Of a DNA stretch of 60,125 nt, positions 1 through 60,125 are shown piece by piece; position 1 is the first letter of the stretch, and each line of letters begins with the position of its first letter. The position numbers and the translations under genes are program-made. This DNA is from a virus, in the IMG/VR virus record IMGVR_UViG_3300044626_000224, positions 1 to 60,125 of that record. One strand, 5' to 3'. Under the pieces are notes generated by a model, which was not told the origin of the DNA, made no database searches, and saw only the letters and a list, made by a program, of their open reading frames with translations.

Positions 1-123
1 TCAAGCGAAGGATGCCAGACGATCTACCCGCCGCAATGGGATGGGTTCATAAACCTCGTCTATTCAGAGATGAATAGATACAACCAAAAGACGATTCCAT
101 ATCTATTGGTGGAAAACGCTTGA
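1..123 (+). CDS. 3' end of putative endolysin (partial)
   Basis: These are the last 40 codons of the lysis-cassette gene that is complete at 54061-54603; the bases are identical. The fragment still holds the S-x-G-C motif thought to carry the catalytic cysteine. It is cut by the contig end and is not a second gene copy in the real genome if the assembly-bubble reading is right. Confidence 0.9.
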   Translation, partial: SSEGCQTIYPPQWDGFINLVYSEMNRYNQKTIPYLLVENA

Positions 124-127
124 ATTA
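1..127. repeat. 127-bp terminal overlap, left end (identical to 54481-54607)
   Basis: Base-by-base comparison shows identity to 54481-54607, ending at base 128 (g here, a at 54608). The length equals a common de Bruijn k-mer, so this marks an assembly junction, not a biological repeat. Confidence 0.93.
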
Positions 128-136
128 GATACTCAA

Positions 137-152
137 TTATCGTAAACGATAA
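137..152. promoter_or_regulatory. Dispersed palindrome, copy 1
   Basis: TTATCGTAAACGATAA, perfect consensus, ends five bases before the ATG of the arm-A collagen-like fibre. The equivalent arm-B gene has the identical site at 54617. Confidence 0.9.
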
Positions 153-157
153 TCCAT

Positions 158-1279
158 ATGGGAAATTGCAACGAAACCATTATAGTAGCATCCTACGCTA
201 GATCAGCAAAAGAAAGTGCTATCAGCGCGGCTCACTCTGCTTGTCTCGCACAGCAATCTATTGGAGCCAGCGGAGCCACAGGGGCAACTGGATTTGGGGC
301 AACAGGTGCTACAGGAGAAATAGGTGCGACAGGAGCGACAGGATTGACAGGAGCCACTGGTTTAGTTTCTCCCGCAGGTGGAATAAGATGGGCTTATACA
401 GGAAACGGGATTCAAACGGCATTTAATATTGTTGGAGCAATTTCTACGCTCGCTACTGCGTTTTTGGTAACAATTGATGGAGTCACGCAAGACCCGAACA
501 ATTACAGTATAACCGGAACTACTTTAACAATTTCAACTGCTGTCCCTAATGGATCAGTTATTGTAATTATTTCTTTAAATGGAATTCAAGGCGCGACAGG
601 CCCAAGTGGTGGCCCTATAGGCGCAACTGGAGCAACTGGCAGTGGCGCGACAGGAGCTACTGGAATTATGGGTGCTTCTGGTCAGCAAGGCGCGACTGGC
701 CCTCAAGGTGCTACTGGGATTGGAGCTTCTGGAGCTACGGGGGCTACAGGACAACAAGGCCCGATTGGCCCTCGCGGAGCAACTGGAATGGTCGGCCCTC
801 GCGGAGCTACGGGATTGACTGGGCCTATGGGAGCGAGCGGGTCTGGAGCTACAGGATCAACTGGAATCGAAGGGCCAACTGGGGCTACGGGATTAACTGG
901 AGCTACTGGCGCGGGAACTACTGGAGCTACTGGAATTGGTGCTACTGGCGCAACGGGAGTTGTAGGCGCAACGGGAGTTGTAGGCGCAACTGGAGCAACT
1001 GGCGTTGGAATTCAAGGGGCAACTGGTGCTACTGGAGTTTTGCCGCCATCAAATGCAGGAAATGTATGGACATTCACTGGTGATGGAACTACTGCAAGTT
1101 GGACATTGACAGGAAATACATCTGGGAGTATTGTATCTGCAAATTATTTAGTAGTTATTGATGGAATTTTCCAAGCACCAGCAAATTTCACTATAAACAA
1201 TGTATCTCCACGAACACTTTCAATATCAACTGTTCCATCTGGAAGTTCTCTTATAGTTGTATCTCTTTCAACCGCTTAA
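158..1279 (+). CDS. Collagen-like tail fibre, arm A
   Basis: A 373-residue structural fibre, probably trimeric and involved in host attachment. Residues 1-38 form an anchor nearly identical to the arm-B fibre at 54638, starting [20 protein letters not shown]. Long runs of G-A-T/G-x-x collagen-type triplets occupy about 36-70 and 144-297. Two copies of a beta-rich domain (about 74-143 and 300-373) share the pattern W-x-x-T-G-x-G-T, then F-L-V-x-I-D-G-V-x-Q-x-P, then V-P-x-G-S. The same domain recurs in the fibre at 56074, so tips are shuffled between genes. The start follows palindrome copy 1 with no clear Shine-Dalgarno. The anchor function is inferred from its conservation between variants. 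Confidence 0.85.
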
Positions 1280-1295
1280 AAGAAAAAACAAAAAT

Positions 1296-2198
1296 ATGCC
1301 TATCACAAAAGCAACAGCAAATGTCGTAGATTTTGCATCTCCCAGTTCTCAAATTATAGCAGTTCCGGGTGACGATCTTCTTGCAAAATACGCTCAAGCT
1401 ATAACTCTAACTCCACAAGGGAATGCTCTTTCCGCAACAAATAGAGCAACATTGATTATCTATCCCGGCGTTTACACATTATCAGCTCAATGGAATGTAA
1501 CCGCTGAATTTGTTGATATACTTGGTATCGGTGATCAATTACAAAATCCAGCCGTTCTTTATACTGGATTTAATGTAGATGTTAGCGCAAATAATGTAAG
1601 GATTACAGGAATTGGAACAACAACTAATTCTTTGCATATTAGTGGTTCATTGCCTTTAAATGTATTTGAAAACTGCAAAGCACGCAGAGGTTCTTTTGCT
1701 GGAGCCTTTGGCGGCCCAGCATCTGGAACATACGTTGGATGCTTGGTTACTGGCGGGGCCGCTAGCGGAGCGTTTGGTATCGGCAATGTTGCTGATGGAA
1801 CATTTATTAACTGCAAAGCAACTACGTCCGCATTTGCTGGAGGAGACAACAATAACACATCGCAAGTTGCTTCTGGGGTATTTGATAATTGCGAATCACT
1901 AGGCGGGTTTGGGGCTTTTGGTGGGTTTACTGGGACAGCAAGGAATTGCAAGGGAGGTAGCAATTCTTTTGCTTCAAACCCAACAAGCTCTTCAACAATA
2001 CTTTCTGGAACCTGTATAAATTGCGAAGGTGGGACTAGTTCATTCGGTAATGGTGGTTTGTATGGTCAACCAAGAATAAGCGGATCATTGTATTATTGCC
2101 GTATAACTCCCGGTGGTGGGGCATTTGCAACAGTTACTGGAACTGGAATTACAAGATTGTGTATTGATGGGAATAACACGGAAAATAACCAAGGATAA
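1296..2198 (+). CDS. Beta-helix-like tail spike protein
   Basis: A 300-residue protein with repeated short turns of the type F-x-N-C-x-A / T-Y-x-G-C / F-I-N-C-K-A / F-D-N-C-E-S, separated by Gly/Ser-rich segments. This is the rung pattern of a right-handed parallel beta-helix, as in tailspikes and pectate-lyase-like folds. The ATG at 1296 gives a polar N-terminus; an upstream in-frame ATG overlaps the previous gene and is less likely. It exists only in arm A, so it is probably part of the variable receptor-binding set. No catalytic residues can be assigned. Confidence 0.65.
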   Translation: MPITKATANVVDFASPSSQIIAVPGDDLLAKYAQAITLTPQGNALSATNRATLIIYPGVYTLSAQWNVTAEFVDILGIGDQLQNPAVLYTGFNVDVSANNVRITGIGTTTNSLHISGSLPLNVFENCKARRGSFAGAFGGPASGTYVGCLVTGGAASGAFGIGNVADGTFINCKATTSAFAGGDNNNTSQVASGVFDNCESLGGFGAFGGFTGTARNCKGGSNSFASNPTSSSTILSGTCINCEGGTSSFGNGGLYGQPRISGSLYYCRITPGGGAFATVTGTGITRLCIDGNNTENNQG

Positions 2199-2200
2199 TT

Positions 2201-2410
2201 ATGAAAACTTTCTTCAAAACAAAAGAATCAAATTGGACTGAAATTACAGGAAATGATGTAACTCAAGAAGACATTAATACTGTTGAGCAAATACTATCTG
2301 AAAATATTCCATCTAATGCAGATTTAATCTCTGCAAACATTACAATTCCACAAGTGACTGGAATTATTAATTTTCGTGTTGATGGCGAGCATTTGCAGTC
2401 AAGATTTTAA
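2201..2410 (+). CDS. Small protein of the arm-A fibre module
   Basis: A 69-residue protein starting two bases after the spike stop codon. It has no membrane segment, signal peptide or motif that I recognise. Its position directly after a spike gene suggests a fibre-associated or chaperone-like role, but this is inference only. Confidence 0.6.
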   Translation: MKTFFKTKESNWTEITGNDVTQEDINTVEQILSENIPSNADLISANITIPQVTGIINFRVDGEHLQSRF

Positions 2411-2431
2411 AATCCTTGACTAAACAATAAA

Positions 2432-2447
2432 CTATCGTTAACGATAA
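2432..2447. promoter_or_regulatory. Dispersed palindrome, copy 2
   Basis: CTATCGTTAACGATAA, one outer base off consensus, four bases before the ATG at 2452. The homologous arm-B start has copy 34 (56052) at the same place with a different centre. Confidence 0.88.
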
Positions 2448-2451
2448 AACT

Positions 2452-3414
2452 ATGAGTTGCGGAAATTCCAGAAGTTCAAAATGCAATCCATGCGGGCCGA
2501 GTGAGGCAGCGATGAATGCGATTGCAGAAAAAGCAGCATACTACGCAAGACTTGCCCAATATGCTTCAGATGGATTCAGCCAAGTTTATCTTGGGGCGAA
2601 AGATGTAGCACCTACCGCTGACAATAATGGAAATCCTTTAATCGTTGGTGCTTTGTATTACAACACAGTAGATGATCTTATCTACACATGGGATGGAGCA
2701 ATCTGGTCTGCAATACTTGTTGGAACAAATACCAACCAAACAATAGCAGGAGTTAAAACATTTACCCAACCAATCGTTGGTAGCATTACAGGAAATGCTG
2801 GAACAGCAACAACGCTACAAACTGGAAGAACAATTGGAATATCTGGATCAGTTACCGGAACCGCAACATCATTTAATGGTAGTGCAAATATAATCATACC
2901 AACAACGATTACAACTGGTGCGACGATCACGTCTCCCAACCTTGCAGGAACAGCTACTGGAGCGTTGACATCTAAAGTTTTGCAGGGAATTACTGATGCG
3001 ACTTCAGCAACCGCTGGATTTATTGGTGAAACATTTTCCGCATCAACAAGCGCAACAAGTATTGCAGACGATGACATTGAAACTGGAGCAACATTGAATT
3101 TGCCTGCTGGTGTATGGGAAGTATTTGGACAAGCAATATTTAATTTTTCAGGAGTTACTACAACTTCAGTTCAACCAATTGTTGCATCAATTAGCCCCAG
3201 CACGGGTGTGATTAACTATGGTAATTGCAATCAAGTTCTTATTCCTGTAATTTCTACAAGTTTATCGCTTTCTCCAACATACTCATTAGTTCCATCATTA
3301 TACAGGGTTCAAAGCACGCTTAATTTTTCTGTATATATAACTGTTAAATCACCAACAAGGAATGCTGGAGCAATGACATTTGAAACTTCAATTACAGCAA
3401 TAAGAGTAAGGTAA
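2452..3414 (+). CDS. Tail fibre with Cys-rich N-terminal anchor, arm A
   Basis: A 320-residue fibre. The first about 38 residues (MSCGNSRSSKCNPCGPSEAA and onward) match the N-terminus of the arm-B protein at 56074, while everything after differs. This marks an attachment anchor carrying exchangeable tips. The centre has N-G-S-A-N-I-type and G-N-A-G-T-A-T-T-L-type segments common in phage fibre shafts (Q-T-I-x-G-x-K-T-F, then G-T-A-T-x-L). The C-terminal about 120 residues look like a globular beta tip. The gene lies in the arm-A fibre cassette and is preceded by palindrome copy 2. Confidence 0.75.
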   Translation: MSCGNSRSSKCNPCGPSEAAMNAIAEKAAYYARLAQYASDGFSQVYLGAKDVAPTADNNGNPLIVGALYYNTVDDLIYTWDGAIWSAILVGTNTNQTIAGVKTFTQPIVGSITGNAGTATTLQTGRTIGISGSVTGTATSFNGSANIIIPTTITTGATITSPNLAGTATGALTSKVLQGITDATSATAGFIGETFSASTSATSIADDDIETGATLNLPAGVWEVFGQAIFNFSGVTTTSVQPIVASISPSTGVINYGNCNQVLIPVISTSLSLSPTYSLVPSLYRVQSTLNFSVYITVKSPTRNAGAMTFETSITAIRVR

Positions 3415-3418
3415 AAAT

Positions 3419-4756
3419 ATGAGTTACTGCACACCATGCCCACCATGCGACACGCAATTTCCATTGCTTTGTGAACCACTTGAGTTAACAACGCAAGCAA
3501 GCCGACTTGTTGTTGAAGATACCGCTGCTTGTCAGAAAACACTTCAAACCCCATCTTCCTCACAACAGGTTCTGAAATCAGTAGGTGGAAACTTGTCTTG
3601 GACAAGTGGAGGCAATAATTCTCTTCTCACTAAAGACAATAATGGATTTGTCGAGTTGCGTAATGGATCGCTATCGGAACCGATAACACTTCCAAGCATC
3701 GCACAACATACCGCAAGTTCAGTCCCATCTCAACTTGTCATGTTGTCTGATGGAACAGTAAAAGTTTGGGAGCCTTCACTCACAGCAGATAAGTATATCG
3801 CATACTGGGATGGAACTAACTGGGTAGCATCAACGCTCACAAACATTCTACCTTCTGGTAATGGTGTATTCTTCCGCGATACCGCTGGCGCATTGCAGGT
3901 AGCCACGGCAGGCGTATCTGGATCAACATTGCAGATGGTTGGGTCTAATATCCAGTTCGTTGCGGCTGGGCCAAACCAACTTCCGCAAGGATATATCTAC
4001 GGACTCACAATATCCAACAACGCTGCATCTGGAAATGATACACTTGATGTAGCTGAAGGACGATGCAGAAATACAGCAAATACATCAGACTTGGTATTAT
4101 CCGCAACAATGGTGAAAAACATCAACGCCAATTGGACTGCTGGAACAAATCAAGGTGGATTGGATGTTGGAACTAAAGCATCCGATTCAACTTACCATGT
4201 ATTTGTAATAGGAAACGGAGTTGCATTCGATGTTATCTTTTCGTTGAATTCCGTTGTGCCAGCGGTTCCAGATACATCATATACTTCTTCTCGCAGGATT
4301 GGATCATTCACAACTGACTCAGTTGGAAACATCCGACTATTCAAACAGATTGGAGATAGATTCTTGTATTTCTCGGATATTACAGTAGTAAAACCAATTG
4401 CATCTCAAGGAGGTGTAGCTGTAGGTATTGGTGGATCAATTTTTATTCTTAACGGGATTCCATCTGATATTATCGTAAAGCCATTGTTTGTTGCATCAAT
4501 TACGGCAGCAGTTCAGTGGGCGGTATTTGAAGTTGGGCAGGCATATCCATCTACTCAAATACCAGCAGTAAATAATACTGGCACAAACTATTTGAGGCAA
4601 GGAACCAGCACATCTGTTGTGATGAATACAATAGAACTTTATACAAATACATCAAGGCAGATTGGTGTAGATGTATCTGCTGCTGTAACATCTGGAGCTA
4701 CTGGCTTATACATTGACGTGTATGGTTGGGTTGATGATCGCGGCAAAACATTCTAA
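3419..4756 (+). CDS. Tail fibre/adaptor protein with CTPCPPCD-type N-terminus, arm A
   Basis: A 445-residue structural protein. Residues 1-50 hold a Cys/Pro-rich start (C-T-P-C-P-P-C-D) followed by P-L-x-C-E-P and R-L-V-V-E-D-x-x-A-C-x-K-T-L-Q-T-P. The arm-B protein at 58761 shares this block and then diverges. It is therefore a third anchor type in the same phage. The rest is rich in beta-forming, Gly/Thr/Ser segments, with the ending Y-G-W-V-D-D typical of fibre tips. The gene directly precedes the nozzle gene in both arms, so it may attach fibres to the nozzle. Confidence 0.7.
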   Translation: MSYCTPCPPCDTQFPLLCEPLELTTQASRLVVEDTAACQKTLQTPSSSQQVLKSVGGNLSWTSGGNNSLLTKDNNGFVELRNGSLSEPITLPSIAQHTASSVPSQLVMLSDGTVKVWEPSLTADKYIAYWDGTNWVASTLTNILPSGNGVFFRDTAGALQVATAGVSGSTLQMVGSNIQFVAAGPNQLPQGYIYGLTISNNAASGNDTLDVAEGRCRNTANTSDLVLSATMVKNINANWTAGTNQGGLDVGTKASDSTYHVFVIGNGVAFDVIFSLNSVVPAVPDTSYTSSRRIGSFTTDSVGNIRLFKQIGDRFLYFSDITVVKPIASQGGVAVGIGGSIFILNGIPSDIIVKPLFVASITAAVQWAVFEVGQAYPSTQIPAVNNTGTNYLRQGTSTSVVMNTIELYTNTSRQIGVDVSAAVTSGATGLYIDVYGWVDDRGKTF

Positions 4757-4758
4757 AA

Positions 4759-6603
4759 ATGCCATCCGAAGGATCAGTATTTGACGGATTCACAAGTATC
4801 ATAGCGCAAGACGCAGATACTCATCCATCATATCTACCAGAGTCAGTAGTATCAGAGTCGGTAAATAGGACATTCCGAGGAGGGATTAACCGAACAAGGA
4901 CAAGCATTCGGAATATCGTAATCAAAGCGGGAGATGGTCAACCATCAACTATCGTAAACGATATTCAGAATGGCAACTTCCAAGGGGCGTATCCATATCG
5001 CAGAACAAAATATGAATCTGCTGATGGAATACTATTGTCTGTATCTGGCGTGATCTACTTCTTAAAGATTACAAACAACTTTGCAACGGCATACAAGATC
5101 ATTGACGGGAACGATCCCGGCATGATGCACACATGGTTTGTGCAAGCAGAAGATAGAGTTTATATCCAGAATGGATACCAGAATGCCATAGCATGGGATG
5201 GCGACCTTAATACTCCAGCATACAGGCTCAATCCATTTAAGCAGCAAATGCCGATTGGGACGATCATGGAGTATGCTTTCGGGCGAGTCTTTGTATCTGA
5301 TAGGTTCAACCAAATCTACGCTTCGGATATTATCTACGGAAATGGATTTACCGATACCAAGAATACGGAGAACTTCACTGAGATAGGATACTGGGCAGAA
5401 GGCGGTGCATTCTCTACCCCTGCAATGATGGGGAATATCACAGGGATGAAAGTCATGCCACAGATTGGAACTAACCTTCGCGGTCAAGGTGAGCTTGTAA
5501 TCCTAACTGGCAACGGAGCATTCTCAATGGATGTATCTATCCCAAGGTCAGAATGGAATACTTCAAACATCCAGCGCATCTCACTCCTTGGGCGCGGATG
5601 CACATCGCCATACCTTGGACTTGCTAACTCTGAACTTTGGTTTAGGTCACACGATGGTTGGGCGTTCTATTCTAATAGCCAATCTGAATTTGCAAGATAC
5701 TTCTCGCTTCGTAAACTTTCGAGGGAAGTAAACAAGTGGGTCGAGAATGACACTCCTTGGCTGAAGCAATTCGCTTCTACGATGTTTTTTGATAACTACA
5801 TCATCAGCACAGTTTCTCCACAGACCTACCGAGCAGAAGGTGTAGAAGGACTGAATAGGTATCATAGGGGCATGGTTGTTCTCGACCTCGACCAATCTTC
5901 TTCCCCGTCTCCAGATGCAGAACTTAAATTTCGTTGGAATGGTATCTGGACAGGCATCAGACCAACTCAACTTCTGACTGCATTGATCCAAGGTGAAAAG
6001 CGTGGATTCGGATTCTCGTTTGATAAAGACAATAAGAACCGACTTTACGAGTTCACTATAGCCCAAGGTGATGACTACGGCCCAAATGGAAGCAGGCAGA
6101 TTGAATCCTTCTTCACAACTGGAAGGTATGACTTCAACCGAAGCGGGGCTACCAACAAGTTCCTCCGCAAAAAGATTACTGGTGGAGAAATGTGGATGAG
6201 TGAGATTAAGGGACAGGTAGAAAGTGATGTTGAGTTCCGCGCAGATAGTAATCCCTGTTGGTCAGAACTAAAAGTGCCTACGACATTTGGATGTGACCCA
6301 TGCTCGCCAGTAGTAACTGAATGCTTCCCGCAACGAGGAGGTAATCGCTACAAACGCTACAAGTTTAACACACCAGACCCAAGTGAGTGCAATGACTTGG
6401 CAGGCATTCCATCGGTAGAGGGGAGCGAGTTTCAGATTAAAGTCAACCTAACTGGAGCGGCTACAGTTGACCGAGTGCGACTGATGGCAAACATCAAGAA
6501 CAACGATGATTCTCCAGTTGGTGACTGCCCCGAAGAAAATCAAGAATGTGAACCATTTTTGTGTTGCCAAGAAAAATATTGGAATTACAATATTGTAAAT
6601 TAA
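4759..6603 (+). CDS. Tail nozzle / tail tubular protein B-like
   Basis: A 614-residue protein starting two bases after the previous stop. It has repeated beta-blade-like segments (for example G-Y-Q-N-A-I-A-W-D-G, then F-G-R-V-F-V-S-D-R-F-N-Q-I, then L-V-I-L-T-G-N-G-A-F-S-M) that fit the beta-propeller nozzle of short-tailed phages. The C-terminal 120 residues are Cys-rich, with C-D-P-C and C-C motifs. A diverged copy starts at 59612 in arm B; from 5146 the two arms converge exactly. Order next to the adaptor (7297) and internal-virion genes supports the role. The assignment is by architecture and synteny. Confidence 0.7.
   Translation: MPSEGSVFDGFTSIIAQDADTHPSYLPESVVSESVNRTFRGGINRTRTSIRNIVIKAGDGQPSTIVNDIQNGNFQGAYPYRRTKYESADGILLSVSGVIYFLKITNNFATAYKIIDGNDPGMMHTWFVQAEDRVYIQNGYQNAIAWDGDLNTPAYRLNPFKQQMPIGTIMEYAFGRVFVSDRFNQIYASDIIYGNGFTDTKNTENFTEIGYWAEGGAFSTPAMMGNITGMKVMPQIGTNLRGQGELVILTGNGAFSMDVSIPRSEWNTSNIQRISLLGRGCTSPYLGLANSELWFRSHDGWAFYSNSQSEFARYFSLRKLSREVNKWVENDTPWLKQFASTMFFDNYIISTVSPQTYRAEGVEGLNRYHRGMVVLDLDQSSSPSPDAELKFRWNGIWTGIRPTQLLTALIQGEKRGFGFSFDKDNKNRLYEFTIAQGDDYGPNGSRQIESFFTTGRYDFNRSGATNKFLRKKITGGEMWMSEIKGQVESDVEFRADSNPCWSELKVPTTFGCDPCSPVVTECFPQRGGNRYKRYKFNTPDPSECNDLAGIPSVEGSEFQIKVNLTGAATVDRVRLMANIKNNDDSPVGDCPEENQECEPFLCCQEKYWNYNIVN
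4949..4964. promoter_or_regulatory. Dispersed palindrome, copy 3 (in gene)
   Basis: CTATCGTAAACGATAT inside the nozzle gene, encoding I-V-N-D. The arm-B copy keeps a palindrome at the equivalent codons (59802) although the centre and flanks differ. Confidence 0.85.
5146..5272. repeat. 127-bp segment identical to right contig end
   Basis: Identical to 59999-60125; the base before it differs (a at 5145, g at 59998). It marks where arms A and B rejoin the common backbone. Confidence 0.93.
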
Positions 6604-6606
6604 GTT

Positions 6607-7098
6607 ATGGACAACGCCGATTCATCTCCAGCAATTACATTTCCAAATGTTCCAGATGATTTCTGTCCAACTGGTAACTGGCAAAATGTTTTTCAGCAAT
6701 TCATTGATGAGGTTCTTTCCAATGGAACAATTCTTGTTCCGGGTTTAGGCGATGTAACTCCAGCAGAAATTGCTAACATCAATCAAGACATTCAGAATCT
6801 TCAAAATCAAGTTGATGCTCTTGATACGATCCAGATTCGCAGAGGAGTTCTTACTGCAATTGGATCGGGAGATTCTACAAAACCTATTACTTTTGATAAT
6901 GATATGCCAGATAATGACTATACAGTATCATTGACTGCAATCTTACCATCTTCCCCAATAACAGCAGCGTCTCCAAATGTATTCCTTCTCAATGGAACAA
7001 AAGCAATAAATGGATTTACTGTAGCTATTGAAAACAACGGAACTTCCCCAGCAACAACCATAACAAGTATAGAGTGGCTTGCAATCTACTCTGCATAA
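6607..7098 (+). CDS. Small coiled-coil fibre/tip protein
   Basis: A 163-residue protein. Residues about 57-72 (I-N-Q-D-I-Q-N-L-Q-N-Q-V-D-A-L) form a short heptad coiled coil, which suggests trimerisation. A beta-rich C-terminal domain of about 90 residues follows (R-R-G-V-L-T-A-I-G-S-G, then I-E-W-L-A-I-Y). This shaft-plus-head layout is typical of small phage fibres or head/neck decorations. It lies between nozzle and adaptor in the conserved backbone, so unlike the arm fibres it is not variable here. Confidence 0.6.
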   Translation: MDNADSSPAITFPNVPDDFCPTGNWQNVFQQFIDEVLSNGTILVPGLGDVTPAEIANINQDIQNLQNQVDALDTIQIRRGVLTAIGSGDSTKPITFDNDMPDNDYTVSLTAILPSSPITAASPNVFLLNGTKAINGFTVAIENNGTSPATTITSIEWLAIYSA

Positions 7099-7116
7099 CA
7101 AAGAAAAAATAAAAAT

Positions 7117-7275
7117 ATGACACCACTAAAAGGAACCGATCCTAAACTCGTTAGCGGCGGCGCACCAACTCGCGGCATGATCCGTGAAGGTATGGGCAAT
7201 ATGCCTAACTTGGGCAAGAAGAAGCCAAGCATCTACACGACTGCTGGCACTCCAAAGCAAGGCTACCAGAAATAA
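7117..7275 (+). CDS. Small basic virion-region protein
   Basis: A 52-residue frame, MTPLKGTDPK to KQGYQK, rich in Gly, Lys, Pro and Met. It sits between the small fibre and the adaptor gene with good codon continuity and a downstream palindrome that begins right after its stop. No domain is recognised. Small basic proteins in this position are often minor virion components, but this is inference. Confidence 0.6.
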   Translation: MTPLKGTDPKLVSGGAPTRGMIREGMGNMPNLGKKKPSIYTTAGTPKQGYQK

Positions 7276-7291
7276 TTATCGGAAACGATAA
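7276..7291. promoter_or_regulatory. Dispersed palindrome, copy 4
   Basis: TTATCGGAAACGATAA begins right after the stop at 7275 and ends five bases before the adaptor ATG. Confidence 0.9.
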
Positions 7292-7296
7292 TCCCT

Positions 7297-8259
7297 ATGG
7301 CTGATACCCTCGAAGAGATGGTAGAGCTTGTGAAGGGTTTCGTCGGAGACAGTGGCGTTTGCAATTATGAACGTGCTGTCAAAGCCGTAAACCAAGCAAG
7401 GCGACTACTTTGGAACAAAAGGGCGTGGACTTCGCAAGAAGAATACGTCCAGATTTGTTGCGTGAACGATTGCTTCACGCTTCCAGCCCGATATGAGCAA
7501 ATCAAACTTGCTTGGATCGGTGATGAGTCTGCGAGCCTCGCTGACGAATGGTTCAATGCGACCAATGCTTTTGCTCTTCATGCGGATCACTCATGCCATA
7601 GAGGAATCGTAGAAGTAGGAGGACTCCATGTTCTCTTCAGAGATTATACCACGCATCCATACCAAATCGGGGTAATGGCCGAAGAGGTTGAAGACATCGG
7701 CGTAGAGTTGATGTTTGAAGCGCAAGACCAGTATGACACCTATCATAAAGTCAAGGTAACTATCGATACTCCTCCAACGCTGGCGAAGTCTGACCTTCTT
7801 GTGAAGGGGATTCGGTCAGTAACCAAACCAGTTACCAAAGGCAGGATTCGCGTGTATGCCTACGATACTGCATTGGAAGCAAAGACGCTGATAGCAATCT
7901 ATCAACCCAACGATGCTCATCCAACTTTCCGTAGGTTCAAAGCACCGAAGACTTGCGAGTGTATCACGCTTTACGCATCGAAGAAATACTTTGATTTGAC
8001 CGACCCGAAAGAGTTGGTTGAGTTCATCCCAGATGCAATGATCTATGCGGTTCTTGCATTGAACTCGCGTGAGAATCGCAAGGCACAAGAGTTCTTGCAA
8101 AATCTATCTCTTGCTGTTCAAGAGCAAGAGAAGGAGATGGAAGGCTTAGAAATCCCCACTTGCGCTCCATTGCGGGTAGCAAACTATAGTCGGGCAGACA
8201 ACCTAATCGGTGCTGATATATTGTCACCAACACCCAACGATTACTTCATGTATCGATGA
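7297..8259 (+). CDS. Head-tail adaptor / tail tubular protein A-like
   Basis: A 320-residue protein. The N-terminal helices (about 1-40: E-E-M-V-E-L-V-K, then N-Y-E-R-A-V-K-A-V-N-Q-A-R-R-L-L-W-N-K-R-A-W) match the pattern of podovirus gatekeeper/adaptor proteins, which have an early helical hairpin with a conserved W. The C-terminus again has long helices (F-I-P-D-A-M-I-Y-A-V-L-A-L-N-S-R-E-N-R-K). It would connect the portal ring to the nozzle. Placement three genes after the nozzle and before the internal-virion genes supports this. The call is structural inference rather than sequence homology. Confidence 0.6.
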   Translation: MADTLEEMVELVKGFVGDSGVCNYERAVKAVNQARRLLWNKRAWTSQEEYVQICCVNDCFTLPARYEQIKLAWIGDESASLADEWFNATNAFALHADHSCHRGIVEVGGLHVLFRDYTTHPYQIGVMAEEVEDIGVELMFEAQDQYDTYHKVKVTIDTPPTLAKSDLLVKGIRSVTKPVTKGRIRVYAYDTALEAKTLIAIYQPNDAHPTFRRFKAPKTCECITLYASKKYFDLTDPKELVEFIPDAMIYAVLALNSRENRKAQEFLQNLSLAVQEQEKEMEGLEIPTCAPLRVANYSRADNLIGADILSPTPNDYFMYR

Positions 8260-8744
8260 ATTTAACAATTCCAGACAAGATTGAAGCAAAGAGCGTAATT
8301 GGATATGGTGATCCAAACTACGAGCTTAACTTGATGGACTTGGAGATTCTGAAACTACCTCCACGGGAATGTCCGCTGGTGCATAGGTTTACTCCGGGTA
8401 TGTATATTCGGGAAATCTATATGCCGAAGGATACGATTCTGACAAGTTTACTCCATCTCACTACGCATCCATTCTTCGTGATGAAAGGTGATGTGACTGT
8501 CTGGTATCATGGTATCCCTGCCCACCGCTACAAAACGGGCTACAGTGGCATCACAGAAGCAGGAACGAGGCGTTTGCTGGCTACTCACAAAGACACAATC
8601 TGGACTACCTGCCATGTCACAGACTTAACTGATCCAGACGAAATTATTGACAGCATCACTTCAAGAGACTTTAATCCCCACATCGCCAAGGAAGACCCAA
8701 GGGTGCAGAAGTGGCGGCATAACCGAACCGACTTAATCAAATGA
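8256..8744 (+). CDS. Cupin-fold phage protein
   Basis: A 162-residue protein overlapping the adaptor stop by four bases (ATGA). It has cupin-like features: H-P-F-F-V-M-K-G-D-V-T-V-W preceded by L-T-T-H, then G-T-R-R-L-L-A-T-H-K-D-T-I-W-T-T-C-H. Proteins with this G-T-R-R...H-x-D-x-x-W-T-T pattern occur beside adaptor and internal-virion genes in several short-tailed phages. Its biochemical role is unknown. It may be a structural or folding factor. Confidence 0.6.
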   Translation: MNLTIPDKIEAKSVIGYGDPNYELNLMDLEILKLPPRECPLVHRFTPGMYIREIYMPKDTILTSLLHLTTHPFFVMKGDVTVWYHGIPAHRYKTGYSGITEAGTRRLLATHKDTIWTTCHVTDLTDPDEIIDSITSRDFNPHIAKEDPRVQKWRHNRTDLIK

Positions 8745-9805
8745 GATTTCTTCTACCAGACCCATTAGGCAACGATAAACATTCTCAGATGTTTCACTCC
8801 AGCGGATTCGCTATTGCTGCTGGTGTGGTTGCCGTAGGTGCAGCGGCAGGATCAGCGGCTATCTCAATGTCGGCAGCGGATAGGGCTAAGAGGGGGCAAG
8901 GCAAAGCAGCGGCAGCATATAAAAAAGGACAACGCGAAGTCCAAAAGAGAATCGATGAGGTTAAGGCTCCAGAGTATAACCTCGCATCCATGATCGGTGA
9001 TGCTGGCAGAATTTCACAATATCAAAGAGGTGAATTGGAAAAGTTCCAGCCCGGAGCGGCGGCACTAAGAGCAAGGTCAGTTGGTCAAATCAACAAAGCA
9101 ATGGATGTTACTGACCAATACTTGAGGGGAGAAATCCCACAAGATGTCAGAGAACAAACCATGCGAAACATCGCTGAGTTTGGTGGGGCAGGATTCAACC
9201 CAGCAACAGCAGGCCGAGCAGGGGGATTCCAAGCAGCACAAGCATTGGTTCCAAGACAATTTGGATTAACCTCCCTTGATATTCAAGGAACTGGGATGGC
9301 GGCAATCCCTGCAATCCAAGGCACAGCACAAAACTGGCAGCAGTTGGCGCGAGCATTTACAGCAGACCCATTGGATGTAGGTAGGGTTCAACTTGGATTC
9401 CAAACGGCAGCAGCAGAAGTTGGATTGCAGAAAGCAAGAATGACTGCTGGCGTTTACGAGAACATCTACGGAGCAAACAAAGAGAATATCGCAGCAAGTT
9501 ACGCTGCACAGCAAGCAGTCGGCCAAGGTGTCTCTGACATTGGTAAGGCTACCTCTGGCGCGTTGATGGGCATGAGTAATATCAGTGCAGCACAACAAGG
9601 ACTGAATCTTGGAGGTATGGGTGGAGGTATGGGTGGATTTGGAACAGGATTTGGATCACAACCAGTAACAATTCAATCTAAAGCTGATTACGCAAGCAGG
9701 GTATCAAATCCTAATTTACAATATTTAGGTGGGCAAGTAGATACAATGACAGATACTTATAAAGGCCCAAGGTTGCAATCGCAAATCTACGGGGGAGGAA
9801 GGTAA
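8741..9805 (+). CDS. Internal virion / DNA-ejection protein 1
   Basis: A 354-residue protein that overlaps the cupin-like gene by ATGA. Residues about 20-45 form an Ala/Gly-rich hydrophobic segment (A-I-A-A-G-V-V-A-V-G-A-A-A-G-S-A). Amphipathic Ala/Gln-rich helices follow, then a Gly-rich patch (G-G-M-G-G-G-M-G-G-F). This resembles the small ejection proteins of short-tailed phages that form the inner core and channel. It is the first of three consecutive genes of growing size, as in known ejection cassettes. Confidence 0.6.
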   Translation: MRFLLPDPLGNDKHSQMFHSSGFAIAAGVVAVGAAAGSAAISMSAADRAKRGQGKAAAAYKKGQREVQKRIDEVKAPEYNLASMIGDAGRISQYQRGELEKFQPGAAALRARSVGQINKAMDVTDQYLRGEIPQDVREQTMRNIAEFGGAGFNPATAGRAGGFQAAQALVPRQFGLTSLDIQGTGMAAIPAIQGTAQNWQQLARAFTADPLDVGRVQLGFQTAAAEVGLQKARMTAGVYENIYGANKENIAASYAAQQAVGQGVSDIGKATSGALMGMSNISAAQQGLNLGGMGGGMGGFGTGFGSQPVTIQSKADYASRVSNPNLQYLGGQVDTMTDTYKGPRLQSQIYGGGR

Positions 9806-9811
9806 AATACT

Positions 9812-11419
9812 ATGTCTATCGCAGAACTCATAATGACAGGAACCAACCGCGCATCGGAATCTACCGCATGGGTTGGAGAATCTTTGGCTAAACTTGGTCA
9901 GAATGTAGGTGCGGCATTGGCACAGAAAGAAGCGCAAAACCAAGCTCAAGCTGTGCTACCAGTATTGCAAGCCACATATAAAAGTGCGTTTGATAAAATC
10001 GGACAAGGAAATTTGAGTGAGGGGTATACTGATTTGATGAATGCTCAACTCCAATTTGGAGCATCGAGCAATCCATTTATCCAAAACATGAATCAGCAGA
10101 TGACCGCCATGTCTAAACAATTTGCTGATGATTATCTACGGAAGAGTCAGATTGAAGCATATAATAACAGGTATTCTGGAGGAACAAGCGGCGGTGGGGG
10201 TGGTGGATTGCCAGCAGGGCCACAAGCATTTTTTGGCACAAATCCAGCCGATAATGAACCATTGCCAACGCGAGAAAATTACGTTGAAACAGTTGATGGA
10301 ATGCCAGCAGATAATGCAATGCCCGCATTTACTGGTGGGTTTTCGGCTAGTCTTAATGAGCCTAATCAAAATCAAGAAATGCCTTGGTCTTATCAAATGC
10401 CCAATGCAGTTCAGCCAACTCCAGAAGTTTCAAAAGAATTTGATAAAAATCAACAAGAGTATTTAGGTGCATCTCCAGATAAACAAATAACATATCAGAA
10501 TAATTTAAGCTCTACAAAAGCTCCGATTGGAACAAATGTTTCTCAATTTGATTTTTCAAATATTAAATCATTACGAAATGTAGTCGGCATCGCTGCTCCA
10601 GTGGAAAATATTGTTGAAGTTCCAGAATCACTTTCAGTAACAGAAAACAATAAGGGAACTTCATACGTTACTAAGTTCAATAAGAAGACCACCAATGATA
10701 CTGTAATAGCTAAGTCGGGCGACTTAGTTCTTACTGATGTGCCAAAAGCATTGAGCAGAATATCAAGCAATAAAACCTTGTCAAAATTCTTTAAGGAAAA
10801 TGAATTGGGCAATCTTGATATTGGAGAAAAATCTGAATTAGTAAAAAAACGCGGAAAAGAAACAGAGAGAGTAGAATCTTATTACATTGGAATTGATGGT
10901 AAAAAAGATTCATATATTACAATTTCCAAAGATGACTTTATTGCTGCATCTACAATTCAGAATCTTCCATCAAGTGCTAAAACATTAGATTCTACATTTA
11001 TCATCACAGATAAACCACTTCCAAAAGAAGAACCCGCCGCAACAGAATCTGCAAAACAAAGTATGAGTGTGGCTGAACAAGTTCGTTCACAATATGGTAA
11101 AAAAGAAGAAACCACACCAGCGGCAGCAACACCAGCGGCACAAGAATTAACTCTTGAACAACAAGTGCAACAAGAATTGTCTGGCGCAAAAAAAACTGCA
11201 AGAACAGTAACTCCACAGCAAGCTAAGGCAGTTGAGCAATCAAGAATATCTTCACAAAAATCAAACCTTGAGTCTGAGAAAAGAAGACTTGAAAATCTAA
11301 TTTATACAGTTCAAAGGGCTTCTGGTAAGAAGACATTAAAAGCTGGAATCACAAAAGAAACAGAAGCCAAGGTTAATGCAGAGCTTGATAAAATTAATAA
11401 ACAACTTGCATCCCTGTAA
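9812..11419 (+). CDS. Internal virion / DNA-ejection protein 2
   Basis: A 535-residue, largely low-complexity protein: Ala/Gln-rich helices up to about residue 110, a Gly run near 125-135, a long polar linker, a central domain (about 250-390), and a Lys/Glu/Gln-rich helical C-terminus (about 440-535) with coiled-coil character. The position between two other ejection-like genes and the size suggest a second core protein. No enzymatic motif (for example lytic transglycosylase) was recognised. Confidence 0.55.
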   Translation: MSIAELIMTGTNRASESTAWVGESLAKLGQNVGAALAQKEAQNQAQAVLPVLQATYKSAFDKIGQGNLSEGYTDLMNAQLQFGASSNPFIQNMNQQMTAMSKQFADDYLRKSQIEAYNNRYSGGTSGGGGGGLPAGPQAFFGTNPADNEPLPTRENYVETVDGMPADNAMPAFTGGFSASLNEPNQNQEMPWSYQMPNAVQPTPEVSKEFDKNQQEYLGASPDKQITYQNNLSSTKAPIGTNVSQFDFSNIKSLRNVVGIAAPVENIVEVPESLSVTENNKGTSYVTKFNKKTTNDTVIAKSGDLVLTDVPKALSRISSNKTLSKFFKENELGNLDIGEKSELVKKRGKETERVESYYIGIDGKKDSYITISKDDFIAASTIQNLPSSAKTLDSTFIITDKPLPKEEPAATESAKQSMSVAEQVRSQYGKKEETTPAAATPAAQELTLEQQVQQELSGAKKTARTVTPQQAKAVEQSRISSQKSNLESEKRRLENLIYTVQRASGKKTLKAGITKETEAKVNAELDKINKQLASL

Positions 11420-11440
11420 TCAACTTGATAAGTATTTCGC

Positions 11441-14400
11441 ATGACTTTTTCATTTGATGAACTCAAATCTCTTAGGAAAGAGGGATTCACGGACGATCAA
11501 ATTGCTTCTGTTTTATCGTCAAACGATAAAAGTATAGGAGATGTATTTAAAGAGGGCTATACATTAGATCAAATTACATCTGTGATTTCTGGTCAACCAA
11601 TACCAGAACCAGAACCAATCGAAGAGCGAGGTATAGTCCGCGCTGCTGGTGATGTTGGTGTAGCTTTCCTCCAAGGTGGAGTAGGTGCATTCCGTTCTTT
11701 GACTGATATATTTGGCGCAGATAATCCAGCTTCAACTGCACTTCGCGGAGTGGAAGAAGATGTTGGCAATCTCCTTTCTGCTCAAGCAAAGGAAGACAAG
11801 AACGAAGTATCACGCATTCTTACAGAAGCCCAAGATAAAGGAATCTATGATCAACTTGTTGCAGGTGTAGAAGCATTTGCTACTGCACCAGTTCTAACAA
11901 CAGCAGGCGCGGCGGGAAGTATTGCTGTGAACTTACTTGGTGGTATCACCGCTAATGCTGCATCATTAGGGATAAGGGGCGTTGCTTTGGGAGCTAAAGG
12001 CTTGATGGCTTCTCAAGCGGCAGTAGGTGCTGCTCAAGGTGCGGGAACTATCAAAGGTCAAATTTACGATGCAACTGAAAGCTACCTTTTAGAGCAAGGT
12101 ATGTCTCCAGAGATTGCCAAGCAAGGGGCAAGTGAAGCGCAATCATACGGAGGTAAAAATTTAGATAGCATACTTCTTGGAACGGGACTTGGTGCTGCCA
12201 ATGCATTGACTGGTGTAGAAAAGATTGCTGGCAATGTCATACTAAAACAGGGTGGTATCCCAACAAAATCAGCAGTAAGACGCTTTATTACTGGAACCGC
12301 TGGTGAAATGGCTCCAGAGGCAGTGCAAGCAGGACAAGCGGAAGCAGCACAAAACTTGGCACTGCAACGTGAAGGTGCTGATGTTCCAACTATGCGAGGC
12401 GTTGCATCTGCTGCTGCATTAGAGGGACTCGCTGGTGGTGCGCTTGGTGGCCCAACATCATTGTTCTTCAATAGACCAAGGGGGGAAACGCCACAGGTTG
12501 CTGAAGAAAGGGAAATAGATTCAACATCAGATCAAGTGGCAGACGAACTTGATAAGGAACCAACATCTCCAGCCACTGAAATGGCAATGAGGAGAATGCA
12601 GTCCCAAACTCAAATCGATAATCTTAAAACAGAAATCGAAGAGGACGAGCTTACTCTTCAGTCTATAGAGCAGACTTCACCAGATAGACAGAGGGCTGAG
12701 TTAGCACTGAGTGGCAAGAAAACTGCCTTGGCAAATTTAGTCTCAGAGTTCAATACAATTCCCAAAGAAGAATTATCGGAAACGATAATTAAGGAAGAGC
12801 AACCTGTCGCAGCACCTGCAACACCCACCGCTACCAAGGAATCAGCACTCGCAAAGATCGAAGAACTAAACAAGGAGTTCGATGCTTTGGATGAAAACGA
12901 CCAAGTAGGCATAAATAGGGTGAACGAAGCTATCGCAGTTGAGCAGAACAAACTCGCTGAACTTACCGCTATTGAGCAGGGAGTAGAACCACAGGGAACA
13001 ACTCCAACCCGTGAGATGGGACTTCCACCATCGGGTAGGAGATCAGAATTCGGAACCTTCTTTCCAGATCGACCAGTCCTTCAAGCATTCGTTAAGGCTA
13101 CAGACAAAGTTCTCGGAGCTATACAGGCTACAGGGAAACGCGCCCAGAAGCTCAAGAATGCGATCAGAACGGGGATTGCTGCCAATGCAGGGTTCTTGGC
13201 CGGAACGAACACAGAGGTTATCTCAAGCGAAGAATACGCCAAGCTGACAGGTGGCAAGCAAGTAGCCGCCGATACAGGCACATACCGCGCAACATTCCTC
13301 AATGGTAAAAAGTATCTGGTAGTTCCAGATGTAAATGTGCTTCAGCAATTAGCAACTCAAGGTGAACAACGAGCAGCAAGCAGAGACGCTGCATTGGATC
13401 AAGAGTCACGAGCAGCAGCCAAGAAACTGGAAGAGGAGATGATCCACCTCTCCATGTTCCAAGGTATCCAAGACGAGTATAAGGCTCTCAAGAAACCTAA
13501 ACTCACAGAGCAGGAATACATCGTAAAACGAATCTCTGACATAGCCCAAGAAGTAAAGCGCACCAATCCTAATGCTTTGCCGGGCGTTTCTGAAGTATAC
13601 TTGAACGAGAAGAACAAGAACCTCGATGACCTTACCTTCTCTCAAGAGTTCATGCGAATGGTGATCCAGCGCGTAAGAACTGGGCAGATCACCGAAGACT
13701 TGAATGCTATCAGAGCAGCAGAGAAAGAAGCATTCTCTGACAAAGATAAGGGTCTTATCGCGGCATGGAAGAACTCCATCCTTAACGCACTCAAGTTCGC
13801 TCGTAACTCCATCGCCCGTTACCTTGGCAAAGGAACCTCGACCAAGGAAGTGAAGAAGATGGAAGATGCCATCAACAACATCCTTGATGAGTATGGTATC
13901 GTAAAGGGTGAGGCTAACTACGAGTTTAAGGATTACTCTGCTGCTCAACCTAAAGGTGGAGTGAAAGCAGAACCCACCGAAGTTACCCCAACTACTGAGG
14001 AATCCTTACCAGTTGAAGCAGTATCGGAAACGATAACTCCAGCAATCGAAGCGAAGGCTGGCGGCAGATCAATGTTAGCAGCATTAGCAATTGCCGGACT
14101 TCCAATATCAGCTCCAATACAGCAAAGTAATATCAAGGGATCAGAAAAATTAGAAAACATACAGGGATATGAAAAGTATAAAGTTGGAGGAAAGGAATAC
14201 TATCGAATAGATACCTCCGTAAATCCAGAGTTAGAAAAAGCTACTACACTTGCGGCTGAAATCGGAGCTTCGTTATATACTAAACTTGATAATAGTCCAC
14301 AGGCAAAAATATACAAAAGAGTAGTTCTTGAAAGAAATGGAACTACTATTACAGAAAAAGATTTTACTGCTGATGAACTCGCCCAACTCCAAGATGCTGT

Positions 14401-17400
14401 AGTCAGCGCATTAATGAATGGCCGCAATTATGTAACTTATAAAGATTTTGGCATGGAGGTAGGTGATGCCGTTGTTACTAATAATCCTTGGATGGAAATA
14501 ATAGGAAGAGCCAAAATAGTTAAGGATAAATCTAATAACATATTTGTAAAAGACACTTACGATTTTAATCTAAGTCAAAAAGATGCATTCATATCACCAA
14601 CTTCAGTAATTGCAGAATCAGTAAGTAATCCAAGAGTTGCTGCAATATGGCTTGCTGCGCGAGTAGTCCCGCAAACGACTGAGGGTAAAACTGGAGTTCC
14701 TGTAAAAATAAAAATTTCTGGTCTGAAAGAACGAATGACAGAATCTTATTTTGAAAAGGCAGCTAATATTACACCTATCGAAGCGAAGGCAGGCGTAACT
14801 CCAGAAGGTGAACCAATGTCCAAGAGAGGGCAGAGCGTCATGCAGAAGATCACAACAAGAATGATCTCTGACTTGGAAGCTCAAGCAGAAATGCTTCGGC
14901 CAAAAGATAACAAGGCATACACCGAGTATCAGTCCCGCGCTGCACAGAAAGATAAGAAGTGGAATAAGGCATTACTTTCTCCGTTCTCAATCGCCGCGAA
15001 TCTATTCACATCGAACTCATTCACGGCAGCAAACAATGCCTTGGATAAGATTTTCAGAAACAATCCAGACGCTGACTTCTTTAGTGTTGCTCAGAACTTA
15101 GCAGGAATGGATGAGGCTACCGCACAGAGAGCATATAACATTTCTCCATACGAAAGATTGGTATTGATGGAGATGATGTATGAACTCTCTTCTGTTTACA
15201 GAAAAGAAGTGATGGACTCCAACATGAAGGCGACTGCCCGTGAATCTTTTGCTTTGGAATCCATAAATGTAGAGGCGGGATTGGCTCGTAACATTGCTCT
15301 TACTTTGCGTGAGAGTGGAAGAATGGTTCAAGCCGCCGCTGCCCTTCGCAAACTTGTCGGCGCAGGCATGGCTATCGATACCTACAAGAAGAACATCATT
15401 GCTTCGATGGGTAATCTGTCAGCAGTTACAAGATCATCATTCAATGAAGTAGCTAATGCCGTCCGAGGTGATCGGCGCAAGTCGATGGATAAGGTTTTCA
15501 ATACTAAAGAAGTATTTAGAAAAGCAGCATCCTTGATCAAGATGGCGCAGAGGAATCCAGAGAAGGTTCGTCAATCAATCCGCGCAGAGGTTTCTAAAAA
15601 GCAAACCGACTCAACCCGCCAGATTCTATTAGACTTTGCGGCGGGACTCTTCGATACCAAAGAAGACAAGTATGCCAACATGGTAGTAGACCAAACTGTT
15701 CAGAACATTCTCTCGATTGGAATGAACAAGAAGGAATTCTCCATCGATAATGTAACCAAGTTCATGTATCAGTCCTTCGCCGCTGCCGCAAAGCAGATGG
15801 GCATCCAACAAGCTGGGATTGAAAAGCAGAAGGCAGGCAAGCGCAGTGGCAAATACTTGGAGATGGTGAAGGCAGTTATCGGAAACGATAATGCTTACAA
15901 GTCCTTCTTGAACGATTTGGCAAACCGGATGGCAGAGAAGTATCAGAGCAGAGATGCATTCAACGCCGACTTCGCGGAACTCTTCAAGGCACTCCGATCA
16001 AACGAATGGGCAGACAAGTTAAGGACGCAGGCAATCAAAGACTCAGCAGACTTCTTGAACTACAAGTTCAATGATCTATTCACCTACCTTGGATCGAAGA
16101 GAGATGTAACACAAGAAGCAGTCAAGCAACACATCCGCACAGAGCTTCAAGGAACTGGCGCATCGAATGAACTGATCGAGAAGTTCATCCAAGACACAGA
16201 CAAGTATCTGAACGATGAAACGAGCAGAATTCTGCAAGATAAACTTGGATTCCGAATCGATGAGAAGACTGGCAAGGTAATGCCAAAGCCTCTCATGTCG
16301 GCTAAGATTCAAGAGGAGGCTGAAGCTCAGTTCAAAGCAATCAAGAACCTCAAAGACATCTCAAAGTTATCGACGAGCGATGAGGGTAACTTCAAACAAA
16401 ACTTGATCAGCAGGATCATCACTGAGGTTGGAATGGATGAGCAAAATGCTACTGAGTTGGCTACCTTAATCTCCGCTCAAATGGAGAAGGCAATGCTGGC
16501 GCAGAGGAGCGAGAATGTAGACAAGGCTATCAAGAAAGCTCAAGAGATATTATTAAACAATAAAGTTAAATCAACCGCCAATCAACGCACTATCCTCCAA
16601 AAACTAATTGAGATGGCAAACATGGGCGTATTGGATTCAGAGATGGTCTACGAAGCATTCAGACAAACCCATGACTTCCCTAAAGGTTTCATGCCATACG
16701 ATGCTGAGTTTGCAAATACCATCCGCGAGTGGGGTGATAGGATTTCCAAACTTCCAGCAGGAGTGATCCGTAGCATCGAAGAGGATAAGATGGGTCGAGC
16801 GTTGTTAGGTCGGTCTAAGTTCACTACTGGCGATGTTCTCTCAAGCTATTGGTATTTTGCACTGATCTCACAGGCATCAACTTCTGTGATTAACGCTTTA
16901 TCTGGTTCAAGTAACTTGATTGCCAACGTAGCTACATGGTCATTATACAATCCTAAATCATTCTTCCCAATGATGAAGGCGATGTATTCTGCTATTTCTG
17001 GGAAGCAGTCAGCGGCAGTCAATTCATTCCTGTATGTCATGCGTAACGGATTAAACCCATCTGGTATGCAGGATGAGAAGAGGGCTAAGTATCCTAAGAC
17101 GAATGTGCTTGAGGGTGCTACCCCAGAGAACACTCCCAAGATTGTTTATTACCTTACCAACTTCGGTGACGGGAAGATTAACTTCCTCCCCGATTGGATG
17201 AACACAGCATTGAAGAATGTTAACCCAAGGCAGTTGATGCGACTGATGAGGGCAACTGATATGTTCTTAAGGGAAGTTGCATACGAAGCGAAAGCAGCAC
17301 AACTTGGTGCAGCGGATTTTACAAGGGAAGGGTTTGACATGGCAAAGCGTCAAGCTGAGTTGGAGTTGGCATCATCGCAGGCTACTGGCAAACAGAAGGA

Positions 17401-18724
17401 GCAGGAGGTCATAATCCGCGCAAATGAAATCTATCGTGAGCAGAGATTGAAGGATGAGGAGAGACGAGCTATTGCGGAGCAGGCATCACTCGAAACTGCA
17501 TTCAACCAAGACCCGCAAGGCTTATTCGGCATGATGGCAAACTTTGTTAATGCACTTCTTGCCAAGTATCCAGCCACCAAATTCGTAATCCCATTCACAA
17601 ATGTTGTGGCTAACGTAACGAATGAGTTCCTTAACTACACATTCCCAGTTGCAATGTGGCGCGTGTATCAATCCAAAAAGAATGGATTGAAAGATCCGTT
17701 TACCCAAGGTCGAGCAGATAAAGAACATGAGATAGCAATTAAGGGCGTGATTGGTTTTGCTGCTTTGGTTGTTCCTTTCATTATCCAAGCACTCACAAGT
17801 GGAGATGAAGAGGATCAAGAGAAGCGTCCATATGTTCAGTTCTATGCTGAAGGGCCAAAAGACCCGCGACAAAAGAAAATCTGGCAGCAACGGGGAGGTC
17901 AGAAGTATTCAGTAAGAGTTGGTGATACATACTACTCATACCTATACACTCCACTTGTTATACCATTGGCTATGTCTGCGATGTTGCAGGAAGAAGTGAA
18001 GTCAATGAAGAAGAAGGGCGAAAAACTTCAAGCCGAAGACATGGGGAAACTTGCAGCAAGCGTTCTGACTGCACCATTCTCTGTTGGATTCGTTGCTGTC
18101 CTCAACCAATCATTCCTTACTGGTCTTGCTGACTTGCTGGAGTTCAAGGAATCTCAAGACCCAGTTCAAAAAGGAACGCAATTTGTAGGAGGAATCATAT
18201 CCCGTATGTTGGTTCCGGGTGCATTCCGCGACATCAACAAACTCTACACAGAAGACAAAGCAGTGGGTGGAGATTACCTTTCAAACTTCTTCAAGGATAT
18301 GCCCGGATCAGTGAACTTCTTGAACAAGGATGTGAACTACTTTGGTGATGATGCCAAGTTCCCATCTGCTGTGCAAGAGTCTGGATTCGGAAGACGCTTG
18401 GCAAGTGTTGTTGGCCGTATCGTTTCTACTGAGCAACCAGACCCAGCATGGGATGTTTTGTATAGAAACAACCTTACACCTCCAGCTTGGGATTCAAGCC
18501 TGTCATGGGATAATGGGAAGAAGATGACCAAGGAGCAGGAGTTGCAGTTTATCAGAGAGGCTGGGCCAATGATGCGTGATGCTATCATTGACATACAAAG
18601 TGATCTTGATGAGCTACCACTTGATGAAGCTCAAGACCTACTCAGCACAGAGATTCGTATCATCCGTAGAGAGGTGAAGGAAGACCTGCAAGATAGGTTG
18701 GAAATCCCTCTTGACATTGAGTGA
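11441..18724 (+). CDS. Giant internal virion / polyvalent protein (2,427 aa)
   Basis: One open frame of 2,427 residues, the largest gene. The N-terminus has two short repeats of the type E-G-F-T-D-D-Q-I-A-S-V-L and E-G-Y-T-L-D-Q-I-T-S-V-I. Hydrophobic Gly/Ala helices follow (about 130-200). Long helical regions fill the centre. The last about 500 residues resemble the C-terminal domains of large polyvalent phage proteins: membrane-type helices in F-A-A-L-V-V-P-F-I-I-Q-A-L, then P-L-V-I-P-L-A-M-S. Such proteins are packaged and ejected ahead of the DNA in short-tailed phages. Five dispersed palindromes lie in or just after the gene. No enzymatic motif could be assigned by eye. Confidence 0.65.
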   Translation: MTFSFDELKSLRKEGFTDDQIASVLSSNDKSIGDVFKEGYTLDQITSVISGQPIPEPEPIEERGIVRAAGDVGVAFLQGGVGAFRSLTDIFGADNPASTALRGVEEDVGNLLSAQAKEDKNEVSRILTEAQDKGIYDQLVAGVEAFATAPVLTTAGAAGSIAVNLLGGITANAASLGIRGVALGAKGLMASQAAVGAAQGAGTIKGQIYDATESYLLEQGMSPEIAKQGASEAQSYGGKNLDSILLGTGLGAANALTGVEKIAGNVILKQGGIPTKSAVRRFITGTAGEMAPEAVQAGQAEAAQNLALQREGADVPTMRGVASAAALEGLAGGALGGPTSLFFNRPRGETPQVAEEREIDSTSDQVADELDKEPTSPATEMAMRRMQSQTQIDNLKTEIEEDELTLQSIEQTSPDRQRAELALSGKKTALANLVSEFNTIPKEELSETIIKEEQPVAAPATPTATKESALAKIEELNKEFDALDENDQVGINRVNEAIAVEQNKLAELTAIEQGVEPQGTTPTREMGLPPSGRRSEFGTFFPDRPVLQAFVKATDKVLGAIQATGKRAQKLKNAIRTGIAANAGFLAGTNTEVISSEEYAKLTGGKQVAADTGTYRATFLNGKKYLVVPDVNVLQQLATQGEQRAASRDAALDQESRAAAKKLEEEMIHLSMFQGIQDEYKALKKPKLTEQEYIVKRISDIAQEVKRTNPNALPGVSEVYLNEKNKNLDDLTFSQEFMRMVIQRVRTGQITEDLNAIRAAEKEAFSDKDKGLIAAWKNSILNALKFARNSIARYLGKGTSTKEVKKMEDAINNILDEYGIVKGEANYEFKDYSAAQPKGGVKAEPTEVTPTTEESLPVEAVSETITPAIEAKAGGRSMLAALAIAGLPISAPIQQSNIKGSEKLENIQGYEKYKVGGKEYYRIDTSVNPELEKATTLAAEIGASLYTKLDNSPQAKIYKRVVLERNGTTITEKDFTADELAQLQDAVVSALMNGRNYVTYKDFGMEVGDAVVTNNPWMEIIGRAKIVKDKSNNIFVKDTYDFNLSQKDAFISPTSVIAESVSNPRVAAIWLAARVVPQTTEGKTGVPVKIKISGLKERMTESYFEKAANITPIEAKAGVTPEGEPMSKRGQSVMQKITTRMISDLEAQAEMLRPKDNKAYTEYQSRAAQKDKKWNKALLSPFSIAANLFTSNSFTAANNALDKIFRNNPDADFFSVAQNLAGMDEATAQRAYNISPYERLVLMEMMYELSSVYRKEVMDSNMKATARESFALESINVEAGLARNIALTLRESGRMVQAAAALRKLVGAGMAIDTYKKNIIASMGNLSAVTRSSFNEVANAVRGDRRKSMDKVFNTKEVFRKAASLIKMAQRNPEKVRQSIRAEVSKKQTDSTRQILLDFAAGLFDTKEDKYANMVVDQTVQNILSIGMNKKEFSIDNVTKFMYQSFAAAAKQMGIQQAGIEKQKAGKRSGKYLEMVKAVIGNDNAYKSFLNDLANRMAEKYQSRDAFNADFAELFKALRSNEWADKLRTQAIKDSADFLNYKFNDLFTYLGSKRDVTQEAVKQHIRTELQGTGASNELIEKFIQDTDKYLNDETSRILQDKLGFRIDEKTGKVMPKPLMSAKIQEEAEAQFKAIKNLKDISKLSTSDEGNFKQNLISRIITEVGMDEQNATELATLISAQMEKAMLAQRSENVDKAIKKAQEILLNNKVKSTANQRTILQKLIEMANMGVLDSEMVYEAFRQTHDFPKGFMPYDAEFANTIREWGDRISKLPAGVIRSIEEDKMGRALLGRSKFTTGDVLSSYWYFALISQASTSVINALSGSSNLIANVATWSLYNPKSFFPMMKAMYSAISGKQSAAVNSFLYVMRNGLNPSGMQDEKRAKYPKTNVLEGATPENTPKIVYYLTNFGDGKINFLPDWMNTALKNVNPRQLMRLMRATDMFLREVAYEAKAAQLGAADFTREGFDMAKRQAELELASSQATGKQKEQEVIIRANEIYREQRLKDEERRAIAEQASLETAFNQDPQGLFGMMANFVNALLAKYPATKFVIPFTNVVANVTNEFLNYTFPVAMWRVYQSKKNGLKDPFTQGRADKEHEIAIKGVIGFAALVVPFIIQALTSGDEEDQEKRPYVQFYAEGPKDPRQKKIWQQRGGQKYSVRVGDTYYSYLYTPLVIPLAMSAMLQEEVKSMKKKGEKLQAEDMGKLAASVLTAPFSVGFVAVLNQSFLTGLADLLEFKESQDPVQKGTQFVGGIISRMLVPGAFRDINKLYTEDKAVGGDYLSNFFKDMPGSVNFLNKDVNYFGDDAKFPSAVQESGFGRRLASVVGRIVSTEQPDPAWDVLYRNNLTPPAWDSSLSWDNGKKMTKEQELQFIREAGPMMRDAIIDIQSDLDELPLDEAQDLLSTEIRIIRREVKEDLQDRLEIPLDIE
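11513..11529. promoter_or_regulatory. Dispersed palindrome, copy 5 (5-base centre)
   Basis: TTATCGTCAAACGATAA has both intact arms but a five-base centre. It lies near the start of the giant virion gene. Confidence 0.75.
12773..12788. promoter_or_regulatory. Dispersed palindrome, copy 6 (in gene)
   Basis: TTATCGGAAACGATAA, full consensus, inside the giant virion gene, coding L-S-E-T-I-I. Confidence 0.85.
14021..14036. promoter_or_regulatory. Dispersed palindrome, copy 7 (in gene)
   Basis: GTATCGGAAACGATAA inside the giant virion gene; one outer base off consensus. Confidence 0.83.
15876..15891. promoter_or_regulatory. Dispersed palindrome, copy 8 (in gene)
   Basis: TTATCGGAAACGATAA inside the giant virion gene; read in a different frame from copy 6 (V-I-G-N-D-N), so the protein sequence does not explain the conservation. 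Confidence 0.87.
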
Positions 18725-18786
18725 GGCTGATGTAGTCTGAGTCCGCAGCATTTCGGGATGTTGTATACGTGTTATTCATTAGGTTG

Positions 18787-18820
18787 ACGCACCTCGGAGA
18801 AATCTGGGGTGCGTTTTCTT
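18787..18820 (+). terminator. Rho-independent terminator of the late virion operon
   Basis: The stem ACGCACC / GGTGCGT (787-793 with 808-814) is followed by TTTTCTTTT. It lies 60 bases after the giant gene and closes the rightward late unit. Confidence 0.82.
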
Positions 18821-18836
18821 TTATCGTTTCCGATAA
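18821..18836. promoter_or_regulatory. Dispersed palindrome, copy 9
   Basis: TTATCGTTTCCGATAA begins inside the T-run of the terminator and lies about 30 bases upstream of the early promoter. Confidence 0.9.
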
Positions 18837-18866
18837 AAATATTTTTAGAAATATTATAAAAATCTA

Positions 18867-18894
18867 TTGACGATTATCGGAGGATTGGTAGTAT
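18867..18894 (+). promoter_or_regulatory. Early rightward promoter
   Basis: The -35 is TTGACG (18867-18872) and the -10 is TAGTAT (18889-18894) with a 16-base spacer. The spacer holds a degenerate palindrome half-site (TTATCGGAGGATTGG). The first plausible start is the ATG at 18936. An apparent TTG start at 18867 is the -35 itself and is rejected. Confidence 0.6.
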
Positions 18895-18935
18895 CTACAT
18901 TGTTGGACGGCACAACCCCCGTCCACATAAAACTA

Positions 18936-19151
18936 ATGAAAGATACACCAACAGTAAAAAAAGAAACGACAGAAAAACCAGTAGTGCAGAACACAGAACT
19001 CCAGCGTGAAATCTATCTCCGCTTGGTTTCATCGGCAGCAGCAGACGGACGATTCCTCTTGGGTAATCTTCCCAATGCACAAGCAGTAGTCAAGCAAGGC
19101 GACCACCTCAAGGGTGTAGCTGAAATCCTTGCCAAGTGCTACGAGCAATGA
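18936..19151 (+). CDS. Small early protein
   Basis: A 71-residue protein. The Lys/Glu-rich N-terminus is followed by a helical block (L-Q-R-E-I-Y-L-R-L-V-S-S-A-A, then V-A-E-I-L-A-K-C-Y-E-Q). It is the first gene of the early rightward operon, and its stop overlaps the nuclease start (ATGA), so the two are translationally coupled. The function is not recognised. Position before a RecB-like nuclease could indicate an accessory role. Confidence 0.65.
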   Translation: MKDTPTVKKETTEKPVVQNTELQREIYLRLVSSAAADGRFLLGNLPNAQAVVKQGDHLKGVAEILAKCYEQ

Positions 19152-20014
19152 CAATCACGAATAACTTCGGGCTTCCTGCCCCAATGTATCGGGCGTTAGC
19201 TCACGATGGTTACACGCCCGGAACGAAGAAGGCTGACATCTCCGTGACCAGCTTGATCGGGCCACCGAAGATCAACCAACTTAAGAAACGCTATTCTGAG
19301 CAGATCACAGAAGACGCATCCGATAGGGTGTGGGCATTGCTTGGTCAGTCAGTGCATAAAGTTCTTGAGTTGGCAGGAGGAGAGGACGAGATGACTGAGA
19401 AGCGTCTATACAAAGAGATCAATGGCTGGACGCTGACTGGTCAGACTGACCTTTACGAGACTGGTAACAAAGTAATCTCTGACTTCAAGGTAACATCGGT
19501 ATTCTCCTTTCTTCTCGGCGGCAAGTCTGAGTGGGAAGCGCAGATCAACCTCAACGCCATGCTCTGGAGAGAGTATGGATACGAAGTCAAGAAAGGTCAG
19601 ATCGTCGCCATCCTTCGGGACTGGCAGTCGAGCAAGGCTGAGTTTGACAAAGAGTATCCCCAGTGTGCAGTCCACATTGTAGACATACCTCTTTGGGATA
19701 ACGAAGAGTGCATAGCCTACGCAGCGGAGCGAATCAAACTTCACCAAGCGGCGGCAGCAATGCCAGACGATACCATCCCTGCCTGTGATCCAAAGGAACG
19801 CTGGGCTAAGTCAGATACCTTTGCCATCAAGAAAGATGGCAATAAACGAGCAGCTAAAGTGTGCGATACATTGGAGGAAGCGCAACAACTCCTTCCTACC
19901 TATGGCGCGAAACACTCAATCGAAAAACGAAGCGGAGGGGATATGCGTTGCGAGCGTTACTGCTCAGTAGCACCCTTCTGCCACTACTACAAAACAACCT
20001 ATACAAATGAATAG
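19148..20014 (+). CDS. PD-(D/E)XK nuclease, RecB/Cas4-like
   Basis: A 288-residue nuclease, probably acting on phage DNA ends in recombination or replication, or on host DNA. The RecB-type motif series is visible: G-Q-S-V-H-K with H70, G-Q-T-D-L-Y with D101, S-D-F-K with D112 and K114, then E-A-Q-I-N-L-N with Q132. The C-terminus has C-x3-C-x5-C (R-C-E-R-Y-C-S-V-A-P-F-C) plus an upstream Cys in A-C-D-P-K-E-R-W. This could bind an Fe-S cluster as in Cas4 and AddB. The start at 19148 was chosen for its ATGA overlap with the upstream gene. An SSB-like gene follows two genes later. Confidence 0.8.
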   Translation: MTITNNFGLPAPMYRALAHDGYTPGTKKADISVTSLIGPPKINQLKKRYSEQITEDASDRVWALLGQSVHKVLELAGGEDEMTEKRLYKEINGWTLTGQTDLYETGNKVISDFKVTSVFSFLLGGKSEWEAQINLNAMLWREYGYEVKKGQIVAILRDWQSSKAEFDKEYPQCAVHIVDIPLWDNEECIAYAAERIKLHQAAAAMPDDTIPACDPKERWAKSDTFAIKKDGNKRAAKVCDTLEEAQQLLPTYGAKHSIEKRSGGDMRCERYCSVAPFCHYYKTTYTNE

Positions 20015-20243
20015 CAAGCTACTACCACCTATCGAAAGGCTGGCGATGTTGCCAGAAGAGAATAGGCAAGAAGCATTAGACTGGATGGCAAGTCAACCTC
20101 CAGCAATCATAGATGAAACTGTTGATCCAATGATGCGTTGGGAAGTCCGTATTTCTCTTAGCGGAGTATTTGACTTCAACTACATCTACGATAGAGCAAC
20201 CAAGGAAAAGAAATTATTAAAATCAAACGAAGACAACTGGTAA
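20007..20243 (+). CDS. Small early protein
   Basis: A 78-residue protein overlapping the nuclease gene by eight bases. It has an N-terminal helical, acidic portion (L-P-E-E-N-R-Q-E-A-L-D-W-M) and a C-terminal F-D-F-N-Y-I-Y-D-R-A segment. There is no recognised domain. It lies between a nuclease and an SSB-like protein, so a DNA-metabolism role is plausible but unproven. Confidence 0.65.
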   Translation: MNSKLLPPIERLAMLPEENRQEALDWMASQPPAIIDETVDPMMRWEVRISLSGVFDFNYIYDRATKEKKLLKSNEDNW

Positions 20244-20250
20244 ATAAATT

Positions 20251-21069
20251 ATGAGTAACCAATTAGACGGCATTGAGCCAAACGACATCATCAAGAAAGT
20301 AACAGGGAAGATCACCAAACTATACAAAGCAAGAAATGTAAATACAAAGTATGGCGAAAAGAACTTCCAAGATGGAGAAATTGAAATCGACGGAAACGCT
20401 TACAAAATAACTTTTTGTAATAATAAACAAAAAGATTCAGTAAAAAATAGAACTGTAACTTTGTCTTCAACTCGCGGTAAACAAGGGTTGAATGGAGTTA
20501 CATTTGCAGAAGAAAAATACGAGAACAAAGAAGGTAAGCAGGTTTGCAATCAAGTCATCAAGGTTTCAGCTTCAGCAAAAGTGGAATACGATGGAGTAAG
20601 TGAAGAGCCTGCCCGTGTTGCATCAACACCCAAGGTTATCGTAACCGATAATCCAGAGCAGGCACTCGATGAGATTGTGGAGCTTCACCAGTATATTGAT
20701 AGCCTCGTCCGCATGGCATACCTTGGCAAGATTACAGACGAAGAAACCCTTCGCTCGTATGTCTCGTCGGTATTCATCGAAGCTAACCGCAAAGGTATCC
20801 ACTACTCATCGAAGGTAGAAGCACCTAAGAAGGAAGAACCGAAAGCAGAGGAATTCGATCCAAAAGATTGGGCATCTGCTATCGTTCCAAGTGGTTCACA
20901 CAAGGGCGAGAAACTTGCCGAGATTGGCAAGAAAGACCTCACTAAACTCTATCAATTCTACTTGGAGAAAGGGTTCACAACTCCCTTCTCTAAGTGTGTA
21001 GAGCAAGCCGCAATAGACTTCAACCTCGATGCTCCTGTTGAAGAGGACGCAGACGAGATTCCATATTGA
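20251..21069 (+). CDS. Single-stranded DNA-binding-like protein
   Basis: A 272-residue protein. Residues about 12-110 are beta-rich and read like an OB fold (I-I-K-K-V-T-G-K-I-T-K-L-Y, then E-I-E-I-D-G-N-A-Y-K-I-T-F, then R-T-V-T-L-S-S-T-R-G). A helical middle follows. The extreme C-terminus is acidic and ends D-A-D-E-I-P-Y, very close to the D-D-D-I-P-F tip that bacterial and phage SSBs use to recruit partners. The early operon with a RecB-like nuclease fits. It carries palindrome copy 10 in the coding sequence. A short hairpin (TGTTCT/AGAACA) lies in the gap after the gene. The SSB call is inferred from the tail and fold pattern. Confidence 0.6.
   Translation: MSNQLDGIEPNDIIKKVTGKITKLYKARNVNTKYGEKNFQDGEIEIDGNAYKITFCNNKQKDSVKNRTVTLSSTRGKQGLNGVTFAEEKYENKEGKQVCNQVIKVSASAKVEYDGVSEEPARVASTPKVIVTDNPEQALDEIVELHQYIDSLVRMAYLGKITDEETLRSYVSSVFIEANRKGIHYSSKVEAPKKEEPKAEEFDPKDWASAIVPSGSHKGEKLAEIGKKDLTKLYQFYLEKGFTTPFSKCVEQAAIDFNLDAPVEEDADEIPY
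20636..20651. promoter_or_regulatory. Dispersed palindrome, copy 10 (in gene)
   Basis: TTATCGTAACCGATAA, full consensus, inside the SSB-like gene. Confidence 0.87.
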
Positions 21070-21111
21070 TTCTGTTCTCCCCAGAACACCTAACCTAAAC
21101 ACAAATACAAC

Positions 21112-22089
21112 ATGAAAAAGAAAGAATTAGAATTGTTCAGCCCAACTCAAGAGGGAGTTATTGTCCCTCTGTCAACCTACCTCCGTCACATGGGGGAGTT
21201 TGTTAAAACCGAATGGCCGGGGATCAACATCACCGAAGCTCACATCAAGAAGGCATGGAGCAAACTCCAGAAGAACGAATACCTTGGCGACGATGCGCCA
21301 GATGAAATGCTGGAGATGTATGAGAAGATGTCCGCTGACTTGGACATGGCTGAGGAAATGGAAAAGGAACGCGCCGCAACGTGGGATCGGATGGTCGGGC
21401 TAATTGATGTTGAAGTAACCGAGGATGAACCCAAGAACGAATCCCTCGCCCTTGTGGAGAGTGTAAAGGATGGTTTGGAATTGTCCTCATTCACTCAGAA
21501 GTTCGACATTGGATCGGGAATGACGCAGTGCGTTCCTAAAGGTAAGGTAGAGATGAAAGACTGGGTGGCGGCATTTGCATTCGGTCTGACTCTGGAGTCT
21601 GGCGCACAATGGATCATTGGTGATTCGGTGGTAGCCTTGGAGAATGCGGGGCATGAGGATGTAGTCAACCAACTCTGCTCCAACTTCAAGAAGAGCTATC
21701 CAACTGTCTCTGGTTACGCCCGTGCTTGCCGTGCCTTCCCTGCTGATAAACGCGATGCTACGCTTCCGTTCACTGTTTACAGGGAAATCGGCAACGCTAA
21801 CTTCGGTGAAGACTCCGCTAAGAAACAAAGTGAGCTTCTGGAAGCAGCGAAGACAGAGAAGCTATCCTCGACTGAGGTTCGCAACCGAGTGCGGCATGAG
21901 CAGGGTAAAGAAGTAGATAAACCATCCGGTCATCGCTTCCTTCTCCTCAATATCGGCAACTTCTCCAACTCAGAAGTCCTCCGCTCAATGCCCGAAGAAG
22001 TGCAAGAACACCAACTCTTGATCGACCTTGGCGACAAGTCATGGTTTGATCCAGCGGAAGGTGAATGGCTAAAATTCTTGAAGGAATAA
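21112..22089 (+). CDS. Putative DNA-binding protein of the early operon
   Basis: A 325-residue protein of unknown function. Residues 20-60 hold a helical K-A-W-S-K-L-Q-K segment. The block at about 155-265 (W-I-I-G-D-S-V-V-A-L-E, then Y-A-R-A-C-R-A-F-P-A-D-K-R, then L-P-F-T-V-Y-R-E-I-G, then L-S-S-T-E-V-R-N-R-V-R) resembles helix-rich DNA-binding modules seen in phage and plasmid ParB/KorB-like proteins. The C-terminal about 60 residues form a separate small domain. It is one candidate for the protein that reads the genome-wide palindrome, but nothing in the sequence proves this. Confidence 0.5.
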   Translation: MKKKELELFSPTQEGVIVPLSTYLRHMGEFVKTEWPGINITEAHIKKAWSKLQKNEYLGDDAPDEMLEMYEKMSADLDMAEEMEKERAATWDRMVGLIDVEVTEDEPKNESLALVESVKDGLELSSFTQKFDIGSGMTQCVPKGKVEMKDWVAAFAFGLTLESGAQWIIGDSVVALENAGHEDVVNQLCSNFKKSYPTVSGYARACRAFPADKRDATLPFTVYREIGNANFGEDSAKKQSELLEAAKTEKLSSTEVRNRVRHEQGKEVDKPSGHRFLLLNIGNFSNSEVLRSMPEEVQEHQLLIDLGDKSWFDPAEGEWLKFLKE

Positions 22090-22259
22090 TGAAAGAGCTT
22101 GCTGTATCAGAAAACATAACGATCCAAGCTGTTCTGCAATTTGAAATCAAGAAACGCTGGGAAGAAAGAACAGATTCATATTGGAAGAGAACAATCAAAT
22201 CATATGTGAAAGCATTAAGAGCATTTAGAAACAACCACATTTACCTAAAAGAAAAATGA
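22089..22259 (+). CDS. Small helical protein
   Basis: A 56-residue protein sharing one base with the previous stop (TAATG). It begins M-K-E-L-A-V-S-E-N and is rich in Lys, Arg and Trp. The pattern is a single amphipathic helix bundle. Function unknown. Confidence 0.6.
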   Translation: MKELAVSENITIQAVLQFEIKKRWEERTDSYWKRTIKSYVKALRAFRNNHIYLKEK

Positions 22260-22399
22260 AAAAAGATTACGAAGATGATCCAGAAGCCTATTGGCAGGAT
22301 AAAGCAGACCGGAAAGAACAAGACGGCAAAGAGAAACTAACCCGTTGGGAAAAAGAAAACCCAGAGTGGCCCTACGGATTCAAACCAAAAGATTGTTAA
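22256..22399 (+). CDS. Small acidic/Trp-rich protein
   Basis: A 47-residue frame not long enough for routine gene lists, coupled on both sides by ATGA and TAATG overlaps. It is highly charged (K-K-D-Y-E-D-D-P-E-A-Y-W) and has four tryptophans or tyrosines near E-N-P-E-W-P-Y-G-F. The exact overlap chain is the main evidence. Function unknown. Confidence 0.6.
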   Translation: MKKDYEDDPEAYWQDKADRKEQDGKEKLTRWEKENPEWPYGFKPKDC

Positions 22400-22686
22400 T
22401 GATAGACCAAGACATCAATGAGAAAATTGCCTTCGCGCAAAATATCTGCTTCAATGGTTATTACAAAACGCCAAGCGGGTTTGTAGTAGGTTGTCCAGAT
22501 TATGTGGAAGATTTGAATGCTGTCCATATAGCAGAGGAAAATCTACTAACCGATCCATATGTGCGAAGAAAATACTATGAGACGTTGGATAAGATGACTG
22601 GCGACCAATGGAATACAATTGTAGCATCTGCTCGCGCAAGATCAGTTGCACTCTTGAAAACACTCGGAAAATGGCAAGAACAATGA
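22399..22686 (+). CDS. Phage ABA-sandwich-like protein
   Basis: A 95-residue protein. It has the pattern P-D-Y-V-E-D-L-N-A-V-H-x-A-E near the middle and A-R-x-R-S-V-A-L-L-K-T-L-G-K-W at the end. Small phage proteins of the ABA-sandwich type share D-L-N-A-M-H-x-A-E and R-A-E-A-F-L-x-T-I-G-K-W. A second member lies at 36611-36913 on the other strand. Their role is unknown. The start was chosen by the TAATG overlap. Confidence 0.6.
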   Translation: MIDQDINEKIAFAQNICFNGYYKTPSGFVVGCPDYVEDLNAVHIAEENLLTDPYVRRKYYETLDKMTGDQWNTIVASARARSVALLKTLGKWQEQ

Positions 22687-22928
22687 TTCAAAAAATCTTA
22701 GTGAAGCTATGCGTGTTCTCATCTAAACAACTCATAGGCATTGCTAACAAAGCATTGAATGATAGGCAGGAAATCTTAGAGAGATCAGAGAAAGAAAAAG
22801 CGAGACTCCAAACTATCAACTCACGCTTGCTGGTAAGGCTGGCTATGACAGAGAGAGCGCGAAACGAAGCTGAAGCAGAAGTGCAAAGGCTAACCAACTT
22901 AGAAATAGCAAGACAACAAAACAAATAA
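22683..22928 (+). CDS. Small coiled-coil protein
   Basis: An 81-residue protein starting by ATGA overlap. The N-terminus is mildly hydrophobic (I-L-V-K-L-C-V-F-S). The rest (about 25-80) is a charged helix with heptad-like spacing of Leu (L-N-D-R-Q-E-I-L-E-R-S-E-K-E). It is likely a coiled coil, possibly membrane-proximal. Function unknown. Confidence 0.6.
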   Translation: MIQKILVKLCVFSSKQLIGIANKALNDRQEILERSEKEKARLQTINSRLLVRLAMTERARNEAEAEVQRLTNLEIARQQNK

Positions 22929-22931
22929 TTT

Positions 22932-23213
22932 ATGTCAGAACCAACACAACAAAACGAAACCTCGAAAGCGGTGATGGAAGCATTTACTTTCATCAAGTCC
23001 GGCGACGAGACACTAAACGAACGAGTCCACGCAATGGCAAGCCTGTTGCATACAGCAGCAATGATGGTAGTCCGATCCGAATCCCGTAAAGGTGAAGGGT
23101 TTGAAGCTATCCGCTATTTGGAAACGGCATTCCTTTACTACAAAGAAAGCCAATTCCGCAAGCGATTCGATACTGAAGAGGAGAAAGAAGAGCCTTCTCG
23201 GATTATCAGCTAA
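22932..23213 (+). CDS. Small helical protein, last gene of the early operon
   Basis: A 93-residue, mainly helical protein (E-R-V-H-A-M-A-S-L-L-H-T-A-A-M-M-V-V). The C-terminus is acidic (T-E-E-E-K-E-E-P). It begins three bases after the previous stop and ends just before palindrome copy 11 and a terminator. Function unknown. Confidence 0.65.
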   Translation: MSEPTQQNETSKAVMEAFTFIKSGDETLNERVHAMASLLHTAAMMVVRSESRKGEGFEAIRYLETAFLYYKESQFRKRFDTEEEKEEPSRIIS

Positions 23214-23214
23214 A

Positions 23215-23230
23215 GTATCGTAACCGATAA
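23215..23230. promoter_or_regulatory. Dispersed palindrome, copy 11
   Basis: GTATCGTAACCGATAA lies between the last early stop codon and the convergent terminator. Confidence 0.85.
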
Positions 23231-23238
23231 AAACAAAA

Positions 23239-23280
23239 AAGCCCACCTTGGATTTCTCCTCGGTGGGCTTCTTGCTTTTT
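23239..23280. terminator. Bidirectional terminator between convergent operons
   Basis: The stem AAGCCCACC / GGTGGGCTT (239-247 with 262-270) has a T-run on the plus side and an A-run (T-run on the minus side) on the other. It separates the rightward early operon from the leftward helicase operon. Confidence 0.85.
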
Positions 23281-24913
23281 AGGCAGTCACTTCTTTCGGT
23301 GCTACTGATATCGTTCCATCTACCTCACCATCCATGAGGGTATCCATGCGCTTGAGTTTAGCGTCAAGCGAACTGCATACTGACTCTTCGATGTCTACAC
23401 CAGCGGCGTAGATGAGATACTGAATCGACTTGGACTTACCACCAGCGCGATGGACTCGACCAAGAACCTGCTTGAGATCAAAGACCGAGTAGGTTGGCAT
23501 GATGAGAGCAACACGGGAGTATTTGCCGTTGAGATCGTGAAGGTTCAGACCCTCTCGACAGGCTTGGATAATGCCGATTATAACTCTCGACTTGTCATTC
23601 TGGAATGAGTCGATGTTGCCTCTTCGGACAATATCACTCTGACCTCCGCGAATGGAGCAGGTAGTCTTGAGTTCTTCTTCCATAAACTTGAGAGTCTCGG
23701 TGAAGTTGACCGCAATGAAGACACTATTACCTTCTTCGATCAAATCCTTTACCATTGCACAGACTGCTGGTGCTTTGAAGAGTTCGATCTTCTGACGGGC
23801 ACGGGTCATCTCAGCGAGGACTGCACCCATCGAGGATGCGACATTCTCCTGCATTTTGATCTGCTCTACCCTCATAAGAAGGTCATCGTATTCTTTGGCA
23901 ATTTCACGGGCAGTATCCATGTCAAATGCTCTGGCTTGGATGAGTGTCTCTGGGAAGGCACTGCCAACATCAGATGGTTTGAGTCGATTACCTCGATCTG
24001 GAAAGATACGGCCATGAAGGTTCTTGAGAACTTTATTGTTACCCTTGAACTGCATACCGAACTGAGTGTTGTAGCATCCGTTGGCGTTGAGGAATCGGAA
24101 GAAGTCCCTACCACCTTGATGAAGACCAAGGAACTGCCCGATTGCCCACATCTTTGTAGGATCATCAGCTATCGTAGCCGATAATGCTATGGTGGGGATG
24201 TTCTGGACTACAGCATCGCGGAGCAGGAAGGCATTCTGTGTGTTACCTTGAGCCTTGGCGCGGTGAACCTCATCGAAGATAAGATCGGTATCTGACGGCA
24301 GCATGAATTGGAATTCCTTCTTCTTATCATCTGTCCACCTACCAATCTTACTCTTGCCGGTCTTGACCCACTCCCACCCACAGACCTCGTAGGTTTCAAC
24401 GCCAAGGTATTTGGCAAGCCTATGCCAGTCGGTGGTGATGGGTTTAGGGCAGATCACAGCAACGCGCCTGCCACGCTCACGGGCCACAGCAAGGGCGATA
24501 GCAGTCTTACCCATGCCAGTGCCATGCCCAAGCAATGCACGATTGTATTTAGACATGGAACGAAGTGCCAACTGAACTGAAGTAAGTTGATACTCAAATA
24601 ACTTTTCGGGATACAAGAGTGGAGGAAGGTCATACTTAACCTCCGGTTCTACCTTCTCTGGTGAGGAGGAAGGGATTGTCGGAAACGATAAATCGGCGCG
24701 TGACCACCAAGCAATCTCCCATTCATCTCTGAACTTGGAAAGCTGAAGACCTAAGTCTCCCATAGCTTGTTTGTAGTCATCTTTATCTTCTCGGTATAAA
24801 GCCCAGAACTCCGAGGTGACGCTCGCCTTCCGAAGAAGACGAGGGCCACGCTTGGTGGAAGTGGACATAGGTTGAGAGAACTCAAGAGTATCGAGTAATG
24901 CTTTTAGGTTCAT
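23279..24913 (-). CDS. Superfamily II DNA helicase (DEAD/SNF2-like)
   Basis: A 544-residue ATP-driven nucleic-acid translocase. Motif I is G-T-G-M-G-K-T at 131-137, motif II D-E-V-H at 214-217, motif III S-A-T at 245-247, and motif VI Q-V-L-G-R-V-H-R-A-G-G near 505. The Q-type motif F-E-Y-Q-L-T-S-V-Q lies just before motif I. This domain order matches the SNF2/UvsW-like helicases many phages use for fork restart or recombination. It is the last and largest gene of the leftward operon. Two dispersed palindromes (copies 12 and 13) lie in its coding sequence. Confidence 0.9.
   Translation of the reverse strand: MNLKALLDTLEFSQPMSTSTKRGPRLLRKASVTSEFWALYREDKDDYKQAMGDLGLQLSKFRDEWEIAWWSRADLSFPTIPSSSPEKVEPEVKYDLPPLLYPEKLFEYQLTSVQLALRSMSKYNRALLGHGTGMGKTAIALAVARERGRRVAVICPKPITTDWHRLAKYLGVETYEVCGWEWVKTGKSKIGRWTDDKKKEFQFMLPSDTDLIFDEVHRAKAQGNTQNAFLLRDAVVQNIPTIALSATIADDPTKMWAIGQFLGLHQGGRDFFRFLNANGCYNTQFGMQFKGNNKVLKNLHGRIFPDRGNRLKPSDVGSAFPETLIQARAFDMDTAREIAKEYDDLLMRVEQIKMQENVASSMGAVLAEMTRARQKIELFKAPAVCAMVKDLIEEGNSVFIAVNFTETLKFMEEELKTTCSIRGGQSDIVRRGNIDSFQNDKSRVIIGIIQACREGLNLHDLNGKYSRVALIMPTYSVFDLKQVLGRVHRAGGKSKSIQYLIYAAGVDIEESVCSSLDAKLKRMDTLMDGEVDGTISVAPKEVTA
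24169..24184. promoter_or_regulatory. Dispersed palindrome, copy 12 (in gene)
   Basis: CTATCGTAGCCGATAA inside the helicase gene, with a G at one centre position. Confidence 0.78.
24676..24691. promoter_or_regulatory. Dispersed palindrome, copy 13 (in gene)
   Basis: TTGTCGGAAACGATAA inside the helicase gene, one arm base off consensus. Confidence 0.75.
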
Positions 24914-24921
24914 TATGCTTT

Positions 24922-25086
24922 TTATTCTACTTTTCCAATAGCCTTTAGTGCATGAGCGAGAATATCTGCCCGTGTATCATTTGGACTAACTACCATCGCG
25001 GCGATGTCCTGCAATGCAGTCAATAGTAGTTTCTCACGGGCAGTCATGCCGCGCTTGCGTGTATGTTTTTTCCAGTTGGTATTCAT
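24922..25086 (-). CDS. Small basic protein upstream of helicase
   Basis: A 54-residue frame with a basic N-terminus (N-W-K-K-H-T-R-K-R-G) and a helical remainder (A-L-Q-D-I-A-A-M-V, then I-L-A-H-A-L-K-A-I-G). Its ATG overlaps the previous stop (ATGA), which supports translation. Function unknown. Confidence 0.6.
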   Translation of the reverse strand: MNTNWKKHTRKRGMTAREKLLLTALQDIAAMVVSPNDTRADILAHALKAIGKVE

Positions 25087-25223
25087 TTTGATTTTTTAGT
25101 AGGTTGAGGTTTTGGATAGACCGAAGAACGAAACTTCGGCACATTGTTATCGCAGTGGCGAATGATGCGGATGTATGCCTCCGGTGGAAGGCAGGTTGGT
25201 TGGTTTTTCTCTGTTGCACTCAT
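25083..25223 (-). CDS. Small protein of the helicase operon
   Basis: A 46-residue frame with ATGA overlaps at both ends. It contains L-P-P-E-A-Y-I-R-I-I-R-H-C and a Pro/Lys-rich C-terminus. A longer overlapping frame on the same strand (25034-25219) is rejected because it lacks the overlap chain. Function unknown. Confidence 0.6.
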   Translation of the reverse strand: MSATEKNQPTCLPPEAYIRIIRHCDNNVPKFRSSVYPKPQPTKKSK

Positions 25224-25423
25224 TGGTTATATTTGTTGCTGATGTGTTGGATGAGTTGATCAAGCACAGACTGCTTGTTACCTTTGAATCCAAAGTCTTT
25301 CTTAACTTTAGCATAGACTGATCCTTTGCTGTGCTTCATGCCAGCGACTTCTAACTTGAGTGCTGACTTTAGTCGAAGAAGAGCATAAAGCTCAAACTCT
25401 TGTGGTTCGATTATAGTATACAT
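25220..25423 (-). CDS. Small protein following intergenic element R1
   Basis: A 67-residue protein starting MYTIIEPQEF. A longer reading upstream would run through the structured element R1 and is unlikely. The sequence is helical and basic (L-R-L-K-S-A-L-K-L-E-V, then V-K-K-D-F-G-F-K-G-N-K). Function unknown. Confidence 0.65.
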   Translation of the reverse strand: MYTIIEPQEFELYALLRLKSALKLEVAGMKHSKGSVYAKVKKDFGFKGNKQSVLDQLIQHISNKYNQ

Positions 25424-25529
25424 AGGTTTCTGTTTGTATAGGTTATGTGTTCTCATTGGGTTTTTCCAGTAGCACCATGCTACCAGACTGCTCCCCACTA
25501 TCGTGAACGATAATGAGGAGAGTGTCTGG
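25424..25529 (-). ncRNA. Structured intergenic element R1
   Basis: Read on the minus strand, it starts right after the upstream stop codon. Stem 1 pairs CCAGAC / GTCTGG and CTCC / GGAG around palindrome copy 14. Stem 2 is the hairpin GTAGC-ATGGT-GCTAC. Three sister elements (R2-R4) have the same layout but different paired bases, so the stems covary. It ends in an A-rich leader before the ATG. Confidence 0.65.
25498..25513. promoter_or_regulatory. Dispersed palindrome, copy 14 (in R1)
   Basis: CTATCGTGAACGATAA at the apex of the first stem of element R1. Confidence 0.82.
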
Positions 25530-25748
25530 TTACTTCCAAATCGGGCCGAGGGACTCCAAGTATCTATACATTGGAGTGAACATAGGGATAAGACGCGACT
25601 GACCATCGCGGCGAATCCACTCGCACCCATGCATTTTACCATTGCTCCAATACCAAGCGGAACATCTACCAGTAAAATTGGGAGATGTGATCTTGTGAAG
25701 AGCAAAGCCTTGCTTGCCTTCGTTGAATAATACTTTTTGTATGTTCAT
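25530..25748 (-). CDS. Small protein of the leftward operon
   Basis: A 72-residue protein starting at the ATG that overlaps the upstream stop (ATGA). It has aromatic-rich segments (C-S-A-W-Y-W-S-N-G-K-M-H-G-C-E-W-I-R-R-D-G) and ends P-M-Y-R-Y-L-E-S-L-G-P. These look like a compact beta protein. Function unknown. Confidence 0.65.
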   Translation of the reverse strand: MNIQKVLFNEGKQGFALHKITSPNFTGRCSAWYWSNGKMHGCEWIRRDGQSRLIPMFTPMYRYLESLGPIWK

Positions 25749-26164
25749 GGGCAGGCGTGGTTGTAGCAATCTTCTGGTGAGTTGAATGGGCCTTGAGACA
25801 TAGCCATGTCATCATAGTAATACCAACCCGGATGTTCGATGCCTGTCACTTGGAAAGGATCAACATTCTTGATGGCATCTTTGATGTTGTCGATGAACTC
25901 TTGAGCTTCTGGGAGCCAGCAATTATCATCATACTCAATCCAATTACCATCGCGGATCATGTGATCTTGATAGTTATTAACCTCCTCGCGGAAGGCAGTA
26001 TAGTCATATTCTTTGAGGACATCGCCAGCTGACATATGAGTGAATGGGCCGCCTACCTTGTAGAAGTCATATCTTTCATTGAGCATCTCGATAGTAGCTT
26101 CTTCGACATCTATGTATTCATGTTCATCATAGACTCTTTCTTCTAAGTATTGTTCTCTTGTCAT
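25745..26164 (-). CDS. Acidic protein of the leftward operon
   Basis: A 139-residue, strongly acidic protein rich in Tyr and Asp/Glu (Y-D-E-H-E-Y-I-D-V-E-E-A-T, then W-I-E-Y-D-D-N-C-W-L-P). Such acidic, aromatic small phage proteins are sometimes DNA mimics or inhibitors of host enzymes. No family was recognised, so that role is only a thought. It follows element R2. Confidence 0.65.
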   Translation of the reverse strand: MTREQYLEERVYDEHEYIDVEEATIEMLNERYDFYKVGGPFTHMSAGDVLKEYDYTAFREEVNNYQDHMIRDGNWIEYDDNCWLPEAQEFIDNIKDAIKNVDPFQVTGIEHPGWYYYDDMAMSQGPFNSPEDCYNHACP

Positions 26165-26258
26165 GTTATTGTATTTGGTTATTGTTTCGTGTTTTTCTAC
26201 TTACACCATGTAAGCAGACTGCTGGCATTATCGTTTCCGATAACACCAGAGTGTCTGA
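26165..26258 (-). ncRNA. Structured intergenic element R2
   Basis: On the minus strand: stem 1 CAGAC / GTCTG with inner CTGG / CCAG around palindrome copy 15, then stem 2 CTTAC-ATGGT-GTAAG, then an AAAACACGAAAC leader to the ATG. The layout matches R1, R3 and R4 with compensating base changes. It starts right after the TAG of the upstream gene. Confidence 0.68.
26228..26243. promoter_or_regulatory. Dispersed palindrome, copy 15 (in R2)
   Basis: TTATCGTTTCCGATAA, full consensus; on the minus strand it would form a hairpin with a GAAA loop. Confidence 0.88.
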
Positions 26259-26423
26259 CTACGCCCAATACTTGCCGTCACATACGCGAATGACTTGTTT
26301 GTCTTTCTTTGTTATGATGGTGACAGGTTGTTTCTTGGGAGTGGTGGCGCGGACAACGCCGATTTGTTTGATGGGGATAGCATCGAATAGCTTTCGAGCC
26401 TTTACCTTAGTTATTTCGAGCAT
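26259..26423 (-). CDS. Small basic protein
   Basis: A 54-residue protein, M-L-E-I-T-K-V-K-A-R-K to K-Y-W-A, Lys-rich with alternating hydrophobic residues. It starts inside the end of the micro-membrane gene and stops right before R2. Function unknown. Confidence 0.6.
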   Translation of the reverse strand: MLEITKVKARKLFDAIPIKQIGVVRATTPKKQPVTIITKKDKQVIRVCDGKYWA

Positions 26424-26488
26424 AGGATGAGAGTAGCTACTACTACTTGGAAGAGCATGATGAGTATGAGAAGGTTTCTTACACTCAT
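26411..26488 (-). CDS. Micro-membrane protein (25 aa)
   Basis: A 25-residue frame with ATGA overlap to the upstream gene. Residues 5-23 form one hydrophobic helix (L-L-I-L-I-M-L-F-Q-V-V-V-A). Three similar single-helix peptides occur at 29072, 30949 and 36910. It is probably a small inner-membrane peptide. Confidence 0.5.
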   Translation of the reverse strand: MSVRNLLILIMLFQVVVATLILCSK

Positions 26489-27162
26489 GCTAAAGCCTCC
26501 ACAGCTTTACGCACTTGGTATCCATGAGGATTGATCCAGACAGATGGGAGAGATGAGCGGCGATAGTTGCCGTCACACAATCCACACTCTGAACAAGACA
26601 ATCCCTTGGCATCTGCGAGACATTCGATATCGTTAACGATAGGCTCGTTACTGACAGTGAATGTCCGAAGACCAAGGTTCTTAGCATACTCCACATTGCT
26701 GGAATTGGTAGATGCCATGAAGTATCTACCATATGATTTTGCAAGTGGCGCAGGCATAGAATGCCAATCATGGAAGTATCCTGTAATCCGCTTGGCGAGC
26801 TTGGCAATGTCATATACCATTTCCAAAGGAATGTGGGATGGATTACCATATGCGCCAAAGCGGACATAGGGGACAGAGAAGAAGTCATACCACTCGCGTG
26901 TCCCCATCTGAAGGTATTCATAGGAGCCGCGCTGATATGCTCGCCAGATAGCACCGAGAGGATTGTCAGAGACATAACAACCTTGCTTGGAAGCAAACTC
27001 GCATCCATTGCATTGGTTGTCTGCATCTGGGCCTTTCCTAGATTCGGTAGGATGCATACGAGCATCCATAATCCATATCTGGACAGACTTGCCTGTCTTT
27101 CTGTTGCTACTATTCCTTGTGGCGATTACCACAATATCGTTGGTTTCATGTATAATATACAT
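26485..27162 (-). CDS. Cys-rich protein, possible metal/Fe-S binder
   Basis: A 225-residue protein starting MYIIHETNDI; a longer upstream frame would run through R3 and the next gene. Cys pairs are visible: C-N-G-C-E-F (about 51-54) with a nearby G-C-Y-V, and near the C-terminus C-S-E-C-G-L-C-D-G. Middle blocks include V-R-F-G-A-Y-G-N-P-S-H-I-P and Y-F-H-D-W-H-S-M-P. Similar Cys-rich proteins occur in diverse phages without known function. An Fe-S or zinc role is inferred. Palindrome copy 16 lies within the gene. Confidence 0.65.
   Translation of the reverse strand: MYIIHETNDIVVIATRNSSNRKTGKSVQIWIMDARMHPTESRKGPDADNQCNGCEFASKQGCYVSDNPLGAIWRAYQRGSYEYLQMGTREWYDFFSVPYVRFGAYGNPSHIPLEMVYDIAKLAKRITGYFHDWHSMPAPLAKSYGRYFMASTNSSNVEYAKNLGLRTFTVSNEPIVNDIECLADAKGLSCSECGLCDGNYRRSSLPSVWINPHGYQVRKAVEALA
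26627..26642. promoter_or_regulatory. Dispersed palindrome, copy 16 (in gene)
   Basis: ATATCGTTAACGATAG inside the Cys-rich gene; both outer bases vary, core intact. Confidence 0.78.
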
Positions 27163-27236
27163 TTGGTTTCGTGTTTTCCGACATGGTTGTATGTCAGACT
27201 GCCGCTCCCCGTTATCGTAAACGAGAAGCGGAGTGT
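27163..27236 (-). ncRNA. Structured intergenic element R3
   Basis: On the minus strand: stem 1 AGAC / GTCT and CCGCT / AGCGG around palindrome copy 17, then stem 2 GACAT-ACAACC-ATGTC, then GGAAAACACGAAACCAA to the ATG. The stem bases differ from R1 and R2 but pairing is kept. The outer pair overlaps the upstream stop codon. Confidence 0.68.
27212..27227. promoter_or_regulatory. Dispersed palindrome, copy 17 (in R3)
   Basis: TTATCGTAAACGAGAA, one arm mismatch, at the apex of R3. Confidence 0.7.
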
Positions 27237-27398
27237 CTAACTGCAAGCGTAAAAAGGGTGATATTCGCTTGCGATTGGGCGAGTCTTTAGGAAAGACGCT
27301 TTGAGTTTGCGTAAAACTCGCATTGCTTTTTCTTCCTTTTCTGGAGTATATTCCCAAATCTTTGATCGAATTCGACGGAGTTGTTTTTCGTAGTTCAT
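27237..27398 (-). CDS. Small basic protein between R4 and R3
   Basis: A 53-residue frame, M-N-Y-E-K-Q-L-R-R-I-R-S to F-Y-A-C-S, very basic and helical. It lies exactly between R4 and R3 with an A-rich leader ahead. It is shorter than usual gene-finder limits. Function unknown. Confidence 0.62.
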   Translation of the reverse strand: MNYEKQLRRIRSKIWEYTPEKEEKAMRVLRKLKASFLKTRPIASEYHPFYACS

Positions 27399-27486
27399 AA
27401 TTCTTTATTTGTTTCGTGTTTTCGCTGATTGGTTGTAATCAGCCTGCTGCCCTAATATCGTAAACGATACCAGAGCAGAGTGGCTA
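27399..27486 (-). ncRNA. Structured intergenic element R4
   Basis: On the minus strand: stem 1 AGCC / GGCT with inner TGC / GCA around palindrome copy 18, then stem 2 CTGATT-ACAACC-AATCAG, then CGAAAACACGAAACAAAT to the ATG. The 5' side overlaps the upstream stop codon TAG. Confidence 0.65.
27455..27470. promoter_or_regulatory. Dispersed palindrome, copy 18 (in R4)
   Basis: ATATCGTAAACGATAC, intact core, at the apex of R4. Confidence 0.8.
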
Positions 27487-27627
27487 ACTACGCAGGTAGC
27501 GCAGGGCGTCGATGTAGGAACGAACCCGCTTTCTGAAGTAAGGTAGATGGCGCAACCGCCAGCATTCCTTGATGGATTTTAAGGTAGCAACATGGAGTGT
27601 TACCTTGATGTCGTATGGAATAGTCAT
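27484..27627 (-). CDS. Small basic protein upstream of R4
   Basis: A 47-residue frame, M-T-I-P-Y-D-I-K-V-T to A-L-R-Y-L-R-S, overlapping the previous gene by ATGA. It is Arg/Tyr-rich, with W-R-L-R-H-L-P-Y-F-R-K-R. Function unknown. Confidence 0.6.
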   Translation of the reverse strand: MTIPYDIKVTLHVATLKSIKECWRLRHLPYFRKRVRSYIDALRYLRS

Positions 27628-27863
27628 TCGATGATAAGAAGCCCCATTGTTAAGAGTTCCTCCATGCCATACACCTTGCGTTCACCGCAGCACTCACAAA
27701 GATACTTGCGAGCGTCTGGCTCAACACCATCTACTTCCTCACCGCAGGTTAAGCACCATCCGGGAGAGTCCATGCCGAACATGATTTGCTCCATCTCTTC
27801 GGTGGAAACGACAGGAACGATATACTCGTTACCTTTATCGGATACGATAGTCTTCGTAGTCAT
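27624..27863 (-). CDS. Small zinc-ribbon protein
   Basis: A 79-residue protein with two Cys pairs: C-L-T-C-G-E-E and C-E-C-C-G-E-R-K, typical of a four-Cys zinc ribbon. Small zinc ribbons of this type in phages often modulate transcription or bind host proteins. It shares one base with the previous stop (TAATG). Palindrome copy 19 lies in its 5' part. Confidence 0.68.
   Translation of the reverse strand: MTTKTIVSDKGNEYIVPVVSTEEMEQIMFGMDSPGWCLTCGEEVDGVEPDARKYLCECCGERKVYGMEELLTMGLLIIE
27835..27850. promoter_or_regulatory. Dispersed palindrome, copy 19 (in gene)
   Basis: TTATCGGATACGATAG in the first codons of the zinc-ribbon gene. Confidence 0.83.
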
Positions 27864-28099
27864 TAGAAGCCCTCCGGTTTGAATCCTTCCTCACCGCGAA
27901 GAAAGCCCTTGGAGAACGCTGTAATGCAAGCGTCAAGGACAGCGGCGGGAACATGACCATAGGTCATAACATGGGAACCATTGTGCATAACGGAATAGCC
28001 CTTGCCATTTCCAGATGCTTGGCATGAGAGTTCAAAATGAACTCCAGTGACATTAAACAGGTAATCCAACCTGTCGCGTAATAATTTTCGTGTTATCAT
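27863..28099 (-). CDS. First gene of the leftward operon
   Basis: A 78-residue protein starting MITRKLLRDR. An upstream in-frame extension would cross the conserved ACACGAAACAAATG leader and is rejected. The pattern S-V-M-H-N-G-S-H-V-M-T-Y-G-H and A-V-L-D-A-C-I-T-A-F suggests a small alpha/beta protein. It follows promoter P2 by a leader of about 190 bases. Function unknown. Confidence 0.65.
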   Translation of the reverse strand: MITRKLLRDRLDYLFNVTGVHFELSCQASGNGKGYSVMHNGSHVMTYGHVPAAVLDACITAFSKGFLRGEEGFKPEGF

Positions 28100-28293
28100 T
28101 TGTTTCGTGTGTTGTGACTCTGCGTTTGCGTTATGCTTTACGGGATTGTCACCGCTTTGAATTATCGGATACGATAACCAAATCCGCATTAACCTCGCCG
28201 TCCATAACAGACGACAAGGCCACGAAAAACCGAAACTGAAAACCTGAAATTGAAATGATCGATTGTCGTGGGAAAACTACTCTTCCCCGACTT
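28100..28293 (-). promoter_or_regulatory. Structured leader of the leftward operon (R5)
   Basis: The 5' leader between promoter P2 and the first ATG. It has a hairpin from the outer pair ACGACAA / TTGTCGT, palindrome copy 20, a GTGAC / GTCAC stem, and the end ACACACGAAACAAATG shared with R2-R4. No open frame is convincing. Stretch 28100-28404 as a whole is the divergent control region between the leftward operon and the terminase small-subunit gene. Confidence 0.55.
28162..28177. promoter_or_regulatory. Dispersed palindrome, copy 20
   Basis: TTATCGGATACGATAA, full consensus, in the leader of the leftward operon. Confidence 0.88.
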
Positions 28294-28298
28294 TCAAT

Positions 28299-28327
28299 AG
28301 TCTACCACAAGTCACCCCTTTTGTCAA
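28299..28327 (-). promoter_or_regulatory. Promoter P2 of the leftward helicase operon
   Basis: On the minus strand TTGACA (28327-28322), a 17-base spacer, TAGACT (28304-28299). The perfect -35 and exact spacing make this one of the strongest promoter calls in the window. Confidence 0.75.
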
Positions 28328-28369
28328 TAGTTTGATGTAATTATTTTACATTTAGTCAAAATATTTTTA

Positions 28370-28398
28370 TTGAATTATCGTGTCAGATAAAATACATT
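28370..28398 (+). promoter_or_regulatory. Promoter of the small-terminase-like gene, operator in spacer
   Basis: TTGAAT (28370-28375), a 17-base spacer, TACATT (28393-28398). Palindrome copy 21 fills the spacer, so a bound protein would block RNA polymerase. The ATG at 28405 lies at the expected transcription start, which implies a leaderless or near-leaderless mRNA. Confidence 0.5.
28375..28390. promoter_or_regulatory. Dispersed palindrome, copy 21 (in promoter spacer)
   Basis: TTATCGTGTCAGATAA, one arm mismatch, between the -35 and -10 boxes of the rightward promoter. Confidence 0.72.
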
Positions 28399-28404
28399 CC
28401 CGCC

Positions 28405-29004
28405 ATGAAAGCAAAGAAGCAAGTCGATGCGCGGAAGAAGTGGGACATGGATAAAGTGCGAGCGTTATACATCCAAGGGATAGAGATCGCCGACATCGTA
28501 AAGATGCCAGAATTCAATGGACTCTCACGCTTCTATGTGAAGAATGTAATGATCAAGGGCAAGTGGTCACAGCAAAGACAGCTCATCCGAACGCAATCTA
28601 CTGGATTGATAGAGAAGACGATAGTAGATGCAATGAAGGATCAAACGGAGGATCACCTGCGTTTTATGCTGAAACAGATCAGCGAGGAAAGAGCCGAGAT
28701 AGTTGCCAGAAAAAAGATGGGCAACATAAAAGACCAGCGGGAACGCTTGGAAGTGTTATCAGAATTAGATAAAACCGCGAGAAGGACGCTTGGCTTGGAT
28801 GAACAAAACATTGCAGATAAACGAGCAATGAGCGTGAACGCAATGATCAGCCTCCATATCAGACCACCAAGCAAAGCGGAAGAGGTGGAAGTAATATCCG
28901 GGCAATATGTGGAAGGGGAAAGGGGGGAACAGAACGAGGTGGAAGAGGCTATCGTTTACGATAACGAAGGGGAAGTGGAAGAAGGGGAAGAGCAAGTAGT
29001 CTGA
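28405..29004 (+). CDS. Terminase small subunit-like protein
   Basis: A 199-residue protein. Residues about 13-55 (D-K-V-R-A-L-Y-I-Q-G-I-E-I-A-D-I-V, then F-Y-V-K-N-V-M-I-K-G-K-W-S-Q-Q-R) give a helix-turn-helix followed by the basic K-G-K-W motif common in phage small terminases and terminase-like DNA-binding proteins. A helical middle and a very acidic tail follow. It would select viral DNA for packaging with the large subunit at 41463. It stands alone, 12 kb from and in the opposite direction to that gene. The role could instead be regulatory. Confidence 0.6.
   Translation: MKAKKQVDARKKWDMDKVRALYIQGIEIADIVKMPEFNGLSRFYVKNVMIKGKWSQQRQLIRTQSTGLIEKTIVDAMKDQTEDHLRFMLKQISEERAEIVARKKMGNIKDQRERLEVLSELDKTARRTLGLDEQNIADKRAMSVNAMISLHIRPPSKAEEVEVISGQYVEGERGEQNEVEEAIVYDNEGEVEEGEEQVV
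28949..28964. promoter_or_regulatory. Dispersed palindrome, copy 22 (in gene)
   Basis: CTATCGTTTACGATAA near the 3' end of the small-terminase-like gene. Confidence 0.85.
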
Positions 29005-29041
29005 GCCTATCAAATCGCAGATTATTTTTGGGCACAAAAAA

Positions 29042-29073
29042 GGGTGACACCCGAAGATGTCACCCGATTTTTT
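29042..29073. terminator. Terminator after the small-terminase-like gene
   Basis: The stem GGGTGACA / TGTCACCC (42-49 with 58-65) is followed by GATTTTTTT. An A-run on the other side makes it bidirectional between convergent units. Confidence 0.87.
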
Positions 29074-29152
29074 ATAGTAGTCTAAAGACTACGAAGGCGG
29101 CCATGACGGCCAATAGTAGAACCTTTAGTAGAACCTTTTCTTGTATACTCAT
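29072..29152 (-). CDS. Micro-membrane protein (26 aa)
   Basis: A 26-residue frame with one hydrophobic helix (V-L-L-K-V-L-L-L-A-V-M-A-A-F-V-V-F). It begins one base after the previous stop and ends at the terminator. A small membrane peptide is likely; function unknown. Confidence 0.5.
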   Translation of the reverse strand: MSIQEKVLLKVLLLAVMAAFVVFRLL

Positions 29153-29153
29153 G

Positions 29154-29915
29154 TTACTTTTTAGCTTTGAGGGTCTGAACGGCGGCAGCTGCGTCGGCAT
29201 GCATAAGAAGGTATCCGCCTAAGTTGAGCTTGGCAATCACTTGCCTTGCAATCTTCAAACGAGCCTCACCCTCTGCAATCTTCGAATATTTATCGGTATA
29301 CGATAAAAGCAGAGTCTCGAGCTTGTCGGCTTCATCCGCGAAGTTTACTGCTTTCGGTTCACTGGTTTCTTCCTGCTTTGCTGGTTTTTCTTTTGGCTGG
29401 ATTGACTCTTTCACCGCACGAGGGGATTTCCCCTCATTAAGTAATGCGACTGCTTGCTGACTGGTTTCCTCGCCCTTTAATAGCTTGGAAACCTCGCGCA
29501 GCGCATAGAGGTCTTTTACCTTGTCAATCGAAAGGCCTTTATCCTCAAATGAGGGGAGAGCTTTTGAGATACTGATAAGGTTTGGAATAGTAGAACCACT
29601 CCAGCGCAATTTGAGCTGATCAGCGTATGCCTTGCTTTGCTCCTCTGGTTTGTTTTTAAACACCCATGCGGAGAATAGGATTGCGTCTCTGATAGCAGAT
29701 TGACCAGCGTCAAGTTTGGTGACAACATAACCGACCGCGTCATCTACTGATATGTCCGCTGCTTTGCTGCTTTCCAAATATCCAAGAGAGTTTCTTTTAA
29801 ACATTTGATCGATTGCGATTGGCTCGCGCACTACGCTAAGGTTTACTGCTTTCGCTTTGTCGAGTTTCGCGTGAATATCTGCTTTGACTGCTTTTGTATT
29901 TGTAGCTGTTTTCAT
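29154..29915 (-). CDS. Putative ParB/KorB-like DNA-binding protein
   Basis: A 253-residue protein with an Ala/Lys-rich N-terminus. A helical centre follows (about 60-165: I-S-V-D-D-A-V-G-Y-V-V, then L-S-I-D-K-V-K-D-L-Y-A-L-R-E-V, then A-V-A-L-L-N-E-G-K-S-P-R-A-V-K) that resembles the helix-turn-helix core of ParB-type proteins. A Lys/Glu-rich linker and a helical C-terminus complete it. It has its own promoter (P3). It is a reasonable candidate to bind the dispersed palindromes, though homology is not certain. An upstream GTG start at 29939 is possible. Confidence 0.5.
   Translation of the reverse strand: MKTATNTKAVKADIHAKLDKAKAVNLSVVREPIAIDQMFKRNSLGYLESSKAADISVDDAVGYVVTKLDAGQSAIRDAILFSAWVFKNKPEEQSKAYADQLKLRWSGSTIPNLISISKALPSFEDKGLSIDKVKDLYALREVSKLLKGEETSQQAVALLNEGKSPRAVKESIQPKEKPAKQEETSEPKAVNFADEADKLETLLLSYTDKYSKIAEGEARLKIARQVIAKLNLGGYLLMHADAAAAVQTLKAKK
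29290..29306. promoter_or_regulatory. Dispersed palindrome, copy 23 (5-base centre)
   Basis: TTATCGGTATACGATAA with intact arms and a five-base centre, inside the ParB/KorB-like gene. Confidence 0.75.
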
Positions 29916-30087
29916 GATTTTAACTTTCGGTTTACCCACAGGCCATACGCATCAATTCAAATGTGAATCGATCATGATCATTTCATGCCTTAATGGACAG
30001 ATTGCCTGCAGATTGCCGAAAGCTAAAAAGTAAAATCAAACTGTCAGAGATCAAATTGCAAAAGGCACTGTGCCTTTCACTGTTAAG

Positions 30088-30116
30088 AGACTACCAGCAA
30101 ACAGTGCAGGCGTCAA
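30088..30116 (-). promoter_or_regulatory. Promoter P3 of the ParB/KorB-like gene
   Basis: Minus strand TTGACG (30116-30111), a 17-base spacer, TAGTCT (30093-30088). The palindrome at 30061-30077 lies just after the expected start of transcription and could be an attenuator or operator. Confidence 0.72.
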
Positions 30117-30145
30117 GAGTCTGAGTGAATTATTTTGAGATTATT

Positions 30146-30161
30146 TTCTCGTTAACGATAT
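30146..30161. promoter_or_regulatory. Dispersed palindrome, copy 24
   Basis: TTCTCGTTAACGATAT, one degenerate arm, about 30 bp upstream of the P3 -35 box. Confidence 0.65.
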
Positions 30162-30348
30162 CAGTTCTACCAAGTAGCATCCTTATATCGTCATGCAGCG
30201 ATGGAAGGAATCTCTTTTTCTATGAGTGACAGAGGCCACCGGCCACCCACCCCACACACCCCAGCGTCCAAGGCTCCATCGTGGAAACCCCTCCCCCCAT
30301 AAAAACTGCCATTTTGTATGTCAATAAAAATCTATTAACAGATGATAA

Positions 30349-30391
30349 GTCTTATGCTAATGTCTTATGCTATGCCTAATGTCTTATGCTA
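30349..30391. repeat. Three direct repeats GTCTTATGCTA
   Basis: Copies at 30349-30359, 30362-30372 and 30381-30391, with a partial unit TGCCTA between the last two. The spacing (13 and 19 bases) and AT-rich flank are iteron-like. The last copy overlaps the stop codon of the gene at 30389. Confidence 0.75.
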
Positions 30392-30931
30392 CTCACATGA
30401 GTAGATGGTATCTTGGAGTTTGAGTTTTGGGAGGGTGGGTAGGGTGTAGGAGTTATCTTGGAAGGCTACTCTATTGGTGGGTTGGATGGTTAGTCTTCCG
30501 TTGGTGAGTTCTATGAAGATGAATTCTTTGTCTTGGTCTGGGCTATCTGACCAGCCATCGTTTAGGTGGGCGGTTGAGAATAGGTAGGTTCCCTTTAGTA
30601 TGTTTGGCCCTATCTTCGTTGTTACTGGCATTCCTCTTAGTATTGGGTTTTGTAGTATGGTGAAGTTGTATGAGTAGCAGTCCCAGAGTTGGCTTTCTTC
30701 TATGCGCCAGTTTTCGAGTGCTTGTTCTTTGAATCTTACTGCGTTTGGTGGGATGTTTCTGTAGAGTGCGCCGCCGTCTCTTAGGATGACATTTATTCCC
30801 CATGCTCTACTTGGTATGGAGGTTAGTCCTATCCACATAGCTTCTACTGGCCTGATTGGTTTTTCGTGAGTGTATTCGCTGTCTATCCAGATGTAGCGAT
30901 GAGTTGGGAGTGCGCCGATTTTTGTATTCAT
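30389..30931 (-). CDS. Hypothetical protein at the end of the replication operon
   Basis: A 180-residue protein starting MNTKIGALPTHRY. A longer upstream frame crosses palindrome copy 25 and is rejected. It is rich in beta-type segments with W and P (A-M-W-I-G-L-T-S-I-P-S-R-A-W-G, then G-M-P-V-T-T-K-I-G). It is the last gene of the long leftward operon. No family is recognised. Confidence 0.65.
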   Translation of the reverse strand: MNTKIGALPTHRYIWIDSEYTHEKPIRPVEAMWIGLTSIPSRAWGINVILRDGGALYRNIPPNAVRFKEQALENWRIEESQLWDCYSYNFTILQNPILRGMPVTTKIGPNILKGTYLFSTAHLNDGWSDSPDQDKEFIFIELTNGRLTIQPTNRVAFQDNSYTLPTLPKLKLQDTIYSCE

Positions 30932-30932
30932 G

Positions 30933-30948
30933 TTATCGTTACCGATAA
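30933..30948. promoter_or_regulatory. Dispersed palindrome, copy 25
   Basis: TTATCGTTACCGATAA lies exactly between the stop of the micro-membrane gene (30949) and the ATG at 30931, a one-base gap. Confidence 0.88.
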
Positions 30949-31029
30949 TTACTTTCTGGTTGTTTCTATTATGAAGCAGGCTACTATGATAGTCCATGCT
31001 AAGATTAGTGCCATTATTTCGTCATTCAT
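30949..31029 (-). CDS. Micro-membrane protein (26 aa)
   Basis: A 26-residue frame with ATGA overlap to the deaminase gene. It has one hydrophobic helix (I-M-A-L-I-L-A-W-T-I-I-V-A-C-F-I-I) and an ending with two charges. Probably a small membrane peptide. Confidence 0.5.
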   Translation of the reverse strand: MNDEIMALILAWTIIVACFIIETTRK

Positions 31030-31538
31030 AGTCCGAGTATCTTTGCCCCGTTTGGGTAGGTTCCGCGATAGATTTCCGTCTGTGCTTTCCTTACCACAAA
31101 TACAGATGGTTTTCCGCTGTGATCCCAGTAGGAGGTTAGTGGTTCTTTCTTAAATTGGACTACTGTGACTCCCATTTTTTCTGCTATCTCTAAGGCTATT
31201 GGGTCGGATTTGTAGATTTCTTTGTAGAGGACTCTCTTTATCTTATAGGCGGCTATGGTCTTTAGGCAGTCTCTACATGGGAGTAGGGTGGATACCAGTG
31301 TCTTTCCTTCGCCCGGACTTGTATATCTCAAGGCATTCTGCTCTGCGTGGATTACGAACTTTGATCTTTCTTCTCTTGATGACCAATCTTCTTCTACACC
31401 TTGAGGGAATCCATTATACCCTACTGAGGCTATGGAGTTGTCTTCTCTTAAGATCACCGCGCCGACCTTATGCCACGGGTCTTTACTTTTCTTAGCCACT
31501 ACCTCGGCTATGCTCATTGCGTATTCATCCCAGTTCAT
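31026..31538 (-). CDS. dCMP deaminase (ComEB-like)
   Basis: A 170-residue zinc enzyme that converts dCMP to dUMP and feeds thymidylate synthesis. The catalytic H-A-E is at 64-66 and the zinc-binding P-C-R-D-C at 87-91. The length and Y-N-G-F-P-Q-G region fit the phage/ComEB deoxycytidylate deaminase family. It overlaps the glycosyltransferase-like gene by ATGA and is in the nucleotide-metabolism part of the replication operon. No thymidylate synthase was found in the window. Confidence 0.88.
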   Translation of the reverse strand: MNWDEYAMSIAEVVAKKSKDPWHKVGAVILREDNSIASVGYNGFPQGVEEDWSSREERSKFVIHAEQNALRYTSPGEGKTLVSTLLPCRDCLKTIAAYKIKRVLYKEIYKSDPIALEIAEKMGVTVVQFKKEPLTSYWDHSGKPSVFVVRKAQTEIYRGTYPNGAKILGL

Positions 31539-32521
31539 TTTGAGTTATATATTTCTAAAAAACAATTGATTCGATTTATAAATGTATGGTTGTTTTTCAC
31601 ATATTCCATTTGCTCCTTAATCAAGGGATAGTTTTTAGCATTGTTTTCTGTGTCTTTGAATAAAAGATATGGATCATTGTTATATATAATTCTTCCACTA
31701 AATAGGTCATTAACAGCTTTAGAATTTGTTGATCCAACTTGTCCATATGAGATATTTTTGAATGTGCGGCATGGGATATATCCAATATCAAGGTGGTTGC
31801 AATCTTGTGGTGTAGATTCACCGCAAGTTACCCCGCTTCCCCTAATGTCTGGGGCTATATATGAACGCTGAATAATCTCTTTATGATTTTCAACAGTTGC
31901 ATAATCTCCCCAAGGATTTTTGTTTATGAATTCAATTTCGTTGTCTTCGCAGGCTTTTTTGAATTGATTGATTTCAATTTGATTTGCTGACCATAAAGAA
32001 CCTATATACCAAACTTTTCGTTCTCGTTCTATATACATATCGTCAAAGTTAAACTCGTTTGGCAGCGTGTCAGTTGCCCATGATGTATATACAGCTTCGT
32101 ATCCAGATACGTTATTACGGAACTTTTCTCGCAGCGCATTGTCTGATGCGTTTTGTTCGTAGAATGTAACGCAATCAAGTTGCTGGCACTTTGATTTGTC
32201 TAATACGTAATCGTATGTGAAGTCTTTTGTGCCTTTCACATTGAAACGGATGTCTATCAATCTACATCCAGAACTTAAATACTTGGAAGGATTTTTGCAC
32301 ATATGAACAAAGTATGTGCTATTACTATTCAATGGTATGTTATTGTCAGCGTATCCTTCAGTTATAAATAGGCAATTGGAATAATCAAAATCGGACGGAA
32401 ATTGTCCATCGTGAAACCAATATGTTTCGTATCCAATACTTTTAAATGCCTTATACCATCCATAATGAACGTATGAATGAGTGTGACTATATAGAGGAAA
32501 TCCCCAGATTATAACTTTCAT
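31535..32521 (-). CDS. Glycosyltransferase-like protein 1
   Basis: A 328-residue protein beginning K-V-I-I-W-G-F-P-L-Y-S-H, a Rossmann-type first strand. It carries the patterns E-R-K-V-W-Y-I-G-S-L-W and Y-G-Q-V-G-S-T-N-S, compatible with a GT-B-like sugar transferase (CgeB-type). It is AT-rich compared with flanking genes, which suggests transfer. It forms an ATGA-coupled cluster with two further glycosyltransferase-like genes. The substrate is unknown; targets could be phage DNA, virion proteins or host envelope. Confidence 0.55.
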   Translation of the reverse strand: MKVIIWGFPLYSHTHSYVHYGWYKAFKSIGYETYWFHDGQFPSDFDYSNCLFITEGYADNNIPLNSNSTYFVHMCKNPSKYLSSGCRLIDIRFNVKGTKDFTYDYVLDKSKCQQLDCVTFYEQNASDNALREKFRNNVSGYEAVYTSWATDTLPNEFNFDDMYIERERKVWYIGSLWSANQIEINQFKKACEDNEIEFINKNPWGDYATVENHKEIIQRSYIAPDIRGSGVTCGESTPQDCNHLDIGYIPCRTFKNISYGQVGSTNSKAVNDLFSGRIIYNNDPYLLFKDTENNAKNYPLIKEQMEYVKNNHTFINRINCFLEIYNSK

Positions 32522-33516
32522 TTATAAATTAACTTCCATTTATCTAATGTTTCACTCTTGATCATTGTTGAATACTTTGTAAAATCGTGTTTATTACAAT
32601 TTTTTAGTGCTTTAATTATGTTTGGTATTTCTTCAATTGAATCAAAATAATACCTACACTTTTCAAGTTTTGGATTATACCATTCAGACAATTTAGCGAG
32701 GTCTTCTGTAAGTATTTCTGCCCCTCCATATCCCGTTATATTGAACAAATAATTTCCTTGTTTGCTTAACTTCATCAATAACTCTACTGATGGAAGTAAT
32801 ACTGGAATGTTGTTGTGTATTGCTTCAAATGAAAACCATTTGCAAAATGTATCTGGTAAGGTGACGAACGCTGAATACTTATTCAACTGACTTGGAGAGT
32901 AAAAAGTTCCATTGCAAACAGACAGATCATTTGATCTTAAATAATCTGCCATTTTAAAAAACTGATTATCGTTGTGATAAAATGGAACAAATACATCAGC
33001 ATCAAGTAATTCTTTTGACTCTCCATACATCTCATTAAATACATTTGCCCTTGGTATGTTAAAATCTAAATCATGTTTGCCGAGTGGATTAATTACGGGA
33101 TTGAACATGATATTAGAGCCATGCTGCAAACACCATAACTTCTCAAATAAAGTTGAAGCGACAATTGTTATTTTAGGATTATTCGTAGCATTACGGAATA
33201 ATTCGTAATACTCAATATCTCCAGACATTCCATAATCAAAACGATTACATATCCATATGATTAATTTTGGTTTTAACTTTTCTATGTTTTGTAGAAATGG
33301 TCTGGATAATGGTGCTGTATCAGAAATAAGAATATAATCATACGAGTTAAATAGTTCTTCATTCTTATTCCAAAAATCATCAGCTATTTCTTTTGTAATC
33401 CTAAATACATTGTCAGTGAATTTGTGATTATCAACATGGAGTCCAAGTTTATTGAGTATATATTGCTGATCTCTAAAACATCCAATATGATGAGAGATGT
33501 GTAATACTTTCTTCAT
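32518..33516 (-). CDS. Glycosyltransferase-like protein 2
   Basis: A 332-residue protein starting M-K-K-V-L-H-I-S-H-H-I-G-C-F. The first strand and the C-terminal half (C-K-W-F-S-F-E-A-I-H-N-N-I-P-V-L-L-P) fit a GT-B fold, where a conserved Glu region binds the nucleotide sugar. It is AT-rich like its neighbour. The start was chosen by ATGA overlap with the next gene upstream; a longer frame has no support. Confidence 0.55.
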   Translation of the reverse strand: MKKVLHISHHIGCFRDQQYILNKLGLHVDNHKFTDNVFRITKEIADDFWNKNEELFNSYDYILISDTAPLSRPFLQNIEKLKPKLIIWICNRFDYGMSGDIEYYELFRNATNNPKITIVASTLFEKLWCLQHGSNIMFNPVINPLGKHDLDFNIPRANVFNEMYGESKELLDADVFVPFYHNDNQFFKMADYLRSNDLSVCNGTFYSPSQLNKYSAFVTLPDTFCKWFSFEAIHNNIPVLLPSVELLMKLSKQGNYLFNITGYGGAEILTEDLAKLSEWYNPKLEKCRYYFDSIEEIPNIIKALKNCNKHDFTKYSTMIKSETLDKWKLIYK

Positions 33517-34640
33517 GGATAGTATCTGTTCATTGCTTCGATGTCGTTTCCTTTGGCATACCACCCGTCTCCGGTATATACATCCATGACATCTGCGAAG
33601 TATTTCTCATACATTGGTGCTACCCGCTCCAAGGTGAAGTTTTTTCCAAATCTGTGGCAGTCGTATGGGCAGATTTGGTCGATGTTCTTAATCGCATCTA
33701 TGTAGTCACCCATAGTCCGGCAGCGGAATCCTGTATAACCATGTAGGTTATTCTCGGTGAACGATCCCCAGTCGGTAGTAATTGTCGGAGTGCCAGAGAG
33801 TAGGTTTTCTATTTGGACTCCACCGAATGGTTCTACATACTGACTTGGAAGGAAGGATGCTTTAGCCCTCGACATGAGCTTCTTTCTGGTAGGAACATCG
33901 GCGTATCCTACATAGGTAACATGGTCTGGTAGTTTGTAACCTTCCTCTTTTTGGCCTGCGATTACCAGTTTAACCCCTGCTCGTTTAGTAGCTTCAATGG
34001 CAATATCTACACCTTTTCCGCTATATACCCTACCCAGATAGAGAAAGTAATCTTCTTTCTGGTCACAGAAGTCGAAGTCTTCTTTATCAAAGTAGTTTGG
34101 GATTACTACGGCATAGTTATCTTGCTGGCAATTTCCTACTGCCTGCATTCCGCAGAACGCATGGTAGATTGCGTAGGATTCAAATACTTTCCACCTCGCC
34201 CAGTGTCCACCTGCATATCCAATCCCCGGCTCGACTGTGATTAAGTCTGGATGAGCGTCACAAATAGGACGAACGCCACTTCCCCAGAATGGGAGAATGA
34301 AGTCATTCTTCTGCTTACGCTGCCCGATTGCCTTAATCGCGTTTCGATAGAATGTTTGGTAGGCATGGTCATTGGTATCAAACTTGAAGAATGTCTTCCT
34401 CCAGTCATGTGATCCGTAGCTTTTGTTGAAGTCATCATTGGTTAGGACAGGGACGTGTTCTGTGCAGATTAAGTCTGAATCTTCGTGTCCGTAGTGGATT
34501 ACTTCATGGCCGCGCTGGGTCATCATCTTCCCGAACTTCACTACCTTTTGGGTATAAGCGCAGGCGTTGAACTCTTTGGAACTTACTGTGTGAGGCAAGC
34601 CAAGGATATGGAATCTAAATTTATCGTTAACGATACTCAT
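33513..34640 (-). CDS. GT4-family glycosyltransferase
   Basis: A 375-residue GT-B glycosyltransferase. The donor-binding half is clear: Y-L-G-R-V-Y-S-G-K-G-V-D-I-A-I-E-A (201-217), then V-K-L-V-I-A-G, then the E-P-F-G-G-V-Q-I-E-N motif (270-279). The N-terminal half has H-I-L-G-L-P and P-G-I-G-Y-A-G-G. It is the best-defined of three clustered glycosyltransferases. The first codons hold palindrome copy 26 (S-I-V-N-D). Target unknown. Confidence 0.8.
   Translation of the reverse strand: MSIVNDKFRFHILGLPHTVSSKEFNACAYTQKVVKFGKMMTQRGHEVIHYGHEDSDLICTEHVPVLTNDDFNKSYGSHDWRKTFFKFDTNDHAYQTFYRNAIKAIGQRKQKNDFILPFWGSGVRPICDAHPDLITVEPGIGYAGGHWARWKVFESYAIYHAFCGMQAVGNCQQDNYAVVIPNYFDKEDFDFCDQKEDYFLYLGRVYSGKGVDIAIEATKRAGVKLVIAGQKEEGYKLPDHVTYVGYADVPTRKKLMSRAKASFLPSQYVEPFGGVQIENLLSGTPTITTDWGSFTENNLHGYTGFRCRTMGDYIDAIKNIDQICPYDCHRFGKNFTLERVAPMYEKYFADVMDVYTGDGWYAKGNDIEAMNRYYP
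34621..34636. promoter_or_regulatory. Dispersed palindrome, copy 26 (start of gene)
   Basis: TTATCGTTAACGATAC covers codons 2-7 of the GT4 gene. Confidence 0.85.
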
Positions 34641-34843
34641 GGTTTTTTGAACTGAATTTCATCTAACATATCTGATGGGTCTTGATCGCCATTTGCCATA
34701 GCTTCAATCCATGTCGCGGGATTAATGGTTGCGGTGTGCGCCCATCCTTCACTTGTTAATTTTTCTTCGTGCGCTTCATCTACTGTTAAGCACAATATCT
34801 TACCTTCTTTTGCATAGATAAAAAGGAATTGTGGGATACTCAT
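34637..34843 (-). CDS. Small protein of the replication operon
   Basis: A 68-residue protein starting MSIPQFLFIY by ATGA overlap. It has an N-terminal strand-like part and A-T-I-N-P-A-T-W-I-E-A-M. Function unknown. Confidence 0.62.
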   Translation of the reverse strand: MSIPQFLFIYAKEGKILCLTVDEAHEEKLTSEGWAHTATINPATWIEAMANGDQDPSDMLDEIQFKKP

Positions 34844-35097
34844 AGGTCTAATAATATCTTTCTCGCCCATGCAGGCGTGTTGTCATCTACTGATATTGTC
34901 CAGTTACCATTTGCAGATTGGCTCATAGACAGAGGTTGAATAAACTTTCTTTCGTAAACTCCTTTTTTAAGTTGAACGATTACTTCGTTAGTAGTGAATC
35001 TTTCTCCACACTCACAAGCTCTTCTCCTCCTTACTCCTGCATCTTTCTTCCTGCTGTCTATTACTGATGTTGCTTTATTGCACTTAGGACAATTCAT
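34840..35097 (-). CDS. NrdR-like zinc-ribbon protein
   Basis: An 85-residue protein. Residues 1-40 match the zinc-ribbon domain of the ribonucleotide-reductase repressor NrdR: C-P-K-C, then V-I-D-S-R, then R-R-R-R, then G-E-R-F-T-T. The second metal pair is C-E-C (28, 30), one residue shorter than the usual C-x-x-C. The ATP-cone half of NrdR is absent. It may bind host NrdR boxes and alter nucleotide supply. Start and stop overlap neighbours, so it is co-translated. The name is by similarity only. Confidence 0.7.
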   Translation of the reverse strand: MNCPKCNKATSVIDSRKKDAGVRRRRACECGERFTTNEVIVQLKKGVYERKFIQPLSMSQSANGNWTISVDDNTPAWARKILLDL

Positions 35098-35258
35098 TTC
35101 TTTTCTTGTCCAGTAAGCGTAAACCGCTTCATGCCGCGCTTCTTGAAGAAGTCTTCACAGGCTTTAGCAATTTGCTTGGAGTTGAGTGGATACTTCCATC
35201 CTACTCTGGCATCATTTTGGTCAACATTGCCCTCTGTATCTTTGCCGTTGATCTTCAT
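35094..35258 (-). CDS. Small protein of the replication operon
   Basis: A 54-residue protein starting M-K-I-N-G-K-D-T-E-G by ATGA overlap; an upstream ATG at 35288 is less likely. It has W-K-Y-P-L-N-S-K-Q-I-A-K-A-C and ends basic. Function unknown. Confidence 0.55.
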   Translation of the reverse strand: MKINGKDTEGNVDQNDARVGWKYPLNSKQIAKACEDFFKKRGMKRFTLTGQEKK

Positions 35259-35497
35259 TTCATTGACTTGCTGCCCTTGCACTTCCACTTCTTGCGCGAG
35301 AGATTATTCGGGGAGTTAGGATCGGATTTCCAATCGCCTTTAATTTTGGCTGAACGAGCGCAATACGCATCACCTTTGGCCGTGCCGGGGCGAATACGAT
35401 CACCGCCATCTTTAGCCTTGCCAGCTTGACCATACTTCACAGTCTTAGTCCTGCCAGTCTTAGCGTTCTTGACTACTTTCGTGAATCGCTTTTCCAT
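35255..35497 (-). CDS. Small basic protein with C-A-R-S motif
   Basis: An 80-residue, strongly basic protein. The C-terminal half, G-D-A-Y-C-A-R-S-A-K-I followed by N-N-L-S-R-K-K-W-K-C-K-G, matches a short domain common in environmental phages whose function is unknown. The two Cys suggest a metal or structural role. Confidence 0.65.
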   Translation of the reverse strand: MEKRFTKVVKNAKTGRTKTVKYGQAGKAKDGGDRIRPGTAKGDAYCARSAKIKGDWKSDPNSPNNLSRKKWKCKGSKSMK

Positions 35498-35498
35498 T

Positions 35499-35543
35499 TT
35501 AATAGTCCCAAAAATAATCGTCAGAATAAGTTGTAATTTTCAT
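35499..35543 (-). CDS. 14-residue coupled micro-ORF
   Basis: A frame of 14 codons (M-K-I-T-T-Y-S-D-D-Y-F-W-D-Y) that starts by ATGA overlap and ends one base before the next ATG. It may only serve translational coupling or be a spurious frame. Confidence 0.3.
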   Translation of the reverse strand: MKITTYSDDYFWDY

Positions 35544-35686
35544 TTTTTCTTTGCAGTTTTAGCTGATTGCTTGAACGCTTTGGCGGTAGGTGCGCCTTTG
35601 CTGCCAACCTTCCGCATCTTCTCACCACTACCAGCGGCGATGCGTTTTTTCTTTGCGTTAATATTTGAGTATAATCCAGTTTTCAT
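35540..35686 (-). CDS. Small Lys/Ala-rich basic protein
   Basis: A 48-residue, very basic frame (I-N-A-K-K-K-R-I-A-A-G-S-G-E-K, then A-K-T-A-K-K-K) with ATGA overlaps. The composition is histone-like. Its neighbour at 35683 has a similar composition, so both may be nucleic-acid-binding. Confidence 0.58.
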   Translation of the reverse strand: MKTGLYSNINAKKKRIAAGSGEKMRKVGSKGAPTAKAFKQSAKTAKKK

Positions 35687-35868
35687 TTCTTCTTAGCCAT
35701 TCCCGCACGCGATAATGCAATTGCAACTGCTTGTTTGCGGCTCTTGGCCATTGGTGCTTTCTTCGGGCCTTTAGGGTTGATACCAGCTTTCAGTTTGCCA
35801 GCTTTGTATTCACGCATTGTTTTTGCCACCTTCGCGGCCTTACCTGCTTTTGTTGTTGGTTTTTTCAT
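35683..35868 (-). CDS. Small basic protein with S-R-K-Q-A-V-A-I-A-L motif
   Basis: A 61-residue protein. The C-terminus M-A-K-S-R-K-Q-A-V-A-I-A-L-S-R-A-G matches a short motif seen in many environmental phage and plasmid proteins of unknown function. The N-terminal half is Lys/Ala-rich and unstructured. DNA binding is a fair guess. Confidence 0.65.
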   Translation of the reverse strand: MKKPTTKAGKAAKVAKTMREYKAGKLKAGINPKGPKKAPMAKSRKQAVAIALSRAGMAKKK

Positions 35869-36010
35869 AAATTGCTTCTGGTGTTTCTATTTTATATTTA
35901 TCGCAAATTGTTTTAATAATATCGTAAATTGCAACATCGTCTGGAAGATTTACAACATACTTATATACACAATATTTGTCGTCAATTGTTATTATGAATT
36001 CATTTTTCAT
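35840..36010 (-). CDS. Small protein overlapping 35868
   Basis: A 56-residue frame, M-K-N-E-F-I-I-T-I-D-D-K to T-N-N-K-S-R, starting by ATGA overlap with the nuclease-like gene. It overlaps the next gene by 29 bases in another frame. It contains an alternating-hydrophobic N-terminus (F-I-I-T-I-D) and a helical end. Function unknown. Confidence 0.5.
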   Translation of the reverse strand: MKNEFIITIDDKYCVYKYVVNLPDDVAIYDIIKTICDKYKIETPEAIYEKTNNKSR

Positions 36011-36336
36011 AATGATTCCATCCCATCTCTGAGAAGTTTAAAGAAAGTGTCGGCAGAGATTGTGACCTTCCAGTTCTTATTGTTTTTCTTATGAGCCACT
36101 GCCCACGCAATGCCTTTAGCATCCCGCTCGGCCTGCTCACAAGCCTTATCTAAATTTAAGTTCTCTACGCACTTTACTTCAAAGTGGAGTTTACCTTTCA
36201 GTTCCTCACAGATTACATCTGGTGAGTCTTGACCTCCAGCAAACTGCTGTCCTCGTTTAGCAGTGTAGCCTTCAGCGCGAAGTTGATCCCTCCACTGCCG
36301 CTCACCTCTTGCTCCTTTAGCTCTGGAGTTAATCAT
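36007..36336 (-). CDS. Hjc-like PD-(D/E)XK nuclease
   Basis: A 109-residue protein starting M-I-N-S-R-A-K-G-A-R-G-E. The motif set K-G-A-R-G-E-R-x-W, then S-P-D-V, then F-E-V-K-C, is that of small PD-(D/E)XK enzymes such as archaeal Hjc and phage resolvase-like nucleases; D and E-x-K would bind metal. It would resolve branched DNA during replication or packaging. A GGGAG Shine-Dalgarno-like sequence precedes the chosen ATG. An earlier ATG at 36354 overlaps the upstream gene. Confidence 0.68.
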   Translation of the reverse strand: MINSRAKGARGERQWRDQLRAEGYTAKRGQQFAGGQDSPDVICEELKGKLHFEVKCVENLNLDKACEQAERDAKGIAWAVAHKKNNKNWKVTISADTFFKLLRDGMESL

Positions 36337-36341
36337 AGTTC

Positions 36342-36614
36342 TTAAAGCTCCCAACTTATCGGAAGTAAATCAAGTTTGTCTCGGTAGCGATCAACTTGCT
36401 CGCGTGCCTCATCTCGCTCTTTGCAAAGTTTATTAACCTCCAGCATATTCTCTACTGCAAGCGTGTCGTATTTCTCCCGCGCCTCGTTGCGCTCGCGTTT
36501 TAGTTTGCGAGCAACTTCGGCATCAATTAGTTCCATGTGCTGAATACTGCCATCTCTTTTGTGAATGCAGAGTCGTTGAACAATGGTTGAATCTATCTCT
36601 GGTGTATCGTTCAT
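36342..36614 (-). CDS. Coiled-coil protein
   Basis: A 90-residue protein. About 40-85 is one charged helix with heptads (V-A-R-K-L-K-R-E-R-N-E-A-R-E-K). A strong GGGAGG Shine-Dalgarno precedes the ATG. It resembles its neighbour at 37027 in layout (polar N-terminus, coiled coil), so the pair may be related. Function unknown. Confidence 0.62.
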   Translation of the reverse strand: MNDTPEIDSTIVQRLCIHKRDGSIQHMELIDAEVARKLKRERNEAREKYDTLAVENMLEVNKLCKERDEAREQVDRYRDKLDLLPISWEL

Positions 36615-36913
36615 TTCGCTTCCTCCCATTTACCGATTGTTTTTAGAAATGCCTCTGCTCGTTGGTGAGAGGTTGTGTGAATGCCCCACCAAATTCCATG
36701 ATGTTTCGGTAATAACTGATCGCAGAAAACTTCAATTTGGTCGCGTGTAAGTATCTTCTCCGCTCCGTGCATGGCATTGAGGTCGTTGCAGTAGTCGGGT
36801 GCGTATATAGGTCTCAGCCTACCATTTTCGGAGTGAAAGAACGAGTTTTTCTCAGGCTCCCATTTCCATCCGAAAATCTCAAAAATCGCGATGTTGATTT
36901 GTTTTTCGCTCAT
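36611..36913 (-). CDS. Phage ABA-sandwich-like protein, second copy
   Basis: A 100-residue protein with F-G-W-K-W-E-P near the N-terminus, then C-N-D-L-N-A-M-H-G-A-E, then Q-R-A-E-A-F-L-K-T-I-G-K-W at the end. This is the classic pattern of the phage ABA-sandwich proteins. A diverged paralogue lies at 22399 on the other strand. GGGAGGT lies eight bases before the ATG. Role unknown. Confidence 0.68.
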   Translation of the reverse strand: MSEKQINIAIFEIFGWKWEPEKNSFFHSENGRLRPIYAPDYCNDLNAMHGAEKILTRDQIEVFCDQLLPKHHGIWWGIHTTSHQRAEAFLKTIGKWEEAK

Positions 36914-37017
36914 TTCCAGACCTCCCATTTGTTAATGTCAATTTTCCCGCGCAGCGTTTGCCAAATAATCCATGGAACGCACAGAGCAATTATTCCTATA
37001 GTTTTTAATAGTTTCAT
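36910..37017 (-). CDS. Micro-membrane protein (35 aa)
   Basis: A 35-residue frame, M-K-L-L-K-T-I-G-I-I-A-L-C-V-P-W to K-W-E-V-W-K, with one hydrophobic helix (about 5-18) and a charged tail. ATGA couples it to the next gene. Probably membrane-anchored. Confidence 0.5.
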   Translation of the reverse strand: MKLLKTIGIIALCVPWIIWQTLRGKIDINKWEVWK

Positions 37018-37026
37018 ATTTTTTGT

Positions 37027-37344
37027 TTATTTAAGTTGGTCGAGTTCGGCGCGGTGAAGTTTAACAGTATTCGGGTGAAGGGTTTCGCAATTCAGCAAAA
37101 TCCTCTCCGCAATATCTCGCAGCTTGGCGTTTTGCTGCCTCACCTCGTCGCGCTCGCGCTCCAGTTTCTGTGCATGTTCCATCATTTCACTATACCGATC
37201 TGAAAGAACGCGAGGGTTATGTAGTTCGCAATTCAACGCATCCGTATCTGGTGTATTGGATGGCGATGAGAAAAAATCCGCTACGGGATTGTCGTTGCCT
37301 TTCATTATTTCAATTACTGCATTTGTTTCTTGCCCGTCATTCAT
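37027..37344 (-). CDS. Coiled-coil protein
   Basis: A 105-residue protein with a polar N-terminus (about 1-45) and a charged coiled coil (M-M-E-H-A-Q-K-L-E-R-E-R-D-E-V-R-Q-Q). ATGA overlap with the upstream gene. Function unknown. Confidence 0.62.
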   Translation of the reverse strand: MNDGQETNAVIEIMKGNDNPVADFFSSPSNTPDTDALNCELHNPRVLSDRYSEMMEHAQKLERERDEVRQQNAKLRDIAERILLNCETLHPNTVKLHRAELDQLK

Positions 37345-37535
37345 GGGAGCATTAAATCAATATCTTGTGGTTCTGTCAATACTTTTGTTTCAGAAAAGTA
37401 TTGGTTCATAATCTTGAGTCCTTCGTTGTGGTAGTTTTCTGCTATGCAATACCTTTCTTTGTCTTGAGCTTCCCAGATTGCGTTTGCCGCCTCCAAATAC
37501 TTCAACGCTTTTCCGTATGCTTGGTCGATTGTCAT
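37341..37535 (-). CDS. Small helical protein next to DnaB
   Basis: A 64-residue protein (A-L-K-Y-L-E-A-A-N-A-I-W-E-A-Q-D) with TPR-like helix spacing. It shares one base with the DnaB stop codon. A helicase-accessory role is possible but not shown. Confidence 0.6.
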   Translation of the reverse strand: MTIDQAYGKALKYLEAANAIWEAQDKERYCIAENYHNEGLKIMNQYFSETKVLTEPQDIDLMLP

Positions 37536-38767
37536 TAGTATACCTCCTCAAGTTTTGAGATGTCACCACGCATGATGATTTCAGTCATGTAGTTCCTTTG
37601 GCCTCGGCGGTTCTTCTTGATCGTCAGCCTACTCTTCTCCTTGATGTGTTCGATATACACAACTTGGTCAGAGTGCATTCCAATTGCCCGTGATTCGCGT
37701 AGTCTTCCTTCGTCGTTCAACTGAGAAGCTGTGAGCATAATCGAGTTATTCTTCAGTGCTGCGAGTTTTAATCTCCTTGCAATCTCTGAAATCTGGCTTT
37801 CCCTACCCTCTTCACCATCAGATGAGATGATTTGAAGGTAATCTACCACGATTACATCTGCCCGTTTTTCTCCAACGTATCGGTTGATTTGGGCCTCAAT
37901 TTCGTCAATTTCGGCTACTCCATCCACGATTTCGATGGGTAACTGGTGTAATTTCAACAATGCAGCGTTAATTTTGAGGAGTTCGTGTTGGTTTGCGTTC
38001 TTGTAATCCTCTGGTTCACGCACCGGATACCCTGCCAAGTTGCAAGCCATGCGAGTTAGGATGTCTTTTGCCTTCATTTCGAGGCTGAAGAACAGAACTG
38101 ACTTGCCTTCTTCAAGATTTGCGAGTGCTGCTTGGACGAGATAGATAGATTTACCACCACCTGTCTCTGATGCTACTGTCATCATCTCGCCTTTGTGCAT
38201 TCCACCCTTGAGCGCACGATCTACTTTCAGTAGTCCAGTAGGAAAGAAATCCTTTACTGCTTTTCCTTCCATCTCGTCGATGATTTCGATGATGAGGTCT
38301 TTGACTGGTTTTACTTTTGTTGTCCTATCCTCGGCACACTTCATTATCGTTTCCGATAATTCCTTCAAATCGGTCTTACCTGCGCGGAGGTTTACTTCTT
38401 CCTTCTCCATGAGGGTAAGAACATCGCGGTATGCTTTAGTGCGGTGCAGGTGCTTCCGGTAGTCATCTGCCATGTCTTGGCAAACCTTTCCCGAAGCTAC
38501 CTTCATCGTGCATAATGTGTCGTGGACAGATTCTTCACCACCCGCTGCTTCCAGTTGTCCGGTTGCTTCCAGTTCTGCAATGGCAGAAAACGGGCAGCAA
38601 ACCCCTGTCCGCTGGTGAACCCCTTGGAGCGCATTAAAAACGATCCTGTGAGCTGGTATGGCGAAATAATCGCTATCCCATGTTTGTTGGGAAAGGATGT
38701 TTCTGTCGATTGCGATGAGCGACAATACTGCCGCTTCACTCTTTCGTGCTATTGGGACTTTTTTCAT
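37535..38767 (-). CDS. dnaB: Replicative DNA helicase, DnaB family
   Basis: A 410-residue hexameric fork helicase. It has an N-terminal helical domain (about 1-120) and a RecA-like motor: Walker A S-E-T-G-G-G-K-S (200-207), Walker B V-I-V-V-D-Y-L-Q (305-312), sensor Gln in A-S-Q-L-N (349) and K-K-N-R-R-G-Q (384-390) with the arginine finger. The length is slightly short for the family (about 450), as is usual in phages. It follows the replication initiator-like gene and carries palindrome copy 27 in its linker region. Confidence 0.93.
   Translation of the reverse strand: MKKVPIARKSEAAVLSLIAIDRNILSQQTWDSDYFAIPAHRIVFNALQGVHQRTGVCCPFSAIAELEATGQLEAAGGEESVHDTLCTMKVASGKVCQDMADDYRKHLHRTKAYRDVLTLMEKEEVNLRAGKTDLKELSETIMKCAEDRTTKVKPVKDLIIEIIDEMEGKAVKDFFPTGLLKVDRALKGGMHKGEMMTVASETGGGKSIYLVQAALANLEEGKSVLFFSLEMKAKDILTRMACNLAGYPVREPEDYKNANQHELLKINAALLKLHQLPIEIVDGVAEIDEIEAQINRYVGEKRADVIVVDYLQIISSDGEEGRESQISEIARRLKLAALKNNSIMLTASQLNDEGRLRESRAIGMHSDQVVYIEHIKEKSRLTIKKNRRGQRNYMTEIIMRGDISKLEEVY
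38344..38359. promoter_or_regulatory. Dispersed palindrome, copy 27 (in gene)
   Basis: TTATCGTTTCCGATAA, full consensus, inside dnaB, coding L-S-E-T-I-M. Confidence 0.88.
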
Positions 38768-38773
38768 TAGGGA

Positions 38774-39403
38774 TTAAAAGTTGGAGAATCGTTCTGGTTT
38801 GGTAGTTGCTGATCGGTTGATCCAGTTTGCGAGGAATGCGCGGCTGAACAAACGAGGTGGGTTAGCGAGTATCCAAGTCCGAGCTTTCTGCGCTTCACGT
38901 TCAACGTCCTTATCGGGGTTGAGTCGTTTCAGTTCAGTGATGAAAGCATCATCAACAAGTTTTGGTTTTCTTTTTTCAGATTTTTCTTTTTCTTTTATTT
39001 CATTACTTACTTTATCTAGTCTTTCTTTATTAGTCACAGGTTTTTCCGAATCGGTAAAATCCCGAGTCGGCTTTTCACTGAGTCGGGAATCTTCTTCAAG
39101 CTGAGGTTCGTCATACACGAAATACTCCCAACCACCGGGATTGACACCGCTATTGGGCTGGCGAAAAACATATCTCTTTGCGATAAGTTCGTTCATGCCA
39201 GAAACCACGGACTCGTAACCATCAGTTGACGCTTTCGCCAACTGAGATAAATATACTGACCACTTATCCGGTTTGGATAGCAAGTAGCACAAGATAGCTT
39301 TTGCCTTGAAACTCAACTCTGTATTGTTGAGCATTTCATTCGGGATAACTGTGTAGTTAGCTTTTCTTTTTTGACGTATGATATTTGGCATATCTTTTCT
39401 CAC
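38774..39403 (-). CDS. Replication initiator-like helix-turn-helix protein (O-like)
   Basis: A 209-residue protein just upstream of DnaB. The N-terminal half has a winged-helix pattern common in phage replication proteins: Y-T-V-I-P-N-E-M-L, then L-S-F-K-A-K-A-I-L-C-Y-L-L-S-K-P, then L-A-K-A-S-T-D-G-Y-E-S-V. The C-terminal half is polar and may contact the helicase. It would bind the origin and load DnaB. The start is GTG (overlapping GTGA) at 39403; an ATG four codons later is possible. Confidence 0.75.
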   Translation of the reverse strand: MRKDMPNIIRQKRKANYTVIPNEMLNNTELSFKAKAILCYLLSKPDKWSVYLSQLAKASTDGYESVVSGMNELIAKRYVFRQPNSGVNPGGWEYFVYDEPQLEEDSRLSEKPTRDFTDSEKPVTNKERLDKVSNEIKEKEKSEKRKPKLVDDAFITELKRLNPDKDVEREAQKARTWILANPPRLFSRAFLANWINRSATTKPERFSNF

Positions 39404-39681
39404 TTAGACCCCTCTTCCCAACTCGCGTCTTCATTCAATACCCACTTCTTGTCTTTGTTGAGCTTCAAGAACCGGAGTCCAACCAGCGTCATAAAAGCGT
39501 TATGAGCTTGTGTTTCCGTAATGCCAATTATGTCGGCGACAGATTGGATTTCTTTTTCGTCAAACCCGCCATCGTAATTGTCAATGACTGCGAATACTTG
39601 TTTCTTCCTATCGTCGATGATCGACAATCTGATTATTTCTTTACGAACGAAGATACCATCGTTCTTTTCTAATGGATTCAT
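39400..39681 (-). CDS. First gene of the replication operon, winged-helix-like
   Basis: A 93-residue protein starting M-N-P-L-E-K-N-D-G-I-F. The helices in F-D-E-K-E-I-Q-S-V-A-D-I-I-G-I-T-E-T-Q-A-H and L-V-G-L-R-F-L-K-L resemble a small winged helix. It follows a 150-base structured leader. An upstream extension would read through that leader and is rejected. DNA binding is likely; target unknown. Confidence 0.58.
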   Translation of the reverse strand: MNPLEKNDGIFVRKEIIRLSIIDDRKKQVFAVIDNYDGGFDEKEIQSVADIIGITETQAHNAFMTLVGLRFLKLNKDKKWVLNEDASWEEGSK

Positions 39682-39836
39682 TTTATGAAAGGCGACCCCT
39701 TGTAGTGGCGAAGAAGTGCGGCAACAGACGCATGAAGGTGGATTACCACCACAAGGGATCATTTAGTTTTATTTGGTTAACTTAAACTTCTTCAATCCGG
39801 CCTTCACCCCGGATGTGCAATTTCTCGCACCACTGA
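39682..39836 (-). ncRNA. Structured leader of the replication operon
   Basis: The transcript from promoter P4 holds the hairpin ATCCGG / CCGGAT, then a long stem whose 5' side is CCCTTGTGGTGG and whose 3' side is CCACTACAAGGG. The same 5' GGTGG can instead pair with a nearby CCACC (GGTGG-TAAT-CCACC). These two pairings exclude each other, as in an attenuator or riboswitch. No ORF fits. The ligand or trigger, if any, is unknown. Confidence 0.55.
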
Positions 39837-39865
39837 AAACTACTATAGGTTGTGTTCGATGTCAA
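39837..39865 (-). promoter_or_regulatory. Promoter P4 of the replication operon
   Basis: Minus strand TTGACA (39865-39860), a 17-base spacer, TAGTTT (39842-39837). Palindrome copy 28 sits ten bases upstream of the -35. Confidence 0.72.
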
Positions 39866-39875
39866 GCATCTTTTT

Positions 39876-39891
39876 TTATCGGTTACGATAA
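39876..39891. promoter_or_regulatory. Dispersed palindrome, copy 28
   Basis: TTATCGGTTACGATAA contains the TAA stop codon of the gene at 39883 and abuts promoter P4. Confidence 0.88.
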
Positions 39892-40260
39892 CCAGTCCAT
39901 TTCAACCTTCTCAACTTCACCTTTCGACCACTCATACATTCTATCATTGAGTAAGTCCCATATTTGACTGGCATCTTCTTCTGTCTCGCACTGGAAGGTG
40001 GAGCGGCGTTCACCGATACCATCCTTTGTAATGACAATATCTGACTTAATAACAGTATTACTATTTACACCTGTCGCGGCCATGATTGCAGTGTTGTTTA
40101 TTCTGAGTGCCATGACGAGAATACCTTCATCACTTTCATAGGTAGCCATGAAAGGAGTCTCCAGCGCGGCGGCTAAAGATAGGTTTGTAACCATGACAGT
40201 TTGCCTTACTCCAGCGAGTAATTTTTCTGCGTTGTCTTTGATGTTGTTAGTGTTATCCAT
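39883..40260 (-). CDS. Early protein divergent from the repressor
   Basis: A 125-residue protein starting M-D-N-T-N-N-I-K; an ATG two codons earlier is possible. It has V-R-Q-T-V-M-V-T-N-L-S-L-A-A-A-L and a C-terminal acidic stretch (E-G-E-V-E-K-V-E-M-D-W). It is the first gene to the left of the divergent XRE promoter, the position of Cro or early regulators, but no helix-turn-helix is visible. Function unknown. Confidence 0.6.
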   Translation of the reverse strand: MDNTNNIKDNAEKLLAGVRQTVMVTNLSLAAALETPFMATYESDEGILVMALRINNTAIMAATGVNSNTVIKSDIVITKDGIGERRSTFQCETEEDASQIWDLLNDRMYEWSKGEVEKVEMDWLS

Positions 40261-40268
40261 AAGCAATC

Positions 40269-40297
40269 ATAGTATCAAAAAAATATTGACTTGTCAA
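40269..40297 (-). promoter_or_regulatory. Leftward promoter divergent from the repressor gene
   Basis: Minus strand TTGACA (40297-40292), a 17-base spacer, TACTAT (40274-40269). Confidence 0.7.
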
Positions 40298-40298
40298 T
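40285..40298. promoter_or_regulatory. Palindrome ATTGACTTGTCAAT at back-to-back -35 boxes
   Basis: A perfect 14-bp inverted repeat formed by the two abutting divergent -35 boxes. A repressor bound here would shut both promoters, a typical phage immunity-switch layout. It is unrelated to the dispersed palindrome. Confidence 0.55.
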
Positions 40299-40314
40299 AG
40301 TTCTGGTTTATTTT
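40286..40314 (+). promoter_or_regulatory. Rightward promoter of the XRE gene (near-leaderless)
   Basis: TTGACT (40286-40291), a 17-base spacer, TATTTT (40309-40314). The start of transcription would fall at about 40321, so the ATG at 40323 would be leaderless, as for the lambda cI transcript from its maintenance promoter. Confidence 0.65.
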
Positions 40315-40322
40315 TTATGGAA

Positions 40323-40655
40323 ATGAAACATCCATTAGAAACTGCTTATGAATCTTGCATGAGTGCCTACGAGCAATCACGCACGATTCGTTCTCTTGGA
40401 CGAAAGACTTTCGCCAGCCAGCTTCGTGAAACAAGGAGATTGCTGAAATTGACTGTCCGTGAACTTGGAGACAAGATCGGCGTGACAGGATCACTGGTAA
40501 ACCAGATTGAAGTAAACTCCAAGAGTATCCTAAAGAAAGAACAAGTCGAAAAAGTAATCGCTCTATGCTACAAAGAAAAACGCCCCTACAGGCAAAAACA
40601 GGATTTAAAAAGCGAGGAGGAAAGCTCAGAGCAGTCTCCAGCTCCCGAAGAGTAA
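40323..40655 (+). CDS. XRE-family transcriptional regulator
   Basis: A 110-residue protein with a classic helix-turn-helix of the Cro/CI type: L-R-E-T-R-R-L-L-K-L-T-V-R-E-L-G-D-K-I-G-V followed by S-L-V-N-Q-I-E. A charged tail follows. It lacks the C-terminal domain of full CI repressors, so it is more like a small Cro or compact repressor. The divergent promoter pair suggests a genetic switch. An ATG at 40317 is in frame, but lies upstream of the expected transcript start. It overlaps the HNH gene by 91 bases. Confidence 0.8.
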   Translation: MKHPLETAYESCMSAYEQSRTIRSLGRKTFASQLRETRRLLKLTVRELGDKIGVTGSLVNQIEVNSKSILKKEQVEKVIALCYKEKRPYRQKQDLKSEEESSEQSPAPEE

Positions 40656-40882
40656 AAAATGCCGAATACGAAAAAGTCAAAGCAGAATACTTTGAAGAAA
40701 AAAACTACCAGTGTGAGATATGTAATGGGCAAGGCACAGACCTTCACCATAAGAAAGGAAGGGGCAAGTTCTTATGTGACAAGTCCTCATTCATGGTGGC
40801 TTGTCGCAAATGTCATTCAAGGCTGCACCATGAAGTAGCATGGGCAAGAGAGAATGGATATATAATTTATGACTACAAATAA
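40565..40882 (+). CDS. HNH endonuclease-like protein
   Basis: A 105-residue protein. The HNH core is C-E-I-C (50-53), then D-L-H-H-K-K-G-R-G (59-67), then C-R-K-C-H-S-R-L-H-H (80-89). The basic N-terminus (R-K-T-P-L-Q-A-K-T-G-F-K-K-R-G-G-K) is typical of small phage HNH proteins, which supports the start inside the XRE gene. HNH proteins near large terminase genes often assist DNA packaging by nicking; that role is possible here, with the terminase 600 bases away. Confidence 0.82.
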   Translation: MLQRKTPLQAKTGFKKRGGKLRAVSSSRRVKNAEYEKVKAEYFEEKNYQCEICNGQGTDLHHKKGRGKFLCDKSSFMVACRKCHSRLHHEVAWARENGYIIYDYK

Positions 40883-41096
40883 TACGTTTGAATCCCGCAT
40901 CATCTGCGAGGGAACTGAAGTAACCAATACACCGGAAAAGATTCTGTTTCGTCAGAAATTCAATCAATGTTGGGTGAAGAAAAGCGACATCCGACTGCAT
41001 GAAACCATTGGACATCTTGACGGGGAGAAAGTAATCCGTATTGTAGTCCCAGAAGAAGTAGCGAATACTTTGGAACTTGCAGGTATTCTCGATTGA
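40869..41096 (+). CDS. Small protein after HNH
   Basis: A 75-residue protein overlapping the HNH stop by 14 bases. It is beta-rich in the centre (R-I-I-C-E-G-T-E-V-T, then E-K-V-I-R-I-V-V-P-E-E-V). Function unknown. Confidence 0.65.
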   Translation: MTTNNTFESRIICEGTEVTNTPEKILFRQKFNQCWVKKSDIRLHETIGHLDGEKVIRIVVPEEVANTLELAGILD

Positions 41097-41462
41097 TCTT
41101 TGGAATAATTTGTCACGTTCTTTTGCCGGACGAACGTATTCATCCAATTCGGATTGGGCATTCCCGACGAGATAGTAGATGTAGAAAAGCGCACAATGGC
41201 AACATGGATGACCAATGGACATCAATTGTGCGGCGTGACAATAACTTTACTGGGAAGCATGGAGTCATGCAGCTAACTACGAGCTTTGAAGTAGTCTTGT
41301 GTAAAGTGGCAAAAAGAGCCAAACGGCAATACATGGGGCCGTCACTAAAACCATGACCAAGAGTAACGCCTTGGCCCAGTATTAATTTTATATGGTCGGC
41401 GGATGAGGTCGGTGCGCTTTTAAACGCCCTTACCGATAATGCTGAGTTAACCCGGCCACCCT
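41097..41462. ncRNA. 366-bp non-coding region rich in hairpins, next to terminase
   Basis: No frame here has coding character that I trust. Reading the plus strand, consecutive stems occur: CGTTC / GAACG (from 41117), CCAAT-TCGG-ATTGG (41143-41156), GCACAAT / ATTGTGC (41190-41231), GCATG-GAGT-CATGC (41257-41270), CTAC / GTAG (near 41277) and CCAAG / CTTGG (near 41357). The density of stable stems suggests a structured RNA, or a packaging (cos/pac) region, between the converging HNH operon and the large terminase gene. Strand and function are unknown. Confidence 0.45.
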
Positions 41463-43313
41463 TTACCAATCTCCGTTATCGTCTGATCCGTAGTCATCAT
41501 CTGGAGTGGTATCAATTGATACTTCATCCCGCGCCCAAAATCGGTTAGTTGGAACTGGTTTATCGTTTCCGATAAAAATAAGTCCATTACGCCGCGCCAT
41601 TTCGAGGGCATAGATTAGGCTATCGCTCAAGTCGGGCGAGTATCCCGTTCTTCCTTTAAGCTCATCTTTAGTCTCAATGGCAATCTTCTTGGACTTAATT
41701 GTGTATCGGCGCAAGCAAAGTTCCCGCGCTAAATCCGAAGCAGGATCAATCCCAAAGATAACGCGACTTTTGAAGGCATGATAAGCTGAGTAGTAGTATT
41801 CAGAAACAAGTCTATCGTAAACATCCTTACACGGGCGTTTATCAACCTCTGCCGCGATTCGGTCAGTAGGTTTACCCATAGATGAGATAAGAGCGATAGC
41901 GGCTCCAGAAGCGTCAAAGCGTAGCCACTCACGAATGATAGCCTGCCCGACTCGTCCACCATCACCAGACACGTCCATACCAAACTTAGAAGGTTGAACG
42001 CCAGCCGCACGGCACAACTGAACAACTTCAGTAGCAAGTTGAATCTCAAACTCAGCAGCGGCGTTAGCGGATAGTTGAATTACCTTCTGACTTTCCAACC
42101 ACATTACACGATTGCGAGTCCCGCGCACGAACCCAAGTTTGGCGATAGTAAGAACGCATCGATCCCCGCCGATTGTAAATGCGGTATCGAATCCAGCTAC
42201 CTTTGTAAATCCTTCGGAATCCCATAGTGGTTCTTCGTTGGTATCAGCATTACGGATCAAGTCAGCGGTAAGTATGGTCTGAGCAAATCCAGTCTTCGGC
42301 CACCAACCAATAGCGTTACGAACATAGTCAATTGCATTTTCGTCTCCATAACACAATTTGAGCATCATCTCCTGCTTCTTACGATCCATGAGAAATGGAA
42401 ATGGAGAGGGTTCATTAGCAGGCGCGGCGAAGTTTGGGCTACGCATACCATTGTAGAACAAGCAAACTCCGGTCTCAGTCTCCCACTTATCCATGTCTGG
42501 GTTTACTGAATCAAAGTTAGAACAACCTTTCGGCATAGCCCAACGAGTGTGAGGATTATCACCAGCAGATGGGTTTCCGATACCGATAAAGGTAACATCA
42601 TCGTTTGCACCCAAGTTAACTTTTGAGGTGATCGCGCCCATTTCCATTTCTGGCAACTCATCAAGTGCAAGACGGATTCGATCATTCTTACGACCACGGG
42701 TTGTATCAACTGCCTTTTGACCTTCATTACCAGATGGAAATGCGAGGGCTTTGATAGCATTATCGTATTCCTTTTCCTCATCGTTTGTTGCTCCACCCCA
42801 AACAATCATATGGCGGTAGTCGATTAGCTTACCTATTTGAACGCGAGCGCATTTATAGAGCTTGGAGATGATACCCCAGATACGATCTTCAGATGCGCCT
42901 AACGTAGTAGTAGCTACCCATGATGAAGTGCAGTGTGGGGCAGCGCACCAATCAAGATAAATCCAAAGACCAACCGGAAAACTTTTTCCCATTGAAGCGG
43001 CTCCAGCTAAACAAATATCAACATTACTGCAAAGTTCATCTAAGGTTCTAATCAACTGAGTGTTTGTATATCCTCGGTTGTAAATAGAAACTTCAGTCGG
43101 CCATTGAAGTTTAACTGCATTAAGGAAATGCTCAGACGGAGAAAGTAGTTTAAAATCTGAAAGATTTATATTTTGTCTAATACAATAAGTTCTACCATAT
43201 TGTCCTCGGCTTATAGCGTAGCAGTATAACTCAATACCAAGGTCATCCATGTTTTCTGGGAATTGAATTCCGTAACGACGAATACCTTTGTTTGAAGAAA
43301 AAACTCTTGACAT
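41463..43313 (-). CDS. Terminase large subunit
   Basis: A 616-residue packaging motor and nuclease. The ATPase has a Walker A variant G-A-A-S-M-G-K-S (104-111) and Walker B L-A-L-D-E (215-219). The RNase-H-like nuclease has G-F-D-T-A-F-T-I-G-G-D (first Asp), D-V-S-G-D-G (middle) and Y-S-P-D-L-S-D-S-L (last Asp). The chosen start, M-S-R-V-F, lies 36 bases from the divergent gene at 43350; upstream in-frame codons overlap that gene. Palindrome copy 29 is in the 3' end. The small-subunit candidate is 12 kb away. Confidence 0.85.
   Translation of the reverse strand: MSRVFSSNKGIRRYGIQFPENMDDLGIELYCYAISRGQYGRTYCIRQNINLSDFKLLSPSEHFLNAVKLQWPTEVSIYNRGYTNTQLIRTLDELCSNVDICLAGAASMGKSFPVGLWIYLDWCAAPHCTSSWVATTTLGASEDRIWGIISKLYKCARVQIGKLIDYRHMIVWGGATNDEEKEYDNAIKALAFPSGNEGQKAVDTTRGRKNDRIRLALDELPEMEMGAITSKVNLGANDDVTFIGIGNPSAGDNPHTRWAMPKGCSNFDSVNPDMDKWETETGVCLFYNGMRSPNFAAPANEPSPFPFLMDRKKQEMMLKLCYGDENAIDYVRNAIGWWPKTGFAQTILTADLIRNADTNEEPLWDSEGFTKVAGFDTAFTIGGDRCVLTIAKLGFVRGTRNRVMWLESQKVIQLSANAAAEFEIQLATEVVQLCRAAGVQPSKFGMDVSGDGGRVGQAIIREWLRFDASGAAIALISSMGKPTDRIAAEVDKRPCKDVYDRLVSEYYYSAYHAFKSRVIFGIDPASDLARELCLRRYTIKSKKIAIETKDELKGRTGYSPDLSDSLIYALEMARRNGLIFIGNDKPVPTNRFWARDEVSIDTTPDDDYGSDDNGDW
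41560..41575. promoter_or_regulatory. Dispersed palindrome, copy 29 (in gene)
   Basis: TTATCGTTTCCGATAA, full consensus, near the 3' end of the large terminase gene. Confidence 0.88.
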
Positions 43314-43349
43314 ATCAATAAGAAAATATATTTTCCGACGAAAGGCAAG

Positions 43350-43727
43350 ATGAAACTGAAAAACAAGAACCTCGCTCCAGTCGGTGGATGGTATTGGAAG
43401 TATGAGATCAAGCGCGATAAACTCACCTTTCCAGCAATTGTTTACGGAAGCACATGGAGTAGTTTGATGCAAAACATCCAGAAAGACTATCGCTCAAACG
43501 GAGTTGAACTTCCTGCCAACATTGAGCAGATGGTAGAAGATCAAATCTGCCAACGCCAACCAAGTGATCGTTGCTGGTATAGCGATGGGCTTGGAGATAC
43601 GATAGCACAAGCGATCCACACGGTAGCAGCAGTTACTGACAAAGTTTTTAAAACGAAACTTGAGCATAAGGCTCGCGGGTGCAGTTCGTGCAACAAACGA
43701 AGGATTTCTTGGAATCGTTCTGAATAA
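43350..43727 (+). CDS. Small protein upstream of portal
   Basis: A 125-residue protein. It has G-G-W-Y-W-K-Y-E-I at the N-terminus, then P-S-D-R-C-W-Y-S-D-G-L-G-D, and a C-terminal C-S-S-C zinc-like pair (about 116-119). An AAAGG Shine-Dalgarno-like sequence precedes the ATG. Small proteins of this kind often precede the portal gene in environmental podoviruses, but I do not recognise a function. Confidence 0.65.
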   Translation: MKLKNKNLAPVGGWYWKYEIKRDKLTFPAIVYGSTWSSLMQNIQKDYRSNGVELPANIEQMVEDQICQRQPSDRCWYSDGLGDTIAQAIHTVAAVTDKVFKTKLEHKARGCSSCNKRRISWNRSE

Positions 43728-43749
43728 ATTAAGAAATGCCTTGAATTCA

Positions 43750-43765
43750 TTATCGTAAACGATAA
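43750..43765. promoter_or_regulatory. Dispersed palindrome, copy 30
   Basis: TTATCGTAAACGATAA, full consensus, 12 bases before the portal ATG. Confidence 0.9.
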
Positions 43766-43777
43766 AAGTAAAATCTT

Positions 43778-46282
43778 ATGCTCTCAATCGGCTCCGACAA
43801 CTTTTCCCTTGCAGTTTTAGATCAAGACGGCAAGCCACCCGAAACACGAATCTCTAACGCCTCGCATTGCTGGAATATAGCAAACCATCTTCGACTTGCG
43901 AACATCGGACGCGAGAATAAACGCTTGCGTATCTATAAGGCTTACAAAATGTTCCCGCCTACAGGTTACAGCAAACTTGCCGAGAAACGTCTTCCTTGGC
44001 AGTCCGATGTGAACTACGGACAACTTGGGTTTATCGTTGATAACCAGAAGTCCAGTTACTACGATGTCATTACCGAACGGCAGGCTTGCTGCACCATCAA
44101 AAGTAAATTTGGCAATGAAAAAGAACGCCTCGTTAACTCAGAGAACATCGGAATCGCATTTGACCAAGCAATCCGCGAATGGCCCGGATACCTCTACAAC
44201 ACAGAGCAAGACCTTGAAGAAATGTTGCTGTATGGAAAAGGAATCGGAATGTGGGATAGCCCACTCGGATGGATGCCAGAACACGTTTACCTCTCCGACC
44301 TTCTCTTTCCAGACGACATTAGGATCGACTTTTGCAACCTTGAGGAGTTTGTCCGCCGTGTCCGTCTGACACCATACGAACTCTACAAGAAGATCGAGAA
44401 TCGTGCGGCGGCAGAAGCAATGGGATGGAATGTGGACGCAGCAATTGACGCTATTCGCTTCCACCGCGCATTCAGCAACAATCGCAAGACACGCGAAGAC
44501 TTCTTCCGCACAATCAGCGAAGCAGGATTTAACTGGTCACTTTCCGTAAACCAAAAGATCGACCTCTACGAAGTTTACTGGAGGGAGTTCGACGGAAAGA
44601 TCAGCAAGGCGATTATCCTTCAAGACTACCAACCCATCTCGGACTACATCAACTCCAACATTAAAGGAGCAGGTAAGATCAGCGAAGATGATGTCAGAAG
44701 CCAACATGGGTTTATGATGCTCAAGATTGGACTCTTCAACTCATGGGATGAGATCATGTATATGCTGACCGACTCGGTTGGCAGCGGACTCTTCCAAGAC
44801 ATTAAGAGCCAAGCGGAATCAGCATTCGTCGCCTGCCGCCAGTATGACTTCACGATGAACTCATTGGTTGATGCCGTTCGCCTCAACTCCATGTTGATGA
44901 TCGAAGGTCAAGGCCCAGACGCAACAAAGATGTTGAAGCAGATGGAATGGTTGCCAATCAGCGTAATGCCAGATGGCGCGAAGTTCATCCAGAACCGCTT
45001 CCAGCTTCCAGTAGCAGAGAGCATGAGTTTCATGCAGTTCTTCATGGGAGATATGTATCGCGGCATGGGTCAGTATCGCATCAATGCTCCAACTGCTGGA
45101 GGAAAGCAACGCACGAAAGGTGAAGCGGAACTTGATGCCGCTGAGTCTGCAAAACTATCTGGAACTCAGATTCGCCGATTCAACGAGTGCCAAACTCTTT
45201 ACTTCAAGCAACTCTACAAACGCTTCGTAAACGCCAAATCCAGCGATGATGGATACGAATACGTTAAGAAGTTCTATGAAGTTTTGGAAGAACTTGGAAC
45301 TCCGAAAGAAGCCGCCGCTTGGAAGAACATCACAAGCATCCGTTCTAACCTCATCAACGGAGCGGGTAGCCCATCATTCAAACTCATCACGGCAGAGAAG
45401 CTATTGAGCATTACAGCAATTACTCCAGCCAACGAAGGGCAAGAAAACGCAGTTAAAGATGCAATCGCGGCACTCTCTGGCAGGGACAACGTAGCTCGCT
45501 ACCGGAATACTAAACCAACTAAGATTACTGATACCGCTCGCGTAATCGGATTTGAGAATGCTGGCATGACGGATGCGTTCGTTAACCCGCAAAACTTCCC
45601 TGTGCTGCCAACTGATCCGCATATCGAACACGCAGTTGGTCACTTGCAGGACATGATGATGCAGTTGCAGATGAACCTGCAATCTGTGCAGCAAGGTCAA
45701 CCAGAGCTTACAGAACTTTCCAAGGCAGTTCGCTCAGTCAAATTCAAAGGTGGTCACATCATGGCTCACGTTGAATATATCAGTAAGGATGAATCCAAGC
45801 AGGACTTCTTGAAGCAATTCATGCAGGGAATGAATGAAGCACAAGCAATGGCCGACGAACTTCAACAAGTTTACGTTCAGATGGCTGAAGCTGAAGCTCA
45901 GAAATCCGGTCAACCTAACTCCGAGGAAGACATCAAACTTCAATACCTCGCTGCTAAATCCGGTATCGAAATCGACACCAAGAAGAAACTTGCTGACATC
46001 TCAATTGGCAAGGCTTCTATCAGTCATGCTCAACGCACTGAGCAGCGTAAGGAACAAGGCATTACTCAACTCGCGCTTCAGAAGGCTAAAGCTCGCGCCG
46101 AAATTCAGAAGGAGAAATCCAAGCAAGCAGCAATGCAAGGCAAGGCTCCTGAGATGGAAGAACCAGAAATGGAAGAAGAAGAGCCAGAAGAAATGGAGAC
46201 TGAAACCGAAGAGGTTGAGACTCCAGAAGGAACTGAAGAAGTTGAGATGGAAGTAGAGGAGCCACCACCAGCAACACTATGA
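43778..46282 (+). CDS. Portal protein
   Basis: An 834-residue protein that would form the portal ring at the capsid vertex. Supporting features: long mixed alpha/beta body, the segment G-Q-Y-R-I-N-A-P-T-A-G-G-K-Q-R-T-K-G-E, then helix-rich L-Y-F-K-Q-L-Y-K-R-F, then an extended helical barrel region (about 600-760) rich in Ala, Gln and Glu. The final about 50 residues are strongly acidic and Pro-rich. The size fits podovirus portals with long barrels. It is followed by two small genes and the scaffold. Assigned by architecture and gene order. Confidence 0.78.
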   Translation: MLSIGSDNFSLAVLDQDGKPPETRISNASHCWNIANHLRLANIGRENKRLRIYKAYKMFPPTGYSKLAEKRLPWQSDVNYGQLGFIVDNQKSSYYDVITERQACCTIKSKFGNEKERLVNSENIGIAFDQAIREWPGYLYNTEQDLEEMLLYGKGIGMWDSPLGWMPEHVYLSDLLFPDDIRIDFCNLEEFVRRVRLTPYELYKKIENRAAAEAMGWNVDAAIDAIRFHRAFSNNRKTREDFFRTISEAGFNWSLSVNQKIDLYEVYWREFDGKISKAIILQDYQPISDYINSNIKGAGKISEDDVRSQHGFMMLKIGLFNSWDEIMYMLTDSVGSGLFQDIKSQAESAFVACRQYDFTMNSLVDAVRLNSMLMIEGQGPDATKMLKQMEWLPISVMPDGAKFIQNRFQLPVAESMSFMQFFMGDMYRGMGQYRINAPTAGGKQRTKGEAELDAAESAKLSGTQIRRFNECQTLYFKQLYKRFVNAKSSDDGYEYVKKFYEVLEELGTPKEAAAWKNITSIRSNLINGAGSPSFKLITAEKLLSITAITPANEGQENAVKDAIAALSGRDNVARYRNTKPTKITDTARVIGFENAGMTDAFVNPQNFPVLPTDPHIEHAVGHLQDMMMQLQMNLQSVQQGQPELTELSKAVRSVKFKGGHIMAHVEYISKDESKQDFLKQFMQGMNEAQAMADELQQVYVQMAEAEAQKSGQPNSEEDIKLQYLAAKSGIEIDTKKKLADISIGKASISHAQRTEQRKEQGITQLALQKAKARAEIQKEKSKQAAMQGKAPEMEEPEMEEEEPEEMETETEEVETPEGTEEVEMEVEEPPPATL

Positions 46283-46920
46283 AAATATACGATATATTAA
46301 CAAATGTTGTTTCTGGAGAAAATAAAACTCCATCATTTGATGAAACGCAATACACTCCAGATGTTAGAAAAGATAGACAAAAAGTTCTTTTAAAAGGATT
46401 TAATCCAGAAAGTTCTGACTATGATTATCTAAATGCAGAAAAGGCTGGAATATTGCCAGAAATGACAGGTAGGAATAAAGGTCACATGGGTTCCGTTGCT
46501 CCTGTAACATCTGAAATATACGAGCAATATAAAAAACATGGGTTGCCTTCTGGAGAGGCTTACATGGTTTTAAAAGGAGCAAGTCATCCAACTCACAATT
46601 ATTTGGTAGAGGGAGAAGCTGAACGAGGATTTGAAATCAAAAAATATGGAGACAGATATTTTTCTGTTCCAAAACAAACGCAATCAATTGAATCTATTTT
46701 GAATTTTATTGATGAAAAACAAATTGTTCCAAAATTTAATCTTACTCCAGAACAGGAAAAAGCAATTGCTGGAACTCAGTATGGTAAGATTCAAGACAAG
46801 ACCGCATTAAAACAAAATTTCTTAGCCAGCATTATTGCGGGAAATGAATCAGTTGGAACAATAACTCCAATGCAAAAGCGTTGGGCTGACTGGCTAAAAA
46901 CACAACTACCAAAAGAATGA
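46279..46920 (+). CDS. AT-rich unknown gene between portal and scaffold
   Basis: A 213-residue protein coupled by ATGA to both neighbours. Motif-like parts are G-R-N-K-G-H-M-G-S-V-A-P-V and A-Y-M-V-L-K-G-A-S-H-P-T-H. It is clearly richer in A and T and has different codon choice from the portal and scaffold genes. This suggests a moron-like insertion in the structural operon. No family recognised. Confidence 0.65.
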   Translation: MKIYDILTNVVSGENKTPSFDETQYTPDVRKDRQKVLLKGFNPESSDYDYLNAEKAGILPEMTGRNKGHMGSVAPVTSEIYEQYKKHGLPSGEAYMVLKGASHPTHNYLVEGEAERGFEIKKYGDRYFSVPKQTQSIESILNFIDEKQIVPKFNLTPEQEKAIAGTQYGKIQDKTALKQNFLASIIAGNESVGTITPMQKRWADWLKTQLPKE

Positions 46921-47162
46921 CAACAGAAAAAGTAAAATCCCTATGCGCGGCGATAACATCACACGAAGACTGGAACAAACTACAGGCGTATTTACTACTT
47001 AATGTAAACCCACCAGAAGGAGTAACCACGCTTATCCATGCAATCAAAACTATTGAAGCTATTGGAACAGAAGAGCAAGGAGCATTCAAAAAAACAAAAG
47101 TTGCTGGAAAGCATAAAGAGCCAGCGGACATCACGATTGATCCCGACCTCGACGAAATCTAA
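46917..47162 (+). CDS. Small protein before scaffold
   Basis: An 81-residue protein with a helical N-terminal half (L-C-A-A-I-T-S-H-E-D-W-N-K-L-Q-A-Y-L) and an acidic end (D-I-T-I-D-P-D-L-D-E-I). ATGA overlap with the previous gene. Possibly a head accessory protein; unknown. Confidence 0.62.
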   Translation: MTTEKVKSLCAAITSHEDWNKLQAYLLLNVNPPEGVTTLIHAIKTIEAIGTEEQGAFKKTKVAGKHKEPADITIDPDLDEI

Positions 47163-47165
47163 TTT

Positions 47166-48449
47166 ATGGCAGACACAAACGACACAGCAGACGTAATCGC
47201 GGAACTGAAATCCAAACCTCAAGTCCCGATTAAAGGTAACACATCTGACTTCCTAAAGAAGTTCAGCAAACAACAAGCCGACGAGGGTAAGCCAAGTGCT
47301 ACCAATGTTGGTGATCCTAACCTTGGAATAGCAAAATACAATGAAGAAGAACCACCAGAAGAAGTGGCGGGAGTTACCGAAGCTGAAATCACATCTGACC
47401 GAACAGGAAAAAAGAAAGGTTTCGTTGAGCGACAAATCGAAGAAAACCGCAAGCTCAAAGAAGAACTTGAGAAATACAAGAAAGATGAAATCCCCAAGTT
47501 TGAAACCAAAATCCAAGAACTTGAGCGAATGGTCTCCGAGTCAACATCGACTAAAGAAGCCAACCACTACCAAGAACAACTCAACAAAGCCAACCAAGAA
47601 AAGTTGGAAGTTGAGCAACAACTATCAGAACAAATCAAAGACCTTCGGGGCAAGCTGGACTTCCACGACATCACAAGTAATCCAGATTTCAAAAAGACTT
47701 ACCTCGATCCTATCAAAAGCACCTACGATACTGCGCGACAATTGTTATCGAATGATCCAACTCTTCTTTCGACATTCTCCCGTGCTGTCAATGCAAATTC
47801 CTCCATCTTCAATGCGACCTCCGAAGAGGATCGTAGAGCGGCAGAAACCGACCGCGACCAAGCGTTCGAGGAAATCACGAACTCGCTCTCGCAGTTCAAG
47901 CAATACCAGTTCGCGGAGCAAGTCAACAGCTTCATCAAAGCAACTCAAGGACATCACGCTGCTCTTGTCAACTTTGAAGAAACCAAGCAGAATATCCTTC
48001 AAACCGCTAAACAAAAAGAACAAGAAGGCAGGAACAAGTATCTGAACCAGTGGCGTGAGGGCTACAAGAATACTCAGCAAGAGATTGATCGTGCGACTGA
48101 AATCCCAGATACAATTGCTGACTACATGAAGGAGAAGGGAATCAAGTATGACATCTCCCGCGACGAGGCTATTGCTCTGGCAGCTACACAACAGACCAAT
48201 GAGCAGGCATCAGTTGAAGACATGAACCGACTGATCCACCAAGGCCGCGCCTATCAGAAGATTCAAGCACAACTGAAAGCATACCAAGAGATGGTAAAAG
48301 AGAAAGACGATTACATCGCGCAACTGAAAGGTTCGTCGCGCATCTCGTCATCATCAAGTGCATCGGATTCCCAGAAACCAAGAATGAGCATCACGGAAGG
48401 ACTGGCTGCTAAACTTGCGAAGTTCTCACCGCAAGGTCGAACAGCATAA
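47166..48449 (+). CDS. Scaffolding protein-like
   Basis: A 427-residue, highly charged protein, mostly helix. The region 80-160 is a long coiled coil (E-E-N-R-K-L-K-E-E-L-E-K-Y-K, then Q-E-L-E-R-M-V). It lies directly before the capsid-like gene and after the portal, the classic scaffold position. The C-terminal about 40 residues are Ser-rich then basic, as in scaffolds that bind the capsid protein. The composition and position, not homology, support the call. Confidence 0.7.
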   Translation: MADTNDTADVIAELKSKPQVPIKGNTSDFLKKFSKQQADEGKPSATNVGDPNLGIAKYNEEEPPEEVAGVTEAEITSDRTGKKKGFVERQIEENRKLKEELEKYKKDEIPKFETKIQELERMVSESTSTKEANHYQEQLNKANQEKLEVEQQLSEQIKDLRGKLDFHDITSNPDFKKTYLDPIKSTYDTARQLLSNDPTLLSTFSRAVNANSSIFNATSEEDRRAAETDRDQAFEEITNSLSQFKQYQFAEQVNSFIKATQGHHAALVNFEETKQNILQTAKQKEQEGRNKYLNQWREGYKNTQQEIDRATEIPDTIADYMKEKGIKYDISRDEAIALAATQQTNEQASVEDMNRLIHQGRAYQKIQAQLKAYQEMVKEKDDYIAQLKGSSRISSSSSASDSQKPRMSITEGLAAKLAKFSPQGRTA

Positions 48450-48478
48450 GCCTTACATTCTTGAGTCTGGTCATAGAC

Positions 48479-48521
48479 GGGGGAGGTAGTTTGGTATGAC
48501 TACCTCCCCCAAACTTTTTTT
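48479..48521 (+). terminator. Strong terminator after scaffold gene
   Basis: An 11-bp GC-rich stem GGGGGAGGTAG / CTACCTCCCCC (479-489 with 500-510) is followed by AAACTTTTTTT. Confidence 0.9.
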
Positions 48522-48532
48522 AAAAATATCGC

Positions 48533-48561
48533 TTGACATACTAAATAGGTGATTGCAATGT
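48533..48561 (+). promoter_or_regulatory. Promoter of the capsid operon
   Basis: TTGACA (48533-48538), a 17-base spacer, CAATGT (48556-48561). The -35 is perfect but the -10 is weak. Its place just after a strong terminator supports separate transcription of the capsid gene. Confidence 0.5.
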
Positions 48562-48583
48562 CCCGAAAAGAGAAATCCGAAAG

Positions 48584-48599
48584 TTATCGTTTACGATAA
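48584..48599. promoter_or_regulatory. Dispersed palindrome, copy 31
   Basis: TTATCGTTTACGATAA, full consensus, about 20 bases after the capsid promoter -10, where a bound protein would block elongation. Confidence 0.9.
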
Positions 48600-48777
48600 T
48601 TATTAGGGATTCAGCCGCACTCTGGCTGGCGAGTTTTCGACCTCGCATGAAAAACGATTTCTGGACAGATAAAAACTCTGGGTTGAGTCCAGCAGAGGAA
48701 ACCAAGCACTCGCTTGCTATTCCTCATGGTGTAGTTTGCGGTGCAAAACTAAACCAAAACCAAAATCAAATAAATCA

Positions 48778-50187
48778 ATGAGCGATCAACTCTACTTCAA
48801 TAGTTGTGCCGAGATTGACAGTTTCTTCCGCGAGGGCCGCGAATATTTCAACGACCTCTATGTGAAGAAGCTTGTCACCAACTCTGCATATTTCACCCGT
48901 TTCGAGGAGCAAGCATGGCCCTTGAACCACACAACCGAACAGAAAGCATTCCGCTTTGGCCGTGGATTCCACGATCCTTGCGCTCCTTTCCGCACGATTA
49001 CCGACACCTACTGCGAGACTGATTCTTGCGATAGCAAACCCGAAGTCATCCAACGCCCCGGCACTGAGAGCTACACTTTCGAGCTTCTCCGTAAAGAGAT
49101 GACCACTGACTGGATTTGCGTTGAGAGCTTGCTCTATCGCCTCTTCCCCGCTGAAGAGATTCTCCAGTTTGAGGAGTCGAATGCCCGTATCACCAAGAAC
49201 GTCCACGAAGAGTTCCTTCGCTCCAACTACATCGGTGGTTCTGGACACAAATGGATGGGCATCACCACGGATGACGGAACCTACTGCGGTTTGGTCGATG
49301 ACCAAGCATGGTTCGTTCCAGAGCATACGCTCAACAACGAAGCTGGCTACGACCTCTGCGCTCTTCGCGTTAAGATGGCTCCAGCCGACCTCAACAAGAT
49401 CGCTTATCTCTCGCTTGATATGCTCGACGATGCTCTCGTTGACCTTCAAGACGAAGATGACGCTTTCCGCCTTGATCTCCAAGACGCGACTGGTCAGCCT
49501 CTGCTCGACATCGTTATCCCCGATCCTCAAGTTGGCCGTGCGCTTTACTTCCAAGCCAAGCGCAACAATGGTTACTGGGATGCTAACACGGATTTCGACG
49601 AACGCCTCACCCGTCTGAAACTCGGCATCAATCGTATCATCGGCGACTACGCCTTCGGTTACGACATCAACGCCGCTCGTTTCAACGCTGACACTGCCTT
49701 CAACGCAAGCCTCGCTCCATTCAATGAAGCTGATCCTGCGACATGGGCACGTCTCGTTCGCGTTCCTCGTTACATCAAGGTTGTCCAAGAAAACGGCTGC
49801 TCCTATGTTCCTAACCGCGCTTACCGCAATGCCGACTTCGGTATCTCGGTTGCTATGGTGAACAAAGCAATGTGCAAATGGACAATGCCATCCTCGACTG
49901 GATACGGCCAAGCCCAACAAATGACCCAGAACTACGCTGGTGATTGGGAATGGAAGAACCCAGATTGGGAGTGCAACCGCTGGCGCAAATCGGGCTTCTA
50001 TCAAGCTCAGTTCCGTCTCGCCGCACAGGTTAAAGACCCAACCATCATGCACTCGTTCCTGCATCGCCTGCCACAAAGCAAGAGCCTCTATGGTTCCTGC
50101 TGCGAGGTTCAGAGCTACATCGTTCCTGAAAACAATCAGGACTGCTATAGCTGCGCTGGTGTGGGTGACATCGTTGTGCCTTCCTAA
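48778..50187 (+). CDS. Major capsid protein (by position and codon use)
   Basis: A 469-residue protein starting MSDQLYFNSC. An earlier ATG at 48736 would read leader sequence. It is acidic and beta-rich, with an unusually high number of Cys. The gene is biased to C-ending codons, unlike neighbours, as expected for the most highly expressed protein; that bias also creates a long false frame on the other strand. It follows a scaffold-like gene and has its own promoter, leader and downstream hairpin. No HK97-fold motif can be read by eye, so the call rests on context. Confidence 0.75.
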   Translation: MSDQLYFNSCAEIDSFFREGREYFNDLYVKKLVTNSAYFTRFEEQAWPLNHTTEQKAFRFGRGFHDPCAPFRTITDTYCETDSCDSKPEVIQRPGTESYTFELLRKEMTTDWICVESLLYRLFPAEEILQFEESNARITKNVHEEFLRSNYIGGSGHKWMGITTDDGTYCGLVDDQAWFVPEHTLNNEAGYDLCALRVKMAPADLNKIAYLSLDMLDDALVDLQDEDDAFRLDLQDATGQPLLDIVIPDPQVGRALYFQAKRNNGYWDANTDFDERLTRLKLGINRIIGDYAFGYDINAARFNADTAFNASLAPFNEADPATWARLVRVPRYIKVVQENGCSYVPNRAYRNADFGISVAMVNKAMCKWTMPSSTGYGQAQQMTQNYAGDWEWKNPDWECNRWRKSGFYQAQFRLAAQVKDPTIMHSFLHRLPQSKSLYGSCCEVQSYIVPENNQDCYSCAGVGDIVVPS

Positions 50188-50195
50188 GTTAAATA

Positions 50196-50223
50196 GGGGA
50201 GGGGCTTATTCAAGCCTCTCCCC
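50196..50223 (+). terminator. GC-rich hairpin after capsid gene
   Basis: GGGGAGGGGCTT / AAGCCTCTCCCC with a four-base loop (ATTC). It lacks a T-run, so it is more likely an mRNA-stabilising or partial-termination hairpin. Confidence 0.65.
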
Positions 50224-50247
50224 ACAACCTTAAATAAAATACAAAAT

Positions 50248-50862
50248 ATGTCTAATTCACGACCACTCGCTTATGATCGCGTCAACTTGTTTGGCCCGAT
50301 TGCTGTTAACCTCCTCGCTACTGGAGACGCTGACCTCCTCGTTCTTAACGACGAAGATACCAAGTTCTTTCCAACAAGCATCGTTTTGGAAACTGCCTAC
50401 GCTCGCGGAACCACTGCCACCGATCCAGTTGTGATCGTTGATAACGGAACCACTGGCGAAAACATCACTTCCTCGCTGACCATCACGGACGCTCTTGATA
50501 ACCAAGGCCGCTACAATCCTCTCGCGCTTGTTGCTAATCCTTTTGTTATCACTGGTTCCCGCAAACTCCGCTTGCTGAAAAGCACAGTTGGAGCTGGTCA
50601 AGCTACCGCAACTCGTTCCCGCACTTCGGGCGTTGCTACAATCGTTACTGGTGCTGCTCATGGTTTTACCACGGGTGATGTCATTACGATTGCCAGCATG
50701 ACCGACACTACGTTCAATGATTTGCAAGCTGAAGTTACTGTCGTTGACTCGACTACATTCACCTACGCAAACGCTGGCGTAAATGTTGCTTCCGGTGCTG
50801 ATACCGCTGGACGTGTTGGCGCACTTTATGTGAATGCCTACGTTGTTGGCATCTACTACTAA
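50248..50862 (+). CDS. Capsid decoration / head fibre-like protein
   Basis: A 204-residue protein. The N-terminal half is beta-rich. The C-terminal half has G-V-A-T-I-V-T-G-A-A-H-G-F-T-T-G-D-V-I-T-I, then F-N-D-L-Q-A-E-V-T-V-V-D-S-T-T-F-T-Y. This is a repeated beta module common in phage structural proteins. It lies directly after the capsid gene, the usual place of decoration proteins. Codons are again C-rich, indicating high expression. Confidence 0.6.
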   Translation: MSNSRPLAYDRVNLFGPIAVNLLATGDADLLVLNDEDTKFFPTSIVLETAYARGTTATDPVVIVDNGTTGENITSSLTITDALDNQGRYNPLALVANPFVITGSRKLRLLKSTVGAGQATATRSRTSGVATIVTGAAHGFTTGDVITIASMTDTTFNDLQAEVTVVDSTTFTYANAGVNVASGADTAGRVGALYVNAYVVGIYY

Positions 50863-50873
50863 ACCTCAACCTT

Positions 50874-50901
50874 GGGTGGGGAAGTAAATACTTCCTCACC
50901 C
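50874..50901 (+). terminator. Hairpin after decoration gene
   Basis: GGGTGGGGAAGT / ACTTCCTCACCC with a four-base loop and one unpaired position, followed by a short C/T-rich run. Probably a processing or weak termination hairpin. Confidence 0.55.
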
Positions 50902-50918
50902 TTACCCTTTTCTAAATT

Positions 50919-51176
50919 ATGGCTTGTTTCACATCTCTTCCTTACCGCGATAAAACTTATCCATTTCTTCAAACTATTTTTGCTGCCACTGAACTTACTC
51001 CCATTTCTTTTGGGTGTTATGATGCAGCGACTGATGCCTCCAAGCTCTATCAGTTCTATCTTGGCTTCGCAACCATCGGCGGCCTTACCCCAGTTACTGA
51101 AAACTGCTTTGTGCAAAAAACTGAAGACCAGCAATACTATCTCACTAACGAAGCTCTTGCTGCTGCTCTTGCTTAA
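50919..51176 (+). CDS. Small structural-region protein
   Basis: An 85-residue protein (MACFTSLPYRDKTY) of mixed alpha/beta character with an Ala-rich C-terminus. It lies between decoration and fibre genes. It is probably a minor head or neck component. No motif known. Confidence 0.6.
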   Translation: MACFTSLPYRDKTYPFLQTIFAATELTPISFGCYDAATDASKLYQFYLGFATIGGLTPVTENCFVQKTEDQQYYLTNEALAAALA

Positions 51177-51192
51177 TTATCGTAACCGATAA
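51177..51192. promoter_or_regulatory. Dispersed palindrome, copy 32
   Basis: TTATCGTAACCGATAA begins right after the stop codon at 51176 and ends six bases before the ATG at 51199. Confidence 0.9.
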
Positions 51193-51198
51193 AATATT

Positions 51199-51465
51199 AT
51201 GGCACTCACTCAACCCTGCTTTACCAATCTAACTCCAGATCAACAGAATTTCAATATCTATGAATCTCTGAAAGAGATTGCGGGGTTTGAGATTCCTGCC
51301 TACGATCAGATTGACATTAGTTACTATGGTTCGACTAACAATATTGCCACTGTGCAGTATCTAAAAGACGGAACTCCAGTTGCAACGCTAACCCTTGCTT
51401 ACGCTATCCAGCCTCCAGTTACTAACGATGCGAATCTTACAACTGTGTCTGTAGCTTACCCATAA
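51199..51465 (+). CDS. Small structural-region protein
   Basis: An 88-residue protein (MALTQPCFTNLTPDQ) with a beta-rich C-terminal half (A-T-V-Q-Y-L-K-D-G-T-P-V-A-T-L-T-L-A-Y). It resembles a small phage fibre-linker or head-completion protein in composition only. Function unknown. Confidence 0.6.
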   Translation: MALTQPCFTNLTPDQQNFNIYESLKEIAGFEIPAYDQIDISYYGSTNNIATVQYLKDGTPVATLTLAYAIQPPVTNDANLTTVSVAYP

Positions 51466-51468
51466 TAT

Positions 51469-53400
51469 ATGGCACTTACATTTAATCCTTTTACTGGTAA
51501 ACTTGATTTTACCGGAAGTTCAGCAACCGCTGGAATTGGCGCAACAGGAGCCACTGGCCCAAGTGGTGGCCCGACAGGAGCTACCGGAATTCAGGGCAGC
51601 ACAGGCGCGACAGGCTCTGGAAGCACCGGGGCAACTGGTTTAGTTGGCGCGACAGGTGCTACAGGAACCTCTGGTGGACAAGGTAGCACAGGAGCCACTG
51701 GTTTGTCTGGCAATGACGGAGCTACAGGAAGCACAGGCGCGACTGGGTTAAGTGGAAACGATGGTGCGACTGGAGCCACGGGTATTGCTGGGGCAGATGG
51801 AGCTACAGGATCGACCGGGGCTACGGGCGTTGCTGGCGCGGATGGTGCTACAGGAAGCACTGGAGCCACTGGAGCCGCAGGTAACGATGGTGCTACAGGA
51901 GCTACTGGCGTAGGTGCAAGCGGAGCTACGGGAGCTACAGGTTTGCAAGGTGCTACAGGTTTGACAGGTGCTGGTGGAGCGTCTGGTTTTTACGGATCAT
52001 ATTTTAGCAATGTTGATCAAACTGCTGCCGTTATTAATACTGCATATGCAATGACAGTAAATAATGTCATTGGACAAAATGGTATTTCAGTAGTTAGTGG
52101 ATCACAAATTACTTTTACAAGTTCGGGAACATACGACATTCAATTCTCCGCTCAATTGCATAACAATGGTGGTGGAGGTGGCGGCGATATTGTTCAAATT
52201 TGGTTCCGTAAAAATGGAACTGATATTCCAGATTCTGCTACTCGCGTATCTGTTCCAACAAATAATCCATATGTGGTTGCTGCGTGGGACTTCATGGATA
52301 ATTTTGCCGCTGGAGACAATTTCCAGATCATGTGGTCAACTAACAATACCAATATTGGTATTGACCACAATACAGCAACTGCACCAGCACCGAATATTCC
52401 ATCTGTAATTATTTCAGTAATGCAGGTGATGTATAACCAGCTTGGGCCTCAAGGCGCAACTGGCGTTCAAGGTGCAACAGGCGTTGGAGCAACGGGTAGC
52501 ACTGGGGCAACTGGGGTTGGAGCGACTGGAGCAACTGGAGTTGGAGAGCAAGGCGCAACCGGAGCGACTGGCGGAACGATTTCTCCACAAATTGACCGAT
52601 TCGTAGGTGCTGGCACATGGACAAAACCCGCAGGCGCAAAACAAGTTGTAGTTGAATGCGTTGGTGGTGGTGGCGGTGGTGGCAGAGGAATTCTTGTTGC
52701 CGCTGGAGCTTCCGTGTCTGGTGGTGCTGGAGGAGGTAGTGGTGGCTTTACAAGGGTATTGGTAAATGCAGTAGATTTAACAGATGCAACATATACAGTA
52801 ACAGTTGGTTCTGGTGGGTCTGGAGGAACCACGGGAAATGCAACAGCAGGAACTCCGTCAAATGTAAGCGGATCAACTTTAGGTGTTTTTGTAAACGCTA
52901 ACGGAGGAGGCGCTGCGGGGATTGGAACAGCGGGAGGCACATCAACTGCGGGTGTGCCCGGTGCGCCTGCTGGAAATATAGGAGGTTCTGGAAACATAAC
53001 TGCCGCTGGAGGAAGTGGATCAGGACAAAGTTACGCCCCGTCAGCTGGTGGTGCTGGAGGCGGATGTTCAATAACAACTCCATTTAACGGAGGAACGGGT
53101 GGAGCAGCGCAGTTTATTTCGGGCGGAACTGGGGTTGGCGGAATTGCCTCAACTACTGGCAATGGAGGGAATGGAGCAGCTGTTACCCCTCGCGCAATAC
53201 CATCGCTCGTAATCAATGGTAGTGGAGGCGGTGGCGGTGGGGCATCTACATTTGCTGGAGCAAGTGGCGGAGCAGGAGCAAGTGCCACTGGGTTTGGTTG
53301 TGGCGGTGGCGGTGGAGGATCGGTATCTGCTGCAACAGGAACTGGTGGCAACGGAGGTAATGGCGCACCCGGAATTGTAATGATTACAACTTACTTCTAA
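51469..53400 (+). CDS. Large collagen-like fibre with C1q-like and glycine-rich domains
   Basis: A 643-residue fibre in the common backbone. Residues 1-18 ([14 protein letters not shown]) may be the anchor. Collagen-type G-A-T repeats fill about 20-175. A C1q/TNF-like beta jelly roll follows (about 178-325: T-A-Y-A-M-T-V-N-N, then [15 protein letters not shown]). A second repeat block is at about 328-370. The rest is a glycine-rich tip (W-T-K-P-A-G-A-K-Q, then G-G-G-G-G-G-G-R-G). Glycine-rich tips contact receptors in phages such as T2. It is not replaced in the variable arms. Confidence 0.82.
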
Positions 53401-53401
53401 A

Positions 53402-53566
53402 ATGGAAATCGACGACTGGGCAATAATTAACAAAGAAGGAAATTTCGTAGAAATGGTCATCCGATGGGATGGCAATACGGAAACTTGGCCTTTGCCAGAA
53501 GGCACATATGCAGTTAAGCGAAGCGAATTAGATTATTCAACGATCAACGAGAAACCACAAGAATGA
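53402..53566 (+). CDS. Small protein before the lysis cassette
   Basis: A 54-residue frame, M-E-I-D-D-W-A-I-I-N-K-E-G-N-F to E-K-P-Q-E. Its start follows the fibre stop by one base and its stop overlaps the next start (ATGA). The pattern of W-A-I-I-N-K-E-G and V-I-R-W-D-G suggests a small beta protein, like fibre-associated peptides. Unknown. Confidence 0.6.
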   Translation: MEIDDWAIINKEGNFVEMVIRWDGNTETWPLPEGTYAVKRSELDYSTINEKPQE

Positions 53567-53739
53567 ACGATAATACGACACTCACAGGCATTTTGGGAAC
53601 CACCACAAGTTTTACTGGTTTTATGGTTTCTATGATGCCACACATTGAAACTGGATTGCGAGTGAGCGGATTGTTTGTTTCTCTTATTGCGGGGCTTCTC
53701 ACAGCAGTTTATATGTTCAACAAAATCCGTAAACAATGA
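53563..53739 (+). CDS. Holin-like membrane protein 1
   Basis: A 58-residue protein. The C-terminal half has a clear transmembrane helix (V-S-G-L-F-V-S-L-I-A-G-L-L-T-A-V-Y-M-F) followed by a basic tail N-K-I-R-K-Q. A weaker hydrophobic part lies at about 8-25. ATGA coupling to the next gene and the cassette context support a holin or antiholin role. Confidence 0.6.
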   Translation: MNDNTTLTGILGTTTSFTGFMVSMMPHIETGLRVSGLFVSLIAGLLTAVYMFNKIRKQ

Positions 53740-53894
53740 ACCCTAAACAAATCGCACTTGGACTAATTTTGATCTCGCTTGCATTTTTTGCAATGGCATT
53801 CTTGACTGGTTGCTCTACACTTGGAGTATCTTTTGAAACACAATATGGTAGGTTCACTTATGAACTTCCCGAACCGAAAGGAACAAAAAAATGA
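53736..53894 (+). CDS. Small lipoprotein, spanin-like
   Basis: A 52-residue protein. It has a positively charged start (M-N-P-K-Q), a hydrophobic signal helix (I-A-L-G-L-I-L-I-S-L-A-F-F) and the lipobox L-T-G-C with the lipidated Cys at residue 26. The mature part is about 27 residues. In lysis cassettes such proteins act as outer-membrane spanins or lysis lipoproteins, which would imply a Gram-negative host. ATGA overlaps on both sides. Confidence 0.65.
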   Translation: MNPKQIALGLILISLAFFAMAFLTGCSTLGVSFETQYGRFTYELPEPKGTKK

Positions 53895-54061
53895 AACTAA
53901 ACGATTGGAAAACAACACTTCTTGGAGTATTTACGATTATTGCAGCAGTTGCTGACGCAGGTAAAGAATTTTTGGCTAACGGCACACTGGGCGATATCGG
54001 CTTGCTATTTGCTGCTGTTACCGCAGGAGTTGGTCTTATCCTCGCCAAAGATTCTAAATAA
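53891..54061 (+). CDS. Holin-like membrane protein 2
   Basis: A 56-residue protein with two hydrophobic segments: T-L-L-G-V-F-T-I-I-A-A-V-A (about 9-21) and I-G-L-L-F-A-A-V-T-A-G-V-G-L-I-L-A (about 37-53), ending K-D-S-K. This N-W-K-T-T-L-x-G-V start and G-V-G-L-I-L-A-K-D end are common in small phage holin-like proteins. It shares one base with the endolysin-like gene (TAATG). Confidence 0.68.
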   Translation: MKLNDWKTTLLGVFTIIAAVADAGKEFLANGTLGDIGLLFAAVTAGVGLILAKDSK

Positions 54062-54603
54062 TGGTTCCGAATTCCAGACCGCAGCAAGCAAAAGAAAAGA
54101 CCCTCGCAATGGTCATCAAAGCGGGGATCGAAGATCGCGTCGCGTTGGTCGGAATTCGTGGATATTATGCAGACTCAATGGGGGTCAAAGGAAAAAATGA
54201 TCGGGGCATCTATGACGATGCGATTATACTATTATCTCCTTCTGTTCATGCTACTTTCAACGCTAATACTGATCCATCAGTTTACAAGAAAGGCATTGCG
54301 GTGCTTAAAACGGGCGTTCATAGATTTCGTAAAGGGAATCACGGCATTAGCAAGCCCGATGGCGGCTATCCAGCGTTGCGACCTGCTAACGCCAAAGAGG
54401 AGTTGCCTGTTACGCGAGACGGCACTGGAGACGATATGGGAATCGCTATCAACATCCATAAGGGCAGTTATAAATCGACTTCAAGCGAAGGATGCCAGAC
54501 GATCTACCCGCCGCAATGGGATGGGTTCATAAACCTCGTCTATTCAGAGATGAATAGATACAACCAAAAGACGATTCCATATCTATTGGTGGAAAACGCT
54601 TGA
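54061..54603 (+). CDS. Putative endolysin, L,D-transpeptidase (YkuD)-like active site
   Basis: A 180-residue protein at the end of the lysis cassette. The C-terminal half has I-N-I-H-K-G (H133) and S-S-E-G-C-Q-T (C145), the H...S-x-G-C arrangement of YkuD-type catalytic sites. The N-terminal half has V-G-I-R-G-Y-Y-A-D-S-M-G. The context with two holin-like proteins and a lipoprotein makes cell-wall degradation the best guess. The fold is inferred from a short motif and could be another Cys peptidase-like enzyme. The last 40 codons are repeated at the contig start. Confidence 0.6.
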   Translation: MVPNSRPQQAKEKTLAMVIKAGIEDRVALVGIRGYYADSMGVKGKNDRGIYDDAIILLSPSVHATFNANTDPSVYKKGIAVLKTGVHRFRKGNHGISKPDGGYPALRPANAKEELPVTRDGTGDDMGIAINIHKGSYKSTSSEGCQTIYPPQWDGFINLVYSEMNRYNQKTIPYLLVENA

Positions 54604-54607
54604 ATTA
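54481..54607. repeat. 127-bp segment identical to left contig end
   Basis: Identical to 1-127. It marks the end of the common backbone, where arms A and B diverge (base 54608). Confidence 0.93.
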
Positions 54608-54616
54608 AAAATCACT

Positions 54617-54632
54617 TTATCGTAAACGATAA
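54617..54632. promoter_or_regulatory. Dispersed palindrome, copy 33
   Basis: TTATCGTAAACGATAA, the arm-B counterpart of copy 1, identical to it while the bases upstream differ. Confidence 0.9.
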
Positions 54633-54637
54633 TCCAT

Positions 54638-56014
54638 ATGGGAAACTGTAATGAAACTATCATAGTTGCATCTTATGCAAGGTCAGCAAAAGAAAGTGCC
54701 ATCAGCGCGGCTCAATCTGCTTGTCTTGCACAGCAATCCATTGGAGCAAGTGGAGCCACAGGAGCTACTGGAGTCGGAGCTACAGGAGCCACGGGACTTA
54801 CTGGTTCTACTGGCCCATCTGGTGGCCCAACAGGAGCAACTGGAGCCACTGGTCAAGGCTCGACTGGGGCTACAGGCATCTCTGGTATCAACGGAACCAC
54901 AGGGGCTACAGGTCTTCGCGGAGCCACTGGAAGCACAGGAATTCAAGGACAGCAAGGTGCTACAGGATTGCAGGGTTCTACTGGGATTGGCGCATCGGGA
55001 GCTACAGGAGCAACTGGTCAACAAGGGCCGATTGGGCCACAAGGATCAACTGGAATGGTCGGCCCTCGCGGAGCTACAGGTTTGACTGGCCCAATTGGGG
55101 CGAGTGGGTCTGGAGCTACTGGTTCAACTGGAATCGAAGGGCCAACTGGGGCTACGGGATTAGAAGGGGCGACTGGCGAGGGAACTACTGGAGCTACTGG
55201 TGTAGATGGTTCAACTGGAGCCACGGGAGCCACAGGGCCAGAAGGAAGCACTGGGGCTACAGGGATCGGGGCCACAGGCGCAACAGGAATTCAAGGTGCA
55301 ACGGGACTTACTGGGCAATCATCTACTTTTTACAATTACAAAGCTGACACAACTATAACGAGCGGAACCCCTGCAATCAATACATTGTATTGGGATAACG
55401 CTACGCAAACATCTTCTGCTGTTGTAACGCTTTCTCACATTGACGCGCTTGGAAATGACATTGATGTCTTCTTTCCGTTATTCAAAACAAACGATACATT
55501 CATTGTTCAAGACCAAAGCAATTCAACCAATTTCCAAACTTGGAGGATTACCGCTACACCTACTGTTGTTCTTAATAGTTATATTTCAATTCCAGTAACA
55601 CTTGTTACATCTGGAGGAACATCTCAATTCACAAACAATCAGCAATTGATATTTGCAATTGTTACATCTGGATTGACTGGAGCCACGGGATTACAAGGTA
55701 GCACAGGAGCCACTGGAATTGCGGGAGGACAAGGCTCAACGGGCAGCACTGGCATTCAAGGCGGCACTGGAGCTACAGGTATCGGTTCAACTGGAGCAAC
55801 TGGGGTTGGAGCTACAGGTGCTACTGGCCCCTCTGGAAGTGCTGGTGGAGCTACAGGTGCAGGAACTGATGCCATCTTCTTTCTGAATGGACAAACAGTA
55901 AATACATCTTACACAATTCCAGTAGCACAAAACGCTGGTAGTTTTGGCCCAATCACAATTGCGTCTGGTGCTGTAGTAACAGTCCCATCTGGTGGAATAT
56001 GGACTGTGGTGTAA
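54638..56014 (+). CDS. Collagen-like tail fibre, arm B
   Basis: A 458-residue fibre, counterpart of the gene at 158. The 38-residue anchor is the same except one residue. G-A-T triplets occupy about 36-228 and 350-400. The central globular domain (about 229-347) is beta-rich (T-L-Y-W-D-N-A-T-Q, then I-D-V-F-F-P-L-F-K) and has no match in arm A. The last about 52 residues ([11 protein letters not shown], then [13 protein letters not shown]) form a tip shared with the gene at 56074. Variant fibres with constant anchors point to receptor switching. Confidence 0.85.
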
Positions 56015-56051
56015 TTTATCAAAAAAATGCTTGCAATGAAAACAATCAACA

Positions 56052-56067
56052 CTATCGTAAACGATAA
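56052..56067. promoter_or_regulatory. Dispersed palindrome, copy 34
   Basis: CTATCGTAAACGATAA, arm-B counterpart of copy 2; the centre changed from TTAA to TAAA while the arms stayed intact. Confidence 0.88.
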
Positions 56068-56073
56068 TCAACT

Positions 56074-56718
56074 ATGAGTTGTGGAAATTCCAGAAGTTCT
56101 AAATGCAATCCGTGCGGCCCAAGTGAGGCCGCAATTAATTCTATTGCGGATCGTGCAGCTTACTATGCTCGTATAGCTATAGTTGCTTCGGAGACTGGTG
56201 GCGGTATCCGTTGGGGATATATCGGTGATGGAACTGAAGTTACCTTCAACATTGATGGAGCCGCGACAACCAATAGCGCATCATTCCTTGTAACAATTGA
56301 TGGAGTAGTCCAAGACCCATTGGATTACACAATCACCCAAGGATACCCATATACCATTACAATGAACAATCCCGTCCCGTCTGGTGATGAGATTGTCATT
56401 GTATCATTGAATGGTAAGACTGGTGCAACTGGCCCCGGAGCAGGAGCTACTGGCCCAATAGGGCCAACTGGAGCTACAGGCATTCAAGGCCCAATCGGGC
56501 CGGGTGGTGGTGCTACTGGAGCAACGGGAGCCACTGGGGTAACAGGAATTGGAATTACAGGTGGAGGAACAGATGAAGTATTTTGGGAAAACGATCAAGT
56601 TGTTACTACAAATTACACGATCACCACAAACAAAAATGCGTTTACAGCAGGGCCAATTACAATAAACGCAGGAGTAGTAGTAACAGTGCCATCAAGTTCA
56701 ACATGGACAGTAGTATAA
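56074..56718 (+). CDS. Tail fibre with Cys-rich anchor, arm B
   Basis: A 214-residue fibre, counterpart of 2452 by its anchor (about 1-38). Next comes the beta domain W-G-Y-I-G-D-G-T to [12 protein letters not shown] and V-P-S-G-D-E-I-V-I-V, which in arm A sits in a different gene (158). A short G-A-T collagen block follows, then the G-T-D-E-V-F-W to W-T-V-V tip shared with 54638. It is a compact example of domain shuffling. Confidence 0.78.
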   Translation: MSCGNSRSSKCNPCGPSEAAINSIADRAAYYARIAIVASETGGGIRWGYIGDGTEVTFNIDGAATTNSASFLVTIDGVVQDPLDYTITQGYPYTITMNNPVPSGDEIVIVSLNGKTGATGPGAGATGPIGPTGATGIQGPIGPGGGATGATGATGVTGIGITGGGTDEVFWENDQVVTTNYTITTNKNAFTAGPITINAGVVVTVPSSSTWTVV

Positions 56719-56730
56719 AGGATTAAAATT

Positions 56731-57330
56731 ATGCCAGTAACAATTAACGGAACAACAGGAGTAGTAACACCCGGAGCAACCATTGGATCAATCAATGGTA
56801 TTTTGAAATCATCTTCTGGAGTAGTATCGCAAGCAGTAGCTGGACAAGATTATGGACAACTAACTCTCGCAACCGAACAAGCTGCATCTGGAACTTCGGT
56901 TGACTTTACTGGTATTCCTTCGTGGGCAAAACGAATTACTGTAATGCTCAATGGTGTTAGTATTGGTGGAACATCAGCTTTTCTAATACAAATTGGTTCT
57001 GGTTCTTTTACAACATCTGGCTATAAATCTGGTTCTTGCGGTGCGTCAGTCTCATCAAATGTCTCTGTTGGGACAAGCTCAACAGCGGGTTTTACAGTAT
57101 GCAGCCTCTACGCAGCAAGCACAAATAGCGCAATTATTACGTTGGCTCTTTTTTCATCAAATACTTGGGTTGAATCCCATAGTTCTTACACGGTTGGCGG
57201 GGCGTTTACATTTACATTTACTGGTGCTGGAACTCTTGCTTTGGGTGGCACTCTTGATAGATTAAGAATCACGACAACAAACGGCACAGACACATTTGAC
57301 GCTGGAACAATTAACATTTCTTACGAATAA
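56731..57330 (+). CDS. Fibre tip protein, arm B
   Basis: A 199-residue protein starting M-P-V-T-I-N-G-T-T-G-V-V. Residues 1-40 are a linker like those of many phage fibres (S-S-S-G-V-V-S-Q-A-V-A-G-Q-D-Y-G). The rest is a beta tip (F-T-G-I-P-S-W-A-K-R-I-T-V-M-L-N-G-V-S, then L-D-R-L-R-I-T-T-T-N-G) known as a recurrent phage fibre tip pattern. Present only in arm B. Confidence 0.68.
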   Translation: MPVTINGTTGVVTPGATIGSINGILKSSSGVVSQAVAGQDYGQLTLATEQAASGTSVDFTGIPSWAKRITVMLNGVSIGGTSAFLIQIGSGSFTTSGYKSGSCGASVSSNVSVGTSSTAGFTVCSLYAASTNSAIITLALFSSNTWVESHSSYTVGGAFTFTFTGAGTLALGGTLDRLRITTTNGTDTFDAGTINISYE

Positions 57331-57333
57331 CAT

Positions 57334-57861
57334 ATGGCAACATCACTCACATTAGAAAACGACTCCAGCCTCGCGCAAGGGTATCTCAAGGTCAATGGCT
57401 CAACTGCCGCCACGCTGACTACGAGTGGCATTACAGGTAACTTGACTGGGAATGTTACTGGTAACGCTGATACTGCTACAAAGTTCTCAACTACGACTGG
57501 TTCTGCTCCTGCTTACGCTTGCCGAGCATGGGTGCATTTTGATGGAACACGCGATACTACTGGCGCAGTTAGCACAGCAAATACAAATCGTCTCATTCGC
57601 GCAAGTGGAAATGTATCGAGCGTTTTGAGAAATTCTGTTGGTAATTATACGATTACATTCACTATTGCGATGACGGATGCGTTTTATTGCCCATCTGGAA
57701 TGTGTTACTATGATAACGCTTCTAATTATTTAGCTATTCCTCTTATTGTAACTTTAAATACTGGTTCATTTAGAGTTATATCTGCTGTTGAAAATTTGAC
57801 AACTGGAGTTGCAGTGCCTCTTGATACATCTGTATTTTCAGTTCAAATCTTTGGAAACTAA
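57334..57861 (+). CDS. Fibre tip protein, arm B
   Basis: A 175-residue protein. It has the shaft-like start G-N-L-T-G-N-V-T-G-N-A-D-T-A-T-K, then the tip pattern C-R-A-W-V-H-F-D-G-T, N-V-S-S-V-L-R-N-S-V-G-N-Y-T-I-T-F, ending F-S-V-Q-I-F-G-N. The next gene shares this tip domain and ending, so the two are tandem paralogues. Confidence 0.7.
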   Translation: MATSLTLENDSSLAQGYLKVNGSTAATLTTSGITGNLTGNVTGNADTATKFSTTTGSAPAYACRAWVHFDGTRDTTGAVSTANTNRLIRASGNVSSVLRNSVGNYTITFTIAMTDAFYCPSGMCYYDNASNYLAIPLIVTLNTGSFRVISAVENLTTGVAVPLDTSVFSVQIFGN

Positions 57862-57866
57862 TCATT

Positions 57867-58346
57867 ATGCCAACAACAATCGACTCCGCAGGAATTACTT
57901 TTAACGATGCAACCTCACTGACGAGTGCTGTGCTTGCAGCTAACTCTGTTGGTGCAACGCAGATTGCTAATGGTTCAGTCACCGCAGTAAAACTTGGAAC
58001 TAACGAGCAGAAGCAGATTTGCAAAGCATGGGTGAATTTTAATGGGACTACATCGCCCGGAACGATCCGCTCCAGCTACAATGTCTCCAGCGTTACGAAG
58101 AATGGAACTGGCGATTATACTGTGAATTTTACAAGTGCGTTGTCTGATGCGAATTATAGTGTTTGCGGCACAGGAAATGGCGTGGTAGGAGGAAGCTCAA
58201 TAACAAGTGGAGGTCTTATTAGTATAAATACAGCTACAACATCAACTCCACTTCAAATTGGATCGGTAAGATTAATTGGCTCAACAAAAGATTTTACAAG
58301 TGCAGCAGATAACTCAATTGTAAATGTCCAAATCTTCGGAAACTAA
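57867..58346 (+). CDS. Fibre tip protein, arm B (paralogue)
   Basis: A 159-residue protein with a short linker (S-V-G-A-T-Q-I-A-N-G-S-V-T-A-V-K-L-G) and the tip C-K-A-W-V-N-F-N-G-T, N-V-S-S-V-T-K-N-G-T-G-D-Y-T-V-N-F, ending I-V-N-V-Q-I-F-G-N. It is a diverged tandem copy of the 57334 tip. This tip family is widespread in phage tail fibres. Confidence 0.72.
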   Translation: MPTTIDSAGITFNDATSLTSAVLAANSVGATQIANGSVTAVKLGTNEQKQICKAWVNFNGTTSPGTIRSSYNVSSVTKNGTGDYTVNFTSALSDANYSVCGTGNGVVGGSSITSGGLISINTATTSTPLQIGSVRLIGSTKDFTSAADNSIVNVQIFGN

Positions 58347-58350
58347 TTTT

Positions 58351-58755
58351 ATGTTTATCACTTACCCACAACCCAATGGACAAGTAGCAGTAGTTATTCC
58401 TACTGGCGATGTTAATGACGCAATCAAAGATGTTCCAGCAGGAGTAGAATACAAGATTATCGAATCAGTTGATATTGATAACGACTACTTCAACGCATAC
58501 GAGTTTGACGCTGAACTTGGCGCAAAGGTCAATATTGATAAAGCTAAAGCTATTCACCTTGATAAGTTTCGTAATGCTCGCGCTCCTAAACTTTCCAAAC
58601 TCGACATTAACTTTATGAAGGCAGTTGAGACCAACGACGAAGAGAAGAAAGCTGAAATCATTGCCGCTAAACAAGCACTCCGCGATGTTACTTTGACTCC
58701 GCTTCCAGATGATCTTGCTGGCATCAAAGCAACTTGGCCCGATATTCTGAATTAA
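58351..58755 (+). CDS. Tail fibre assembly chaperone-like protein
   Basis: A 134-residue protein starting M-F-I-T-Y-P-Q-P-N-G. The C-terminal pattern K-A-I-H-L-D-K-F-R-N-A-R-A-P-K-L, then L-D-I-N-F-M-K-A-V-E, then K-Q-A-L-R-D-V-T, matches small phage proteins found just after fibre genes that are thought to aid fibre folding. No arm-A counterpart was found. Confidence 0.65.
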   Translation: MFITYPQPNGQVAVVIPTGDVNDAIKDVPAGVEYKIIESVDIDNDYFNAYEFDAELGAKVNIDKAKAIHLDKFRNARAPKLSKLDINFMKAVETNDEEKKAEIIAAKQALRDVTLTPLPDDLAGIKATWPDILN

Positions 58756-58760
58756 ATATT

Positions 58761-59612
58761 ATGACTCCATGCACTCCAGCACCTCCATGCGACTTGGAAT
58801 ATCCATTGTTCTGTGAACCCCGTGAGATTACAGCAATCGCTAAAAGGTTGGTTGTAGAAGATTCATCTGCTTGCGATAAGACGCTTCAGACTCCACCATC
58901 CAGTCAAGTTCTTGTGTCTAACACAAACGGAACAATATCGTGGACTAATGGAGCGAATGATACTCTTCTACGAAAGACATCAACTGGAAGCGTTGAGTTT
59001 GCTACGCTGAATAACATTCTTCAAGCTAACCCAGTTAATCTTGGTAGCCAATCATTGACTACTACCGGAACGATAAATGCAGGAATAGTCAATGCTACCA
59101 GCGTTACTCTTGCCGCGAATCCAACTACAAATCTTCAAGCTACAACCAAGCAGTATGTTGATGCCGCTGATGCTCTGAAGCTCAATAAGGCTGGAGATAC
59201 GATGACTGGTGCGCTTATTGTGAACAGCACGATTTCCAGCAACTCGACCATCTTGGCGAATGGAAACTCATCCAAAATTGGATATGACACAGGTGCTGGT
59301 GGATCGGTTACCCAAGGCGCGGGAGCAAAGACAAATTCTGTTACACTCAATCGTCCTACTGGAATTATCGTTACCGATAGCGCGGCACTCGCGGCCAATA
59401 CTGCCGTTACCTTCAACTTGAGCAATTCGGTTATCGACGCTACTGACATTGTTGTTGTAAGTCATATCTCTGGAGGAACACTTGGATCATACAACTTTGC
59501 GGTAGCTCCAGCGGCAGGCAATGCTAACATCGTGATTAGGAATATCACCGCAGGAAGTTTGTCTGAAGCACTGACATTGCGGTTCATTGCAATCAAGAGT
59601 GTCAACGCATAA
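58761..59612 (+). CDS. Tail fibre/adaptor protein with CTPAPPCD-type N-terminus, arm B
   Basis: A 283-residue protein starting M-T-P-C-T-P-A-P-P-C-D, counterpart of 3419. The first about 50 residues match (R-L-V-V-E-D-S-S-A-C-D-K-T-L-Q-T-P) and the rest differs. It has K-Q-Y-V-D-A-A-D-A-L-K-L-N-K-A-G-D-T-M, a fibre-shaft segment typical of phages, and a beta tip. It shares one base with the nozzle gene (TAATG). Palindrome copy 35 is in its 3' half. Confidence 0.72.
   Translation: MTPCTPAPPCDLEYPLFCEPREITAIAKRLVVEDSSACDKTLQTPPSSQVLVSNTNGTISWTNGANDTLLRKTSTGSVEFATLNNILQANPVNLGSQSLTTTGTINAGIVNATSVTLAANPTTNLQATTKQYVDAADALKLNKAGDTMTGALIVNSTISSNSTILANGNSSKIGYDTGAGGSVTQGAGAKTNSVTLNRPTGIIVTDSAALAANTAVTFNLSNSVIDATDIVVVSHISGGTLGSYNFAVAPAAGNANIVIRNITAGSLSEALTLRFIAIKSVNA
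59365..59380. promoter_or_regulatory. Dispersed palindrome, copy 35 (in gene)
   Basis: TTATCGTTACCGATAG in the arm-B adaptor/fibre gene; no equivalent at the arm-A gene. Confidence 0.82.
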
Positions 59613-60125
59613 TGCCAGCAGAAGGGTCAGTCTTTGATGGATTCACAAGTATCATCGCGCAAGACGCAGATACCCATCCATCGTATTTACCAGAGTCTGT
59701 AGTATCAGAATCGGTAAATAGGACATTCCGAGGCGGCATTAACAGGACAAGACCAAGTATTCGGAACATCCCGATTATGGCTGGAGACGGAGAAGCTGAA
59801 ACTATCGTTAACGATATTCTTGGAGGTAACTTCCAAGGTGCGTATCCATATCGTGCAACTAACTTGAAAACGAGCGATGGTATCTTGCTATCGGTATCTG
59901 GGATCATCTACTTTCTGAAGATGGTAAACAACCGAGCGTTTGCCTACAAGGTCATCGAAGGCAACGATCCGGGCATGATGCACACATGGTTCGTGCAGGC
60001 AGAAGATAGAGTTTATATCCAGAATGGATACCAGAATGCCATAGCATGGGATGGCGACCTTAATACTCCAGCATACAGGCTCAATCCATTTAAGCAGCAA
60101 ATGCCGATTGGGACGATCATGGAGT
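59612..60125 (+). CDS. Tail nozzle protein, arm B copy (5' part)
   Basis: The first 171 codons of a nozzle gene homologous to 4759. The protein is nearly the same (M-P-A-E-G-S-V-F-D-G-F-T-S-I versus M-P-S-E-G...), but the DNA differs at many third codon positions up to 59998. It then becomes identical to 5146 onward and is cut by the contig end. Confidence 0.88.
   Translation, partial: MPAEGSVFDGFTSIIAQDADTHPSYLPESVVSESVNRTFRGGINRTRPSIRNIPIMAGDGEAETIVNDILGGNFQGAYPYRATNLKTSDGILLSVSGIIYFLKMVNNRAFAYKVIEGNDPGMMHTWFVQAEDRVYIQNGYQNAIAWDGDLNTPAYRLNPFKQQMPIGTIME
59802..59817. promoter_or_regulatory. Dispersed palindrome, copy 36 (in gene)
   Basis: CTATCGTTAACGATAT at the codons equivalent to copy 3, with a different centre but still palindromic. 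Confidence 0.85.
59999..60125. repeat. 127-bp terminal overlap, right end (identical to 5146-5272)
   Basis: Identity to 5146-5272 begins exactly at 59999. With the left-end overlap it shows an assembly-graph junction. Confidence 0.93.

Follow-up and report, generated by a model that had tools for sequence, protein, structure and literature searches.

The leftward operon and its junction elements

The window analysed here, the whole stretch of 60,125 nucleotides of an IMG/VR virus record, carries a leftward operon whose blocks of genes are divided by four two-hairpin elements, R4, R3, R2 and R1 in that order (Table 1). Twelve junctions were scored, from an ORF of 78 aa to the helicase gene, with one nested alternative start set aside. 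The four junctions with an element are all non-overlapping gaps of 73-94 nt, whereas at the eight without one the genes overlap (-1 to -13) or are separated by only a short gap (+8). Given that an element lies at every long gap and at no overlap or short gap, the elements divide blocks of overlapping genes. Some 840 nt separate the operon promoter from the first element, and the junctions with elements lie 0.8-2.9 kb from this promoter, which was not seen in the stretch searched of the remaining three of the 16 contigs.

Table 1. Positions of the operon, its elements and two further genes in the window
Feature	Position	Strand	Details
Operon	23279..28099	-	small ORFs; overlapping stop and start codons within blocks; helicase gene last
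Element R1	25449..25532	-	covariance model 90.2 bits; fold z -4.6; stop codon TAA 25530-25532, stem 1, hairpin 2 GTAGC ATGGT GCTAC, short A-rich leader; start of following ORF possible at 25456
Element R2	26179..26261	-	covariance model 80.6 bits; fold z -5.1; stop codon TAG 26259-26261, stem 1, hairpin 2 CTTAC ATGGT GTAAG, leader AAAAACACGAAAC; following gene starts at 26164
Element R3	27161..27243	-	covariance model 74.4 bits; fold z -5.9; stop codon TAG (27237-27239) within TTAG foot of stem 1, hairpin 2 GACAT ACAACC ATGTC, leader GAAAACACGAAAC; following gene from 27162
Element R4	27406..27490	-	covariance model 75.6 bits; fold z -6.3; stop codon TAG (27484-27486) within TTAG foot of stem 1, hairpin 2 CTGATT ACAACC AATCAG, leader GAAAACACGAAAC; following gene from 27398
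Operon 5' leader RNA	28100..28292	-	alignment and consensus fold; 15 pairs changed on both sides
Operon promoter	28299..28327	-	TTGACA-17-TAGACT; conserved in 13 of 16 contigs
225-aa protein gene	26485..27162	-	cysteine-bearing; PHROG 2554 (function unknown)
Glycosyltransferase gene	33513..34640	-	72% identical to a Synechococcus phage S-CAM7 protein

Each element consists, in order, of an outer helix, an internal loop of AC opposite A, a variable inner stem, GNCTG, hairpin 2, a leader and the ATG. In the internal loop the unpaired bases A and C are invariant, and the loops at the tip of stem 1 and of hairpin 2 vary freely among elements. Of the 47 elements for which an upstream ORF was assigned, 44 have its stop codon either right before YYAGNC or as the TAG within TTAG. 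The leader after the elements is A/C-rich, without a Shine-Dalgarno sequence and mostly of the AAAACACGAAAC type, which precedes most start codons downstream of an element, and it is predicted to be mostly unpaired (mean 0.85). A Shine-Dalgarno sequence is absent from most genes of the whole window, which instead have an A-rich stretch before the ATG; its absence as a special trait of the genes that follow elements was therefore rejected. Intrinsic terminators were ruled out, there being no U-tract downstream of the hairpins.

A sequence-only reading of the window had described four two-hairpin elements sharing one layout on the minus strand, and this held. Its account was also correct for the stems, for the internal loop (ACT/CA) and for the loops of hairpin 2, ATGGT or ACAACC. 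Two of its statements are refined: the upstream stop codon touches stem 1 or lies inside it, and the leader of R1, which had been called degenerate, is a short leader, because the next ORF can start at 25456. The overlap between helices (a possible switch), the fixed stop register, the exchange of cassettes and the separable nature of the palindrome had all been missed.

The operon's own 5' leader is a multi-branched structured RNA kept in 12 aligned phages, with covarying arms, one of which often bears the palindrome discussed below. Its closing helix, UUUCGUG/CACGAAA, is nearly invariant and pairs the CACGAAA just upstream of the first start codon, the same motif that serves as the leader after the R elements. 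This 5' leader had no match in Rfam.

Members of the family and conservation of their pairing

An exact-pattern scan of IMG/VR with the 3' half of the element yielded 14 contigs beyond the window, and one more was added by a second viral scan together with a search that used the 225-aa protein as query; whole contigs were analysed. Elements were counted with a covariance model built from 46 sequences and a structural parse, giving 69 elements (49 distinct), R1-R4 included, in 16 related IMG/VR phages at 2-6 per phage. Strong matches to the model are all on the sense strand of the same leftward operon, and the weak antisense matches are the same hairpins in reverse reading. The model found exactly four copies within the window and no fifth, and no match at 13 further loci of the second viral scan. 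A comparison of R1-R4 with Rfam gave nothing at the gathering threshold and, up to E = 10, only chance-level snoRNA matches outside the elements. Cellular genomes (257 billion bases) gave nine scattered matches, about the chance expectation, which were not individually inspected, and no described family of this kind was found in the literature searched, coverage of which was incomplete. It is very likely that R1-R4 are members of an undescribed family of cis-acting intercistronic RNA elements. The 225-aa protein is itself present in 16/16 of the R-bearing phages and has distant relatives in Mycobacterium, Klebsiella, Gordonia and Microcystis phages.

Pairing is retained across the family while sequence is not. 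In the 46-sequence alignment 94% of cells pair, compared with 80.5% when shuffled and 21-53% when slid by 1-3 columns, and changes on both sides of a pair occupy 144 cells compared with 33 in the shuffled control. In the inner helix of stem 1 pairing reaches 99.3% and 11 of the 13 pairs show changes on both sides; across 34 distinct inner stems the sequence varies and the pairing stays. Such a change can be seen within a single slot (CTGCTCTG/CAGGGCAG versus CTGTTCTG/CAGGACAG). Hairpin 2 of the R3 and R4 types was misaligned by MAFFT and was therefore parsed by structure; over 27 distinct sequences its outer six pairs are 98% paired, versus 82% with swapped arms. None of these shuffle, slide and arm-swap controls is corrected for relatedness. 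Nevertheless, this caveat is eased by the many standard pair types found at the same positions and by the two-sided change within a single slot. The RNA folds of R1-R4 are, in addition, more stable than 200 of 200 dinucleotide shuffles (z scores in Table 1). The elements' conserved RNA structure is near certain, and the earlier proposal that their covariation is evidence of function as RNA is supported and withstands the refuting condition that had been set for it: there are further copies in related IMG/VR phages, and pairing in these homologues is far above the shuffled and slid controls. The distinct inner stems contain 52 G.U pairs and zero A.C pairs, which indicates that selection acts on the sense (mRNA) RNA. 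A coding function across the element was ruled out, given that tip loops of 3, 4 and 5 nt shift the frame.

The palindrome TATCGNNNNCGATA is a separable motif. There are more than 30 copies in the window against about one expected, within genes and between them (for example at 138, 2433, 27456 and 59803), it is present in 46/46 phages examined, and its spacer has no strand preference, as expected of a double-stranded DNA site. Within elements the spacer differs from 4 nt in 17 of 51 cases, compared with 15 of 326 elsewhere. The tip of stem 1 can be a GNRA-type loop, and in some elements, where the tip is GCGA, GCAA, GAAA or UCGC, it is hairpin 2 that is formed by the palindrome; one element type, from two phages, has no palindrome. 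In the R3 type the palindrome is broken (TCTCG...CGATA) and a longer stem is kept through G.U pairs, so that the earlier placement of the palindrome at the tip of stem 1 held only in part. Thirty relatives sharing TerL or DnaB have palindromes and no element, in a search that recovered the window's four as a positive control. Given its move to hairpin 2 or absence, its relaxed spacer and these 30 element-less relatives, the palindrome was rejected as the essence of the element.

Competing folds, gene cassettes and a proposed role

The CUG that closes stem 1 is invariant and has two possible partners, both of which are conserved. In state A the CUG of GNCUG, the 3' foot of stem 1, pairs with the 5' foot; in state B it pairs instead with a [CU][AG]G triplet 3' of hairpin 2, and a further pairing, of the internal-loop ACU with AGU, is possible. 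Given that the CUG is common to both helices, the two states are mutually exclusive. The 43 distinct elements first collected, by a search that imposed no requirement on this triplet, all have [CU][AG]G at that place, which is exactly the set of triplets capable of pairing with CUG. The predicted energy gap between the states is 0.1 +/- 2.0 kcal/mol (54 sequences), a thermodynamic prediction made without a null model. With the 10 nt that directly follow the stop codon taken away, as might happen under a terminating ribosome, state B is predicted with a mean probability of 0.99 and the leader is predicted to stay mostly open. By this prediction, made without experiment, a ribosome standing at the stop would tip the RNA towards state B.

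The internal loop raises the possibility that the elements are binding sites for a phage or host protein that co-regulates the blocks, recognising either the AC/A loop or the two-state foot. The invariant, unpaired A and C and the several copies per operon are in keeping with this. However, the invariance is partly explained by the pairing of ACU with AGU in state B, the loops of the tip and of hairpin 2 vary freely, and there is no candidate protein; this explanation is unlikely.

The genes between elements are exchanged among phages. The slot between R4 and R3 holds unrelated ORFs of 53, 92, 172, 81 or 199 aa in different phages, and elsewhere the gene pair f23-f24 or nothing, sometimes with one hybrid element. 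The pair f23-f24 itself occupies different slots in phage G003 and in G007/G009. The types of stem 1, hairpin 2 and leader are recombined, with changeovers at several places (in the stem, hairpin 2 and the leader). This exchange indicates that the elements bound gene cassettes. It is also what an alternative explanation would draw upon, namely that the elements are DNA recombination sites, attC-like or another folded single-strand site, which serve chiefly to move cassettes. In its favour are the cassette-like arrays, the variable R4-R3 slot, the differing slots of f23-f24 and the hybrid elements. However, this is very unlikely: the G.U pairs without A.C pairs in the inner stems point to selection on the RNA sense, the hybrid changeovers are scattered, as ordinary homologous recombination would give, and no integron or other integrase was found among the window proteins scanned (20 with PHROGs and 10 with Pfam, not every ORF).

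Five inspected relatives that lack R elements have a different operon at this locus with other junction sequences. In relatives without R elements (L257-L271; G016, G017, G022, G029; more weakly G030), the operon at this locus has 7-8 sense-strand copies of CCTCCACA. Several of these directly follow stop codons and precede A/C-rich leaders, so that another junction motif occupies the position of the R elements. The window has no named phage relatives by DNA or TerL, and its DnaB has no close match to any named phage. The S-CAM7-like glycosyltransferase is possibly a clue to the host or a recent transfer, and the host is not settled.

The explanation that best fits these observations is that the elements are cis-acting RNA punctuation which insulates translation units, although the mechanism is inferred, there are no expression data and the case for it is evenly balanced. 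With an element in between, ribosomes reaching the end of a block would neither stray into the following block nor become coupled to it, and each block would have an open leader of its own for ribosomes to land on. Once a ribosome terminating on the stop codon covered the 5' foot of stem 1, the RNA would shift to state B, and either a barrier would remain folded or the change itself would signal termination. Blocks insulated in this manner could be exchanged as cassettes through recombination in shared element sequences. Punctuation is favoured because of the strict stop register, the restriction to non-overlapping junctions, the open leader free of a Shine-Dalgarno sequence and a structure predicted to survive the ribosome; moreover, according to a review, translational coupling correlates negatively with structure predicted immediately 3' of a stop codon (PMC12548453). 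Two points stand against it. First, a plain barrier needs no two competing folds, and it is possible that the switch serves another output. Second, phages without the element manage a comparable operon at this locus, the junctions of which have other sequences.

A further possibility is that the elements act in RNA processing or stability, with a nuclease (RNase III- or RNase E-like, of host or phage) cutting or protecting the hairpins and the operon mRNA being split into blocks with separate half-lives. The long paired stem at block boundaries, followed by a single-stranded A-rich stretch, is consistent with this. However, processing does not itself demand the exact stop-codon register, and there is no spacer to cut between the two hairpins; the explanation stays in contention but is rather unlikely.

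A bolder form of the punctuation reading, which is less likely than not, is that a repeated, bistable RNA senses the ribosome at the stop codon and forms a standard insulator boundary of plug-in cassettes. If true, the expression of each cassette would be independent of its neighbours, permitting plug-in gene exchange. The interest of the elements is that they form an undescribed RNA family in which covariation is unusually clean and the position is fixed exactly by stop codons and by the boundaries of exchangeable genes; their two competing folds make a direct prediction about terminating ribosomes. Should they prove to be insulators of translation units, they would be nature's equivalent of the hairpin insulators used in synthetic biology, and would offer a testable reason why some phage operons can acquire and shed small genes while neighbouring genes are left undisturbed.

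Comparison with known systems

The put RNA of phage HK022 lies near early promoters, at distances from just downstream up to about 270 nt, and works on RNA polymerase by suppressing pausing and termination (PMC9378689). When tested for its size of about 70 nt and its two adjacent stem-loops in early-type phage transcripts, the R elements proved to share these features, and a put-like transcription elongation element acting on RNA polymerase (anti-pausing or antitermination) would account for this outline. However, the R elements are not promoter-proximal and are repeated at later gene junctions, and their anchoring to stop codons is not required by transcription alone, so that a put-like role is unlikely. 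Membership in put was rejected, as the promoter-proximal position is not met, and the earlier statement that the resemblance is only in outline held.

The SAS/ESAS repeats of cluster K mycobacteriophages, the function of which is unknown, lie just upstream of the start codons of many small genes, and part of them are preceded by a 17-bp inverted repeat with a per-genome consensus (PMC3203893). The R leaders are likewise a repeated sequence a few bases before many start codons. Unlike SAS/ESAS, the stems of the R elements vary in sequence and yet pair, and the elements are tied to the upstream stop codon and have two hairpins with competing folds; membership was rejected given the absence of an inverted repeat with a conserved consensus. 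The REP, ERIC and NEMIS repeats are near-identical, dispersed, hairpin-forming sequences between operon genes, whereas the stems of R elements differ between copies with compensatory change and are confined to one operon and one orientation.

The attC sites of integrons conserve structure over sequence and lie at the stop codons of promoterless genes, in one orientation and in cassette-like arrays. All of these traits are common to the R elements, namely structure conserved above sequence, stop-codon position, single orientation and arrays. Nevertheless, the inverse core RYYYAAC (5') and core GTTRRRY (3') of attC are not met by the feet of the R elements (YYAGNC ... GNCTG); a GTTAGAC-like string is confined to the 5' end, where only some elements have it, the orientation of the core sites does not fit, and selection on the R elements acts on the sense RNA.

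Translation-responsive operon RNAs, that is, attenuators and coupling by RNA unfolding (PMC12548453), resemble the proposed behaviour of the R elements in that a ribosome on one helix arm selects the fold. The folds of the R elements differ from those of attenuators in showing neither a terminator nor a sequestered start site, the leader being predicted as mostly unpaired and no U-tract following the hairpins, and the R elements form a repeated family positioned at the boundaries of gene blocks.
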